A DNA stretch of 64,000 nt, taken from positions 13,445,001-13,509,000 of the forward strand of contig NC_060026.1 in NCBI RefSeq assembly GCF_021134715.1. Reading direction: 5' to 3'. This document shows positions 1 to 64,000 of this stretch, in pieces. The DNA is from Daphnia pulex. Its lineage: Eukaryota > Arthropoda > Branchiopoda > Diplostraca > Daphniidae. The position numbers were made by a program, and so were the translations under genes. The first letter of the stretch is position 1. The number at the start of each line of letters is the position of its first letter. The notes beneath the pieces were generated by a model. It did not search any database, was not told where the DNA came from, and saw only the letters and a program-made list of their open reading frames with translations.

Positions 1-200
1 TTATTATTTTACTGAACTGAGCTTGCTCCCAGCACTAAAACCATATGGATATCCTTGTCATCATCATCGACATTGTCTCTCCATTTTAAAATCATTTGTG
101 CGGCCTTGTGTCTGCCGGTCAGATGCCTTATCGATCCATCCATTCCCCACCCGATCGTCCCCAATTCTCGTTAATAATAATAAATGTTGTTAATATTGGA
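1..200 (+). other. 3' UTR end of an upstream tandem copy of the cuticular-like gene
   Basis: The first 200 bases match, nearly base for base, the 3' untranslated regions after the four complete copies (about 1817-2020, 3638-3850, 5444-5650). They end in the same AATAAA signal (179-184). The gene body lies left of the window, so the tandem array has at least five members. Confidence 0.8.
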
Positions 201-1057
201 GTCGTCTACATCTTTGCGTATTATTAGTTTCATTTTAAAATTTCCACATAAATTTAATTCTGAACATTGGAGGTATAGTTTTTCGAATGTATTGATTTAG
301 CCTGTCATCAGTTGGATAATTCGGCTATCAGCTATTTTAGCTGTCGCAAAAGAACGGGTCTCCAACTGTGCAACTCAGAGCATCTATAAGCTCACATTCG
401 TAAAATGGGTTGATTAAAGTACCAAATCAAATCCCCAGATCGTTGGTGATTATTCTTCCGCAAAAATGATTCCTCTATTGTAAGGATGGATTTCACTACT
501 TTATGTGTGACATTCCTGTATAAGGATGAAACCGTAACGTCTCTATCGTTTAATACCGCGCTACCTTACCTCTCTTCACCTGTATAATTTGGGCTCTTCT
601 TTATACGCTTAGCCTTTACAACTTTGGAATTAGAAAATTAATCGACTTCTGATTTTTTAGTCGAGTTCCGTGTTTGGATGAAAATTAATTTTTGAGCATC
701 TGATTAGCTTAAATAATTCACCCAACGTGTACCGGAAAAGATGTTAAAAATAAGTGAATTAAATAATGAAAGGCATTAATAATTTCATCGTTCAATCATG
801 ACAAAATAATCTTCTTCTGATATCATTTGAAATTCGGCCAGATAAAATATAATGTGAAATTTTCACACTCTAAATAGTGAACGTAACTTTGAACGGTTAA
901 ATTTTTATGAAACAGCTAAACATCTGCTAAATAAACACGGAATATGCATTATGAAATCTGTGGGTTTTAATTTACCAATGTAGTTAAGCCTAGCTATTGT
1001 TAACGTATTTCCCTATCCGAACGTTGCAAAAAGTAGTTGCACCTGAAATAACCAGAT

Positions 1058-1195
1058 CGCGGTCGTGGCCTTTACAACCGCAAAACAAACAAACATACTA
1101 AAAAAAAAAAACTAAAGAGAAAACCTAACCGAATTCAGGACTGGAAAATAGTGCGGAATCCGTTTTTGTAAGCCACTGTACGGGCCCTATAAAAG
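1058..1195 (+). promoter_or_regulatory. promoter module of copy 1 with TATA box
   Basis: A TATAAAAG box at 1188-1195 lies 56 bases before the ATG. About 115 bases upstream is a GC-rich box with core TGGCCTTT (1058-1073) that recurs before all four copies. Between them is a conserved A-rich block ending in AATTCAGGACTGGA. Confidence 0.7.
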
Positions 1196-1243
1196 CTGGG
1201 TAGTCGACAAACAAATTCACAGTCGTTCTTTGCCTCCTCTAAC

Positions 1244-1816
1244 ATGAAGACTTCGCTTGTGGTGAGTAAAACAATATTGCTTCTTAATTTTTTGGGTTTA
1301 AGTTTGAGCTGAATTCTTCCTCGGTGGTTATTTTTAATATCTGAAAACCAAAATGGAAAATTTTAGATTCTGGTTTTGAGTGCCGTTGTGGCCGCTGTTG
1401 TTGCGGATGGCGAATATGCGCCACCTGCTTACGAGAAGAAGTACGACGGCTACTTCCAGTACGCCAACGTGCCCGGCCCATACGAATACGAATTCGGATA
1501 CAACCGCGGAAACGCTCAACACAACCGCAACCAGTACGAGCAGTCCAAGGATCACCGTTTCCGCACCAAGGTCTGCCATCCATTGAATTCCGTTTTCCAC
1601 CGTAATTAATATCACTATTATATTTGATGAAATCAGGTCAAGTGGAATGATGCCTACTCCGGATATGGTGAGCACTACTGGGAGTACAACCATGCGGATG
1701 CTGGATACAAAGCTCCCGCCTATGAAGCCCCAGCTTACGCCGCACCGGCTTACTCCGCACCGGGTTACTCCGAGAACATTCCATCCTTCGAGCCAGCCCC
1801 AGCTGGTAAACAGTAA
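1244..1816 (+). CDS. small secreted tyrosine-rich cuticular-like protein, tandem copy 1
   Basis: Three exons, 1244-1261, 1367-1570 and 1637-1816, all joined at phase 0, give 133 residues. The first exon holds only MKTSLV. Exon 2 completes a signal peptide (ILVLSAVVAAVVA) and begins the mature chain EYAPPAYEKKYDGYFQYAN. The middle carries the family core EYEFGYNRGN...YEQSKD..FRTKVKW and GEHYWEYNHAD. The tail is a short AP-x-AY repeat ending in a GKQ carboxy end. Length, secretion and the Ala/Pro/Tyr repeat suggest a structural protein of cuticle or eggshell; I do not recognise a named family. The start fits the strong TATA box and matches all paralogues. Codon use is GC-rich compared with the AT-rich spacers. 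An AATAAA follows at 1996-2001. Confidence 0.85.
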
Positions 1817-2863
1817 ATAATTGTTATTATTTTACTGAACTGAGCTTGCTTCCAGCACTAAAACCATATGGATATCCTTGTCATCATCATCGACATTGTC
1901 TCTCCATTTTAAAATATTTGTGCGGCCTTGTGTCTGCCGGTCAGATGCCTTATCGATCCATCCATTCCCCACTCGATCGTCCCCTCGTTAATAATAATAA
2001 AAGTTGTTAATATTGGAAACGTCTTCTTCTTTGCATATTTTTAGTTTCATTTTGAAATTACCACATAAATGTAATTATTAATGTAGATATAGGATGTAGG
2101 GTATAGGATAAAGGCGGTAGTTTATTCAAATATCTGCCATCAGTTGAATAATATAATTCGGCAATTAACGGCTCTCCGACTGTGCACCTCAGAGCAGTTA
2201 TAAGCTCACATCACACAAAGTTGGTTTATTTTCCCATTTGCTTTTTTCGCAGAAGAGGAAAGTACCACATCCCAAAATCCTAGATCGTTTGGCGATTTGA
2301 TTATTCCTCAAGTCTGAAGCCAGCAAAAGGCTGGTTGTATATGGATGGATTTCCCTCCTTGATGTATGACATTCCTATAAGGATAAAACTGTAACGGATG
2401 TACTCCTTGCTGGTATCGCGTTTCGTTTAATTAAACCGGTATCTCCGGGTCATTTCTTTGTAATAGTAGCCTTCATACAACTTTGGAATGAATTGAAATT
2501 GGCGGAGAAGTTAAAAGACTTCTGAATTTCTAGTCCAGTTCCGCGTTTGGATAAAAATTTACTTTTGAGCATCTGATCAGCTTTATTAATTCACGTAATA
2601 TGTACAGTTTACAGTACAGGGATGTTTAAAATAAATGAAATACATAATGCAATCTCGTTCATAATTTTGTTGTTTCATTCAATGAAAAATAATTTAATTC
2701 TGATTTTATTGAAAATTCACCCAGATAACATATAAAACGTTTACACTATCGGAAGTGAACGTTACTCTAAACAACAATTTTTTTAACAGCTAAACATATG
2801 TTCAATAACCAAATGATTTCCTAATAATGTTGCAAATATTAAATTGGACATTAAACAACGAGA

Positions 2864-2987
2864 TCGCGGCTTTGGCCTTTGCAATAATAGTAAAGCAAAA
2901 ACAAAAGAGAAAACCTAACCGAATTCAGGACTGGATAATGGGGTTGGCATCAGTTTTCGCAAGCCACTGGGCTGGCCCTATAAAAAG
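2864..2987 (+). promoter_or_regulatory. promoter module of copy 2 with TATA box
   Basis: TATAAAAAG at 2979-2987, 57 bases before the ATG, with the shared TGGCCTTT box at 2864-2880. The roughly 400 bases upstream (about 2600-3000) are almost identical to the region before copy 3, marking the latest duplication. Confidence 0.7.
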
Positions 2988-3035
2988 CTGTGTTGTCGAC
3001 GAACAAATTCACAGTCTAACATTGCCTCCTCTAAC

Positions 3036-3637
3036 ATGAAGACTTCTCTTGTGGTGAGTTAAATAATATTTCTTCTTAATTTTTTTGAGGTTTAAATTTG
3101 AGCTAAAAGCCTCTTCGCTGGTTATTTTTAATTCTGAACACTAAAATGACAAATTTTAGATTCTGGTTTTGAGTGCCGTTGTGGCCGCTGTTGTTGCTGA
3201 AGGCGAATATGCGCCACCTGCTTACGAGAAGAAGTACGACGGCTATTTCCAGTACGCCAATGCGCCTGGTCCACACGAATACGAATTCGGATACAACCGC
3301 GGAAATGCTCAACATAATCGCAACCATTACGAGCAGTCAAAGGATAGCCGTTTCCGCACCAAGGTCTGTTATATCCATTGAATTCCGTTTTCGCTAAGCT
3401 TTATAGAGTAATTAATATCCGTATATTTGATGAAATCAGGTCAAGTGGGCTGATACCTACGCTGGATATGGTGAGCACTACTGGGAATACAACCATGCGG
3501 ATGCTGGATACAAAGCTCCCGCCTATGAAGCCCCAGCTTACCCCGCCCCAGCTTACTCCGCACCGGCTTACTCCGCACCGGGTTATTCCGAGAACATTCC
3601 ATCCTTCGAGCCAGCCCCAGCAGCTAGTAAACAGTAA
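3036..3637 (+). CDS. small secreted tyrosine-rich cuticular-like protein, tandem copy 2
   Basis: Exons 3036-3053, 3160-3363 and 3440-3637 (phase 0 throughout) encode 139 residues. Architecture is as in copy 1: signal peptide ending VVAAVVA, the EYAPPAYEKKYDGYFQYAN start, the GYNRGNAQHNRNHYEQSKD core and GEHYWEYNHADAGYKAP. The alanine/proline tail is six residues longer than in copy 1 because of an added PAYSAPAY unit. Flanking DNA aligns with copy 3 over essentially the whole 1.8-kb repeat unit. Probable structural role in the extracellular matrix, inferred only from composition and secretion. Confidence 0.85.
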
Positions 3638-4675
3638 ATAATTATTATTATTTACTGGGCCGAGCTTGCTCCCAGCACAAAAAACCATGGATATCCTTGT
3701 CATCATCATCGACATTGTCTCTCCATTCTAAAATCATTTGTGCGGCCTTGTGTCTGCTGGTCAGACGCCTTATCGATCCATCCATTTCCCACCCGATCGT
3801 CCCCAAATCTTGTTAATTATAATAAATGTTGTTAATATTGGAAACGTCTTCTTCTTTGCAAATTTTTAATTTCATTTTGAAATTGCCGCATAAATTTAAT
3901 TATGAATACAGGAGGTAGTTTTTAGAATATCTGCCATCAGTTGAATAATAATTCGGCTATTAGCAGCAGCTGTCGTAAATCAAGGGGTCTACGACTGTGC
4001 AGCTCAGAGCAGCTATATAAGCTCACGTCACGCAAAATTGATTTATTTTCTCATTTGTTTTTTTGCCGAAGAGGAAAGTACTAAATCCCAAAATCCTAGA
4101 TCGTTGGCGATTCGATTATTCCTCAAGTCTAAAGCCAGTAAAAGGCTGGTTGTATATGGATGGATTTCGACGGGTGACATTCCTATAAGGATAAAACTGT
4201 AACGGGTGTACTCCTTGGTATCGCGCTTCCTTTAATTAAACCTGTATCTCCTGGTCATTTCTTTGTAATAGCCGGTAATAGTAGCCTTCATACAACTTTG
4301 GAATTACTTGAAATTGGAAAAGTTAACAGACTTCTGAATTTCTAGTCCAGTTCCGCGTTTGGATAAAAATTAATTTCTGAGCATCTGATCAGCTTTAATA
4401 ATTCACGTAATATTTACAGTACAGGGATGTTGAAAATAAATGAAAAAAATTATGCAATCTCGTTCATAATTTTGTCGTTTCATTCAATGAAAAATAATTT
4501 ACTAATTCTGATTTTATTTTGAATTCACCCAGATAACATATAAAATGTTTACACTATCGGAAGTGAACGTTACTTTAAACAAAATTTTTTTTTTCAACAG
4601 CTAAACATATGCTCAATAACCAAAATGATTTCCGAATAATGTTGCATATATTAAATTGGACATTAAACAACGAGA

Positions 4676-4799
4676 TCGCGGCCTTGGCCTTTGCAATAAT
4701 AGTAAAGCAAAAACAAAAGAGAAAACCTAACCGAATTCAGGACTGGATAATGGGGTTGGCATCAGTTTTCGCAAGCCACTGGGCTGGCCCTATAAAAAG
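4676..4799 (+). promoter_or_regulatory. promoter module of copy 3 with TATA box
   Basis: TATAAAAAG at 4791-4799 and the TGGCCTTT box at 4676-4692. Spacing between the two is identical to copy 2 (about 99 bases). Confidence 0.7.
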
Positions 4800-4847
4800 C
4801 TGTGTTGTCGACGAACAAATTCACAGTCTAACATTGCCTCCTCTAAC

Positions 4848-5443
4848 ATGAAGACTTCTCTTGTGGTGAGTTAAACAATATTTCTTCTTATTTTGGAGTT
4901 TTAAGTTTGAGCTGAATTCTTCCTCGGTGGTTATTTTTAATACTGAAAACCAAAATGAAAAATTTTAGATTCTGGTTTTGAGCGCCGTTGTGGCCGCTGT
5001 TGTTGCGGATGGCGAATATGCGCCACCTGCCTACGAGAAGAAGTACGACGGCTATTTCCAGTACGCCAACGTGCCTGGTCCAGAGGAATACGAATTCGGA
5101 TACAACCGCGGAAACGCTCAACACAATCGCAATCATTACGAGCAGTCCAAGGACAGCCGTTTCCGCACCAAGGCCTGTTATTATCCATTCAATTCCGTTT
5201 TCCCTTATTCAGTCGTTCTTATGTTTTTTTTTATAATTCAAACAGGTCAAGTGGGCTGATACCTACGCCGGAAATGGTGAGCACTACTGGGAATACAACC
5301 ATGCGGATGCTGGATACAAAGCTCCCGCCTATGATGCCCCAGCTTACCCCGCCCCAGCTTACTCCGCACCGGCTTACTCCGCACCGGGTTATTCCGAGAA
5401 CATTCCATCCTTCGAGCCAGCCCCAGCAGCTGGTAAACAGTAA
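4848..5443 (+). CDS. small secreted tyrosine-rich cuticular-like protein, tandem copy 3 (GC-AG intron)
   Basis: Exons 4848-4865, 4969-5172 and 5246-5443 give 139 residues, closest to copy 2. The second intron begins with GC: the junction reads AAG then GCCTGT, where the other three copies read AAG then GTCTG. The acceptor AACAG is normal. If this GC donor is used, the frame and protein match the paralogues exactly. If it is skipped, translation runs into the intron and stops at 5257-5259, losing the HYWEYNH half and the tail. GC-AG introns are a known minor class, so I treat the gene as intact. The aspartate-to-glutamate run PGPEEYEFGY is specific to this copy. Confidence 0.8.
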
Positions 5444-5719
5444 ATAATTGTTATTATTTTACTGAACTGAGCTTGCTTCCAGCCTGAAATAATGGATACC
5501 CTTGTCATCATCATCGACATTGTCTCTCCATTTTAAAATCATTTGTGCGGCCTTGTGTCTGCCGGTCAGACGCCTTAATGATCCATCCATCCTCCCCCAG
5601 CTCGTTTCCAAATATCGTAATAATAATAAATATTGTTAATATTGAAAACATCTTCATCTTTGCGCATTATTATTTTAATTTTTAGATGACCGCATAAATA
5701 ATAATTTAAAAAAAGTGTA

Positions 5720-5910
5720 ATTTAAAAAAAAAGCCAATCATTATTTCATGGTTCAATCAAGACAAAATAATTTTCTCCTGATTTAATTAATACTTCAGCA
5801 TCAAGAACCCATTCAAAAATTTTGTTATGCGACTGCCTGGACGGTCCCAAATCTCGTTAATAATAAATGTTGTGATTATTGGAAATAATTTCTTCTCTGC
5901 ACTTCTCGTT
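5720..5910 (+). pseudogene. scraps of a lost fifth internal copy
   Basis: About 5725-5795 resembles the far-upstream region of copy 1 (about 766-840: a CATTAATAATTTCAT-like stretch followed by TTCAATCA and GACAAAATAAT). About 5845-5910 resembles the 3' end of the family (CCCAAATCTCGTTAATAATAAATGTTGT, then a TCTTCTCTGCA stretch). No exon lies between them. The simplest reading is a tandem unit whose gene body was deleted, leaving both flanks fused. Confidence 0.5.
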
Positions 5911-6665
5911 TAAAAATTGTACTGTATAGGCCTACAGTACATTTTCATTATCAATACTTTAACATTTGAGGCAAATTTAATATTCATCAGTATGCATAAT
6001 TCCACCAACTGCAGTCAGCAAACTCTGTACAGAGTAGCTCAGCGCACGTCGGGTGTCTTAAATACAAAATAACAATTCTTAAATTAAGTCTCAAATATTA
6101 CCGTAGTGGTCTGATAAATCGACATTGGGTAAGTTAAAATCTGAAGCTGCTATAAATGAAATGAACGGCGAAGGGTTTCAACCTTCTCTGAAATCCGGAT
6201 CTCCGTTTTCGATGAATTGAATATCCGCCAATTCGCCAACTCCGACCATAAGAATTCAATAGAGGTCCGGAATAGTACTCCTCCAGGAAGACTATATGAT
6301 TGCGCTCAACTCTATAATAAATTTCCAAACATAATTAAATCAATAAATGTCCCAAAAAAAAAATGCTCTGTTCACTTGCTGAACCAGGAACTTTTTTTGT
6401 ATGAATTGATTTTTCGTGTCCCGGTTATTAAACAATGTCTTACGAACCAGCGCTAAATAATGTAAAAGCAATTTGCATACAAATTTGTTTGGTGGATAAG
6501 AAAGAAGACAAAGTTCAATATGCGAGTATTCAAAGGCAACTTTTTCACATTGTGATTTATGTCTGTCCTCCGGGCGGAAGAGGCCCATTGTTATTATACA
6601 CATCAGTATCCCAAAACTTTGGTGAAGAGCATACGTTATTATTGCTTGCTAAATAACTAGCTCGT
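5911..6665. other. AT-rich spacer without a recognisable gene
   Basis: Short open frames on both strands (for example 6217-6456 and 6340-6603) lack splice logic, a signal or family resemblance. I see no repeat ends or RNA gene here. Confidence 0.5.
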
Positions 6666-6822
6666 GACGGCCGTGGCCTTTCCTAGCCAACAGCAGCTTC
6701 GGCCCCGAAACAAAAGGGGAAAACCCATCCGATTCATGACCGAATAATGTGTGGAGTGTCGGCACCAGTTATTTAAAGCCGTTATCCAAGTAATGCAATA
6801 AGAGCAGTAGCCCTATAAAAAG
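6666..6822 (+). promoter_or_regulatory. promoter module of copy 4 with TATA box
   Basis: TATAAAAAG at 6814-6822 and a GACGGCCGTGGCCTTT box at 6666-6681. The spacing (about 133 bases) is longer than in the other copies, fitting the greater divergence of this unit. Confidence 0.65.
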
Positions 6823-6870
6823 CTGTGTCCTCGACGAACAAATTCACAGTCTAACATTGCATCCTCCAAC

Positions 6871-7458
6871 ATGAAGACTTCTCTTGTGGTGAGTTAAACA
6901 ATATTGCTTCTCAATTTTTTTGAGGTTTAAATTTGAGTTGAATTCCTGTTCGCTGGTTATTTTTAATATCTGAAAACCAAAATGAAAAATTTTAGATTTT
7001 GGTTTTGAGCGCTGTTGTGGCCGCTGTTGTTGCGCAAGGCGAATATGCGCCACCTGCTTATGAGAAGAAGTACGACGGCTACTTCCAATACGCCAACGTG
7101 CCCAGCCAACACGAATACGAATTTGGATACAACCGCGGAAATGCTGATCACAGACGTAATCACTACGAGCAGTCCAAGGATATGCGCTTCCGCACCAAGG
7201 TCTGTCATCTTTTCGATTTGATTTTTGCCATAGTTAATAACGGGAATCGTATGTTGGGAACAGGTCAAGTGGGATGATACGTACGGCGGTAACGGTGAGC
7301 ACTACTGGGAGTACAACCATAGCGACAATGGATACAAAGCTCCGTCTTACGATGCTGCTCCGGCTTACGCTGCTTCCGCTCCAGCTTACGCTGCTCCTGT
7401 CCCAGCTTACTCGCAGAATTATCCCGTCTACGAGGAAGCTCCTTCAGCTAAACTTTAA
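6871..7458 (+). CDS. small secreted tyrosine-rich cuticular-like protein, tandem copy 4 (divergent)
   Basis: Exons 6871-6888, 6996-7199 and 7264-7458 encode 138 residues, again all phase 0. The signal peptide and the EYAPPAYEKKYDGYFQYANVP opening are kept. The core differs (GNADHRRNHYEQSKDMRFRTK, GNGEHYWEYNHSDNGYKAP) and the tail is rebuilt as AAPAYAASAPAYAAPVPAYS, ending EEAPSAKL rather than GKQ. Its 3' UTR no longer matches the other copies. It is the oldest branch in the array that can be seen here. Confidence 0.83.
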
Positions 7459-8409
7459 TACATTTTTCGTGATCATATCCATCCATTTTCCAACAGAAAA
7501 ATGTTGTTCGTTAATTACTAATAAATGTTGTTATTTATTGTTCCAAATACGCTGATTTTGTTGAAACATTTATTTAATTATATTATATTTAATTTATTTA
7601 AGATGAAAACTCACATTTTTAGAATCTCAGGTATCAGTTGGAATATGACCCAGACATGCTCAGACGTGTCATAAGTAAAAGAATAAGGTATAGCGGTATT
7701 TTGAAGAAGCGACGACCATTAATAAGCAGCTAGTCCATGGGTTGGAACGCCGTGCTGTTGTCCCATTTTTCACGCTCATTCCACCTGCAGGTTATAATAG
7801 TAAAAACGAATAAAATTATATTGTTTTAACTCTTTATGAGCGTACACCCTATACCTGCGTATACCTCGGGCGACGGTAGGTTCAAACTATTTGATATCCG
7901 CGTAATAAAAATACTTGTTGTAAAATCTCTTTTAAAAATTGTTCTACTGACACATGATGAGACTTTGGAAAAATGGATAAGAAATATCGCAGGGACCTTG
8001 ATGGCATATCAACAAATTAGAACAAGCCTCATTTTTGTTTTCTTACACACGTGAACTGGATTTTTGTGTTTAATCGTTCGTGACTATCAAGAACAAAGTT
8101 TCATTTTTTTCCAAACTTTGTTTGTTTCATTTGCCCTAAAAGAATTATTTTATACAAAATTTTTATCTTTGTTTATGTCTTCTTTTTTCTTTATCAGTTA
8201 TAAGATGTGCAAAGGTTTAAACGCAGTCTTTGCTATTGTTCAAGCTTTTAAGGATGAACCAAATGAATTTAAATTAATTTAATATCTATTCAGTAATTCT
8301 TGCCACAAAAATTCGCTCGACAGCAATAAAAAGTTTGCCTCATTTATTTTCGTTTGACGTAATAAAACAAATTTGTTGAAACAGGAAAAATCACCGTCAA
8401 CGTTATCAT
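7459..8409. other. intergenic region, nothing recognised
   Basis: AT-rich. An AATAAA-type signal for copy 4 (TAATAAATG, about 7520) is the only feature I can name. Open frames at 7836-8054 and 8064-8282 look like chance. Confidence 0.5.
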
Positions 8410-9758
<1,349 letters not shown>

Positions 9759-9817
9759 TGTTCACTTGATTGCCAACGATTTTTCGATGCATAAAGAGAT
9801 AGTGACTGGTTACGGCT

Positions 9818-9824
9818 CTTTATA
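9818..9824 (-). promoter_or_regulatory. TATA box of the serine protease
   Basis: TATAAAG on the minus strand, 60 bases before the start codon at 9758. Spacing fits a short 5' UTR. Confidence 0.6.
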
Positions 9825-10173
9825 TTGATCAATGATGACGTCAAAGCCTTTAGAATTTGACACCGATAAGACACACACAACTGCTGGGTGTTATTTAATC
9901 ACCTCTCACTTATAGTCGAATTGACTAAATCAACAGTTTTGTTTTTACTAAAAAAACATCCAATCAATCACCAGATGAAGTAAATAATAAGAGTCAGCAG
10001 TCAGGTCAGTATTGTCCATTATTTAAGTTTAGTGTAAACTGTTTAGTCAATATTGTGTACTAAACAAAGGTCCGACTTTAATGTAAATAAGCGATTGTTT
10101 ATTTAAGATTAGAACTGAAAAGTTGCTTGTCCGAGTAAGGGGTTCATCTAGTCCACATCCTTCAAGACGCAAC
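9825..10173. other. spacer between protease promoter and foldback element
   Basis: No gene seen. The last seven bases (ACGCAAC, 10167-10173) are the left target-site duplication of the foldback element. Confidence 0.5.
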
Positions 10174-10536
10174 CACAGACTAAGAGGGTAAAGACTACGA
10201 TCGGGGATAGGGCTAAGAGGAATGCTTGAAGCGATGCTCGTCCTATGCCGTATGGTGGCGCGTCGAGCACACTCTACCAAAGCCATTATCCCTGAGGGTA
10301 GTACTTGTACTACCAGAAGGCATTAAAGTAAATGCGGGTGTCTGGGTGTGTAGGAGGGGGAGGGATGTGGGGGGAGTGTACGCTGTTCTGGGCCAGGCTT
10401 CCAGAACCTTTAATTCAGAATCAGAATAAATTTATAGAAATCTAAACTACTGCATCGATTTTCTTCAAACTTTTTGTGTAAACTTACAGTAATTTATCTC
10501 AGCGGATAGGTAAGTTTCGATTCATTTGGTAATACT

Positions 10537-11363
10537 AAATTTAATTTAATTTTATGCGGATTTAGTCATTAGCTTTTTGTGACTTAGGACAACCACAACA
10601 TCAATTCGATTGTCTGTTTGTTTTGTTTTTGTTGTCTGATTTATCAGTTAGTCAGTTACCGAACGTCGTCATCATGTTGACATGGTTAGCTTGCAATTTG
10701 TAATTATTAAAGTAACGCATAATTTCAACATTCCTGTTTCAATTCTTAGGCAAAAGACTATACTATGGATTACCTTATTCATCATTGTCATTGTAATTGT
10801 TTCGCATAGCTAAATGCTTCATGAAGGGTAAATCAACGCAATATCATTTATTATTTTGAGTTTTCTTACGTATTTTGTTTGCCTAACTAATTTTGTTGTG
10901 ACGCCCAGGAAAATGACCATAAAATGGGTTTGCTTGATTTTCATGGTAGTGTATTAAACCATTTCTGTGAGTCACTCATTGATTTTGTTGTGACGCCCAG
11001 GAAAATGACCATAAAATGGGTTTCTTGATTTTCATAGTGCACTAAACCATTTCTGTGAGTCACTCACTGATATAAATACCATATGATGAGTAGTCATCAT
11101 GTATGGTAAGCACTGAAATAATTTACCATAATTGTAATGCCTCACGATAAATTTTATTTTGACTGTTAGGCTAATGATTAGAAGTTAGACATGAATATGT
11201 ATCGTCCTCACCTAAATTTGGATGTGCACGTGTCTGTTTCAGAAAGAAAGTTAAGGACAGGAGAAGATGAGCATTGGTGATACTAAATTTTATTTTATTT
11301 TATGCGGATTTAGTCATTAGCTTTTTGTGACTTAGGACAACCACAAAATCCATTAGGTTGTCT
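10537..11363 (+). repeat. direct repeat of about 80 bp enclosing 670 bp, unique to X copy 1
   Basis: The block with TTTATGCGGATTTAGTCATTAG occurs at about 10540-10620 and again at about 11285-11365, 748 bases apart. X copy 2 has only one such block and lacks everything between. Either the piece was inserted/duplicated here or deleted there by recombination between the repeats. Confidence 0.7.
10889..11069 (+). repeat. two-unit tandem repeat, about 90 bp
   Basis: Two near-identical units, each starting TTTTGTTGTGACGCCCAGG and ending CTGTGAGTCACTCA, lie head to tail at about 10889-10980 and 10981-11069. Confidence 0.8.
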
Positions 11364-11430
11364 GTTGACAGTCTGTTGATGTCTTGTTCAGTAAAAATAA
11401 ATTTCGTCAACAGTTTTGTTATTGTTACAG

Positions 11431-12728
11431 GATATTGTTTCTCTTTTAGAGAAGTTCAGTGGAACAAAGGTATTTTGGTGTGTGCTATTCCATTTAAGAA
11501 ATGTACGTAAATTCATCAATTATGCTAGGCAATATTTTGGGATGAACAACTCACTGGCCCCATTGGTTTGGTGGCAGAATACAGTTTTCTTAAGGAACTA
11601 GATGTTGTAAAAATGTTTCAGTTAAAACCTGGGCGCTTGCCTTCCATATCTGTTAAAAATATGCTGTTCATCACAAGACCTGAAGTTGAGCTGATGGATT
11701 GTATTGCCGATAACTTGCACAGGTATGAATAATCTACATATTTTAACTTTAAATAGTCAACAATAAGTTAATTTACATTTCAGCGAAGAAAGCCAAGGAC
11801 ATTCTGCTAGTAAGGAATATCAGTTAATTTTTGTCTCCCGACGAAGTGCAGTATGTGAACAGCGGCTCAAGGTTGGTTAAAGTTACTTAAATCAGCGAAG
11901 AAGAAATTGTTGACAAAATTATTACTTCATTTAGGACAAAGGAGTGTATGGAACTCTTACTTCTATTGATGAACTGCCTGCTGATTTTTTCCCACTAGAT
12001 AGTGATGTCATTTCAATGGAACTCGATAATGTTTTCAAGGTATTTATTTATGAGCCAAACTTTGAAAGGGATTGCTTGTCATCAATTTCTTCAAATTTAT
12101 TCTCAGGATTTATATGTTGACAATGAAATCAGCTCCTTACACCAAATTGCTCATGGGTTAATGTCCCTCCAAAGTTTATATGGCATTTTCCCCAACGTTG
12201 TGGGTAAGGGGCGCCATGCCCGTAACGTATTCGAATTGATGACTCGAATGCGACGTGATATTGGGGTAGACTGTGATCCCCCCATGTCTCCGTTGTTCGA
12301 CACTCTCATGATCATTGATAGGACTGTAGATTTGATAACTCCTGTTGTCACTCAGTTGACCTATGAGGGTCTTATCGACGAATTCCATGGAATAAAACAT
12401 AGTAAGAAAGTATTGTTAGCTTCTGAGTAAAACAATTATTTTACTTGCATTTTGTGGTTTCATTGTTATTTAGATACAGTCAAGCTTCCAGGAGAAAATT
12501 TTCAAGCCTCATCAAATGCGGGCCAGTCACCTCGCTCTGATGGTAGCTCTGTTAAATCTGTTGTTCTAAACTCGGCCGAAGAGCTTTACGCTGATTTGAG
12601 GTGAAATTTTTAATCAGACAAATTTTGCTTCCGACAGTTTTAAAGTTATTTATTTTCGCAGGGACAAGAACTTTTCAGCCGTGGGTACTGCACTCAGTCG
12701 CAAAGCTAAAGCTATTTCAGCTCAGTAG
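11431..12728 (+). pseudogene. Vps33A: Vps33A internal fragment carried by X copy 1
   Basis: Exons 11431-11469, 11529-11722, 11784-11871, 11935-12039, 12107-12401, 12474-12600 and 12662-12728 splice in phase to about 306 residues of a Sec1/Munc18-family protein. Vps33A is the core subunit of the HOPS/CORVET tethering complexes that binds SNAREs at the lysosome. Diagnostic stretches are [51 protein letters not shown] and [16 protein letters not shown]. Compared with human Vps33A (about 596 residues) it spans roughly residues 24-310. The first exon and the whole carboxy half are missing, and the frame ends at TAG (12726-12728) exactly where foreign sequence begins. Introns are retained, so this is a DNA-level capture, not a retrocopy. 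Not a functional Vps33A; the full gene must be elsewhere. Confidence 0.85.
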
Positions 12729-12966
12729 CCTGGATAACGCCATTGTTGCATTTGGAGGTGTTAAGGTTTCTGCATTCGCACGCGATAGTGGAGAAATATT
12801 CCTAGACTCCTTCGATGATTCGGTAATCATGGTTAGTTTAAACTCAATAATATTTCTCCAGCAGTTTTTTTCATCGGGATTTTTTTTTCTTGTGTATTCT
12901 CTTTAGATCAACCCGGATATACCTGATGAAAGGGAGCTGAGGGAGTGGCTTAAAGACAATCAGTAA
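12727..12966 (+). pseudogene. carboxy-terminal exons of an unidentified gene fused behind Vps33A
   Basis: Right after the Vps33A stretch a different frame opens: [20 protein letters not shown]...FDDSVIM. It ends at a donor after 12831 and resumes after an acceptor near 12907 as [19 protein letters not shown] and stop at 12964-12966. Two spliced pieces with normal borders suggest the true last exons of some host gene. I do not recognise it. The same fusion is in X copy 2, so the join predates the spread of X. Confidence 0.55.
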
Positions 12967-12991
12967 ACAAATCCTTTTTTACTGATTGTCT
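12954..12991 (+). terminator. perfect 14-bp hairpin over the tail stop codon
   Basis: AGACAATCAGTAAA is followed, after a 10-base loop, by its exact reverse complement. It overlaps the last codons and TAA of the fused tail. Whether it acts on RNA 3' ends is unknown; the type label is only the nearest available. Confidence 0.35.
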
Positions 12992-13968
12992 GAAGATCTT
13001 AATTACTTGACGTCCTTAAACATCGACTGCAGCTAATTGCCTCCATCTTTTTTCTCGAATTGTTGCCTCCATCTGTTTCCCTGAATTGTTGCCTTGCCTC
13101 AAACTTTTTTCCTAAAATATGGCTTCGATCTTGTAACCTGAACTGTTGCCTTTTTACCTCAGCCCTTGTGATGGAGAAATTGGGCCACTGTCTGAGTTTA
13201 ACTCAAGAATTTCGTAAAATGATAAATGATAAAATAATAATAAATTTATTTCGTAAATGATAAAGAAAAAAAATCCAGGAAATTACAATAAACAAAATCT
13301 TACGAAATTCCTACATTTTAATTGTTTTGAAAATATAAGCAAAAGCTTTTAACTGATATCTTGCACGTTAATACCCGAGGGCGAACCTGGAAGGGTCTTG
13401 TTTTTCCTTTTTCCCTACTGATATGAGTCTTCACACACCGTAAATTTGTAAGTGAACCATTAACATTTCAATAGTGAATTTTTTTGTAAATATAGCTTAG
13501 ATATCCCCCATGTTGTGTGAATTTTTACAAATTTCTGTGTGATCTCTAGACACAATCTATAAATTCCTTTATTAAACCCCCTTTTTGCCCATTTTCAGGG
13601 CCAGGAAACAGCGTTTCACGATTTTCAGGCCCATTTCAGAAAATCTTGAAACGCTGTTTCCTGGGCTTGAAAATGGGCAAAAGGGGGTTTAATAAATGAA
13701 TTTTTAGATTGTGTCTAGAGATCACATATAATTTTTAAAAAATTCACACAACATGGTGGATATCTAAGCTATATTTACACAAAAATTCACTATTGAAATA
13801 TTAATGGTTCACTTACAAATTTACGGTGTGTGAAGACTCATATCAGTAGGGAAAAAGGAAAAATAATGGCTTTGGTAGAGTGTGCTTGACGCGCCACCAT
13901 ACGGCATAGGACGCGCATCGCTTCAAGGGGTTTATAGCCGTTCGTAGTCTTTACCCTCTTAGTCTGTG

Positions 13969-16792
13969 ACGCAACTAACTGACAGTTTACGTATTTGCTA
14001 CGTGATAATGGGCCGGATTAATCGACCAAAAACAAAGTTGTGCCTTCTTTTTTTATGGTAAAAATTAATTTATCCCTTTTCTCCCTCTTTATCAAAATAA
14101 ACCCAAGAGCTAAGTGGCAGCCACAGAGTATTGCGATGCACGTCACAGATATCAAACAAATGATTGAATCACGGGGTCCGCATAAATCAACAAACAAAAG
14201 AAATATTCCATGTTGTTGGCTGCCATGTTCTCCAATGTGACAACTAAAATTTATTCTTACGCTATTTTTAATTACATTTAAGTTTGAATCGACGTTTCCA
14301 TTCCTCAAAATTCCTTCAGAATGTCCCATCAGTTTTATTATTATTAGATCGTAAACAAAAACATCATTTAAATTTTATTTCCATGAAGTTCTTCATTTGA
14401 CTCCGAGAGGGCAGCGCTGCTCTTTGAAGTTTTGGCTTTGGCAACACTGCACTGACTGCACGATCCAAACAAGAATAGCTGCCGCCTTCAACCACGACCA
14501 CGCGAGATCTGAGAATGTTTCGAGTCGGGGGGAGCCTTAAAAAAGTAAATCTGCTGCAGTGATTTTCAGTCAAGTAGGATTTGTATTGAAGTTAAGTAAA
14601 ACCTTGGTAATTTCACGACCTAAAGCCGAAAAAACGCAGGAGTTAAAATAAACAGGATATTTGTAAGGTAGAAAATGATACTTGAATCGAGTGCATGACT
14701 GTTTCTGGCATGTTTTTTTTTTTAGATTCCAACGACATTAGACTTTTTTCGACCAAATTTTCTTGTCTTGTTGTAAATTAACTTCTTTGTAGAATGCCAT
14801 TCAAAAATGCCAGGAAGAATACTGCACGAGTGTTTACCAATGTCCCAATGATAGACCAGTATGAGTAAACTTTTCTAACAGATGAGTTAAGAACCATTCT
14901 TTTCACTCTACAGAGAATCTTAGCAATGTAATGTGCTACTAATATTTTATCTATTCCTTGCAAATGCAATTTGTTTTATTGTTCGTTGTCAGAATCAGCA
15001 TAGGTTTGCCTTTTTCAACATGGGAGAGCAGTTCCATTGAGCCTTTGCTGACTTGCAGCCCATTATCATCCTTCAATTTTATTATTTGAGTTGACACAAT
15101 CGAGGCAACCTTATGTTACATGATAAAGGTAAAGCAACACTTGCTTAAATCTTTGTTTTCTGTTTTGCTTTGCATTTTTCTTTAAATATTTCATGCTTGA
15201 TTATTTTATTACTAAAGTTTTGATTTTTTCATTTGATTCGTAGGAGCCGTTTGTGGTGTTCAACGTGCAGTGGATTTGCAGCCAGTTCCGGTTGGTCATA
15301 CTCTTTTTAAATTGCTGCTTCGACACTTCCGGTGGCTTGAAATGGTTTCTGTACACCTTGAAATTTAATCGGAGCACTAATATTGATCAATAGGTGACCC
15401 CCCCCCTCCTCGACAAAGTGTTATCTAATATACGTGTAATAAGTACCTGTCGTCGTCGATAGAAGGAAAAGAGGAGACTTCAAAACTGAGTTCCAGACGA
15501 AACCGTTCCTCCCAAAACTAGTGGCAGGCAAGATACCAAAAGTAAGACCCAGTCATAATTTGGCTGTTTTTGATGATTTATCTAATCTCAAACGAATACC
15601 TTCATGCAGTGGACGATTTATGGAAGCGTGTCTCGCCAGCCAAGAAATTTCCCAAGTTATTGAAAGACATTCATCATTGAAAGACCGATCCGGACCGATC
15701 CATCACCAGAGCCAGTATCACCGACACTGAAGAGGAATCACCCAACGAACGTCATCAAAGTGGAAGCAGAGCTGACAGCAAGTAAGAACCTTTGGTATCT
15801 TTCTCTAACCTTACGAAAATTCCAAGTTCTACTTTGGGTTGTGACTTGTGTTCAAATTGGTTTCATGGCCGTGTCGACATCACGAGAGATATGTCATAGA
15901 CGATCTTAGAGTTTGTGTGTAATATGGGCTGTAAATACTCTGGAACTGTTGTCATTTGCAGTACGATGACTCACAGTGGTCGCGGATGAATTAGCAATCC
16001 TTTAATTAACATGATTTGATTGAATTGAATTGTTGGTTTCTCATTTTGAAATGGCCGTTGCTGTTCTTTGTTGTCATTTTCACACCGAGTGAATAGATGG
16101 CGCGTTTGTCCATTTCATGCGCCACGTTCCGCGGGTTCCGTGAACTTTATTAATTTAAAACTCTGAAGAGGCGATTTTCAACTGCATGTACATCATGCAC
16201 GTGAAACTGAAAAGATTTTGAAACAAATTCCAATCCTCAAACGAATTAGAAGCGAATGAATTTTCTTTAATTTCTTGTCCGTCCTGATGTCCACTCCGCA
16301 TTTTATAAAAATGGCAATCGAAATTGCTTTTTATTTGCCGCGTCCCCACTATTGTAGAGAGAAACGTGCAAATCTTTATGCAATAAAAACAATTTTAGTA
16401 GCATAAACAGTTCAATTTGTGTAGCCAAATTCCCACGCAAAGCGAATTTTTTGGATGAGTGCATAACTGAAATGCGAATTCCCCAGTAAAAAATTTATTT
16501 GAAAATTCTTATCCGTTACCGATATGAATTTGTATTTATTTTTAGTGCGACCAGCATTTTTTAAATCTGGCAATCGAAATTGATTTTAATTTTTCGCGTC
16601 TTCATTTTCGGATACACACTTGAAAATTGGTTTGTGTATTCAGTAAATGTTATAGCATAACACAGTTAATTTTTGTAAAGATGCTCACCCCTTAATGAAT
16701 TAGAAACAAATGCATTTTTTTTATCCCCCCTTACATTATCCGATAAAAGTTTTCGAGTCGATGAGGAGATTTTGGATGTTGAACACTAAACT
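13969..16792. other. long intergenic region with no secure gene
   Basis: The interval holds possible exons only. A 24-codon ATG frame follows a good acceptor at about 14794. A 78-codon open stretch lies around 15497-15730. A Pro/Leu-rich minus-strand frame lies at 14364-14573. None forms a consistent gene or shows a known domain. AT-rich filler dominates after 15900. Confidence 0.45.
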
Positions 16793-19235
16793 TTAAAGAG
16801 ACTCCACAATTTCCTCCTCCAACATGAAACCCGTGAAATGATTATTGTGGTTTTCGTTGTCACTCAGAAACTGACAAGAACATGTCCAGAAATCAATCTG
16901 CACCCAAACTCGATCGCCTTTTTTTAAGTTTAGCGTCGACTGAAGGGTCAGCGGACTCCATTGATTATCGATGGTGTTTGCCTCTTCAACATACCCCAAT
17001 CCGATTTGACCCCCGTTCAAATAAAGAACAACTCCTAAACCAACAAGAGTTGAAGAATTTGAAAATTTGGCCATTCCCGTGAATGAGAAAAAATAAGTTC
17101 CCGGTCGCGGTGCCGTGAATATCCCCGATGTCAAATCAATGCCATTTCCCTCGTTCACCCGCGCCAACTCGAACGGAATCGGAGTTTTCGTTGTGACGAA
17201 CGAAGAATTTCTTTGGACGTAGAAATAGACAGGTGCTGATTTGACATCGGCGTATCCAATCCATTTCTGTAAATCTGCAAATCAAAGAATTAGACAATAA
17301 AAAAAAGGCAGTACAACGAAAACTTGCCGTACCATTCTGATTAGGATAAAAGTCACAGTAAACCATTTCCATCTTCTTCGATCCTTTGACGGAGAAGAAT
17401 CCGCTCAGTTTATGTCCTATTTGTTGTAGATCGTCACATGAGGTTGGCATTTTACCGGTGTCAACTATAGGCCTCGTTCGGGCTGCACAATTATTATTAA
17501 AAAATATATTTTTATTATAATTAAAAACTTAATTTATCATTTTACCATTTAATTGTGTTAAAAAATCAGCAACGACAACATTTGTGCTGTTCAATTCCGT
17601 TCTCGTTGAGTCCAAATTTGTTGTTGCAGTTTCCAAATGACTTAAAGTTGCTGAACAATTTCTTTCGATTACATTATCATAATTTATTATTTAATTAAAT
17701 TTTGATAATACCGCTCAGTTCTTTTCTCAGATTGTCTTCGGTGGCTTTCAGTTTATGATCTAACCGTTGCGAATTTGCTACTTAGTTATAGAAAACAAAA
17801 TTAATTAAATTCAAACGAAATTGCGATTTTTTTAAGAAAAGCAAAAATTCAAAATAATGTCTTTTACCGTTTAATTTGGTCGTCAGTTGACTCAGATCAT
17901 CGACTATGGATTTCGTGTTACTTAATTCGATCCTAGTTACGGTCAATGATGTTTTGGTGGCTTCCAACTCTTTTTCTGTGATTTCCAACTTCTTTTGTAC
18001 CACTGCAAACAAATTCTATTTTGACTTCAGCCATTTGAAATAATTTTTTAAAGAAATTAACTAAATTTGATTTTTGTTATCTCACAAAGTAAAGTCCCGC
18101 AATTGAATACAAAAAAAAATCGCTTAAGAAATAGAAGGATCGTCAGTAATTATAAAAATTACCCGCTAGATTTTCTTCAGTGACTTTTATTTTAGCTGCC
18201 ATCCGTGAATTTGCTTCAAAATCCCTTTTAGTTTCTGAAATCATAAAATGTTTGTTTATTCTTTTTTTTTATCTTAAAAAAAATCTTTTAGTTAAAAAAA
18301 TTGGCATACAATTTGAACTCTTATCGCAATTAATTTTCGTGTGAATTACCTTCCTTAATGGAGATCAGCTCTTTCGCAAATTTAGCTTCAAGATTTGCCA
18401 ATGATTCTAAAAATGTTTGTTAAATTACTAAAATCAGAGCTATTTCATTAGCAAATTGAATTGTGATTATGAATCCGAATGAATCCATTCAAATACCTTT
18501 GAGTTGTACTGGAAATTCACTTTCTTTAGATACACCAACTCCATCAATGAAACAATCATCTTGAAATGCAAAATTAAAGTTAAATTTTTTTTCTGTGAAT
18601 CTAGTTTAAAAAATCAGCCCACCGTCGTTCAATTTTGGCTTAAAAGCAAGTCGCAAATGTTCGAATTCTTTAGGGCTGATGCGCAGTTGAGTCTTGACTC
18701 GATCACAATCTTCCCGTGTCGGACAGATCAAGGTAAACCTGAGTGATAACTGGTTGGCATATGGGAGCCACTCATTAGTCAATGAGAAATCAGCAGATTG
18801 TTCTTTGCTGGTCAGCCTGATACTGTCGAAATCGAAGACTTGCACTTGATCGAGCTCGATCTGTTGACTGAGGAGTTGAGTAAGGTGTTGGGCCACTTTT
18901 TTTCTGAGTTCTGGATTCCAAATTGAAAAAGTGACACTGAGAGTTCCATGGGTGCCCGTTTGATTGTTAATAGAAGCGACATTCAGGTGACGTAACAGAG
19001 CCATCGGCGAGTAGAAATAGATTGTCTTGCTGTTTTTAGTTGTTTGACTGTCGTAAATGTTGATGCAGAGGGACTCATGCTGCACGGAGGAAAGTTTAAT
19101 CGGCAGCGGTTTATCCTGCCGAGTATCAGATGAGGTGGGACCAATTAGAAGATTGGGTGATTCTGAAGAAGCAAAACTTGTCAGACCAAGAATCGACGCA
19201 AGTAGTATCAGTTTCCATGACAACAAAATCCCCAT
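16793..19235 (-). CDS. secreted C1q-domain protein with phase-1 coiled-coil exons
   Basis: Nine coding exons (minus): 18623-19235, 18497-18559, 18350-18406, 18163-18234, 17868-18002, 17712-17780, 17546-17650, 17333-17482 and 16793-17274; 581 residues. All eight introns are phase 1. The signal peptide is MGILLSWKLILLASILGL. Residues 25-205 form an amino domain I do not recognise. Next come short exons rich in Leu/Glu/Lys heptads (coiled coil, for example KKLEITEKELEATK). Then a PTSCDDLQQIGHKLSGFF...VYCDFYPNQN module follows, of the kind that precedes C1q domains in Daphnia. The last exon holds a C1q globular domain (GIFTAPRPGTYFFSFTG, LYLNGG, LKKGDRVWVQ, FTGFMLEE). It probably trimerises through the coil and binds a ligand outside the cell, perhaps in immunity. 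An acceptor directly before the ATG implies a noncoding first exon near 19400. Confidence 0.9.
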
Positions 19236-20233
19236 CTGTAAATGACATTTGAAATTTTTGAAATTTTCGAAATAACATGACATTATTAATAATAACAAGG
19301 ATGATTGGTTTACTAATAATTATGCATACATGTACTATTTAATTTTATTTAATTTTTTACTACCTTTGAAATAGAACTCTGATCTTTCGTTGTGCTTCGG
19401 TGAAGAGCAGCTGAAGTGTGACGGTATGAACTGAAGGTCAGATCTTATGCCAAGAAATTTCGTGATGCGACGGTCTTAAACGAAACTATTTCTTTTTTTG
19501 TCTCGTTCAAGCAGTCTTGTCACGGCCATTCGCCATCGCCTGAGGAAAATGAAAACTCCTGGCAGAAACCTAGCCTACCTTCTCACTGATCATCCCACTA
19601 CCCATCTTTGGAAGGACTGTATTTCCACAACCTTGCAAACAACGTAAAACCGCAAACACAACTGTCAGGGCATTAAAATATTTTATTCGTACGAATCAAC
19701 AACTGACACAAGTTATGCTAAGGAACTATCAATAGAAAAAATAATAACAAGGAAAATTTCATCGTAAGCACAGCAAAGCATTTAAAAACAAATACTGTCC
19801 CATCCTACTGCTGTGTCAATTTCTATTAGGATACTAAGTTAAATTAGGCTATTGCGGCAAACATACAAGGTTACTAAAAAAATTACTGAAATGTTTCCAA
19901 TAATCTGGCCATTAAGAATTAGGGCAACTGATTGGTTACGGCCGAGGCGGATCCGGTGACAGAATTGTTATGCAGACGGTATTCAACACTACATGGCCTC
20001 CTCCTAACGCCGACTGGCCAGATGGTTCCACGCGAAAAATAATACAGCTCTGCCTGGCTTTATTTTGCTTCTTCGATGGAGAAATAAAACAATTGCCAAA
20101 TGGCTGAAATAGTTCTATCAATAATAGGTAAACCGAGAACAAATTTATACAGGATTTGCCATGGCTTCGGTGTCGGTAGTGAGTGAAGCAGCGATGACAC
20201 GATTCATTACCGGCAAGTTAAACACGAAACTTT
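19236..20233. other. 5' region of the C1q gene and an ambiguous minus-strand exon
   Basis: The first noncoding exon of the C1q gene is likely near 19370-19440. A minus-strand frame at 19936 to about 20125, after an acceptor ATTTCAG and followed by an AATAAA-type signal near 19681-19687, could be a last exon (ends ...TILSPDPPRP), but no upstream exon was found. Confidence 0.35.
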
Positions 20234-21154
20234 ATGTCAACGACATTAAACATTTCAAGCCAAGCAATTGTGCAACTATTAATTTCCAATCTTTTAGACG
20301 ACTTAATTTTAGAAGAAAATATAGAAATGCAAGTTCTGCTGTGGATCTTCTCCATCACAAACCAAGATCACATCTGCCGGACGAATTGGCTAGTGGTCGC
20401 TGATTTTTATTCAGTAGGACGAGTTGCAGTAATGGCATGGGATCAAACAATACGCATCATTACAAGGTAACTTATAAATATGATTTCCTTATGCTTCCAG
20501 CGTACCGGTACTTAGCTGCACCAATTATTTAAAATGCTATGTAAAAGTACTTCAAAATCATTTCAACTGTAGTCTGTACTAGAGTTAAACGATCTAGCTG
20601 CCCAGCAAACATCAAATTGTTCTCATACTCTTTCAGTAAATTGAAGTAGTTAAAATGTTTATTTTGATTTAAGTTTTCTAGCTTTGCATATCATCCAATT
20701 GAAGAAATATGAAAGGGCAGTCAAATGAAGCAAAGAAAATGGATAAAAGAAACCTCCAATAGCCAGTCAAGCTTTCAGTGTTAGAACTTTCAAAAATGAA
20801 AAATAAGACATTTCACAATGTGAAATTGGCTAGGTGTGTGAAAACAACAAAGAAAAACGCTCAGATGTTGTTCTGCCCTGTTCTCCATCCTTGGCGGCTT
20901 CGTTCGAACAACGATAAATGAATACGTTAAATAGTGATTTCTTACTTACTTTATCTTTGTACAGATTGGACTTAAAACTCGTCACTGAAACTGAGCTGAG
21001 AACACTGGACCGACAAGATCCCAATGCCCATTATAGAGCCGCCATTCCCAACGAGTTTTTGAGTCGATTTATTCAAAAAAAAAAAAGGAAAAGCACACTA
21101 AACAAGGTGGAGATCTTTAATATAACAGTTGGTGAGCCTGGAATAAAACATTAA
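20234..21154 (+). CDS. two-exon orphan protein, 140 residues
   Basis: Exon 20234-20466 (77 codons plus AG) joins exon 20965-21154 through a normal GT-AG intron and stays in frame. The protein starts MSTTLNISSQAIVQLLISNL. The middle is hydrophobic and helical (EMQVLLWIFSITNQDHICR). The second exon is polar, with ETELRTLDRQDPNAHYR, and ends in a basic run (KKKRKSTLNK) before the stop. No family recognised. An upstream ATG at 20161 in a better context is in another frame, so the true start is uncertain. The basic run could be a nuclear signal, but that is a guess. Confidence 0.35.
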
Positions 21155-21861
21155 TTTCTGCTTAATTAATTAATCTATAAATAGGCGACCATCGAAATTC
21201 CCCGGGCTGTTTCCTCAATATGGAGTTATGGAAACACATTACAGATTCGAGGCTTTCTGTATTCTCTCCAATAATAAAAAAAAACTATGAGAATTATATC
21301 TTCTCCAGCTAGATAATTTGACTGCTTAGGACCACGAGCGTTAAGATGTAAATGGGAATTTTAATTTATTGGGTGTGTTTAGTCTGTTTATTTATTTGCG
21401 TACACAGTAGTATTTTTGTAGATAATATTCCTGCCCCTTTAATTACGCCTTAATAAAGGAAACGACGATGTCTTTCATGATATCCAGTGTTTAACAACAG
21501 GATCGGCCCTAGACGAAATTTACACACCCGTTCCTTCTCCCTCACACAGACAGAGTATTGCAAGTCGTGCTTTCTCGGTAAGTAATTGGATATGCATAGT
21601 GTAAGATTCTTTTGTATATTGTTTTAAATTTCTCGTTCAAACTTACAGGACCAATAACCGGGGTTTTAAGCTGAAAGCAACCTTCCGCTAGTCGTTCGTT
21701 ACGTTCAGTCGTTAACGGATGCTAAAGACTCTGTCGGCTGTCACTAGGTATCACTAGGTGGCTACAAAAATTGTGTCCACCAGGTGGCAGAGTGTCTAAT
21801 CACGAGTGACGAAATTTTCGCCATTTGTTTCCGGTGCAGTTGGTGAGCTTGTGTTAGAGAA
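21155..21861. other. spacer, possible promoter region
   Basis: No gene seen. A doubled TATCACTAGGT motif occurs near 21740-21765, just before the possible first exon at 21862. Confidence 0.35.
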
Positions 21862-22796
21862 ATGGATGCCGTCGCCGTGCGACGATCAAGTATCACTGTT
21901 TTTTATTACGCCGGCTTGCGTGATCTAAGGAGTGGCCATCCAGAGATGAATGTAAATTCGTTGCCTAGTGTTATTTTTGGTAATTTATTATTGAATAATG
22001 AATATTTTATAGTGAAATGTGTGATTCATTTTATTGTTTAGCTTACAGTAGCCATTGCACTCCACCATTACACTCAACATGTGGTCAAGATAAACGTTTG
22101 TCTGCAATGATTAGCCACTTCCGTTTATCAAAGGGGTATCAAAAGGGAAACGAATGAAAATAGAAAATCTGAAAAGGTAAATGTGTTGTAAGTGCGTCAT
22201 TCTGTGTGTTATTTCTCTTAGGTCTCACATTTTACCCAAATATCTGTCTTCGATAAAATTTAGATTGTTAACATTTAAATAAGAGTTAATTCTTTGAGGA
22301 GAAAACAAGCTATTCATCTATGTTGCTGCTTGTTCTAAGTAATCAGAGGTTTTTCATGACAAATTGTATGAGTATTGCATTGAATTTAAGTTTATTTTGT
22401 CAAACTAGAATAAAAATTTGGCTTGAATTTTTTTTATTTTAGTAAAATCTTTTAACGCGATAGGCATTTTAATAATAGTTTGATTGTCACTTAATTTTTA
22501 CCATTAAATAATTTTTCTATGACAAATTCTCTTCATATTTGTTGTGTACGTTTATTGTAAAGTTTATACTAATTCCTGTTGTTTCTCCTTTTAATAGGTC
22601 ATGATCAGATCTATGGAAAATATTCTAGAGAATGAAAATATTCTGTCTAGGGAATTACGCCTCAAAAGAAAGAACTGCGGTTGCAATCTTCAACAATCTT
22701 GCGTAACAATAGAATATCGCGTGAGTGTCAAGTTTTTTTTATTTTATTTTTCTGCTTGTGATTTTTGTTTCTAATTTTACTTAGTCTTGATAAGCT
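21862..22796 (+). CDS. tentative small orphan gene
   Basis: Three pieces fit in phase: ATG exon 21862-21951 (30 codons, MDAVAVRRSSITVFYYAG...), exon 22598-22720 (41 codons, VMIRSMENILENENILSREL...) and an acceptor near 22786 followed at once by TCT TGA. Donors GTAAAT and GTGAGT and acceptors AATAG and CTTAG are normal. That gives about 72 residues with no recognised domain. A noncoding transcript or chance splice signals would explain it equally well. Confidence 0.25.
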
Positions 22797-25071
22797 AGAG
22801 CAGGGATCCTTTTCAATTCCTTTTGCTGTTTTAAATTTTAAACATTTGTTGTTTACAACACTACGATGGCTTAGATTGTTTTCAGCAGTTTCAGTTACTT
22901 TAACTATACACTATTCTTGTTTGTTTGCAATACTGAAAAAAATTATCGAAGAATTCTTCGTCAACGTAAATTTTGTTATGCCAAAAAACAGTGCAGGAAG
23001 AATTCATCCCGTTAACGCTATTTCGTGTGCCCTGACACGCAGGATACGACTTACTTGTAATCTAAAATTGAGCGAAGATGGTAGACAAGAGTAGCAACGC
23101 AGAAGCTGCTCTCCTCTGGAAGGCGTTAAGCGAAGATGAAATCAAAGTAAATTGCAGTTGGTTCCGTGTCCTCCACTTCCAAATCAGTCGCTCTTTTCAG
23201 AGCCTTGACGAATTTGTTAAATTGGTCCAACCATCACAGTCTGAAGTTCCTTTGATGGATTTAATCGTTATAATTTAAAAAAAAAATTGATTGTTATTGG
23301 CACCATGTTGTTGGCTGAGACACTGAAGTTTGATTGTTATTGGCACCATGTTGTTGGCTGAGACACTGACGATGACATCTTGTGGCCAGGTTTGTCTTCA
23401 GTTGTTGGGCGTAGGCTAGCCCTTTAAGGCCCCCTACCTTCTTGGTTCATTGTCAGTTGAATCATGAGGTTCTGAGAGAAAGAGTCGCCATTTTTAGACC
23501 CTTTTTATTTTTTTGAGGTTTTGAATTTTGATGTTGGCTATTAGCTGGATTGCCACTTGTGAGGCATTTCTTAGAATGTGGCCAGCATGTGGTGGGTCTT
23601 AGTTGGTTCGGGTTGGCGGTTCGTGAGCTTGCTATTATTCTTGATATAATTGATTCGATTAAATCCTATTGCATGTACAGTGAAAGTGGCCTGAAAGTGT
23701 TTAAATTTCATTTTTTAATTGTAGACGAATTTTGATGCTGAAAGACTTGGAAACCATGCTGTCGACCACGTTGAGAAGCTGAGTAACATTCTGCTTTTAC
23801 AATGGTAAAATTAACAATTAAACTGATTGAAATACATGTGGATCATAACATTTGTAATGTTTGATTGCAGGCACCTCTTAATAAAAGGAACTTGAGCCAT
23901 CCAATCTAGGACTTCCATCAAATCGTGCAGGCTGCTTGGAAGTCGCTTTTACCTTTGTCGTGAACATCATGAACACATACACTATTTGAAGGTGACAATC
24001 TAATCCAGTTATAGATTTTACAATTAAAATGTGATTAAGCTTTGCAAACATTGGTTAGTTTTAATATTTGGGGATTTTGTCAAGTCAACAGCTATTTCCT
24101 TCAGGGTTGTGTTCTGTTATGGATTATTTAAAGGGGAGTTTGTTGCATTCAAGAAAGGCAGATTCTGAAAGAAGTTTGGTTTATTTGTTCTACTGTAGAG
24201 TATCCTTTAAAGTTTAAATGGATTTGTATTTAAATGTTAAATGAGTCATCTAGTTTCATGTAAATTTGTGAATTTAAGTTTCAACAATAGGTATAAGATA
24301 ATGTTGCCAAATAATATTTAGGTTGAATATTTGAAGTGATGTGTAGCATATATTCTTTTACATTTCATATAGCATTTCCAATGATGCTGAAGATTAATTT
24401 TACTTTGGTTATAGGTTCATGTTTACGTAGCAGACTAGCAGTGGTGTTGCTGTCCAATGTGGCGTGTTGTTGCAGCCTATGGTGGTGAAAGATATCTGCA
24501 TCAAGTTGCTGTTCCTTGTGCATCCAAGGTGCTGCTTTTGTGCTACAGAAGTGACATCTAATATTGTGTTTAATTGCTATTCGTGTCTTCGCAGTTTACC
24601 TTTATATATTGAGAAGGAACAAAAAAATAGTAATACGGGGAGGTTTATGTCAAACAAATAATAAACATGTCCAGGATGGGGGAATGAGGAGGAAGTTGGG
24701 GTGGGGTATTTGGTTATGATTTACTAAAAGAAGTGAGGTATATTTTTAATGAATATGCAGTACTTGGTGATAAAATCTGTTGTTAACCTATACCTTCCTG
24801 TCAACCTATACTTTCCACTTACACATCCACTCCTCAAACTCCATAAGCACCAACATCAAATCCCACATCCACTCACATCTATTCCTAAAACTCCACCATC
24901 TCCAACATCAAACTTACACAAACTTACACAATTGTTGTATATTTAATCATATTTATATTTAAATAAATAAATTGTCATTGTATATAATTTGTATAACCTA
25001 TATTTATTTTGGAACACATGCAAAATAAACAATTCAATAAACAGAGCGTCCGGTTCAAAACAATTTTTTTT
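22797..25071. other. AT-rich region without a secure gene
   Basis: Contains an ATG frame at 23078 (MVDKSSNAEAALLWKALSED...) that meets a donor GTAAAT after about 23 codons, a short tandem repeat (23288-23372), and a pyrimidine/CA-rich low-complexity stretch at 24780-24950. No coherent exon chain. Confidence 0.4.
23288..23372 (+). repeat. 43-bp tandem repeat, two units
   Basis: TGATTGTTATTGGCACCATG and the rest of the 43-base unit (through GGCTGAGACACTGA) occur twice head to tail with essentially no differences. Confidence 0.85.
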
Positions 25072-25587
25072 TGTGCGAGGCTTTTTAGAAAGCAATCCGC
25101 CACCCAATTTGACAAAAAATGATAGTTTGTTTTCACGGAAATTGCGTCAGACAGTTAAAAAATTTCTAGTTCAAAAATCTCATGCAGAAATTAGCATCTA
25201 GTCTACTGGTGCAAATTCCGATTCTTTAAGCTTGATTAATTTAGGTGATGTGTTAAAAGCTATTGTGGGTAGCTTAAACTAATCCACTTTTTCTGAATAT
25301 TTTGGTTTTAGATCACTTTGTTGTTTTTTGATTTTCTTGTGATCTCTCTTCAAAATATTCTGAAAAAGCGAATTTGTTCAATTTTTTAGCTACCAACAAT
25401 AGCTTTTAACACATCACCTAAATTAATCAAGCTTAAAGAATCGCAATTTGCACCAGTAGACTAGATGCTAATTTCTACATGAGATTGTTGAACTAGCAAT
25501 TTTTCAACCGTCTGACGCAATTTCCGTGAAAACAAACTATCACTTTTTGTCAAATTGGGTGGCGGATTGCTTGCTAAAACTCGCACA
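25072..25587. mobile_element. second foldback element, about 516 bp
   Basis: Inverted arms of about 245 bp start TGTGCGAG, run through AAGCAATCCGCCACCCAATT, and meet at a loop near 25318-25340. The arms differ at scattered sites and small indels, so it is older than a fresh insertion. No coding capacity and no clear target duplication were found. Its arms do not match those of the first foldback. Confidence 0.75.
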
Positions 25588-25685
25588 TGCAGTGTCGGCG
25601 TAGATCCAGGGAGATTACCTGGAAATGGAAGAGGAGAGAAGAGTGCGAGGCAAGTTTTACTGGGGAGCGATTAGTCACTACTAGG

Positions 25686-25750
25686 CTTCCGGGTTAGACT
25701 CATGACCCTCGGATCATGCGCCTTCCAAGTCCCCGTTCGACCAGAGCCCT
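25686..25750 (+). repeat. degenerate tRNA-Gly-like (SINE?) fragment
   Basis: CGCCTTCCAAG resembles the anticodon arm of tRNA-Gly(UCC), and CCCCGTTCGACC resembles a T-arm/B-box. The acceptor and D arms do not pair convincingly, so it is not a working tRNA. A tRNA-derived SINE scrap is possible. Confidence 0.25.
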
Positions 25751-26388
25751 CCCCTCCTCCTGGTTTCACAGCGGGTGAGTGACCACCGGCGGGCGTTGGT
25801 TAGTGGTTAGTTAGGGAAACGGGGCCACAGAAAAGAAGGGAGCCCAGAAATGCACTTGTCATTTCATCTAAATACACAATTTATCAGTCTTGGATTATAG
25901 CATTCTCTTGTCAGTTTTCAGTTTCACCAAAGGAGTCCATGATCAGTAGCGAAGGATTAGTGGATTACCCTGTAAACAGAATGAACATTTATTTGGATGA
26001 CAATAATTTTCAATAAGATTCTAGTGACAAAAAGCAATACCTCAAATCAAGAAGTAAGTTGTAAGTAAGTAAAAATGGAAATCAAAGGGTAGCAACCAAC
26101 GGGTTTTAGTAAACAAGGGACCATGTTGACCGTATAGTCCTTGTCCTTTTTCTTGAAAGAACATCCAGAAACTTCTCATAAATGTAGACAGAAACTCTCG
26201 GATCTGAAAAGAGAACAAGGTTTACTTGTTATTTTTATTTAAAAATTTCCGGAAGTACACCGGAAGTAAGCGCTAGCGCATTAACCATTGAGTTGTCGTC
26301 AATTTCAACCAAATATTCGTAATCTCCATGAAATTTGGGGTCGATTTGGTGTGAATCAAACGAAATCCAAAATTTGACCAAAATCGAA

Positions 26389-26418
26389 AATTTTCCTGAA
26401 CTATAGTTCAGGAAAATT
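26389..26418. repeat. perfect 30-bp palindrome
   Basis: AATTTTCCTGAACTA is followed immediately by its exact reverse complement, with no loop. It sits inside a patch carrying several CCGGAAGTA words in both orientations. Confidence 0.85.
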
Positions 26419-28494
26419 CTCGAAACCGGAAGTACGCGTACGTACAAATAAAAACATGAACACTACTACAAATTTGACGAGGATCACGAATATGTGGTTT
26501 TTTTGTGTGTAAAATTCATATTTACGGAACTACTGACTGAAATGAGAAAACCGGAAGTAGAAAAAAAAGCAAATATCGAAAATTTAACAAGTGAGCTTTG
26601 TTGGTGGAATAGTAATCGTAAGTTTTCACTAAAAAATGTCCACACAATAGCTGCCGATGAATGCTTAAAGAGATTTGCACAGTAACTGAACTGACTGTTT
26701 TGACAGCTAAAAATTATCGAAAAGATGATCCTGATTTTTTAATTATTACACAGACGCAGAGTTTAACGCAAATAAATTATTTGTAAATAATCTACGAAAG
26801 TAAGTGAATTGTTGGTTACCTTGGCATAATCCCGTGGTGAGTGACTGCAGTTGTGTCACGGACGGACCAAATTCCAAAAACATCGCAAATGTGAGCTTCA
26901 TAATCCGCCGGCTTCGATAGCGGCCTCTACTGCATTCCTGTCTTCTCTACTACATTGACGCATTCCTGGTAGCTACCACCTGGTGATAATAAAAGTTTAA
27001 ATGTTAATTCTTACTTCAAAAAGATGTCGTACAAAGATTATCAACAAGAAATATGTCCAATGAAAAGGTAGTGCTTAACTGCTTATTGTGGTTATGTTGT
27101 TCAAATGAGTAGAAAAGTTGATGATGTTTTGTCACCCAACACTTTGAGTCACACATTAACAGAAAACTATCCTTTCCAACCTTTTCCCTCAAGTGCTCTG
27201 TGTTTGTTTACCTTTTTTACTGAACCATCTCTGAACCGTTTTCAAATAAACCCTTGTGGCTTTTGTCTGTATTCAGGTTCTTGCAATTGAGTCCTTGATT
27301 GTAAGGTACATTAGAGAGCCCAAGCCCAATAAACATTCCAATTCTTGGAGATCTTTAACACTGACAAAGCTGATTCTGGAAGCTTCTATACAGTGGAATC
27401 GTGGATTAAGATTGTCAATGCAAGTTCTCAAACGCCATTCATGTTACCCTCCTCTGTTCATCAGAGCATCCTACTGATGCCAGTTTACAGTTTAACTGGA
27501 TAATCAGGAAGCATGATGTTAAGACAGTGAAATTCTTACGAGCACATCCTAGTACCCACATACTCAAAAACAATTTGCTCCAGAACTACACCAGCAACAT
27601 TTGAAAAAGAATAACAAACATTTCACTAAATAACTTACACAATGAATTGAAAGGATTGCTTCCTAGCTCTGAAGACTAGGCTACTAATGGTCATACGTAT
27701 CACCAATGATCAAGGCGTACCACTTGTTGATTGTTCACACCAGAAAGTCACATTTTGCTTGAACACAAATTCCATGCACCTATCTTGTCTAGTAGATGGT
27801 GTCACACTTGTCACTTTTCTATTTCAATCAATTCTCACTCCACTGTTATAAATCCTGGAAATCAACGTTTATCTGTCTTGTGTCATTTTTCGGAATCATG
27901 GCCTGGAAATCAACCCTTTATTATCCGAACCGACTAGCAACTAAAAAAGCCATGTATGGAGATTGTCATGCCTATGCAGAGTTGCCGAGTTGCAGCTTCA
28001 TGTTCAGGCGATGCAAAAATCGATAAAAAACAAACAAAAACAAAACAAAACAAAACAATTTGATTTCAAATAATGTAGACACAAGAAAAAGAAATGTGTC
28101 GTATAATTCAGACAGCCAAAGCCATTGATGTATTCGCTACTTGTCAATTGGTTACAGGAGAATACATCCGTCACAAGAAAATGAAGTTCGTCCAATGGAG
28201 GCAAACAACATTGAATGGGGATAAAATTGTGGTTCGGTCTTATCAACATACCAATTATATACAGTGAGGATAAACTACGCTATGTCAGAAAAAGTAAACA
28301 TGTTAGCTAATGCCAAAATAAAATCAATAAAACCTCATATGAATAAATTCGTTCTCAGTGCGGGTTAGTTTAAGTATATACAGTGCTAATGACCACAGAC
28401 ATCTTGCGGTGGCAAATACGTGATTGTGATTGAAGGAATAAATATTTAAAAAAAAATTTCATCGTTAAAAATTCTAGTCTAAACGAACATGTTT

Positions 28495-31400
28495 TTAACT
28501 CGAATATTTGCGCAACCGTAAAACAACGGAGGCAACAATTAAAAAACCAAAAATCCACGCAACAGTGGTTAAAATTCCAAAATAAACTTCAGGTCGTTCT
28601 AGACCCCAACCTCGTAATAAAACATTTCTTAATGATACCGTTGCATAAGTCGTTGGAAGTGAGCAGGCGACATATTGGAGAAACACCGGCATTGATTCGA
28701 TGGGCCACGTCTGTCCGCTCAAAAATAATCTAGGGAGAAAATAGGATTGCGCAACGTAAAGAACGCCACTTGTGGTATCGCAAATTGAGGCTATCATCAT
28801 ACCTGAAACAAATTCAAAAAATTAAACAAATAAAATTTAATCGAAATGTAAAGAATAAATCCCTCGTTCATTACCAAAACACATTCCAGAAAATCCTTCG
28901 AGAAACATTATGAATATCACCAAGGTTACGCTGCCCAGACAAGGAATGTTGCAAAGCAACAGGAATACGTAAAGTAATAATGATTGGATAATCATAGTAA
29001 TGGATTCTTTGGCTAAATAACTGATAAAAACTTCATTCATCTTTACGCCTGAAAATTGATGTAATTAAATTAAAAGCAAATTCAAGTTTCTAATTTGACG
29101 GTACCAGCGACTAAACTGCGTTCAACAAGACCGAGCATTCTTTCACGGACAAAGGAATCGGATCCTAAAATTAGAGCCGAGCCGAAGACAGTACTTCAAA
29201 AACAAGTAAAAAGTTAAGTATGCAGAAAAATTAGTAGAACTTGTATGAACATATTTTACGATAAAATAACACCGGGAGCCATAAATTCAGTGGATTTTGT
29301 GTCTTTGAGACCGTCGACTGGAACGACGAACTAAAAAAACAAAACAGAAATTAAATTACCCGCAAGTTATAAGATCACTCTTAATTCGAGATCCGTTTTT
29401 AATCAAATCAACCACAATTTATTGGATCATTCTAAACAAAATGTTATAAAGGTTACCTCAATAGCCAATGAACTGGCTTCTGGATTGTATCCGCACGCAC
29501 CCATAAATTCTTTGAGGAAATTACGATAAGCTTCCCCAAGCCATTTTTTAACAAACGCATCAATCATTTGATCTTTGTCAAAAAAAAAGGCAAACTATCA
29601 CGTTGAATAATTGAGAAATAAAATTTTTATATTCTTTCTACTCACTGGAAGAATCCATGGTGATGTTTATTTGCCTCCCGATTATGTTTTCTTTACTTGT
29701 CGAATCCTCCCGCATCTCAAATTCTTCGGTGAAATTTTGACCAAAGTGAATGACGCCCCAAACTTGACCATTCCTTCCAGCTTCCAGAGCATCCGATAAA
29801 TTTTCATAAGGAACCTGATGCATTAAAAAACAAATAAAATTTCCGCCATGCAATCGATAATAAATCTCAAAAGAAATGAGTCAACCTGGATGATGTTGTT
29901 CTTGATGTTTCGAAGATAGCGACAACTGAGCATAAAATACGAGCAATCCGTTGCATTGTTGCATAGACGACCTTGGTTCGCATCGATTTCTTCATTAACG
30001 ATGGCCATTTTGAGGCCAGTCATGTCTTGTCCGATGCACAAGTTAAAGATGAAAGTTTGGATGGCAGGCACGAAGAAAGTCGCTATAAATAGTCTTCATC
30101 GTAAAAAATATTTAACTTATTGATTCAGTCAAATACTAAAAAAGAAACTCACAATGTAAAACGAATGGACACCAAGTAATTCTTCCGAACAAGGACGCCA
30201 ACACGATAGGGGGATGGCAGGGCCTTTTTGAATATTTCCCATTTTTCTTCCAATAATGCACTTCCGGATGTAGTATGTAGTATGGGTGCACAAGGGCTTG
30301 TTTGCCTGTTCTGGGGTCACAAAATAAATTAAAAATTAAGTGCATTAAAGATCATTAATTATTTCCTACTGTAGGAGAAGAGCAACCAGTCGGTGGCAAA
30401 GCAATTCCATTTATGTCCCACTGACGGTCCAAATTCGTTACGGAAACTCTATCGATTTCTGGCAGAGTTTGCGCTACGCCGGTGTTGGGGTCTGACTCAC
30501 TGGAACCCAGAATCGTGCTGGCCATATTTGCTTCAATCTCTGCAGATTCGACTTCTGGATTTTTAGAATTTTCCTTCCTGCAGAGTTGAAGGAAAACATC
30601 CTCCAATGTTGAGAGTCCATAATTCCTTAACAGATTACCGGGCGAATCTTCGACTAATAAACGACCGCAACGCATCAATCCAATCTAAAAATCCAACAGC
30701 ATTTATATTACGTGTAATGGTAAGATTTAAATGTAATTTTTCATACCGTGTTGGCCTGTCTTGCTTCTTCGATGTAGTGAGTCGTGACGATCACCGTTTT
30801 GCCATGGTCGACACTTTGGCGGACAAGATGATTCCAAATGCTGCGCATTGTCAAATAAGAAAATTTGAATGATTTAGAATAACAATGGCAAATTGAACAA
30901 AATTACCTGCGCCTTAGTACAGGATCAACGCCAACTGTCGGTTCGTCCAAGATGAGCAAATCAGGATCGTGAAACAAAGCGACGGCGAACGAGACGCGTC
31001 GCTGCTGTCCGCCACTCAGCGTCTTGACGTAACGATCACACGGGGGTAGATCCAATAAATTGGACAGAAACTTCCATTGCGATTTCACAAAAGCCGCCTT
31101 CAATTTATAAAGGCGACCAAAGTATGTAAGTGTCTCCTTGATGGTAAAATAGTCGTACAGTGCCAATTCTTGTGGCATGTAGCCAACCTGCGGTCCGGGA
31201 ACTCCGCTTTTCGGCGATCCCGGTTCGTGTCCCAACACCTGAATCTCCCCGCTGTTTAAGGAGCGTAAAGCGACGAGACAATATAACAATGTCGTTTTTC
31301 CACAGCCGCTGGGTCCTAGCAATCCGTATCTTTGAAAAATGATAAAACAGATAGTTTAGTTTATCCTTCGGTATAATTTCCCGGAATTAAAAATCCAATC

Positions 31401-31717
31401 TATCCATATCTTTTTAAAACACAATTATAACTTATGTAGTTTTATTTACCCTGCCGTACGGAATCTTATTCTTACAATTTTCCTGAATTAATAATAAAAT
31501 TAAGACGGAATAGCGTTTCCTACATTGATCCTCGTTTAACAGACAAGTTCAATCCTTGCAGAACTGCACATTTTTTACTTCCAGATCCGAATGTCTTGGT
31601 CGCGTTGCGGACGAGAACACCGTAAACACGAGAATCACTTGGGCAGTTGTTTTCGTTAGCAATTCGGTGAGAAGGGGAGAGCACATCAACCGATACTTCA
31701 ATGACATCTTCCGTCAT
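28495..31717 (-). CDS. ABCH: ABCH-type ABC half-transporter, copy 1
   Basis: Twelve exons (minus): 31524-31717, 30907-31329, 30747-30840, 30370-30684, 30153-30310, 29886-30093, 29646-29814, 29457-29572, 29260-29330, 29105-29193, 28875-29048 and 28495-28802; 772 residues. The amino half is a nucleotide-binding domain: Walker A GPSGCGKT at 70-77, LSGGQ at 169-173, Walker B LILDEP at 190-195, H-loop histidine at 227. The carboxy half is an ABC-2-type membrane domain (LLFIATFFVPAIQTF, then a long extracellular loop with NFTEEF and CNNATDCSYF, then four or five hydrophobic helices ending LRLRKYSS). This order, one domain of each, fits the arthropod ABCH subfamily; ABCG is the alternative. Works as a dimer in the plasma membrane; substrates could be lipids or xenobiotics. 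The start is the ATG at 31717; the frame continues upstream but has no ATG there. Confidence 0.9.
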
Positions 31718-33699
31718 TTTAGTTGACGATTTTTGAATGGATACGGGAAAACAACAGAAGGATGAAATATGGGAACAACACTTGATCAATAGCTAGACCC
31801 AATTGAATATTATTTTCCCATAGCAGTTTGAATACGGAAACGAAAATGGGCGTCATTGTTTCACTTCTTCGTTGAACTAACCGGTTTTTGAACATTTTCC
31901 TTTTCGCCTTTTGCCTATCTTTATTTACTACTAGGAGAAAGTCGTGAAAGTGAACGATGCCTAAATAAAAACACCTGAATCTCCCCCAGAATTGTGACCG
32001 ATCTTTTTTTTTTTGACCTCGATTCCGGTCCGGAAATTATCCAACAACGTCTTCTGTCATTGTTTCTGAGAATTATATTCTTGGGAACACCTAACACAAT
32101 CCCGCAAATTAATAAACCAAGAACGCGAAACGATTCAAAAAATAATTATTAGTAACCCCACGAAAAACTGCATAAAAAAGAAAAATCCGTAACAAATCCA
32201 CAAAATGTTTATGCTCATCTTCAAGAAAGTAGCTGATTGGTAAAAATGAGAATAAAGCAAAATCTATCATATAGATTTTCTTTTAATATTTCTGTTCAAA
32301 ATTGGCCTACAAAAGCGGAAAACTTTCTAGCTATTATTTTTTTTTTTTCCAAGTCCAACCAGCCGGATCTCTGTAATGTGATCTATTTCTAAAATTGAAA
32401 AACTTCAATTAATCTCGCCGGTTATCAATCAAACAAATTATTTATCTAGTTTAAGCCCTGAGATGATTTTGTTGCACGAGTGAAAGTAAAGGCTCCCAAG
32501 TCAGTTACAAATCAAACAATCTTTTACCCAAAGGAAAAGCTGTTGACTTTTATACCCAAGCCAAAAGTCACTGACCGTCATTGGCGACTTATGACACACG
32601 CAACGAGTCTATAGCAAAAATACAACTTGTTAACTATGTCTTATACTTATCTTACTTTGTAACGGCCCAATTAACAGCAATTGCTGCGGTACAATCAGCG
32701 TTTTTCCAGGACTGTGTTGAAGATATGATAAGGGTTGGGCTTTTCACCTAAAAGAAAAATATCATCTCAATATAATGTCACCTTTTCAGACTAGATGATA
32801 AAACAAAAACAAAAATTCACAGAAAACATGCCCAGATTATGGAGATGATCACGAAAACGTGTAGACAATTAAGCAGACACGTGATTTAGAAAAATTAAAC
32901 AGGCAATATTATACCCACAATGAAATTTCTGACGTGTTATAATAGCTCACGATTTCACGATATGACTTGTAACTTTCTCTGCCTGTCGCGTTCTTACTAG
33001 CTCTGAGCGTGGCTCTAAGACGTTTCAAAGAGATCTTTCATATTTGCTTTCACTGCATTGCAATGTGAAAATAATAAAAGAGGCAAACGAGCAGGTCGTT
33101 GATCGCTGGATTTTTTGTTACTTCCGCAATTTCAATTCTTGTACTACGAGATTTCGTTAACATCACCAGCAATTGTTCCCTCAGTTTCTAAATAAAATGC
33201 ACATTTTTTAAATACGACTTGAGCACTAGAGTCTCATCATCATCCACGTTTTTTTTACAGCGTCTTTTCTACATTCCCATGCCAGAATCACGATCATCAG
33301 TTTTAGCACGATTAAATAAATTAAAAAAATTAATTGTTTTTCCCCGAGAACCAATCAAACATTTTGGCGCACGTCTAGCTAAATTTACGCCTTTGCTTCT
33401 TTAGAAGGTTGATATGATAATAACAAACAATAATAATTTTAAAAATCCCTCGTAGACCCAAATTAAAAAAAAAAAAACTTTGGATCAGCGTAATAACTAG
33501 GCCAAAGACTTCATTCCTACAGAGAAATCCACATGGAATATCAAAAGCGGGACCAAAAAACCACTTCCGTTGACAAAATACCGTGAACGTGACCGAAAAT
33601 AATTTCAGTCGCCTGAAGACCTGACCTCCCCTGTGAAACCGTATTTAGACTTATCATTATCGACGCACTTACCAGCAATTGGACGTAGATCGCGCTGAT
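31718..33699. other. upstream region of ABCH copy 1
   Basis: The first 240 bases are duplicated before copy 2 and may hold the promoter. The rest is AT-rich with no recognised gene; a plus-strand frame after an acceptor at about 33257 (ends 33404) has no partner exons. Confidence 0.4.
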
Positions 33700-34335
33700 C
33701 GCCATTTTTCCATAGCCGATACTTTGACGTGTAGGCCAACAAAATGACTCCAAATGCTGTAAATAGAAAATACATAATTAGATATCCATGGCACACAATA
33801 ACGTGAAAGAATAATTCTTTTTCGTCACAAACGAAACCCACAAGAGCAAAGCACTAGACCAATTTAAAAAAAAATAAGTGACCTGAACGGCGAAGAAGAG
33901 AGTTAACTGTTTCAACTGATTCGCTTTTATAATGCACTGATGAAGAGACTAAACAAAAATAAAACATTTGCGTACCCTCTCCTACATGAAATACTTTCCA
34001 ATAATCCTTGCACTAAGGACAGGTTCGCAAAACATTTTACCTCACCTAGCCTTATTGATTCGTTTTCGAAAAGGATCGGTAACATAAACTTAAAGAAAAG
34101 AAAATGAAACTTTGATCAAATCAGAAACCTTGATAAATAATCAACGCCAATTGTTGGCTTGTCCAAGATGAGCAGTCAGCGGGTCAGGCCATACCGTTCC
34201 GTCGTTATCTCATCATCGGTGCAGATCGCAGAATAAATAATCTAGAAAAACAAAACAAAAAAAAATTATTTTTAGCTGGCCGAAGCAAAACCTTATTACT
34301 TATCGCTTTAGTTTCTAGGAATCCTTATCTATAAA
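33700..34335 (-). pseudogene. decayed third ABCH copy (nucleotide-binding exons)
   Basis: Three scraps lie in the right order for a minus-strand ABCH gene. About 33715-33765 resembles the start of exon 3 (GACTCCAAATGCTG, GATACTTTGACG). About 34139-34190 resembles the end of exon 2 (ATCAACGCCAATTGTTGG, CTTGTCCAAGATGAGCA). About 34312-34335 resembles the exon 2 acceptor (CTAGGAATCCTTATCTATA). Most of the exon 2 interior is gone and no membrane exons are visible. A host gene relic from an earlier tandem array. Confidence 0.55.
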
Positions 34336-35300
34336 ATAATCAGTAGGAAATTATTCGAAATCAACATAGGGCAAATTAACATTTTTTTTAAGATTTAAAA
34401 ATGTGTAGGTTATAATTACAGGGTAAATAGTCAAACTAACTAAGTTCCAATTTTTGTCACTATTTAAAACTAATTGGATGAAACTCTTCATCTTTGAATG
34501 CTACATTAATAAAAAAAAATCACGAATGATCATAAATGAAAGGAATAATTAACTCAAGTGGTTTGCAGTTCCAAGTAAAAATGTACAAAACGTGATTTGT
34601 TGCATGGCTTTTACTCTGATAGTCAAGAGGATATGATGTTCAAATCCTTGCCAACTCCCGGGGCAAAATTGGTAGACAAAAGCACTTGGTGTATCCCTTT
34701 GCCAGTGACCGTTTTCTATTCCCTACCACGAAGCTGTCCTTGTGGCAATCTCCTATGGCGATATCCAAGTGTAAAAGAAAGGACATTCATCGCCCAAACA
34801 GGTTCATAACACCATCACGCATATTGGAATTATTCCCTATTGATACTTACTTTCTTCTTTTCACTCTTTCTCGCTGATTTTTATCTTATTCTGGGAAGTT
34901 CAATTTCATTAAATTGCGGTAAAATATTAAAGCATATACAAATTAGAATCGTAGGGAATAGACTGGTAGGATGTTTCGTTTCAAGGATTTCTGGTTCAAG
35001 AACAGGTTTTACCGTTGTCCTATTTTTCGTATAGATTTTACAAAAACAGAAAAAGTTGTTTGGTTAGATAAAATTAATTCATTAAAAGGGTACTAACTTT
35101 TTACCAGCTAACAACAAACTGCGCTTTATCAGACAAAGTAAACGTTATCTACAAATTAAATCATTAAAATCTCAATGAATAAATTCGTTCTCAGTGCGGA
35201 TTAGATTAAATGTATACAGTGCTAATAACAGCAATATAGCGGTGGCAAATACGTGATTGTGCCTGAACAAATAAATATACCCAAACTGTAATACATGTTA
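34336..35300. other. spacer before ABCH copy 2 3' end
   Basis: No gene recognised. Plus-strand frames at 34597-34809 and 34686-34877 overlap in different frames without domain signal. From about 35115 the sequence matches the 3' flank of copy 1. Confidence 0.4.
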
Positions 35301-38300
35301 TTAACTCGAATATTTGCGCAACCGTAAAACAACGGAGGCAACAATTAAAAAACCAAAAATCCACGCAACGGTGGTTAAAATTCCAAAGTAAACTTCAGGT
35401 CGTTCTAGACCCCAACCTCTTGATAAAACATTTCCCAATGATACCGATGCATAAGTCGTTGGAAGTGAGCAGGCGACATATTGGAGAAACACCGGCATTG
35501 CTTCGATGGGCCATAACAAGCCGCTCAAAAATAATTTAGGAAGGAAATAGGATTGCGCAACGTATATAACGCCACTTGTGGTATCGCAAATCGAGGCTAT
35601 CATCATACCTGAAACAAATTCAAAAAATTTAACAAAATCGAAAATAATTAAATCGAAATGCAAAGAATCCCCCCCCCCCTTCATTCATTACCAAAACACA
35701 TTCCGGAAAATCCTTCGAGAAACGTAATGAATATCGCCAAGGTTACGCTGCCCCGACAAGGAATGTCACAAAGAAAAAGAAGGACCACGTAAAGTAATAA
35801 TGTTTGGATAATCATCGTGATGGATTCCTTGGCTAAATAACTGATAAACACTTCATTCATCTTCACGCCTGGGAAGGATTAATAGAATTAAATCAAATGC
35901 AAATTACAATTACTAATTTGATAATTGGCATTTTTACCAGCGACTAAACTGCGTTCAACTAGACCAAGCATTCTTTCGCGGACGAAGGAATCGGATCCTA
36001 AAAGAAGAGCCAAGCTAAAGATAGTCCTGTGTCAAAAAACAAGTTGAAACATTGATAGTTTACAATGTAGAAAATTATTTGAACTCGTGTGAATAAATTT
36101 TACGATAGAATAAGACCAGGAGCCATAAATTCAGTGAATTTTGTGTCTTTCTGACCGTAGACTGGATCGACAAACTAGAAAAAAAAAACAATAAAATCAA
36201 ATTATCCACAATTTATTGGATCATTCTAAAAGAAAAGGTTACCTCTACAGGCAATGAACTGGCTTCTGGATTGTATCCGCACACACCCATAAATTCCCTG
36301 AGGAAATCACCATAAGCTTCCCCGAGCCATTTTTTAACAAACGCATCAATCTGTTGATCTTTGTCAAAAAAGGTAAATAAAGGCGTGAAACAATTCAGCT
36401 TAAGATTTTTAATATTCTTTCTACTCACTGGAAGAATCCATGGTGATGTTAATTTGCCTCCCGATTATGTTTTCTTTACTTGTCGAATCCTCCCGCATCT
36501 CAAATTCTTCGGTGAAATTTTGACCAAAGTGAATGACGCCCCAAACTTGGCCATTCCTTCCAGCTTCCAGAGCATCCGATAAATTTTCATAGGGAACCTG
36601 ATGCATTAAAAAACAAAAAACATTTCCGCCAGGCAATCGACAATAAATCTCAAAAGAAATGAGTCAACCTGGATGATGTTGTCCTTGATGTTTCGAAGAT
36701 AGCGACAACTGAGCATAAAATACGAGCAATCAGTCGCATTGTTGCATAGACGACTCTGGTTCACATCGATTTCGTCATTAACGATGGCCATTTTGAGGCC
36801 AGTCATGTCTTGTCCGATGCACAAGTTAAAGATGTACGTTTGGGTGGCGGGCAGGAAGAAAGTCGCTATAAATAATCTTCATCGTCCAAAATATTTAACT
36901 TATTAATTCAGTCAAATACTAAAAAAGAAACTCACAATGTAAACCGAATGGACACCAAGTAATTCTTCCGAACAAGGACACCAACACGATAGGGGGATGG
37001 CAGGGCTTTTTTGAATATTTCCCATTTTTCTTCCAATAATGCAATTCCGTTTGTAGGTCGATTGTTTCTTTCCCTGTCGTTAGTTGAATTTGTGTTGGGT
37101 GCACAAGGGCTTGTTTGCCTGTTCTGGGGTCACAAAAAAATTTAAAATTAAGTGCATTAAAGATCATAAATGATTGCCTACTGTAGGAGAAGAGCAACCA
37201 GTCGATGGGAATGCAATTCCATTTATGTCACACTGACGGTCCAAATTCGTTACGGAAACTGTGACGATTTCATGAAATGACTGAGTTTGCGCTACGCCGG
37301 TGTTGGGGTCTGACTCACTGGAACCTGGAATCATGCTGGCCATATTTGCTTCAATTTCTGTAGATTCGACTTCTGGATTTTTTGAATTTTCCTTCCTGCT
37401 GAGTTGAAGGAAAACATCCTCCAATGTGGAGAGTCCATAATTCCTTAACAGATTATCGGGCGAATCTTCGACTAATAAACGACCGCAACGCATCAATCCA
37501 ATCTAAAAACAACCAAATCCAACAGCATTTATATTACGAGTATTGATAAGATTTAAATGAAATTGTTCATACAGTGTTGGCCTGTCTTGCTTCTTCGATG
37601 TAGTGAGTCGTGACGATCACCGTTTTGCCATGGTCGACACTTTGGCGGACAAGGTGGTTCCAAATGCTGCGCATTGTCAAATAAGAAAATTTGAATGATT
37701 TAGAATAACAATGGCAAATTGAACAAAATTACCTGCGCCTTAGTACAGGATCAACGCCAACTGTCGGTTCGTCCAAGATGAGCAAATCAGGATCGTGAAA
37801 CAAAGCGACGGCGAACGAGACGCGTCGCTGCTGTCCGCCACTCAGCGTCTTGACGTAACGATTACTCGTTGGCAGATCCAATAAACTGGTCAGAAATTTC
37901 AATTGCGATTTCATAAAAGTCGGTTTTAATTTGTAAAGGCGACCAAAGTATGTCAGTGTCTCCTTGATGGTGAAGTCGCCGTACAGCGCCAATTCTTGTG
38001 GCATGTAGCCAATCTGCGGTCCAGGAACTCCGCTTTTCGGCGATCCTGGTTCGTGTCCCAACACCTGAATCTCCCCACTGTTTAAGGAGCGTAAAGTGAC
38101 GAGACAACTTAGCAGTGTCGTCTTTCCACAGCCGCTGGGTCCTAGCAATCCGTATCTATATTAAAAAAAAAAAAAACATAGTTTTAGTTTAGTTTACCCT
38201 ACCGTACTGAATGTTGTCATTGCAATTTCCCGGAATTCAAAATAAAATTGGGACGAAATGGCGTTTCTTACATTGATCCTCGTTTAACAGACAAGTTCAG

Positions 38301-38465
38301 TCCTTGCAGAACTGCACATTTCTTACTTCCAGATCCGAATGTCTTGGTCGCGTTGCGGACGAGAACACCGTAAACACAAGAATCACTTGGGCAGTTGTTT
38401 TCGTTAGCAATTCGGTGAGAATGGGAGAGCACATCCACCGATACTTCAATGACATTTTCAGTCAT
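35301..38465 (-). CDS. ABCH: ABCH-type ABC half-transporter, copy 2
   Basis: Twelve exons mirror copy 1: 38272-38465, 37733-38155, 37573-37666, 37182-37502, 36936-37123, 36669-36876, 36429-36597, 36243-36358, 36104-36174, 35938-36026, 35692-35868 and 35301-35608; 785 residues. Phases agree throughout. The nucleotide-binding domain is nearly identical to copy 1, with Walker A, LSGGQ, LILDEP and H-loop intact. The larger differences are in the linker (a TNSTNDRERNNRPT insertion of about ten residues at the start of exon 5) and in one helix (an extra residue in exon 11). Such divergence outside the ATPase core suggests functional drift in substrate handling. Start is the ATG at 38465. Confidence 0.9.
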
Positions 38466-39469
38466 TTTCTTTGACAATTTTTAAAATTATCCGGGAAAAC
38501 AACAGGATGAAATATGGGAACAACACTTGATCAATAGCTAGACCCAATTGAATATTATTTTCCCATAGCATTTTGAACACGAAAATGAAAATGGGCGTCA
38601 TTTTTTCACTTCTTCTTTAAACTAACCGGTTTTTGTACAGTTTCCCTTTCGCCTTTTGTCCCCCTTTATGTACTATAGGTGAAAGTATACAATGCCTAAT
38701 GAAAATAGCATTGAAGCACGAGTTAATTAAAATTTGTAAATGAAAATAAATAGCTAGAGGATTCTTTTGAATTTTACGCGAAAATCAAAATGCTTTCATT
38801 GATTATTAGCAAAACTCAAGAACTTGGCAGTTTAAATCAAAATGTGTACGATTTTAATCAAGAAATTAATGATCAAATCAGTTCCAAATTTCAATATCCT
38901 GTCAAAATTAGACACGACTGCTGTGGTCTCGTTAACAATTTCATTTCATCGTCGTTCGGTTTGTGTTTACAGGACAATTTTTATGAAAGTACAATTCTTT
39001 CTAAAATTAACCATTCACCTTCTTATTTAGTTCGCAACTTACAAACATGGACGTGGTTTAGAATTGGTTTAGCGTGCAATAGCAGAAAGAAAAAAAAACT
39101 CGTTCTTCATTCCAAAATCTGATTTCTCAACCAGTTTCAGCTGACATTAACCTAGATAAAGTAATACGGTACGTAATACCCTCATACAAACCGTTAACCG
39201 TCGTTTCTCCTGTTTTCATTTGCATTTGGGTAGAGCAGAAAATGGTCATTTCGGATTTAGCAGTTTTTTAGGGTGTCTTTTTCCATATAACGACTAAAAA
39301 CCGGGTTCTTGAATGGGTAGCAATCTAAATCTCACACAGAAATAGGAAGGAAGTTAATCGCTTATTAACAGGTAAATTACAAGCAGCGGTTTTCGTCTAT
39401 ATACGAATTTTCGATTTTCACCGGCCTTCTTGGAATTCATAAAATACATCTGACAGATTCGATTTCATA
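38466..39469. other. region upstream of ABCH copy 2
   Basis: About 240 duplicated bases, then AT-rich sequence with one unsupported 110-codon frame at 38790-39122 (+). Confidence 0.4.
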
Positions 39470-39770
39470 CGTCAAGGGCATGATTCGTGTTCCATCATCC
39501 ACGGGGATATTCACGGCACCGCGACAGAGAATTTATTTCTTTTAATTCGCGGGAACGGTGTGGATTTCATCTTCTTCATGGGATTATTATTATTCTTTCA
39601 GTTCTGATCTGAATTTGAACGGGAATGTAATTGGGGGGAGTTTTGTTCGAGAGAACAGGAAAGTCACTAATAAATACAGTCCGTTGACCCTGTCCAATTG
39701 ACGCTGGACTTGAAAAAAGCCGATCGAATCTGGGTGACGATTTCTTCTACATAAAAATTGATTCAGCTTT
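39470..39770 (+). pseudogene. C1q-domain pseudogene
   Basis: In successive plus-strand frames the C1q signature reads SSTGIFTAPRQRIYFF, then DLNLNGNVIGGSFVRENRK, then KYSPLTLS, then LKKADRIWVT. These align in order with GIFTAPRPGTYFF, LYLNGGQIGLGYVEEAN, QWSPLTLQ and LKKGDRVWVQ of the intact gene at 16793-19235. An in-frame TAA follows IYFF, there is at least one frame slip, and the carboxy end is lost. It lies on the opposite strand, 20 kb from the intact gene. Only the last exon is recognisable. Confidence 0.7.
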
Positions 39771-41160
39771 TTATTTTGAAATTTCACTTGAAATCAACAC
39801 GAAAACGATGCGTCTACACATCTTCTTTATTTTTAATAAGTAAGACAATGAAACGCTGTTGGTCCCTACGTACAGTAAATGTCATTCCCTTTTTCGGATT
39901 TAATCTACAAAATAAAACGACAATTTCACGCAAAAGGAAGATAAAGAATAGCAACGGTCATTAAATTTAATCATTTCGTGTTAGTTCATTTAACGGTTGC
40001 TAATGGGAATCACGACTGGGTCACATGTCGATCAAAAATTCGCAATTCAAATTCGAGATAGAAACAAAAAAAGTTCTTACCTGCTGCCTCCACTTTGAAA
40101 CGTTCGTTTGGTATTTTCTTCAATGTCGATGGTGTCTTTTGTCTTCTTCATCTTGCCAAGTGCCAGGATCGTTTATTCACGGCTTCACGCTCATGAGGGA
40201 TCAATAATGATGATGACAAATTATTCCTCTGATTACGTCAACCTCTCTAGAATCAATCAAACCAATGCCTCAAAATCAACGTATTTTCAACATTAATCTC
40301 CATCTCACCAGAATCAACTAATCGTAATCGAATTGTTTCAACTTTAACAGCAACACTGTGTTGGCAGCCTCATCGTCTAACTTAATATCGAGACAATGGA
40401 GAGTTGGACGCTCAGTTTTGATTAAACTTTGCACAGCAGACGAACTTCCTTAAGAATCGAGAAAGCGGCGATGCCAATTCATCATTTAAAAAGTGGAAAC
40501 AGCAAAATAACCCCAATTTTTTTATTTCTTTCTTTCTTTTGCCAGTGTAAAATTTGGAATTGACCTCAAACAATTTTGATTTATTAAAACATTACCATCA
40601 AGTCATCAACGAGCATAAAAAATTAAAAATAAAGCTCAACGTTGATCCCAATTCCCAACAATGAATTTTGTCATCCATGTTCCCCATATGTAAAAAACAA
40701 AAACAACAAAAACTTGCGGATATTTTGTATGCGCTAAATTTAATCCATGTTCAAAATCCTTTACTAAAAATAAAATTAAGATTTTGGTTCGAAAAGGACG
40801 TGTCCTTCAAGACACTCGAATGTTAAGTTTTGCTGTTGTTTCGCATTACTAAGATGGATCAAGTTACTCTTCTTTACTTTTTGTGTTACAACAGGCAATA
40901 CGTAATTTCTTGTATTGGAGCCGAGACGTTATTTACCTCATTCGGTCTTTGACAATAATCGTACGTTTATTGAATTAGTGAATCAAATATAGAGCAGCGA
41001 CAAATAGAGATAATTCGCAGGGTTTGCAGTCGAATGACAGACTCTGTGGTCCGGAAACTTGACCCGACTTGCCCTTATGCACAAAAGAGCTCCCTTAGTG
41101 ACAAAAAACAAACAGAAATTCACTCTAGGTTTCGGGCTCATCTCCAGCCATCCGAGCTTC
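39771..41160. other. intergenic region, nothing recognised
   Basis: AT-rich with short chance frames on both strands. The right end runs into the 3' UTR of the glutathione peroxidase gene. Confidence 0.45.
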
Positions 41161-41217
41161 GCCTCTCCCCTTAGACCGCCGCCATGTTTCAGACAGTTGA
41201 GATCTAGAGGATCATAT
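41161..41217 (-). promoter_or_regulatory. SECIS element of GPx gene A
   Basis: On the minus strand ATGAT (41215-41211) starts the core. A stem (CCTCTAGATC against GGTCTAAGGGG, with one bulge) closes around an AA in the apical bulge, a small extra helix follows, and the 3' core ends AGAG. It lies about 140 bases after the stop codon, where a selenocysteine insertion element should be, and its layout is shared with the element of gene B. Confidence 0.75.
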
Positions 41218-41353
41218 GTCAATTACGTACAAACCTTCGAAGCGCTCATTTGAAATGCAGAGAAACAAGAGAGGAAATATTATGTACAGAAAAACGTAAC
41301 AAGAAAAAAGAAAATGTCAAATTAAAATTTAAAAAAAAAAGGGAGAAGAAGTT

Positions 41354-42223
41354 TTAGGAATTAACGAGTTGGTCAATGTTCTGGCGCATGTACGTAACAT
41401 TAGCACTTGCGTCATAGCGCATTACGGGCACCCCTTGGCGATTAACAAGAAATTTCTCAAAGTTCCAGCGGATATCGTTGACGCGAATTTTGGTGTAATA
41501 CAATTTGGTGGCTTCTTGGAAATAATCTCGAGTAGGCGGACAGCAACTCTGTAAATTTGTAACACAATTAGTAACATTAATAGCTAAACAAAATAATAAC
41601 TTGACACTATTCACCTTCAGATAAGAAAATAAAGGATGTTCATTATCGCCGTTGACATCAATTTTTCTGAATAGTTTCATTTGGGGTTGAAAATTGTTAC
41701 CCGGTCGAACGTAACGGATTCCGTTCAACACTTCCAAATCTGAGCCACCTGGTTCTTGCTGCAGTCATTTAAATAAGAAAGTTGTTGGACAATTTGATTG
41801 TTGAATCGATAGGGAAACGGAGCGGATTTACCTTGCCGAACTGGTTACAAGGGAAAGCTAAAATGGCCAAATTATCGGCAAGCTCCTCTTGTAGTGCATT
41901 CAGTTCGATGTACTGTTCGGTAAACCCTCAGTAAGTCGCCACATTGACGACCAGCAATACCTGAATTGTCCCCAAAATTTAATTGAAGTGAAAAAAAAAA
42001 TCCAATAAAATAAATGAGTTACCTTTTGTTTGCCATTCCTGTTCCTGAAACTTGACAATCGAATGTCAGTATCTTTAGTCAGAAGTTTCTCGGAAAATCG
42101 AAAAATGGTGTCGTTACAATGACATGGTTGACTTTTACGAAGCTCAATAACGACATCATCTTCAGCGAAAGTTTGACAACCCCACAGCATCAGCGTCAGC
42201 AACACGACGCTAATGGCGCTCAT
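41354..42223 (-). CDS. GPx: secreted selenocysteine glutathione peroxidase, gene A
   Basis: Exons 42023-42223, 41832-41960, 41615-41758 and 41354-41548 (all phase 0) give 222 residues. The signal peptide is [20 protein letters not shown]. The active-site motif NVATY-U-GFT contains an in-frame TGA (41930-41928) at residue 78, read as selenocysteine. FPCNQFG and WNFEKFL supply the catalytic Gln, Trp and Asn. Reduces hydrogen or lipid peroxides with glutathione, outside the cell. The carboxy end (...IDQLVNS) is short, as in extracellular types. A spliced upstream ATG exon (42299-42322, MVAAAAQM) is also in frame and could add eight residues. Gene prediction software will usually break this gene at the TGA. 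Confidence 0.92.
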
Positions 42224-42749
42224 CTAAAACAGGGGAAAACAAGATGCTCCGATTAATGACAAATTCAATACAAAACTAAATGTTAAAAATTCGAATACCA
42301 TCTGAGCAGCGGCGGCCACCATAGCCACGAACTGCGAGTCAGAGAACGACTTGCGCAGCTACCGAGATTCGCTGTGGTTGAAATAGTCGCCATACAGGAA
42401 GAGTCAATTAACTTTTAGAGGGGCGTTATTGCGTTTCTTTTGGGAAAAAAACCCCAACGATTAGACTAATAAGGACGGGGCAATATCTTGTCAACTGGCA
42501 CCGCCCCATTCGAGTTCAAATGCATCATTTAAAAAGGAAAACTGCTGTGCTTCATTTGTAGCTTAAACTTCCATGTATTCATCCACAGCCGTCGTGAGGG
42601 AAAGTACGAAACAGACTCGAGCGGACAAAACCGGCAACTGAAACCGGATCTGACGGCCCCCGAATGCACAAGGGAGCACGAAAACGAGAGCGAGATGGTA
42701 AATGATCTCTCGTCCGTCACATCCTTAATTCAAGTCGAACCGAATTTCA

Positions 42750-42806
42750 AACCTCTTCTCCAAATCGCCGCCATATTTCGGGCGGTTGAGATCTGGAGTG
42801 TCATTA
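42750..42806 (-). promoter_or_regulatory. SECIS element of GPx gene B
   Basis: Core ATGAC at 42804-42800 (minus). A perfect 9-bp stem CTCCAGATC/GATTTGGAG (with one G-U pair) encloses TC-AA, a 5-bp helix CCGCC/GGCGG and its loop (a type II form), and is followed by AAGAGG. It sits about 125 bases beyond the stop codon. Confidence 0.85.
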
Positions 42807-42927
42807 CGTCACGCGCGCCAATCTCGTTTTCCCCCCTCACAACAACACGACTGCTTCTAAAACATTTACAAGCAAGTTAAAAGTTCCCTCAAGCGGAAAA
42901 AAAAATAAGATTCATAAACAACAACAT

Positions 42928-43907
42928 CTACACGAGAGAGGGGAAAAGAAGGGATTCAATGTCATCGCGCATATCCGAGACCCGAGAACTGGCATCGTAA
43001 CGTTTCACAGGTTTGCCCTTGCGGCTGATTAGAAACTTTTCGAAATTCCAGCGGACGTCGTTGTTGCGCATTGGACTGTAATCCAGTCTGGCGGCTGGTG
43101 CGAAAAAATCACGAGTCGTCGGGCAACTTTTCTGTTATTAAAAAACGGAAAAAGATAATCAAGATCCGCACCACTCAGTATTACGACGTCACACGTCGTG
43201 ATGATAAAAAAAAGCATAACTTACTTTCAGATAAGAATATAAGGGATGTTCGTTAGCGCCGTTGACATCAATCTTGCGGAAAAGCGTTATGTTCGTCTGG
43301 AAATCGTTTCCCGGCCGGACGTAACGAATCCCGTTCAGAATCTCCTCATCTGTACCTCCGGGTTCTTGCTGTGAAAAGTTCAATAAAAAAATTATCAGAT
43401 TGAAGAATCGATTTTTACATCACCCAGGAGAGGTTAGTGGCATTTTCTAAAAATAGTAATACCTGTCCAAATTGATTACAAGGAAAAGCTAAAACAACCA
43501 AATCATTGGCAAACTCCTCTTGTAGTGCATTCAATTCGTGGTACTGATAGGTGAACCCTCAGTAGGTTGCCACGTTAACGAGGAGCATCACCTTTTGTTT
43601 CATAAAAAGAAGAAGAAAACAAAATAAAACAGGTGTCAGAGGATACGGAATGCGCACCCTTGGCGGTTTGCCAGACTGTTAGAAACTGGTAACCTCGAGA
43701 ATAATAATCAGAAATGGATGTCACCTTCCCGCTGAATTTCGAAAGGCGTAATGTCCTTGAGCTGTTGAGCCCCTTCTCTGCATAAGCATAAACGCTGTCA
43801 ATGGAAGAGTTGGACGTGACGCAGTGCTGGCTCACTTTGATCTTGTCTCCGCTTACCATGGGCCCCAAAAGGGTGGCAGCCGTGAGCAAAATGCCCCAAA
43901 CCGCCAT
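42928..43907 (-). CDS. GPx: secreted selenocysteine glutathione peroxidase, gene B
   Basis: Exons 43725-43907, 43463-43591, 43225-43368 and 42928-43131 (phase 0) encode 219 residues. The start ATG at 43907 lies just after an acceptor and opens a signal peptide ([20 protein letters not shown]). The motif NVATY-U-GFT again uses TGA (43561-43559), residue 72. FPCNQFG and WNFEKFL are intact. Exon borders equal those of gene A, so the pair arose by tandem duplication. The amino and carboxy ends have diverged strongly, which may mean different sites of action. Probable antioxidant role in haemolymph or gut. Confidence 0.92.
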
Positions 43908-45467
43908 TTTCACCCGATCTAAAAAATTTAAAAAAGACATTACATCACATGCAATTCCAATAACAATTCATAACGTACGGATAAAGATCTAAATTCAAAA
44001 TTTGTTTAAAAAATGTAAGCTTTGTTTTACCGTTACTTGCTGGATAAAAAAGAAATCAGCAAGTTCAATCTTCTCACCCGGATGGGTGCTCGATCAAGAC
44101 TAACGTTTAAACTAAACTCGAAGTTGGTTGATGAACACATCGAAAAGTTGCGACATTGCAGCAAACGACATTAGCTACGCAGTTTTTTCTATTCCAGAAG
44201 CTCCAACCGGTGTCAGGTTTCTTGCTTAACCTACGTGATTTAGAGTACATTTTGCTTAAACATTAAAGAGACTTTGCCCTGTGGCGACTTTGTACATCAA
44301 TCGCTGCAAAAGACTTAAGAAAACTCGTAGTCATCGCAAGCAAAGTCAGCCATCCGTTCGGAATGAGAGTGCACGACATCCAACTGAAAGAATTGGTGAA
44401 TGATTACGATTTGTATTGATCGAGGTGAACTTCCAGCATTTTTTTTTTGTTGGCTACAAATGACAGTGACGGGACACGACATTTAAAAACCACTCTTCTT
44501 CGGCTCGCTCGTTCGTTTTTTTGTTTTCTCTTGTTGTTGGATTTACTTCATTGTTGGTTGGTTATTTTTTTCCCTTAAGTGTGAACTGGATCGCGTGGTC
44601 TTATTTTCGAGGAGGGAGGAGGAAGGGAAGGTTCAAAGGTCACCATCTAGATAGTTATTAGTACAGGACACAAGGGGGGAAAGAGGGGAACAGCGACATC
44701 AGCATGTCCCCATCTGATGTTTTCGAGACAAGTCATCAAAAAAAAAAAGCGTTAGTACAATGGAAATCTGATGCTCGTGGTCTAATCTTTTTGTTGGTTG
44801 TTTGGGCGGCTCGTCTGTCGGTATACAGTTGCTCTTGGCTCTGACACGCGCTCTCTCTCTCCTTTTCTTCCACCTACTTCTCCCTCACTCTTTCAACTCT
44901 TTTTTCTTAAATAAATCGTAAAAGATGGTTCGAGGGTATCAACGGGCAGGTAGGAAAGGGGACAAAAGAAAAAGGGAAGTGATACTAGAATATACCAATT
45001 GCACGTTACTCTCTCACGCATTTACGACACGGGCGAGAAAATAGGGAGGGCGGGGTGTGAGGGAGGGGACATAAGGAGGTTTTTTTCCGACACAAAAAGA
45101 GAAGATTCCATGTTTCATTAATATTTGTAAAGAACAAATCACGAACTCCAATTTTAAAAAAAAAAAAAGAAGAGACTGTAAGGGAATAGTGTGTGTGTGT
45201 GTTTTTAAGGGGTAGAGGGGGAGGGTATGGATGTTGATCTTTTTGCTTTCCATTCAAGAAGAGGCGCATAAAGAGGACGTTTTAGTGGGGATGTGCAGGG
45301 TACTCTTAAACCTCGACTTAGTAAAATCTATACTCCGAGCGAGGAACAAGAGAAATGAACCGAGCATGAAAGAAAAAGAGAAGAAAAAATAATAATAATG
45401 ATAGTAAATTGAAGGAAGAAAGGAGAAAAATTCATCGGTGTTCCGCGATATTTTTTTTTTTTTGCTC
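43908..45467. other. 5' region of GPx gene B and 3' region of PP2A
   Basis: A noncoding first exon of GPx B is likely somewhere upstream of 43931. From about 44450 the DNA is low-complexity (T-rich and GAGGG-rich runs) and probably includes the long PP2A 3' UTR. No other gene seen. Confidence 0.45.
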
Positions 45468-47027
<1,560 letters not shown>

Positions 47028-47257
47028 GGTGAATACTTTACAAATTCGTGCAATACAAAAGTATCAACAGACAAATTGATGTGTCGGTGGGGCCACGAAA
47101 ACTCAAACGTAACTTCTTGGGCTTGCTTACACTTAACAGAGCGGGTTTAACATGTATCAGTGGCCACCCCCTTTCTGCCACTTTTTCCTAGATAGGAAAA
47201 TGGCCGCTTCTTTTCATAACGAAGACTTTCGCCACCAGGGGCAGGCTTAGAGCGTTG

Positions 47258-47265
47258 TGACGTCA
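47258..47265. promoter_or_regulatory. palindromic CRE (TGACGTCA) upstream of PP2A
   Basis: A perfect TGACGTCA lies 231 bases before the PP2A start codon, in a GC-richer patch that looks like a housekeeping promoter. CREB/ATF-type control is an inference. Confidence 0.5.
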
Positions 47266-47699
47266 CATCGTCTCGGCAACGGCTGCGATTCAACATTGAT
47301 TATATTCCCTTTAATCTCTTTCTTTCTCATAAAACACAAATCAACAGTTTCAAAGCATTATTTTTTTCTTGATACTACTTTTTACTAATTCGAAATAGAT
47401 TGTCATTCGTTTTCATTGATTGTCATTCAATGTTAATCGATATCTTAATAATCGATTCAGATTGACGATACCAAAACAAAAAATTTTCGAATTTCTATTT
47501 TGACGTTTACCATTATTTTGACCAAATCCCCAAGAAATTGGTGTGGTTGAATGCTTCCAATATTTAATATTGCATTTTAATTATTATTTATGCTTAATTT
47601 TTAAAATTGTAAAAAATGTTGTTGTCTTAGTTTTATCAGTACAATTGACTTTTAACCTTTTTTCAAAATTATTGTTATTTGCCACAACATGAATCAGGA

Positions 47700-47725
47700 C
47701 ATCAATTATTTATTTATTGCTGAAT
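47700..47725 (-). terminator. polyadenylation signal of the TTF2-like gene
   Basis: Overlapping AATAAATAAAT on the minus strand about 185 bases after the stop codon. Confidence 0.55.
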
Positions 47726-47901
47726 TGAATTCAATACATTACAAAGTATGAAAAATACATTTCCTTTTTTAACTTGAGTGTTTTTTTGTTTTATTGAAAA
47801 CTATCAATTTCGAACTGGATTTAATATAAGGGAAGAAACCGAAATAAGAACGCATCTAAATAACACGTGATAGATAAATGAAGGGAATAACATCACTTCA
47901 C

Positions 47902-50900
47902 TTAAACTTCAGGTTGATTTAACATGGGTTTAGGGGCATATGCAGGCGGGCCAGGATTAAAGAGCATTTTCAAATCATCAATAGTTAAACCCTTAGTAGC
48001 CAACTTCGCAGCTCCAGTAAGTATGCCATTAGCCATTGCCAACTTTTCCTGCTGCAACTGAAGGATTCTTTCTTCTACAGTTCCCTGAGTTATCATTCGG
48101 TGTACGTGGACATCTTTAGTTTGGCCAACGCGATACACCCTGTCGCAGGCTTGAGCCTCAAGCTGAGGATTCCAATGCATATCTGCGATGAAAATATGGT
48201 TTCCTCCAATTAAATTGAGGCCAACTCCACCAGCACCCAAGGATAGAAGAATAACCTGAAAGCAAAGGAAATTGTTAATAAAACTAGATTTCGTTAATCA
48301 AATAAAAATAACGAAGAAATAAAAATATAAATCTTACCGGTGCACCGTCTGGATTGCTATTGAAATCTTCTACGATTTGTGTTCGGTGTTTGATAGCAAC
48401 GCTACCTGCGATCAAATGGCAGCGAATGCGCATACGCTGAAAATGCTGGGCAAACAGATCCAGCATGGATGTCCATTGCGAGACCACCACAGCTTTTTGT
48501 TTTTGAGAGACAACTTTCCTGACCTCCTCGGTAATGTACCGCATTTTACTGCTCATATTATCGCGATCGAAAACTGGGTTAGTATGGGTAAAGAAGTTGG
48601 TTTCTTCTTTCTTCGGCTCGCCCGGTTTATTGTCCAACGTCATGGTGGACATTTGAGAAATCAAATCCAGATCGTTTTCCTCGATTTTGGCGTCTTCGCT
48701 CCCCATAGATTCCGAGTCAGTGGCATCCAACATTGTTTGAATCAAAGCGGGGTGAGAGCAAGCCTGTCTGAGGCGTAGGAGGAGCACCAACATCATCTGT
48801 TTCGTCACGTTCTTTTGGGGAAGTTCCGGAAGATTCTAGAATTTAAAAAAAGGATTGCGTAAGCTTCACGAAACTAACCACTTGTTATGACTCATTTAAA
48901 TTACCCGGCGATCATAGGTGAAACCGTAACCTTCTTTAATTTTGTTTTCTTGATTTTTGATGTATTCCTCTAGTGCCTTGCGTGAAAAGGCGAGGAGTTT
49001 CTGATAGACTTCGTTCTCTTCTTGTGATAACTCTACGTTGTGAGTGTGTACCTCCCTAAAAAGAAAACGTGTAAAATGTTGCAGCAACTGCAATAGCAAA
49101 CCAGCATTCATACCTGGCAGGCATAGCAACTAGCGGTTTTTCGCTTCCTTCTACCTTTTGATCTTTGGTTCGACGCAAGAGGAGAGTTTTGATCAGAAGC
49201 TGAAGACGTCCTTGGGCTTGTTCGTTTTTATTTTTTGAAGAATCGACCCATCGCTTCCATACCTGTAGTTGATTAGGTATTACTTTAGGTACAAAGAAGC
49301 AATAATTAATTCCGAGTCTTACCGCCAGCTGATCGAACGGCGTGACACGAAGAAAGCGGAGAAGGGAGTACATGTCCAGCTCTTTGTTCTGTACTGGCGT
49401 GCCAGTCACGACCCATCGACGGGAAGCTCGGAGTCTGCACACTGATTGCGATATTCCGGCTTTAGGATTACGGATCACATGAGCTTCATCTAAAATGATT
49501 CGGTCAAATGCGATCTGCAACAGAACTGACTGGCTCATGGCCTTGGCATCGGTTTCCACATCAAAATCTCCAATAGGCTTAGAATCGCCATCCTTTTTGT
49601 CCAAACTCACATTCGCAATTTCGCGGGAGACAATCTGTAGAAATGTTTGAAATTTTAAAAATAAACAAGAACACAGAAAACGTATGCAGATAAGACAAAG
49701 ACACAACTACACAAATGAGTAAGTGTACCTGATAAGTTGTGATTACAACATCATATTGATGTAGTTTGGACGCTAACTTGTTACGATCTGGTCCATGAAA
49801 AATAACAGTACTCAACGAGTTTCGCTTGCAGCGACGATGAATTTCCTTCTCCCACTGGCCTGATAATTTAAAAATACATGAACACAAATGCATATCACTG
49901 TTCAAATAAAAGCTTCACTGCAATCAAATGTTTTAACTGTGAATCAAAATGAGTCATAACTTGTGACTCATAAAAACGCGTTTGAGAATTTATTGAAATT
50001 CATCTTTTATCTAATCAAAATGCATTCTATTTATTTTGGAGAAAAATGTAATGCATCTAGCAATAACAAGTACGATTTTTCCACGTGCAAACTAATTTAG
50101 GACGCCATAACGTAAGCCGCGCCTTTTCCCAACCCTTCCGAGTGTGTAACCCTAGGCCACCCCCCCCATAACCGGAGGTTAGGTAGAGGGTGACCTTGCT
50201 TCGCAGATTCAGTTTTGTTGCCGGCATTCACACGTGGTAGTCGATTTATTGTCGTGTTCGAGACGAGCCAAAATGCAACGTGAAAATGAAAAGTCGTTAA
50301 GCTCACCAGGTGCTTTTGTGTCTCCGAATTCAACCTCGAAAATACTTTCTCAAACCCTCGTTAGTAGACCTAAAGGTATTGCAAAACAAAGGCGAAACGA
50401 AAAACAGCAGGTTTTGTACCACTTGGAGCAAGTCATCGACGTTCAGGTAAGTTCAACTAAATTGAAACTTGTGTATCCTCTATTGAATGTGAGATATTTT
50501 TGATTAGGAAATGCTCCATGCTTTGAGCACACAGAGTATTGGTAGTGCCATTCGTCAAGACTTTCTTCGCGGATTACAAGGGGCTCCACAACTAAGCCAG
50601 GAAGATATCGAAATTTTGAAGACATTTCATCGACTTACCACTTCAACTAAAAGTCCTAAAACTCTACTTGAATTTGTCATGAATGCACCGGTAAAGAAAC
50701 TCGTTCTGTGACACTATTACTATCGTTTACTTTAACCACGTTGTTTTATCTTTAGATCGAAGAAAACTTAAAAGCATCCGAGCATTTCAAATTTCTGATG
50801 GAGGGAGAAAGAAAATCAGTTCCAGGGACTAACATTACGTACTACGATGGAAAGGCAATCATCTCTCGGATCCTTCGCAGTGGTTATTTCAGTCAACGTC

Positions 50901-53888
50901 GTTTGAACAATGCCAAAGTGAAACACGAAAACGTACCGATTTCACCGTCTCAACCAACCCCGACAAGTCAAACGACACCCAAACGAATCGATTACCAAGA
51001 TGTCGATGTCGACAGTCTTTTGGTCAATTTAAAAAAACAAATGGAAGAAACAAACAGAATCGTCTAGCCAGAAGATTTTCACAGTCGTAAAACGTAAGTC
51101 TAAACGAATGTCTAGAATTTTACAAATTCAATAATCGCTTTTCTTTCATTGCAGGCGAGAAAAATTCTCTACGAGGAACTTGTTACTTATTTCACTCACT
51201 GTCCTGATGTTACAAAGAAATTCCCATTCCCCGTTTGGTTCATTAACTCTTTCCATGTTTCTTGCCACTTGATTGTTGTGAAGCTACGTTTAATAAACTA
51301 AGTTAATTGGATAACACTTACCCACTACACTGGCGGGGCAAACAACGAGAGTACCAGATGACCTTTTGATCTTGACGGTCTTGGAGAGCCAAATGTTGGA
51401 GGACGCAGGTGGTGGAGGATCTAGTTCCTTTTGTTTCACGATCAATGCAATCATGGTCAGTGTCTTGCCTAAACCCATGTCGTCCGCCAATATTCCACCT
51501 AAAAGAAAAATAAGAATAAATTAAGTTTAGGGAATAACTGAATGAACAAGTAATCACGTCGCTTACCAGCAGGAATTTGAGTCTCGCGCCATAAAAGCCA
51601 TTTGAGTGCGCGCTCCTGGTGCGCCAAGAGAGGAACTGTGAGGCAGGCGGGCGTACTCTCCACATCGGTTTCTTTTGGGCAACTGGCGAGAGAACGATGA
51701 AGGTTTTCAAGCGAATCCATAGTGATGGAAACAGCCTCACGACGGGCAGCAGCAGAGATGTAACCTATTTAAAAGGAGGAGAATTTGAGTTGCTGTAAAA
51801 AAAAAAACATGACTATTATTACTAACCGGTTTCCGTTTTCTGGTAGAGTTCCTTTCCCGCATTATCGGCAAACATCTTCTTCTGCATTTCGGTTAGTCTG
51901 GGAGCTTCAGGAAGAAGTTGGGTTTTTTTCGGTTTTACAGCTAATTGGCGATTCTGCGTGTCATTTTGGAAATCCAAATGTTTTGAGCCGTAACTGCTGC
52001 TGCCGGCGTTGGTTGCATTGGCAATTGACAACTTAATAAGACGACCCTCCATGGCACCGATTTCAGTTCGCAGGCGCTCCTTGTCGTCGCTATTTGCGTT
52101 ACCCATGGCCCACTAGAAAAAACAATAATAAAATTTATCTTATCTTCAGAAAATAATTGTTGGAAAATAACCTTTTTCATTTGTATTTGTTTTCGAAGTT
52201 CATCTTCTTGGACTTCACTTGACGCTACTGATGAAACTGGAACGGGGCGCATTGGGGGATTTACACCGAGTTTGTTGGCTGTTTCTAGCTGTTCAGTCAG
52301 CTTACGAATTTTGTCTCGGAGCCTTTCTCCTCCATCGGGCAATGATTTTAAATTTGACGATACCAAAAGAAGTTTTTGGCGCTCAAGATCTTCACGCATC
52401 CGCGTTATTTCTGCTGCCGAGAGTCGAACAGGAAGAGTTCGTGCAATTTCCGGTGATGATAACTCAGTTATGCTCTGATCTTGTTCTTTTCCTTCAACTT
52501 CAGGGCTCGAAAAAGATACAACAGTACTTGATACCTCAAGAATACTATTGGATAGATCTTGGATCGGTACTTCTTCTTCCTCTACAAGAGGCTCAGGAGG
52601 CGAAAATCTTTTATCGGCCGATTTCCTCGACATTTCCTGAAATAAAATAAAAAATATATTAAAGGTCTAATCATAGGCAGCTTTAATCACGGCCAACTTA
52701 CATGATTAGCGTTAATGGGATCCATGTTTGAATCATTCCCCGAAACGTGTCTATCAAGACTGGTATTGCGAAGAGCACGCTGAATCGCTTGTGGTGTAGG
52801 GATACGAGAGGACGAAGGGAGCCGTGGGGCAATGGCTTCAACCTCATCTTCGGTAGATACGTCACTGTCGATGATTTGATCTCGGACATGAGGAGTTTTT
52901 ATACGAGGAACCCTTACTTCTTCTTCAGTAGATACGTCACTGTCGATGAATTGCTTTCGGATACGAGGAGTCATCTCTTTCCTAATATTATCCTCAGACT
53001 CATCTTCAGTGGATGATAATGCAGCTTTCCTTCCAGTTTGTTCACGATAGACTCGCGGTGTTGCTTCAACACTAGAATCGGACTCTTCACTAGTGTCAGT
53101 GTCAATTGCTTTTCCTCTAACCGGTGGTCCACTAGAATCGGAATCACTATCAATTGGATTTCGGGTTGGCTTCTTCTTAACGGAGGAACCAAAAGAATCT
53201 TCTGCGGATTCGTCAGAGCTATCAGAAGCATTGGCCTTCTGAATTGCCAAGCCTTCAATGTCAGAAGTTTCAGCAGAATTTTCTCCAGAACTTTGAATCA
53301 CCAATTTTGCTTGACGCCTTCCAGCTTGAATTACTTGGTAAGATTCATCCAGGTCTCCAATTTGACTAGTTGAATATTTTTCACTAGATCCAAGACGTTT
53401 TCCTCTCACACGATATGACACATCTTCTTCATCAGACTCATCATCAGACTCGTCTTCTGAACTCTCAATAAATCTATGAGCCTTTTGCTTCGATCCTTTT
53501 TTAGTTTCAAAAGGACTGACAACCAGGTTAGAGGATCGACTTTTATCTACCTCATCTTCAGGTTCCTCATCATCTGAAGATCCAGGCCTAGATGAATGCT
53601 GGGACTCCTCCTCTTCTTCTCCCTCAACGCTGTAAGAGTCTGAATCTTCTCCCTGTACTGACTCTTCTATCTTCTCTGTACGTGAAACAGCAGATGCTTT
53701 CACATTAGACTTTGAGTATTTATTAAAAGAATGGGCAGCTGGAGTTTCATACGCCTCGTTATCAGACACATCTTCAAATAAGGAAACAGAATGATGTTAG
53801 AAAGCCTTACTTTTCAAATTCTAAATGTTTTACCTTCTGGTGTAGATGGAACCAGGTCACTTTCATCATTCAATGGGAACTTGGACAT
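47902..53888 (-). CDS. TTF2: TTF2/lodestar-like SWI2/SNF2 ATPase
   Basis: Twelve exons (minus): 53834-53888, 52702-53771, 52172-52636, 51827-52112, 51567-51764, 51322-51498, 49729-49859, 49323-49634, 49114-49262, 48905-49055, 48338-48835 and 47902-48255; 1281 residues. The first 600 residues are acidic, Ser/Glu-rich and probably disordered, then partly coiled (residues about 450-600). The ATPase has [13 protein letters not shown], Walker A DDMGLGKT (about 697-704), DEAH (about 843-846), the helicase carboxy lobe and [11 protein letters not shown] (about 1199-1209). TTF2/lodestar uses ATP to strip RNA polymerase II and transcripts from DNA, also at mitosis. The amino zinc finger of human TTF2 is not visible. 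HLTF/Rad16 relatives are less likely because no RING domain interrupts the helicase. Confidence 0.9.
50273..51067 (+). CDS. unrecognised 222-residue protein nested antisense in a TTF2 intron
   Basis: Exons 50273-50446, 50508-50690 and 50756-51067, phase 0, lie wholly inside the TTF2 intron 49860-51321 on the other strand. The protein starts [20 protein letters not shown]. Next come a basic stretch ([16 protein letters not shown]), a helical centre ([37 protein letters not shown]) and a Pro/Thr/Gln-rich link. It ends in an acidic-then-helical tail, [21 protein letters not shown] 3' UTR intron (about 51093-51153) and AATAAA at 51292-51297 complete a normal gene. No domain recognised. It looks like a small nuclear or kinetochore/transcription adaptor, but that is only an impression from composition. 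Confidence 0.75.
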
Positions 53889-54613
53889 TTTGTATGTCAA
53901 TTCAGCTTAAATTCCTCTAGATTCTGGATTTGAAATTTAGGTGATCATGAACCAGTAGAGCATTAGCATAATGTACAAAAGGTTTACCATAAAATACGAA
54001 GGCAGCAGTAGAAAGATGACAAATTACCTAGCTTCCTCTCTGTCTGACCTGGACTATTCTCGTGCTTTATTAAATATTTCGTTCGATAAAAGAAAGAAGA
54101 AACAACGGACATGAGTACATCACCAACTCCTTGTCACACTTGTTCACGATTTCTTTCTAAAATTTTCGAATAGAAATACTGAGGCGTCGTTGCCAAATAT
54201 AAAAAAAAGAGGAGCCAACGAAATTTTATGAATTATTTTTTTAGTTAGAAAAACATTGATTAGGCAAATTCCTATTTTGAACTTTATGAGCAATTTTTAA
54301 TTCGAATAGGTTTTCCCATTCATATTTATATTGTTGTTTTAATATTAATTTCTTATTTCGATCGTGTACGTGCAACCGCAGTAGTTGGGGAGGAGTCTAG
54401 TACGCGTAGTGGGAAATTTGAAAACCTTGCACCATTGAGCATTGACACTGCAATACCACGGTCTAACCGTGGTAATACTATCTCTTTACATCAAATTATG
54501 AGGTGAAGTAAATAAAGGATAAAGAAAATGTTGCATTCTTTTATTCTATTCTTTTAAGAGTCAAGTTAAACTTTCCATAAAATCAATTTTTTTTAAAATC
54601 AGTTTGTGGCAAT
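53889..54613. other. TTF2 promoter side and 3' flank of GH16 gene A
   Basis: AT-rich. Contains the 21-bp perfect hairpin at 54454-54474 and no gene. Confidence 0.5.
54454..54474. repeat. perfect hairpin TACCACGGT-CTA-ACCGTGGTA
   Basis: Nine-base arms with a three-base loop, about 570 bases upstream of the TTF2 start codon and 140 bases past the GH16 gene A stop. Could be a factor site or an RNA 3' end structure. Confidence 0.6.
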
Positions 54614-56019
54614 TTAACCAAGCTGATACACGCGAATATAATCAACCTGCATTGTGTTGTCTTCAGTGGCAGCATTCCATGTGGGTAGCCATTTGTCGCG
54701 GCTTTCCCAGAAAGTTTTCATTTGAGTAGGATCAGATGCGGTCCACGGCTTGTCATAAACGGCATTTTGACAGCCGTCAGGGAAGTAGTTACCTCCGACA
54801 GCGACATTAAGAAGAAAATGGAACTGCACAAACACGACGACAATGATGTAAATGAAATATTTAAAATAAATAATAAAAAAAAAATATATACTTTTTGATC
54901 GAAGGGAGCCATTACAGTTCCACCGCTCCAGAGGTTCTGTCCTTGAAATCCTCCCAATTCCCAGAATCCACCTGCAGGGGGATACATTTCACCAATCATT
55001 TGATCATCAATGAAGAATTGGAAACCAGTTGGAAGCCATTCGACACGGTAAAGGTGGAAATCGCTGGCAAAATCTGGATTCTGAGTGATCCTTTGTGAAA
55101 AATAAAAACGTTTAACATTATTCTAAGTAGTAACTATAATTAATTCATGCACATATGTAAATTTACTTTTCCCAGTGGGTAAGGTCAAAACGGTTCTGGT
55201 TGGGATCAGGACCCCAATGCAAAGTGCTTCCTGCCAACTGTCGCCCTATCGGATAGCCGTTGCACGAAAAATCGGCGTTTCCTCGGGACTCTACGATGTC
55301 AATCTCACCCGATCGTGGCCAACCACCATAAATTTCGTCAGTAGGCAACATCCAAATTGCTTTATAGGATATTTCAATACTATTAATTTCCCAATTGTTT
55401 TTATATTTAATAACAACTCATTTCTACCTGGCCAAATCCAGTCACCTTTTGGCATTTTAGCTCTGACTTCGATTGTTCCGTAAGTAAAACTGAACGAATC
55501 ACTCGTCACCATTCGGGCAGACTGAGCTGGATTGATAATTTCATTGCCAGCCACCCTATGATTGATGAAATGAAAATGGAAAATCAAAATATTTTTGTTA
55601 CTATATAGAAATATTACACGTAGCAGCCTCCATCGATGTTAATATTGCAACCCTCGGCGTTCAAATCAAGGACACCGTTGTACAGGAAATCCTCGCCAAA
55701 ACGATCCGCTGTCAAAGTTGGCTTGATGTATAGGATCCCATTTCGAACATAGCTTTAAGGGAAGAATCATAGATTAGTTAAAAGCTTAAAATACATTTGT
55801 CTCTGCTCAATTAGTGTACCTGTTTTCTGGGAGGTTGTCGTAATACTGGAATTCGTTGTTACCACCTCTCCATGCAGTGATCAAGTGCTTCCACCTGCTG
55901 TAGTCGAGAAAGTCGAATTCTTCTTGCCAGATGAGCGGACCACGCGCTGGACTGTTGAAACTGGCTCCATGGCAAACGGCCAGGGCAGCAGCCAAAATGG
56001 CAAAAGTTGCAAGCTTCAT
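54614..56019 (-). CDS. GH16 endo-beta-1,3-glucanase, gene A
   Basis: Six exons: 55820-56019, 55618-55752, 55428-55555, 55167-55359, 54892-55090 and 54614-54823; 354 residues. The signal peptide is MKLATFAILAAALAVCHG. The GH16 catalytic signature GEIDIVE gives E173, D175 and E178, all present, so the enzyme should be active. [39 protein letters not shown] and [20 protein letters not shown] follow the laminarinase pattern of arthropods. No amino glucan-binding domain (CBM39) is present, so this is a digestive-type glucanase rather than a recognition protein. It likely cuts algal or fungal beta-1,3-glucans in the gut. An upstream ATG at 56163 is in frame but would bury the signal peptide, so the start at 56019 is preferred. 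Confidence 0.93.
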
Positions 56020-56702
56020 TTTCCCTCTTTGCAAGTAGGCTAAAATTGAATTCCTGCTTCTCTTGAACACTTGAAGAAAGACTACTCTAATCTGAGCGCA
56101 GAGTAGTGCCTTAAATACGCATAGTGTTTGTTTTGTTTGCAACCCAGTAGGTACGCAGTCCAATAATGCAATGACGATTGTTTGATTAAACTATGGCCTG
56201 TCAAGGATCACGTACAATTTTGAGACCAACGCATTACAATGTATTAGAGTGTTGTTGCGGTTTACTGCTGGGATCGCTGTCGTTCAAATCTTTATCGTAA
56301 ATGGCTCTTGCGGTTGCGGGATTAGAAGTGTGTACAAGGTTCATAATTTTGACATAACTACCTACGCAGATTGGTATAGGTTGTCTGTAACCCAACATCG
56401 CGGTTATCACTTATATATACAGCGATTTTCAAACAATAAAACTGTTACCCGTGTACCTGTCTACATGTTTGAATAATACAAGTTTTTCACGTCATGATTT
56501 AGGGCCAGAAAATGAGCGATAAGTAAAACCGAAATAGAAAATCTAATGTTTATTGTTCAAATAACACTTATCGCCAATTTTCTTCATGGATGATGGATAG
56601 CATAATTTTATAACCATTTAAAAGGCTCATTTTTTTATTAGATGAATCAATTTCTTAGAATATTCAACTTTATAAAAGATTCTTTTGTTTGAGCAATTGT
56701 TT
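56020..56702. other. spacer between GH16 genes A and B
   Basis: Holds a TATTTAAG-type TATA for gene A near 56110 (minus) and otherwise no gene; the plus-strand frame 56249-56476 is unsupported. Confidence 0.45.
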
Positions 56703-58104
56703 TCATAAAGAGTAGACTCGAATGTAATCAACTTGCATAGAATTGTCTTCTGTTCCAGCGTTCCATGTTGGTAGCCATTTGTCACGACTTTCCCAGAATT
56801 TCGTCATTTGAGTAGGATCAGATGCGTTCCACGGTTTGTCGTAATCTTCATTTTGGCAACCGTCAGGAAAGAAATTTCCACCAACAGCGACATTGAGCAA
56901 GAAATGGAACTGCCATTCACAAAATAGCAATGAAATATTTTTATTATTTATATAAGATAATTATTAGCATTGTTTACGCGTTGATCGAAAGGGGCCAAAT
57001 TAGTGCCGGAGATCCACAGATTCTCTCCTTCAAATCCTCCCAGTTCCCAGAATCCACCAGGAGGTGGGAACAATTCGCCAATCAGTTCTTTATCCATGTA
57101 GAAATGGAAGCCATTTGGGAGCCAATCAACTCGGTAAACGTGAAAGTCGGAAGAAAAATCAGGTTCCTCAATGAGCCTTAAATAAGAAATAACTATAAGT
57201 AAGTATACATTAAGAATTACGCCAATTTGCATCAAAATTTCACTTTTCCCAGTGGCTTAATCGCCATCGGTCTTGGCTAGGATCCGGACCCCAATGCAAA
57301 GTGCTTCCGGCCAACTGTCGCCCAATTGGATTGCCATCACAAGAGAAATTTGCGTTTCCTTTCATTTCTACGATGTCGATCTCGCCCGAGCGCGGCCAAT
57401 TACCGTAAACGTTATCGGTGGGTTTCATCCATATTGCTGTACTGGTCAAACCCTTAGTATACCATTATATTTAACAGTTAATTTCCTGTATCAAATTTTA
57501 TACCTGGCCATATCCAGTCACCTTTGGGCATTTTGGCCCTGACTTCAATCGTTCCGTAAGTAAAACTGAATGAATCGCTTGTCACCATCCGAGCAGACTG
57601 AATCGGATTAATGATTTCTTCTCCGGCAGCTCTAATTTAAACACGAGTATCAATTAATCAAAAGACAACTATTGCGCAATATTTTTTAATAATTACACAT
57701 AACAGCCTCCTTCCCAGTCCACATTACAACCTTCCTGATTTAAATCGAGTTCGCCATTGTACAGAAAATCTTCGTCGAAGCGGTCCGCAGTTAAAGTTGG
57801 CTTGATGTATAGGATACCATCTCGCACATAACTTAATATAAAGCCAACGTTTTTTAACTTTTAACCTCATCCTTAGAAAATTTGTGATGTATAATTCCAA
57901 TTACCTATTTTCCGTGAGATTGTGATAATACTGAAATTCTTGGTTACCTCCACGCCAGGCGGTGATCAAATGCATCCACTTGCTATAGTCTAAAAATTCA
58001 AATTCATCTTGCCAGATGATAGGACCACGCTCCTGATTATCAATGTTAACGGCTGCACGACAAACAACCAGCAGAGAGAATAGTGCCAAAATGGTAAGTT
58101 CCAT
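56703..58104 (-). CDS. GH16 endo-beta-1,3-glucanase, gene B
   Basis: Exons 57905-58104, 57697-57831, 57504-57631, 57244-57436, 56978-57176 and 56703-56909, 353 residues, with intron positions and phases identical to gene A. The signal peptide is MELTILALFSLLVVCRA. GEIDIVE is intact. The second exon ends with an unusual overlapping donor (TATGT followed by GTAATT), as in gene C. Loop differences from gene A (SQDRWRLSHWE, ENLWISGTNLAPFDQR) suggest altered substrate binding. Same digestive role inferred. Confidence 0.93.
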
Positions 58105-58204
58105 TTTCTCAGATTCTATCGTCTAATATAATTAAGTTATTGTTTTTGCTTCTGGACACGCTTGTGTAAAGGGAAGACTATCAAGAAAAGACTGGCATAA
58201 AATA

Positions 58205-58215
58205 CCTTTTATATA
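58205..58215 (-). promoter_or_regulatory. TATA box of GH16 gene B
   Basis: TATATAAAAGG on the minus strand, 101 bases before the ATG at 58104. Confidence 0.65.
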
Positions 58216-58555
58216 CCGTGCAACTTTCTTTGCTAAGTCGAACGAAGATTTATATTCAGATTCCACATTGTTTGATCAAGATTCGTTTATCGTGCAAGAA
58301 ACGAACGGCTTGTATTATACCCACGTCCTGAATTCAATTGTTAGATTGGGTTGGTGAGATCGCAAGAGTTATCAGGCGAAATCCTTGACTTGGCTGATAT
58401 AGAAAAGACTTGATTCACCTATACATTTTGATTGATAACAATAGTATTTCGCTTATCACTTTTGAATTGTTGAAAATTAGGTCATGGCCATTTAAATCTG
58501 CTTGATTTGATAGTACCAGAAGGCAATTTATTTGGGAATTCAGGTGATTTTTAAT

Positions 58556-61500
58556 TTATAATTCATACACTCGAATGTAATCAATTTGCATAGTGTTGTC
58601 TTCCGTGTCAGCATTCCATGTGGGTAGCCATTTGTCGCGGCTTTCCCAGAAAGTTTTCATTTGAGTTGGGTCATTTGCGTTCCACGGTTTCTCATAACCC
58701 GCATTTTGGCAACCGTCGGGAAAGAAGTTGCCGCCAACAACCACATTGAGCACGAAATGGAACTACGGAAATAAAGTCAAGCGACGGTTAAAATAACCCC
58801 GAGAAAATAATCTTTTTAAAAATATAGTACAGGTTGATCGAAAGGTGCCATTTTAGTTCCTGAACTCCACAGATTCTGTTCGCTGAATCCGCCCAGCTCT
58901 GAGAAACCACCGGGTGGAGGATATACTTCGCCAATCATTTCGTCGTCAATGAAGAATTGAAAACCATTTGGGAGCCACTCGACACGAAAGATGTGAAAAT
59001 CTGAGGAGAAATCAGGATCCTGTATGATTCTTTTATTAGAAAATGTGATTATTCTTTAATATTTCATTTAGAGCAGCGTAAGTAGTTGTTAAATTACTTT
59101 TCCCAGTGTGTTAGAGGATATCGGTTCTGGCTAGGATCAGGACCCCAATGCAAAGTGCATCCAGCCAATTGTCGCCCTATCGGATAGCCGTTGCAAGAGA
59201 AATCAGCGTTTCCTTTAATTTCTACAATGTCAATTTCGCCCGAGCGCGGCCATTCGCCGTAAACCGAGTCGGTAGGCAGCATCCAAATTGCTTAATTGAT
59301 TTAAATTCTGGTATTAATCCTACAATTATTTCAAAAAATGATTGTAGTATTTTTACCTGGCCAAATCCAGTCACCTTTTGGCATTTTGGCTCTGATTTCA
59401 ATAGTGCCATTGGTAAAACTAAACGAATCACTTGTCACCATCCTTGCAGACTGAATGGGATTGATAATTTCTGCAGAAGCCACCCTTAATTATTTAACAA
59501 AACAAATTATGATTCAAAATAAAGGACAATAAAAAAAAATAATCAGGTAACAAGACCCTTCCAGGTTCGCCCTCGGGTATTAACGGGCAAGATATCAGTT
59601 AAAAGCTTTTGCTTATATTTTCAAAACAATTAAAATGTAGGAATTTCGTAAGATTTTGTTTATTGTAATTTCCTGGATTTTTTTTCTGTATCATTTACGA
59701 AATAAAATAATAAACAATGTAAATTCTTGAGTTAAACTCAGACAGTGGCCCAATTTCTCCATCACAAGGGCTGAGGTAAAAAGGCAACAGTTCAGGGTAC
59801 AACATCGAGGCAACAGTTCAGGTTACAAGATCGAAGCCATATTTTAGGAAAAAAGTTTGAGGCAAGGCAACAATTCAGGGAAACAGATGGAGGCAACAAT
59901 TCGAGAAAAAAGATGAGGCAATTAGCTGCAGTTGATGTTTAAGGACGTCAAGTAATTAAGATCTTCAGACAATCAGTAAAAAAGGATTTGTTTACTGATT
60001 GTCTTTAAGCCACTCCCTCAGCTCCCTTTCATCAGGTATATCCGGGTTGATCTAAAGAGAATACACAAGAAAAAAAAATCCCGATGAAAAAAACTGCTGG
60101 AGAAATATTATTGAGTTTAAACTAACCATGATTACCGAATCATCGAAGGAGTCTAGGAATATTTCTCCACTATCACGTGCGAATGCAGAAACCTTAACAC
60201 CTCCAAATGCAACAATGGCGTTATCCAGGCTACTGAGCTGAAATAGCTTTAGCTTTGCGACTGAGTGCAGTACCCACGGCTGAATAGTTCTTGTCCCTGC
60301 GAAAATAAATAACTTTAAAACTGTCGGAAGCAAAATTTGTCTGATTCAAAATTTCACCTCAAATCAGCGTAAAGCTCTTCGGCCGAGTTTAGAACAACAG
60401 ATTTAACAGAGCTACCATCAGAGCGAGGTGACTGGCCCGCATGTGATGAGGCTAGAAAATTTTCTCCTGGAAGCTTGACTGTATCTAAATAACAATGAAA
60501 CCACAAAATGCAAGTAAAATAATTGTTTTACTCAGAAGCTAACAATACTTTCTTACTATGTTTTATTCCATAGAATTCGTCGATAAGACCCTCATAGGTC
60601 AACTGAGTGACAACAGGAGTTATCAAATCTACAGTCCTATCAATGATCATGAGAGTGTCGAACAACGGAGACATGGGGGATCACAGTCTACCCCAATATC
60701 ACGTCGCATTCGAGTCATCAATTCGAATACGTTACGGGCATGGCGCCCCTTACCCACAACGTTGGGGAAAATGCCTTATAAACTTTGGAGGGACATTAAC
60801 CCATGAGCAATTTGGTGTAAGGAGCTGATTTCATTGTCAACATATAAATCCTGAGAATAAATTTGAAGAAATTGATGACAAGCAATCCCTTTCAAAGTTT
60901 GGCTCATAAATAAATACCTTGAAAACATTATCGAGTTCCATTGAAATGACATCACTATCTAGTGGGAAAAAATCAACAGGCAGTTCATCAATAGAAGTAA
61001 GAGTTCCATACACTCCTTTGTCCTAAATGAAGTAATAATTTTGTCAACAATTTCTTCTTCGCTGATTTAAGTAACTTTAACCAACCTTGAGCCGCTGTTC
61101 ACATACTGCACTTCGTCGGGAGACAAAAATTAACTGATATTCCTTACTAGCAGAATGTCCTTGGCTTTCTTCGCTGAAATGTAAATTAACTTACTGTTGA
61201 CTATTTAAAGTTAAAATATGTAGATTATTCATACCTGTGCAAGTTATCGGCAATACAATCCATCAGCTCAACTTCAGGTCTTGTGATGAACAGTATATTT
61301 TTAACAGATATGGAAGGCAAGCGCCCAGGTTTTAACTGAAACATTTTTACAACATCTAGTTCCTTAAGAAAACTGTATTCTGCCACCAAACCAATGGGGC
61401 CAGTGAGTTGTTCATCCCAAAATATTGCCTAGCATAATTGATGAATTTACGAACATTTCTTAAATGGAATAGCACACACCAAAATACCTTTGTTCCACTG

Positions 61501-62315
61501 AACTTCTCTAAAAGAGAAACAATATCCTGTAACAATAACAAAACTGTTGACGAAATTTATTTTTACTGAACAAGACATCAACAGACTGTCAACAGACAAC
61601 CTAATGGATTTTGTGGTTGTCCTAAGTCACAAAAAGCTAATGACTAAATCCGCATAAAATGAAATAAAATTTAGTATTACCAAATGAATCGAAACTTACC
61701 TATCCGCTGAGATAAATTACTGTAAGTTTACACAAAAAGTTTGAAGAAAATCGATGCAGTAGTTTAGATTTCTATAAATTTATTCTGATTCTGAATTAAA
61801 GGTTCTGGAAGCCTGGCCCAGAACAGCGTACACTCCCCCCACATCCCTCCCCCTCCTACACACCCAGACACCCGCATTTACTTTAATGCCTTCTGGTAGT
61901 ACAAGTACTACCCTCAGGGATAATAATTACACATAGCAACCGCCATCGATGTCCACATTGCAGCCTTCCTTATACAAATCAAGTGTGCCATTGTACAGAA
62001 AAGCCTCGCCAAAACGATCCGCTGTCAATGTTGGCTTGATGTATAGGATCCCATCTCGAACGTAACTTTAAATTGAAATGAGTTATTTCCATTTTGAAAT
62101 TCAATTTGAAAATAATACCTGTTTTCGGGTAGATTGTCGTAATATTGGAATTCACTGTTGCCCCCTCGCCATGCTGTAATTAGGTGCTTCCATTTGTTTG
62201 TGTCAAGAAATTCAAAATCATCTTGCCAGAGGATTGGTCCGCGCGCTTGGTTGTCAATGCTAGATCCGTGACAAACTGCCAGAGCAAAAAGGGCGATAAT
62301 AGAGAGCTTCATCAT
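58556..62315 (-). CDS. GH16 endo-beta-1,3-glucanase, gene C (intron 2 holds element X)
   Basis: Exons 62119-62315, 61931-62065, 59357-59484, 59098-59290, 58831-59029 and 58556-58762, 352 residues. All borders and phases equal genes A and B, and GEIDIVE is intact. The signal peptide is [17 protein letters not shown]. Intron 2 (59485-61930) is 2446 bp, against about 62 and 65 bp in the paralogues, because X copy 2 sits in it. Donor and acceptor lie outside X, so normal splicing remains possible. One change stands out: GGFSELGGF where A and B have GGFWELGGF near the sugar-binding cleft. Expression may be affected by the intron insert, which carries Vps33A splice sites in the same orientation. 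Confidence 0.9.
59992..60232 (-). pseudogene. fused tail exons of the unidentified gene, X copy 2
   Basis: Same frame as in copy 1 ([20 protein letters not shown]...[19 protein letters not shown]) with both splice borders and the TAA (59992-59994) kept. Confidence 0.55.
60230..61526 (-). pseudogene. Vps33A: Vps33A internal fragment, X copy 2
   Basis: The same seven Vps33A exons as in copy 1, in the same order and with the same missing ends, run from 61526 ([11 protein letters not shown]) down to the TAG at 60232-60230. Splice sites are conserved. Because the host GH16 gene is on the same strand, these exons could be spliced into its transcript. Confidence 0.85.
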
Positions 62316-62388
62316 GGCTTTGGCAGTGAACGGTAAGGAGAATATTTATAATTCTGACTGTTACCGGTTAAAGAATGAACGTAACATA

Positions 62389-62397
62389 GCTTTTATA
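62389..62397 (-). promoter_or_regulatory. TATA box of GH16 gene C
   Basis: TATAAAAGC on the minus strand, 74 bases before the ATG at 62315. Confidence 0.65.
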
Positions 62398-63529
62398 CTT
62401 TACCACAAGGACATATAGGATTTGAATCAGAAAATATTTTTTATCAATTCATGACATAAGCAAGACTCATTACACTTTGACCGCAAGATGCTAAATATTT
62501 TGACCTTTGAAAATATGGTGTAAAGGATTTTTGTTTGTAACGACGAGTATCCGGGTGGATTCAAGTCGAAATAAAATACAGCTTAGGTTATTCAAACATT
62601 TTTAAAACTGAACTATTTTTTTTTTTACTGTTTTACATTTATTCCCAATGTCAATTAAAAAATATTTTTCCTCGTCACCGTGGTATGTTTCTAGTACCGC
62701 TATACTTGAACTGAATAAAAAATAATCAATTCAAATGTAGTCAAGCGGACTTGGAAGGAACGTGATCGCGACGTGACAAAAACGTGATTGAAATGTGGAA
62801 CAGCATTACGTAATAACACAAATTCTGTGTGTGATGTAGTGGTTAATAGACTAATAGTTTCCAGTAAGTAAAGGGGTTCAACGTTCTTTTTTCCCCCGAC
62901 TCTTGTCTGTTATTTTACTTTGAAACAATATCCGGTAAGCCACCGGAATTGCCAAACAGTTATTGGTACTGTTATTCTGTACTGAAGGTTAAGAACACAT
63001 ATAACACTATAATAAATCCGGCTATATTCATAAGTATGAAATTTAATTGAAAGTACTTTAATTAACATGTTTATACGCTCCGACTCCGAGTAAATAACAT
63101 AACCTAAATAAGGAGAGAAACACTGCGAGGCAACGATAGCGTTATCAGCCTACAGCTATCGACGAAAGAGGATACAAAAAAAGAAAGGTAAAATATTTAC
63201 TTTTTTGTTTTTTTCTGAAAAGGGCCAACCACCCAACAACTTGGGTTGGTTGTTGGTATGCTCCGAATGTCCGCAGTCCTCCGCACCTTGATTTTCTATA
63301 ACAAGCCAGTGATTGTGTTGTAAGGTCGATCTGGCAATGTTTTTCCCAGCCCCGTATTACTTTTAGGCGACTTTCATCTGTAATCTACACTTTCTAATCT
63401 ATTTCGTCAAGCAATTACTTTTTAAAGCTATATTACTTATGACTGTAGAAAAATTTCACTATATTTAGTGCTCAACTCTTAGGATTTGGGTGGGGCTTTC
63501 AGTATAAACAAACAATTCAACCGGAAAAC
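62398..63529. other. intergenic region
   Basis: No gene recognised. The 60 bases before 63530 may be the 5' UTR of the next gene. Confidence 0.45.
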
Positions 63530-64000
63530 ATGGCCGACGACGACAGCAGGCGTGGTGTAACCAGTGTGGCAGATGCCGACTCGGCTGAGCAAAGCACTAA
63601 CAGCGGTGACAATCCACAGGTGAAAATAGTTGTGTTAATTTGACAACCAAAACAATGTCCAATAATATTTCCCATTGTCTGTTTAGGCTGAATCAAAAGC
63701 GGTGACAGATGACGTTGCAGTTGCCAGTCAACCCACTGAGGAGACACCAGAAGACAAGACGATTCCAGATGCCCCCAAAGCTTCTGCAGAGGTGATCACG
63801 TCTGCCACAAGAGATTCAGAAGAAACCAAAAATCGGTTGGCCAAGGCCAGAGAAGAGCTTAACAAAGCAAGAGAGGAATCGGCTAGAGCTAGGGATGAAG
63901 TTGAAAAAGCAAAAAAAGATCTTGCTGTGGCTAAGCAGGACACCTCAGCAACAATCCAAGTTGCAGTTGAAAAGCCATCAGCAGAAGTCAATGTTGCTGC
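63530..64000 (+). CDS. start of a Lys/Glu-rich coiled-coil protein (partial)
   Basis: Exon 1 is 63530-63619 (MADDDSRRGVTSVADADSAE..., 30 codons) with donor GTGAAA. Exon 2 starts at 63687 and runs past the window end. The amino part is acidic and probably disordered. From about residue 80 there is a long charged helix with repeating KAREEL/ARARDEVEKAKKDL units, typical of a single alpha helix or coiled coil. No signal peptide. Family not recognised; the decisive part lies outside the window. Confidence 0.65.

Follow-up and report, generated by a model that had tools for sequence, protein, structure and literature searches.

A recently active rolling-circle transposon family of Daphnia pulex carries a fragment of Vps33A, probably acquired by read-through

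A model of Helitron gene capture in which a downstream element supplies the terminator has been proposed before. The mechanism of capture is debated between end-bypass (read-through) and filler-DNA models (PMC6544945, accessible text). For Helraiser in cells, capture of flanking DNA is given as about 11.7% with an intact 3' end versus at least 36% without the hairpin, and CTTG ends are described for truncated Helraiser insertions and for maize Helitrons in the accessible parts of the same report (PMC4778049). A CTTG end is also recorded for the fungal family HELPO2, and the accessible portion of that Pleurotus paper states that there were no clear intermediate terminators (PMC4289320). In Daphnia pulex, HeliDaphNA1.1 and HeliDaphNA2.1 were followed by transposon display in mutation-accumulation lines, with 27 BLASTN copies of HeliDaphNA2.1 (PMC2884549, accessible text). 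Among the papers listed by our search, judged by title and abstract start and with most subscription papers outside it, there was no worked case of downstream-terminator capture, and among the matches listed for Daphnia with Helitron or Vps33 there was no report of Vps33A capture.

The window analyzed here is a 64-kb stretch of Daphnia pulex DNA (G000:C10:13445001-13509000), in which Element X occupies positions 10289-13400. Element X is a discrete element with exact ends (TC...CTTG): the block begins with TCCCTGAGGG, ends with GGGTCTTG and is flanked by TTA on the left and T on the right, without target duplication. Its features, and those of the surrounding window, are:

10286..10288, + strand: TTA, the left part of the target, whose right part is the T at 13401 (TTA^T in 22/23 copies, TAA^T in 1/23)
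10289..13400, + strand: full copy of Element X, 3112 bp (TC...CTTG), one of 5 such copies genome-wide
10290..10303, + strand: weak candidate for a 5' asymmetric terminal inverted repeat (CCCTGAGGGTAGTA), pairing with 13369-13381
10297..10314, + strand: 5' hairpin GGTAGTAC-TT-GTACTACC with perfect 8-bp arms, overlapping the 5' inverted-repeat candidate
10619..11273, + strand: 655-bp stretch common to a 1.75-kb non-autonomous subfamily (C4b, C12b, C9a, C9b) and missing in the X2 form
11383..11386, + strand: internal CTTG at which the 3' terminator of the small founding element is lost, as placed by aligning three elements of the 396-bp class and the parent gene on C6
11389..12727, + strand: captured Vps33A fragment, exons and introns, from its similarity to a gene on C6 (L066)
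12728..12966, + strand: probable fragment of the element's own RPA-like gene, of which a longer C8 version is a weak REPA_OB_2 match
13369..13381, + strand: candidate for the 3' asymmetric terminal inverted repeat, lying 19 nt inside the 3' terminus
13385..13396, + strand: small 3' stem ACCTGGAAGGGT adjoining CTTG, about -2 kcal/mol only
13397..13400, + strand: 3' terminus CTTG, with T as the next base in 23/23 copies
13855..13875, - strand: empty target site retained by the foldback's mirror arm, from the joined-flank alignment
59551..61920, - strand: second, shorter form (X2 type, 2370 bp) with the same ends, lying within what looks by eye like an intron of a GH16 beta-1,3-glucanase-like gene

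The two inverted-repeat candidates come close to the geometry given for Helitron2, but the match between them is weak, as 453/20000 shuffles and 765/20000 internal pairs score equally (about 2-4%), and with a wider search setting 849/2000 shuffles score as well as the ends of Element X. Perfect hairpins with 8-bp arms and a loop of 0-8 occur 23 times in the whole 64 kb, one of them within the first 30 nt of Element X. Near its 3' end there is no palindrome of 16-20 nt, just the short weak stem adjoining the terminus. The GH16 label of the gene around the 59551-61920 copy rests on a best E of 1.7e-22; a Pfam search with two short pieces of this gene gave no match.

Searches of one genome with the two ends, allowing up to 3 mismatches, found the opening 25 nt at 32 places, the opening 35 nt at 31 and the closing 33 nt at 24, and the reversed-pattern controls for both ends gave 0. 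Both ends are present in 23 copies spread over 10 contigs, with sizes of 3112 bp (5 copies), 2367-2383 bp (7), 1669-1772 bp (7), 395-397 bp (3) and 72 bp (1). The other nine 5' ends comprise four in a cluster at 4.18-4.20 Mb of C8, one at C2:8879492, three in a C6 cluster and one at C8:2999526; the 24th 3' end pairs with one of the four 5' ends of the C8 cluster. Over the 253 pairs of the 23 copies, mean identity inside the ends is 99.6% over the 20 nt at the 5' terminus and 97.8% over the 20 nt at the 3' terminus, whereas outside it is 28.7% (-23 to -4) and 29.8% (+2 to +21). Because identity collapses just outside, the shared block stops at the ends, apart from the constant target bases. All 23 copies start with TC, end with CTTG, follow an A and precede a T; TTAT makes up 0.65% of the positions in the window. 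The original prediction, made from the letters of the window, had described both window copies as having these exact ends, as lying between A and T without duplication and as departing from CTRR at the 3' end, and the ends and flanking bases agree with all 23 copies, the lack of duplication with the 4 that have exact empty sites; the expectation that further copies would end at the same positions is likewise borne out. The five 3112-bp copies differ by 0-4 substitutions in 3112 and are therefore very young, two of them, on different contigs, being identical. Element X is one copy of a recently active rolling-circle family bearing a piece of Vps33A.

The copy at 10289-13400 was inserted into an inverted repeat (foldback), of which the arms to its right (13401-13594 and 13670-13863) are 93% complementary. 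Its joined flanks align with the mirror arm over 308/341 columns (90%), and the joint shows neither gap nor mismatch. Since the joined flanks run through the mirror arm uninterrupted at the joint, the pre-insertion sequence is preserved there, as had been predicted. Exact empty sites within the genome were found for 4/23 copies (the window copy, C4c, C3b and C3c), the last three in a search with joined-flank queries for 22 copies and the C8 composite described below, in which 40/404 candidates were scored. C4c has one such site, C3b three, and C3c lies in a repeat family with 52 matches, some of them partial, of which three were aligned; in all seven aligned sites the joint is free of gap and duplication. 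For the other 19 two-ended copies and the C8 composite, no empty-site match was obtained at E 1e-4 with this number of scored candidates.

An element at C8:4202162-4222533 is identical to Element X at its 5' end (35/35) and at its 3' end (33/33), whereas its identity to X 1-294 drops to about 80%. It contains DUF6570, Helitron_like_N (Rep, HUH), a PIF1 helicase and an RPA-like OB fold. The Helitron_like_N match (66 bits) was read on the first repeat unit, where the Rep ORF is 100% identical, and the helicase ORF matches PIF1 with 89 bits. The Rep ORF (640 aa) and the helicase ORF (545 aa) are open but form separate pieces, divided either by introns or by breaks, and the RPA-like part is preceded by about 9.5 kb of other DNA (about 4211119 to 4220628). 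HLH and YLLKY were recognized by eye and are presumably Rep motifs. An AP endonuclease is absent among the 11 families matched by the 545-aa helicase ORF of the C8 gene, which may be incomplete. The C8 element is what the original prediction had suggested looking for, a Rep/helicase element sharing the 3' end, and it qualifies the statement that no helicase is present, which holds for the Element X copy in the window but not for this relative with the same ends. A second, degenerate relative at C3:5499001-5517600 contains stops, has Rep and helicase parts that are 95-96% identical and has an X-like 5' region beginning TTA|TCCCTGAGGGT. X 2440-3112 is the counterpart of the 3' part of such a RepHel element. 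No undamaged RepHel element with the ends of Element X was found in the genome. Other RepHel candidates are a relative at C10:9482898 (57%) and a family with an 872-aa RepHel protein (42%), and comparison of Element X with a copy of the latter (L078) gave two chance-like matches of 18-20 bp. A RepHel protein like that of the C8 element probably mobilizes Element X.

From 12728 on, the sequence most likely belongs to the element itself, with an RPA-like and a 3' part, and not to a host gene. We assign 12728-12966 to the RPA-like gene of an autonomous element because related sequence follows the helicase on both C8 and C3; its interpretation as a second captured host gene was dropped on the same grounds. 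The RPA label itself is given with modest confidence. In Pfam, the longer version from C8 reaches REPA_OB_2 with 21 bits and E 3e-4, short of the cut-off of 27 bits, and among four pieces of the region submitted to Pfam three had no match, including the window's own 53 aa. Among 16 structure-chain matches, the top ones were designed repeat proteins (Cake, Scone), which scored by summing of repeats with no single stretch passing, and chains named RPA were found at E 0.03-0.19. The chain 4gnx_C, matched at E 2e-4, is named uncharacterized, and we take it to be RPA. RPA-like similarity was also seen in a stretch on C7 (L068).

The Vps33A label of the original prediction is well founded, with 262 residues matching solved Vps33A at E 4e-76. 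Across exons and introns alike, X 1101-2439 shares 97.7% identity with a gene at C6:3592361-3593700 (30 substitutions in 1339 sites), and this gene is free of element ends; judged by this identity, the Vps33A piece is derived from the C6 gene. In Element X the Vps33A part starts at 11389 at the latest. Upstream of it, Element X matches the 396-bp class up to the internal CTTG, where the last 47-50 bp of that class, holding the inverted repeat and the terminal CTTG, are lost. The junction between this terminator-less small element (A) and Vps33A is identical in 8 aligned carriers and three partial copies on C6; it reads CTTG|TTCAG where the gene has TTA|TACAG, with one mismatch, and CTTGTT|CAG is an equally possible placement. 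The composite on C8, today about 22 kb long including later insertions, keeps more of Vps33A than Element X does, enclosed between A and the RepHel element (B). Its Vps33A sequence is contiguous to position 3725 of the parent, where the 5' end of B begins and where the parent gene reads GAGAAATTA^TTCACGC. Since the right flank of B on C8 is not Vps33A, the composite probably moved as one unit. Divergence from the parent is 3.3% in the extra Vps33A stretch of C8 and 1.8-3.3% in the rest, and 23 differences from the C6 gene recur in the 13 carriers aligned; the equal divergence and the shared differences fit one capture. Neither A nor B is present in the C6 gene today, and the donor allele is inferred for this reason.

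Between the C8 3' segment and the seven X2 copies there are 7-17 substitutions in 674-678 sites, with a further 9-14 gap columns, and the join of Vps33A to the RPA-like part in X2 is a single junction of the internal deletion type in the four copies inspected. The 655-bp addition in Element X differs from the 1.75-kb subfamily by substitutions at 23-24 of 631 sites, with a further 29 gap columns, and is bridged by a 93-bp repeat (X 238-330 and X 986-1078, 92% identical). C8 and C10c have 16 derived substitutions in common that are missing from four other X2 copies, and at the eight that can be polarized by the parent gene the parent agrees with those other copies; a tree grouped C8 with C10c at 100/99, with a warning from the program that the bootstrap had not settled. 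Because the deletion is present in C10c but absent from C8, this grouping contradicts a simple tree with the composite first and one deletion; it calls for recombination between copies, for the same deletion having arisen twice or for a different order of events. Within C10c 1187-1812, around the deletion junction at 1688, there is no substitution shared with C8, a gap that fits conversion without proving it.

Taken together, Element X is likely a non-autonomous rolling-circle transposon of the Helitron superfamily that gained Vps33A by read-through and was then trimmed and amplified. By its anatomy and by analogy with Helraiser, the enzyme would nick TTA|TC at the 5' end, one strand would be peeled or copied to CTTG|T, and the ends would be joined into a TTA^T target, where the target and the lack of duplication are observed. 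Sequence relics suggest that A, of the ~396-bp class, once occupied the first coding intron of Vps33A in a form that lacked its 3' terminator and was truncated at or near the internal CTTG, and that the autonomous-type element B had inserted farther downstream, at a TTA^T within a Vps33A exon and in the same orientation as A. Replication from the 5' end of A would then have met no terminator, run through Vps33A and stopped at the 3' end of B, yielding the composite now on C8. An internal deletion would have joined Vps33A to the RPA-like gene of B to form the 2.37-kb X2, and recombination of X2 with a 1.75-kb relative would have produced the 3.11-kb Element X, followed by very recent amplification.

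The parent gene, the terminator-less upstream element, the downstream terminator, the long composite and the trimmed progeny are all found in one genome. On evenly balanced judgment, they may form a nearly complete natural record of read-through capture, in which an element ending at a cryptic CTTG acted as a forced read-through donor, the terminator of a second element was used, about 1.8 kb of Vps33A and a whole RepHel element reached C8 in one jump, and the product was trimmed to a successful small family. CTTG ends are already in print, and it is the readable capture history that is of interest here. The two identical 3112-bp copies make recent activity testable in living Daphnia.

Uptake of Vps33A as filler DNA during break repair inside the element, and not by read-through, would agree with the present position of the captured piece within the element and with the deletion-type join of Vps33A to the RPA-like part in X2. 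We consider it unlikely, as it predicts neither the terminator-less element at the upstream bound nor a downstream bound at the exact 5' end of B in the TTA^T site of the parent. The C8 arrangement could instead reflect a later nested insertion of B into a complete Vps33A-carrying element with subsequent loss of the right side. Two points suit a nested insertion: substitutions make C8 and C10c sisters although the deletion is confined to C10c, and the TTA^T insertion of B is what would be expected of any copy; however, it requires an extra deletion ending exactly at the 3' terminus of B, since the right flank is not Vps33A, and leaves unexplained why X2 has the RPA-like segment and 3' end of B, and is quite improbable. 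A duplicative template switch, the alternative named in the original prediction, or a segmental duplication could explain the just two copies seen in the window, but 23 dispersed two-ended copies with unrelated flanks, a near-constant target and four exact empty sites rule this origin out for practical purposes.

Membership in the Helitron superfamily is indicated by Rep (HUH) and helicase in the C8 relative with the same ends, encoded by ORFs in separate pieces, and by the lack of target-site duplication in the 4 copies with exact empty sites. A canonical Helitron (Helitron1) with a slightly altered 3' end, in which the 5' hairpin and the inverted repeats would be incidental, is a tenable but rather doubtful reading. 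It would agree with the 5' TC and A^T insertion (23/23 each), the lack of duplication, the weakness of the inverted repeats and the known CTTG ends of other Helitrons; against it, the 3' end is CTTG and not CTRR in 23/23 copies, no palindrome of 16-20 nt lies about 11 nt inside the 3' terminus, and a perfect 8-bp-arm hairpin is present at the 5' end. This hairpin involves the 5' inverted-repeat candidate, as in Helitron2, and the stem downstream of the 3' candidate is weak (about -2 kcal/mol). Helentrons insert into TT and have an AP endonuclease at the RepHel C-terminus, whereas the present family inserts at A^T in 23/23 copies and shows no such domain in the possibly incomplete C8 gene. We place Element X in the Helitron superfamily, under neither Helitron1 nor Helitron2, because its 5' hairpin resembles Helitron2 and its 5' TC and A^T insertion resemble Helitron1. 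Of the proposal that it is a new non-autonomous family or a variant rolling-circle type, the non-autonomous Helitron-like carrier stands, and the new type is weakened by the published CTTG ends and the C8 RepHel relative.

Among described systems, the comparisons below refer to the accessible text of each report. HeliDaphNA1.1 and HeliDaphNA2.1 are likewise non-autonomous Daphnia Helitrons, by description and not by end sequences (PMC2884549). HELPO2 of Pleurotus ostreatus, compared by description only, shares the CTTG 3' end, A^T insertion and a genome with gene-capturing Helitrons, and differs in being fungal and in the lack of clear intermediate terminators for its captures in the text seen (PMC4289320). 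FoHeli1 and FoHeli2 of Fusarium also start with TC (T[c/a] in FoHeli2) and have an extended target and hairpins at both ends, as well as asymmetric inverted repeats comparable to the weak candidates in Element X, but they end in ATTTT and their target begins with TNAT (PMC5148889). With Helitron2, Element X shares a 5' hairpin overlapping the inverted-repeat candidate 1 bp from the 5' end, a 5' T, the lack of target duplication and, in the C8 helicase ORF, of an endonuclease; it differs in starting with TC, in its TTA^T target (TTTT^T/C in one Helitron2 family there), in its tiny 3' stem and in its weak 3' repeat, 19 nt from the end compared with about 20-30 in Helitron2 (PMC3627910). Helraiser ends in CTAG with a 19-bp palindrome 11 nt inside, whereas Element X ends in CTTG with a weak adjoining stem and has a 5' hairpin in addition; yet it shares with canonical Helitrons and Helraiser the 5' TC and A^T insertion, and with Helraiser the read-through capture, probable in Element X, without a 3' hairpin and, in truncated Helraiser insertions, the use of an internal CTTG|T (PMC4778049).

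The second copy in the window interrupts a GH16 beta-1,3-glucanase-like gene (window 58800-62320), with its insertion point immediately past an exon that was called by eye, and in the foldback entered by copy 1 (window 13401-13863) each arm is 194 nt or longer, with 93% complementarity between them. The smallest copy of the Element X family, a 72-bp sequence on contig C7 (G000:C7:4745191-4745262), consists of hardly more than both ends, is inserted at TTA^T and may represent the minimal mobile unit.

The composite element on C8 is contained in tandem units spaced 19 kb apart (C8:4180117-4188213 and C8:4199117-4207214), which are 99.99% identical and are adjoined by MATH/BTB-like genes, labelled by eye. 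The units may have been duplicated recently or may be an effect of the assembly. A distinct multi-copy RepHel family was found at G000:C9:4982101-4992000 and C10:15166221-15176120 (stretches L078 and L079), with a Rep identity of 42% and open frames of 872 and 846 aa in L078.

On C6, three 5' ends of the Element X family with partial Vps33A (G000:C6:6463230-6473118) have near-identical left flanks and share a common right break; this trio probably arose by local duplication of a single truncated copy. At G000:C4:127885-132784, two members of different subfamilies lie in the same orientation, separated by 32 bp, a tandem arrangement that is described as characteristic of Helitrons in PMC2884549.
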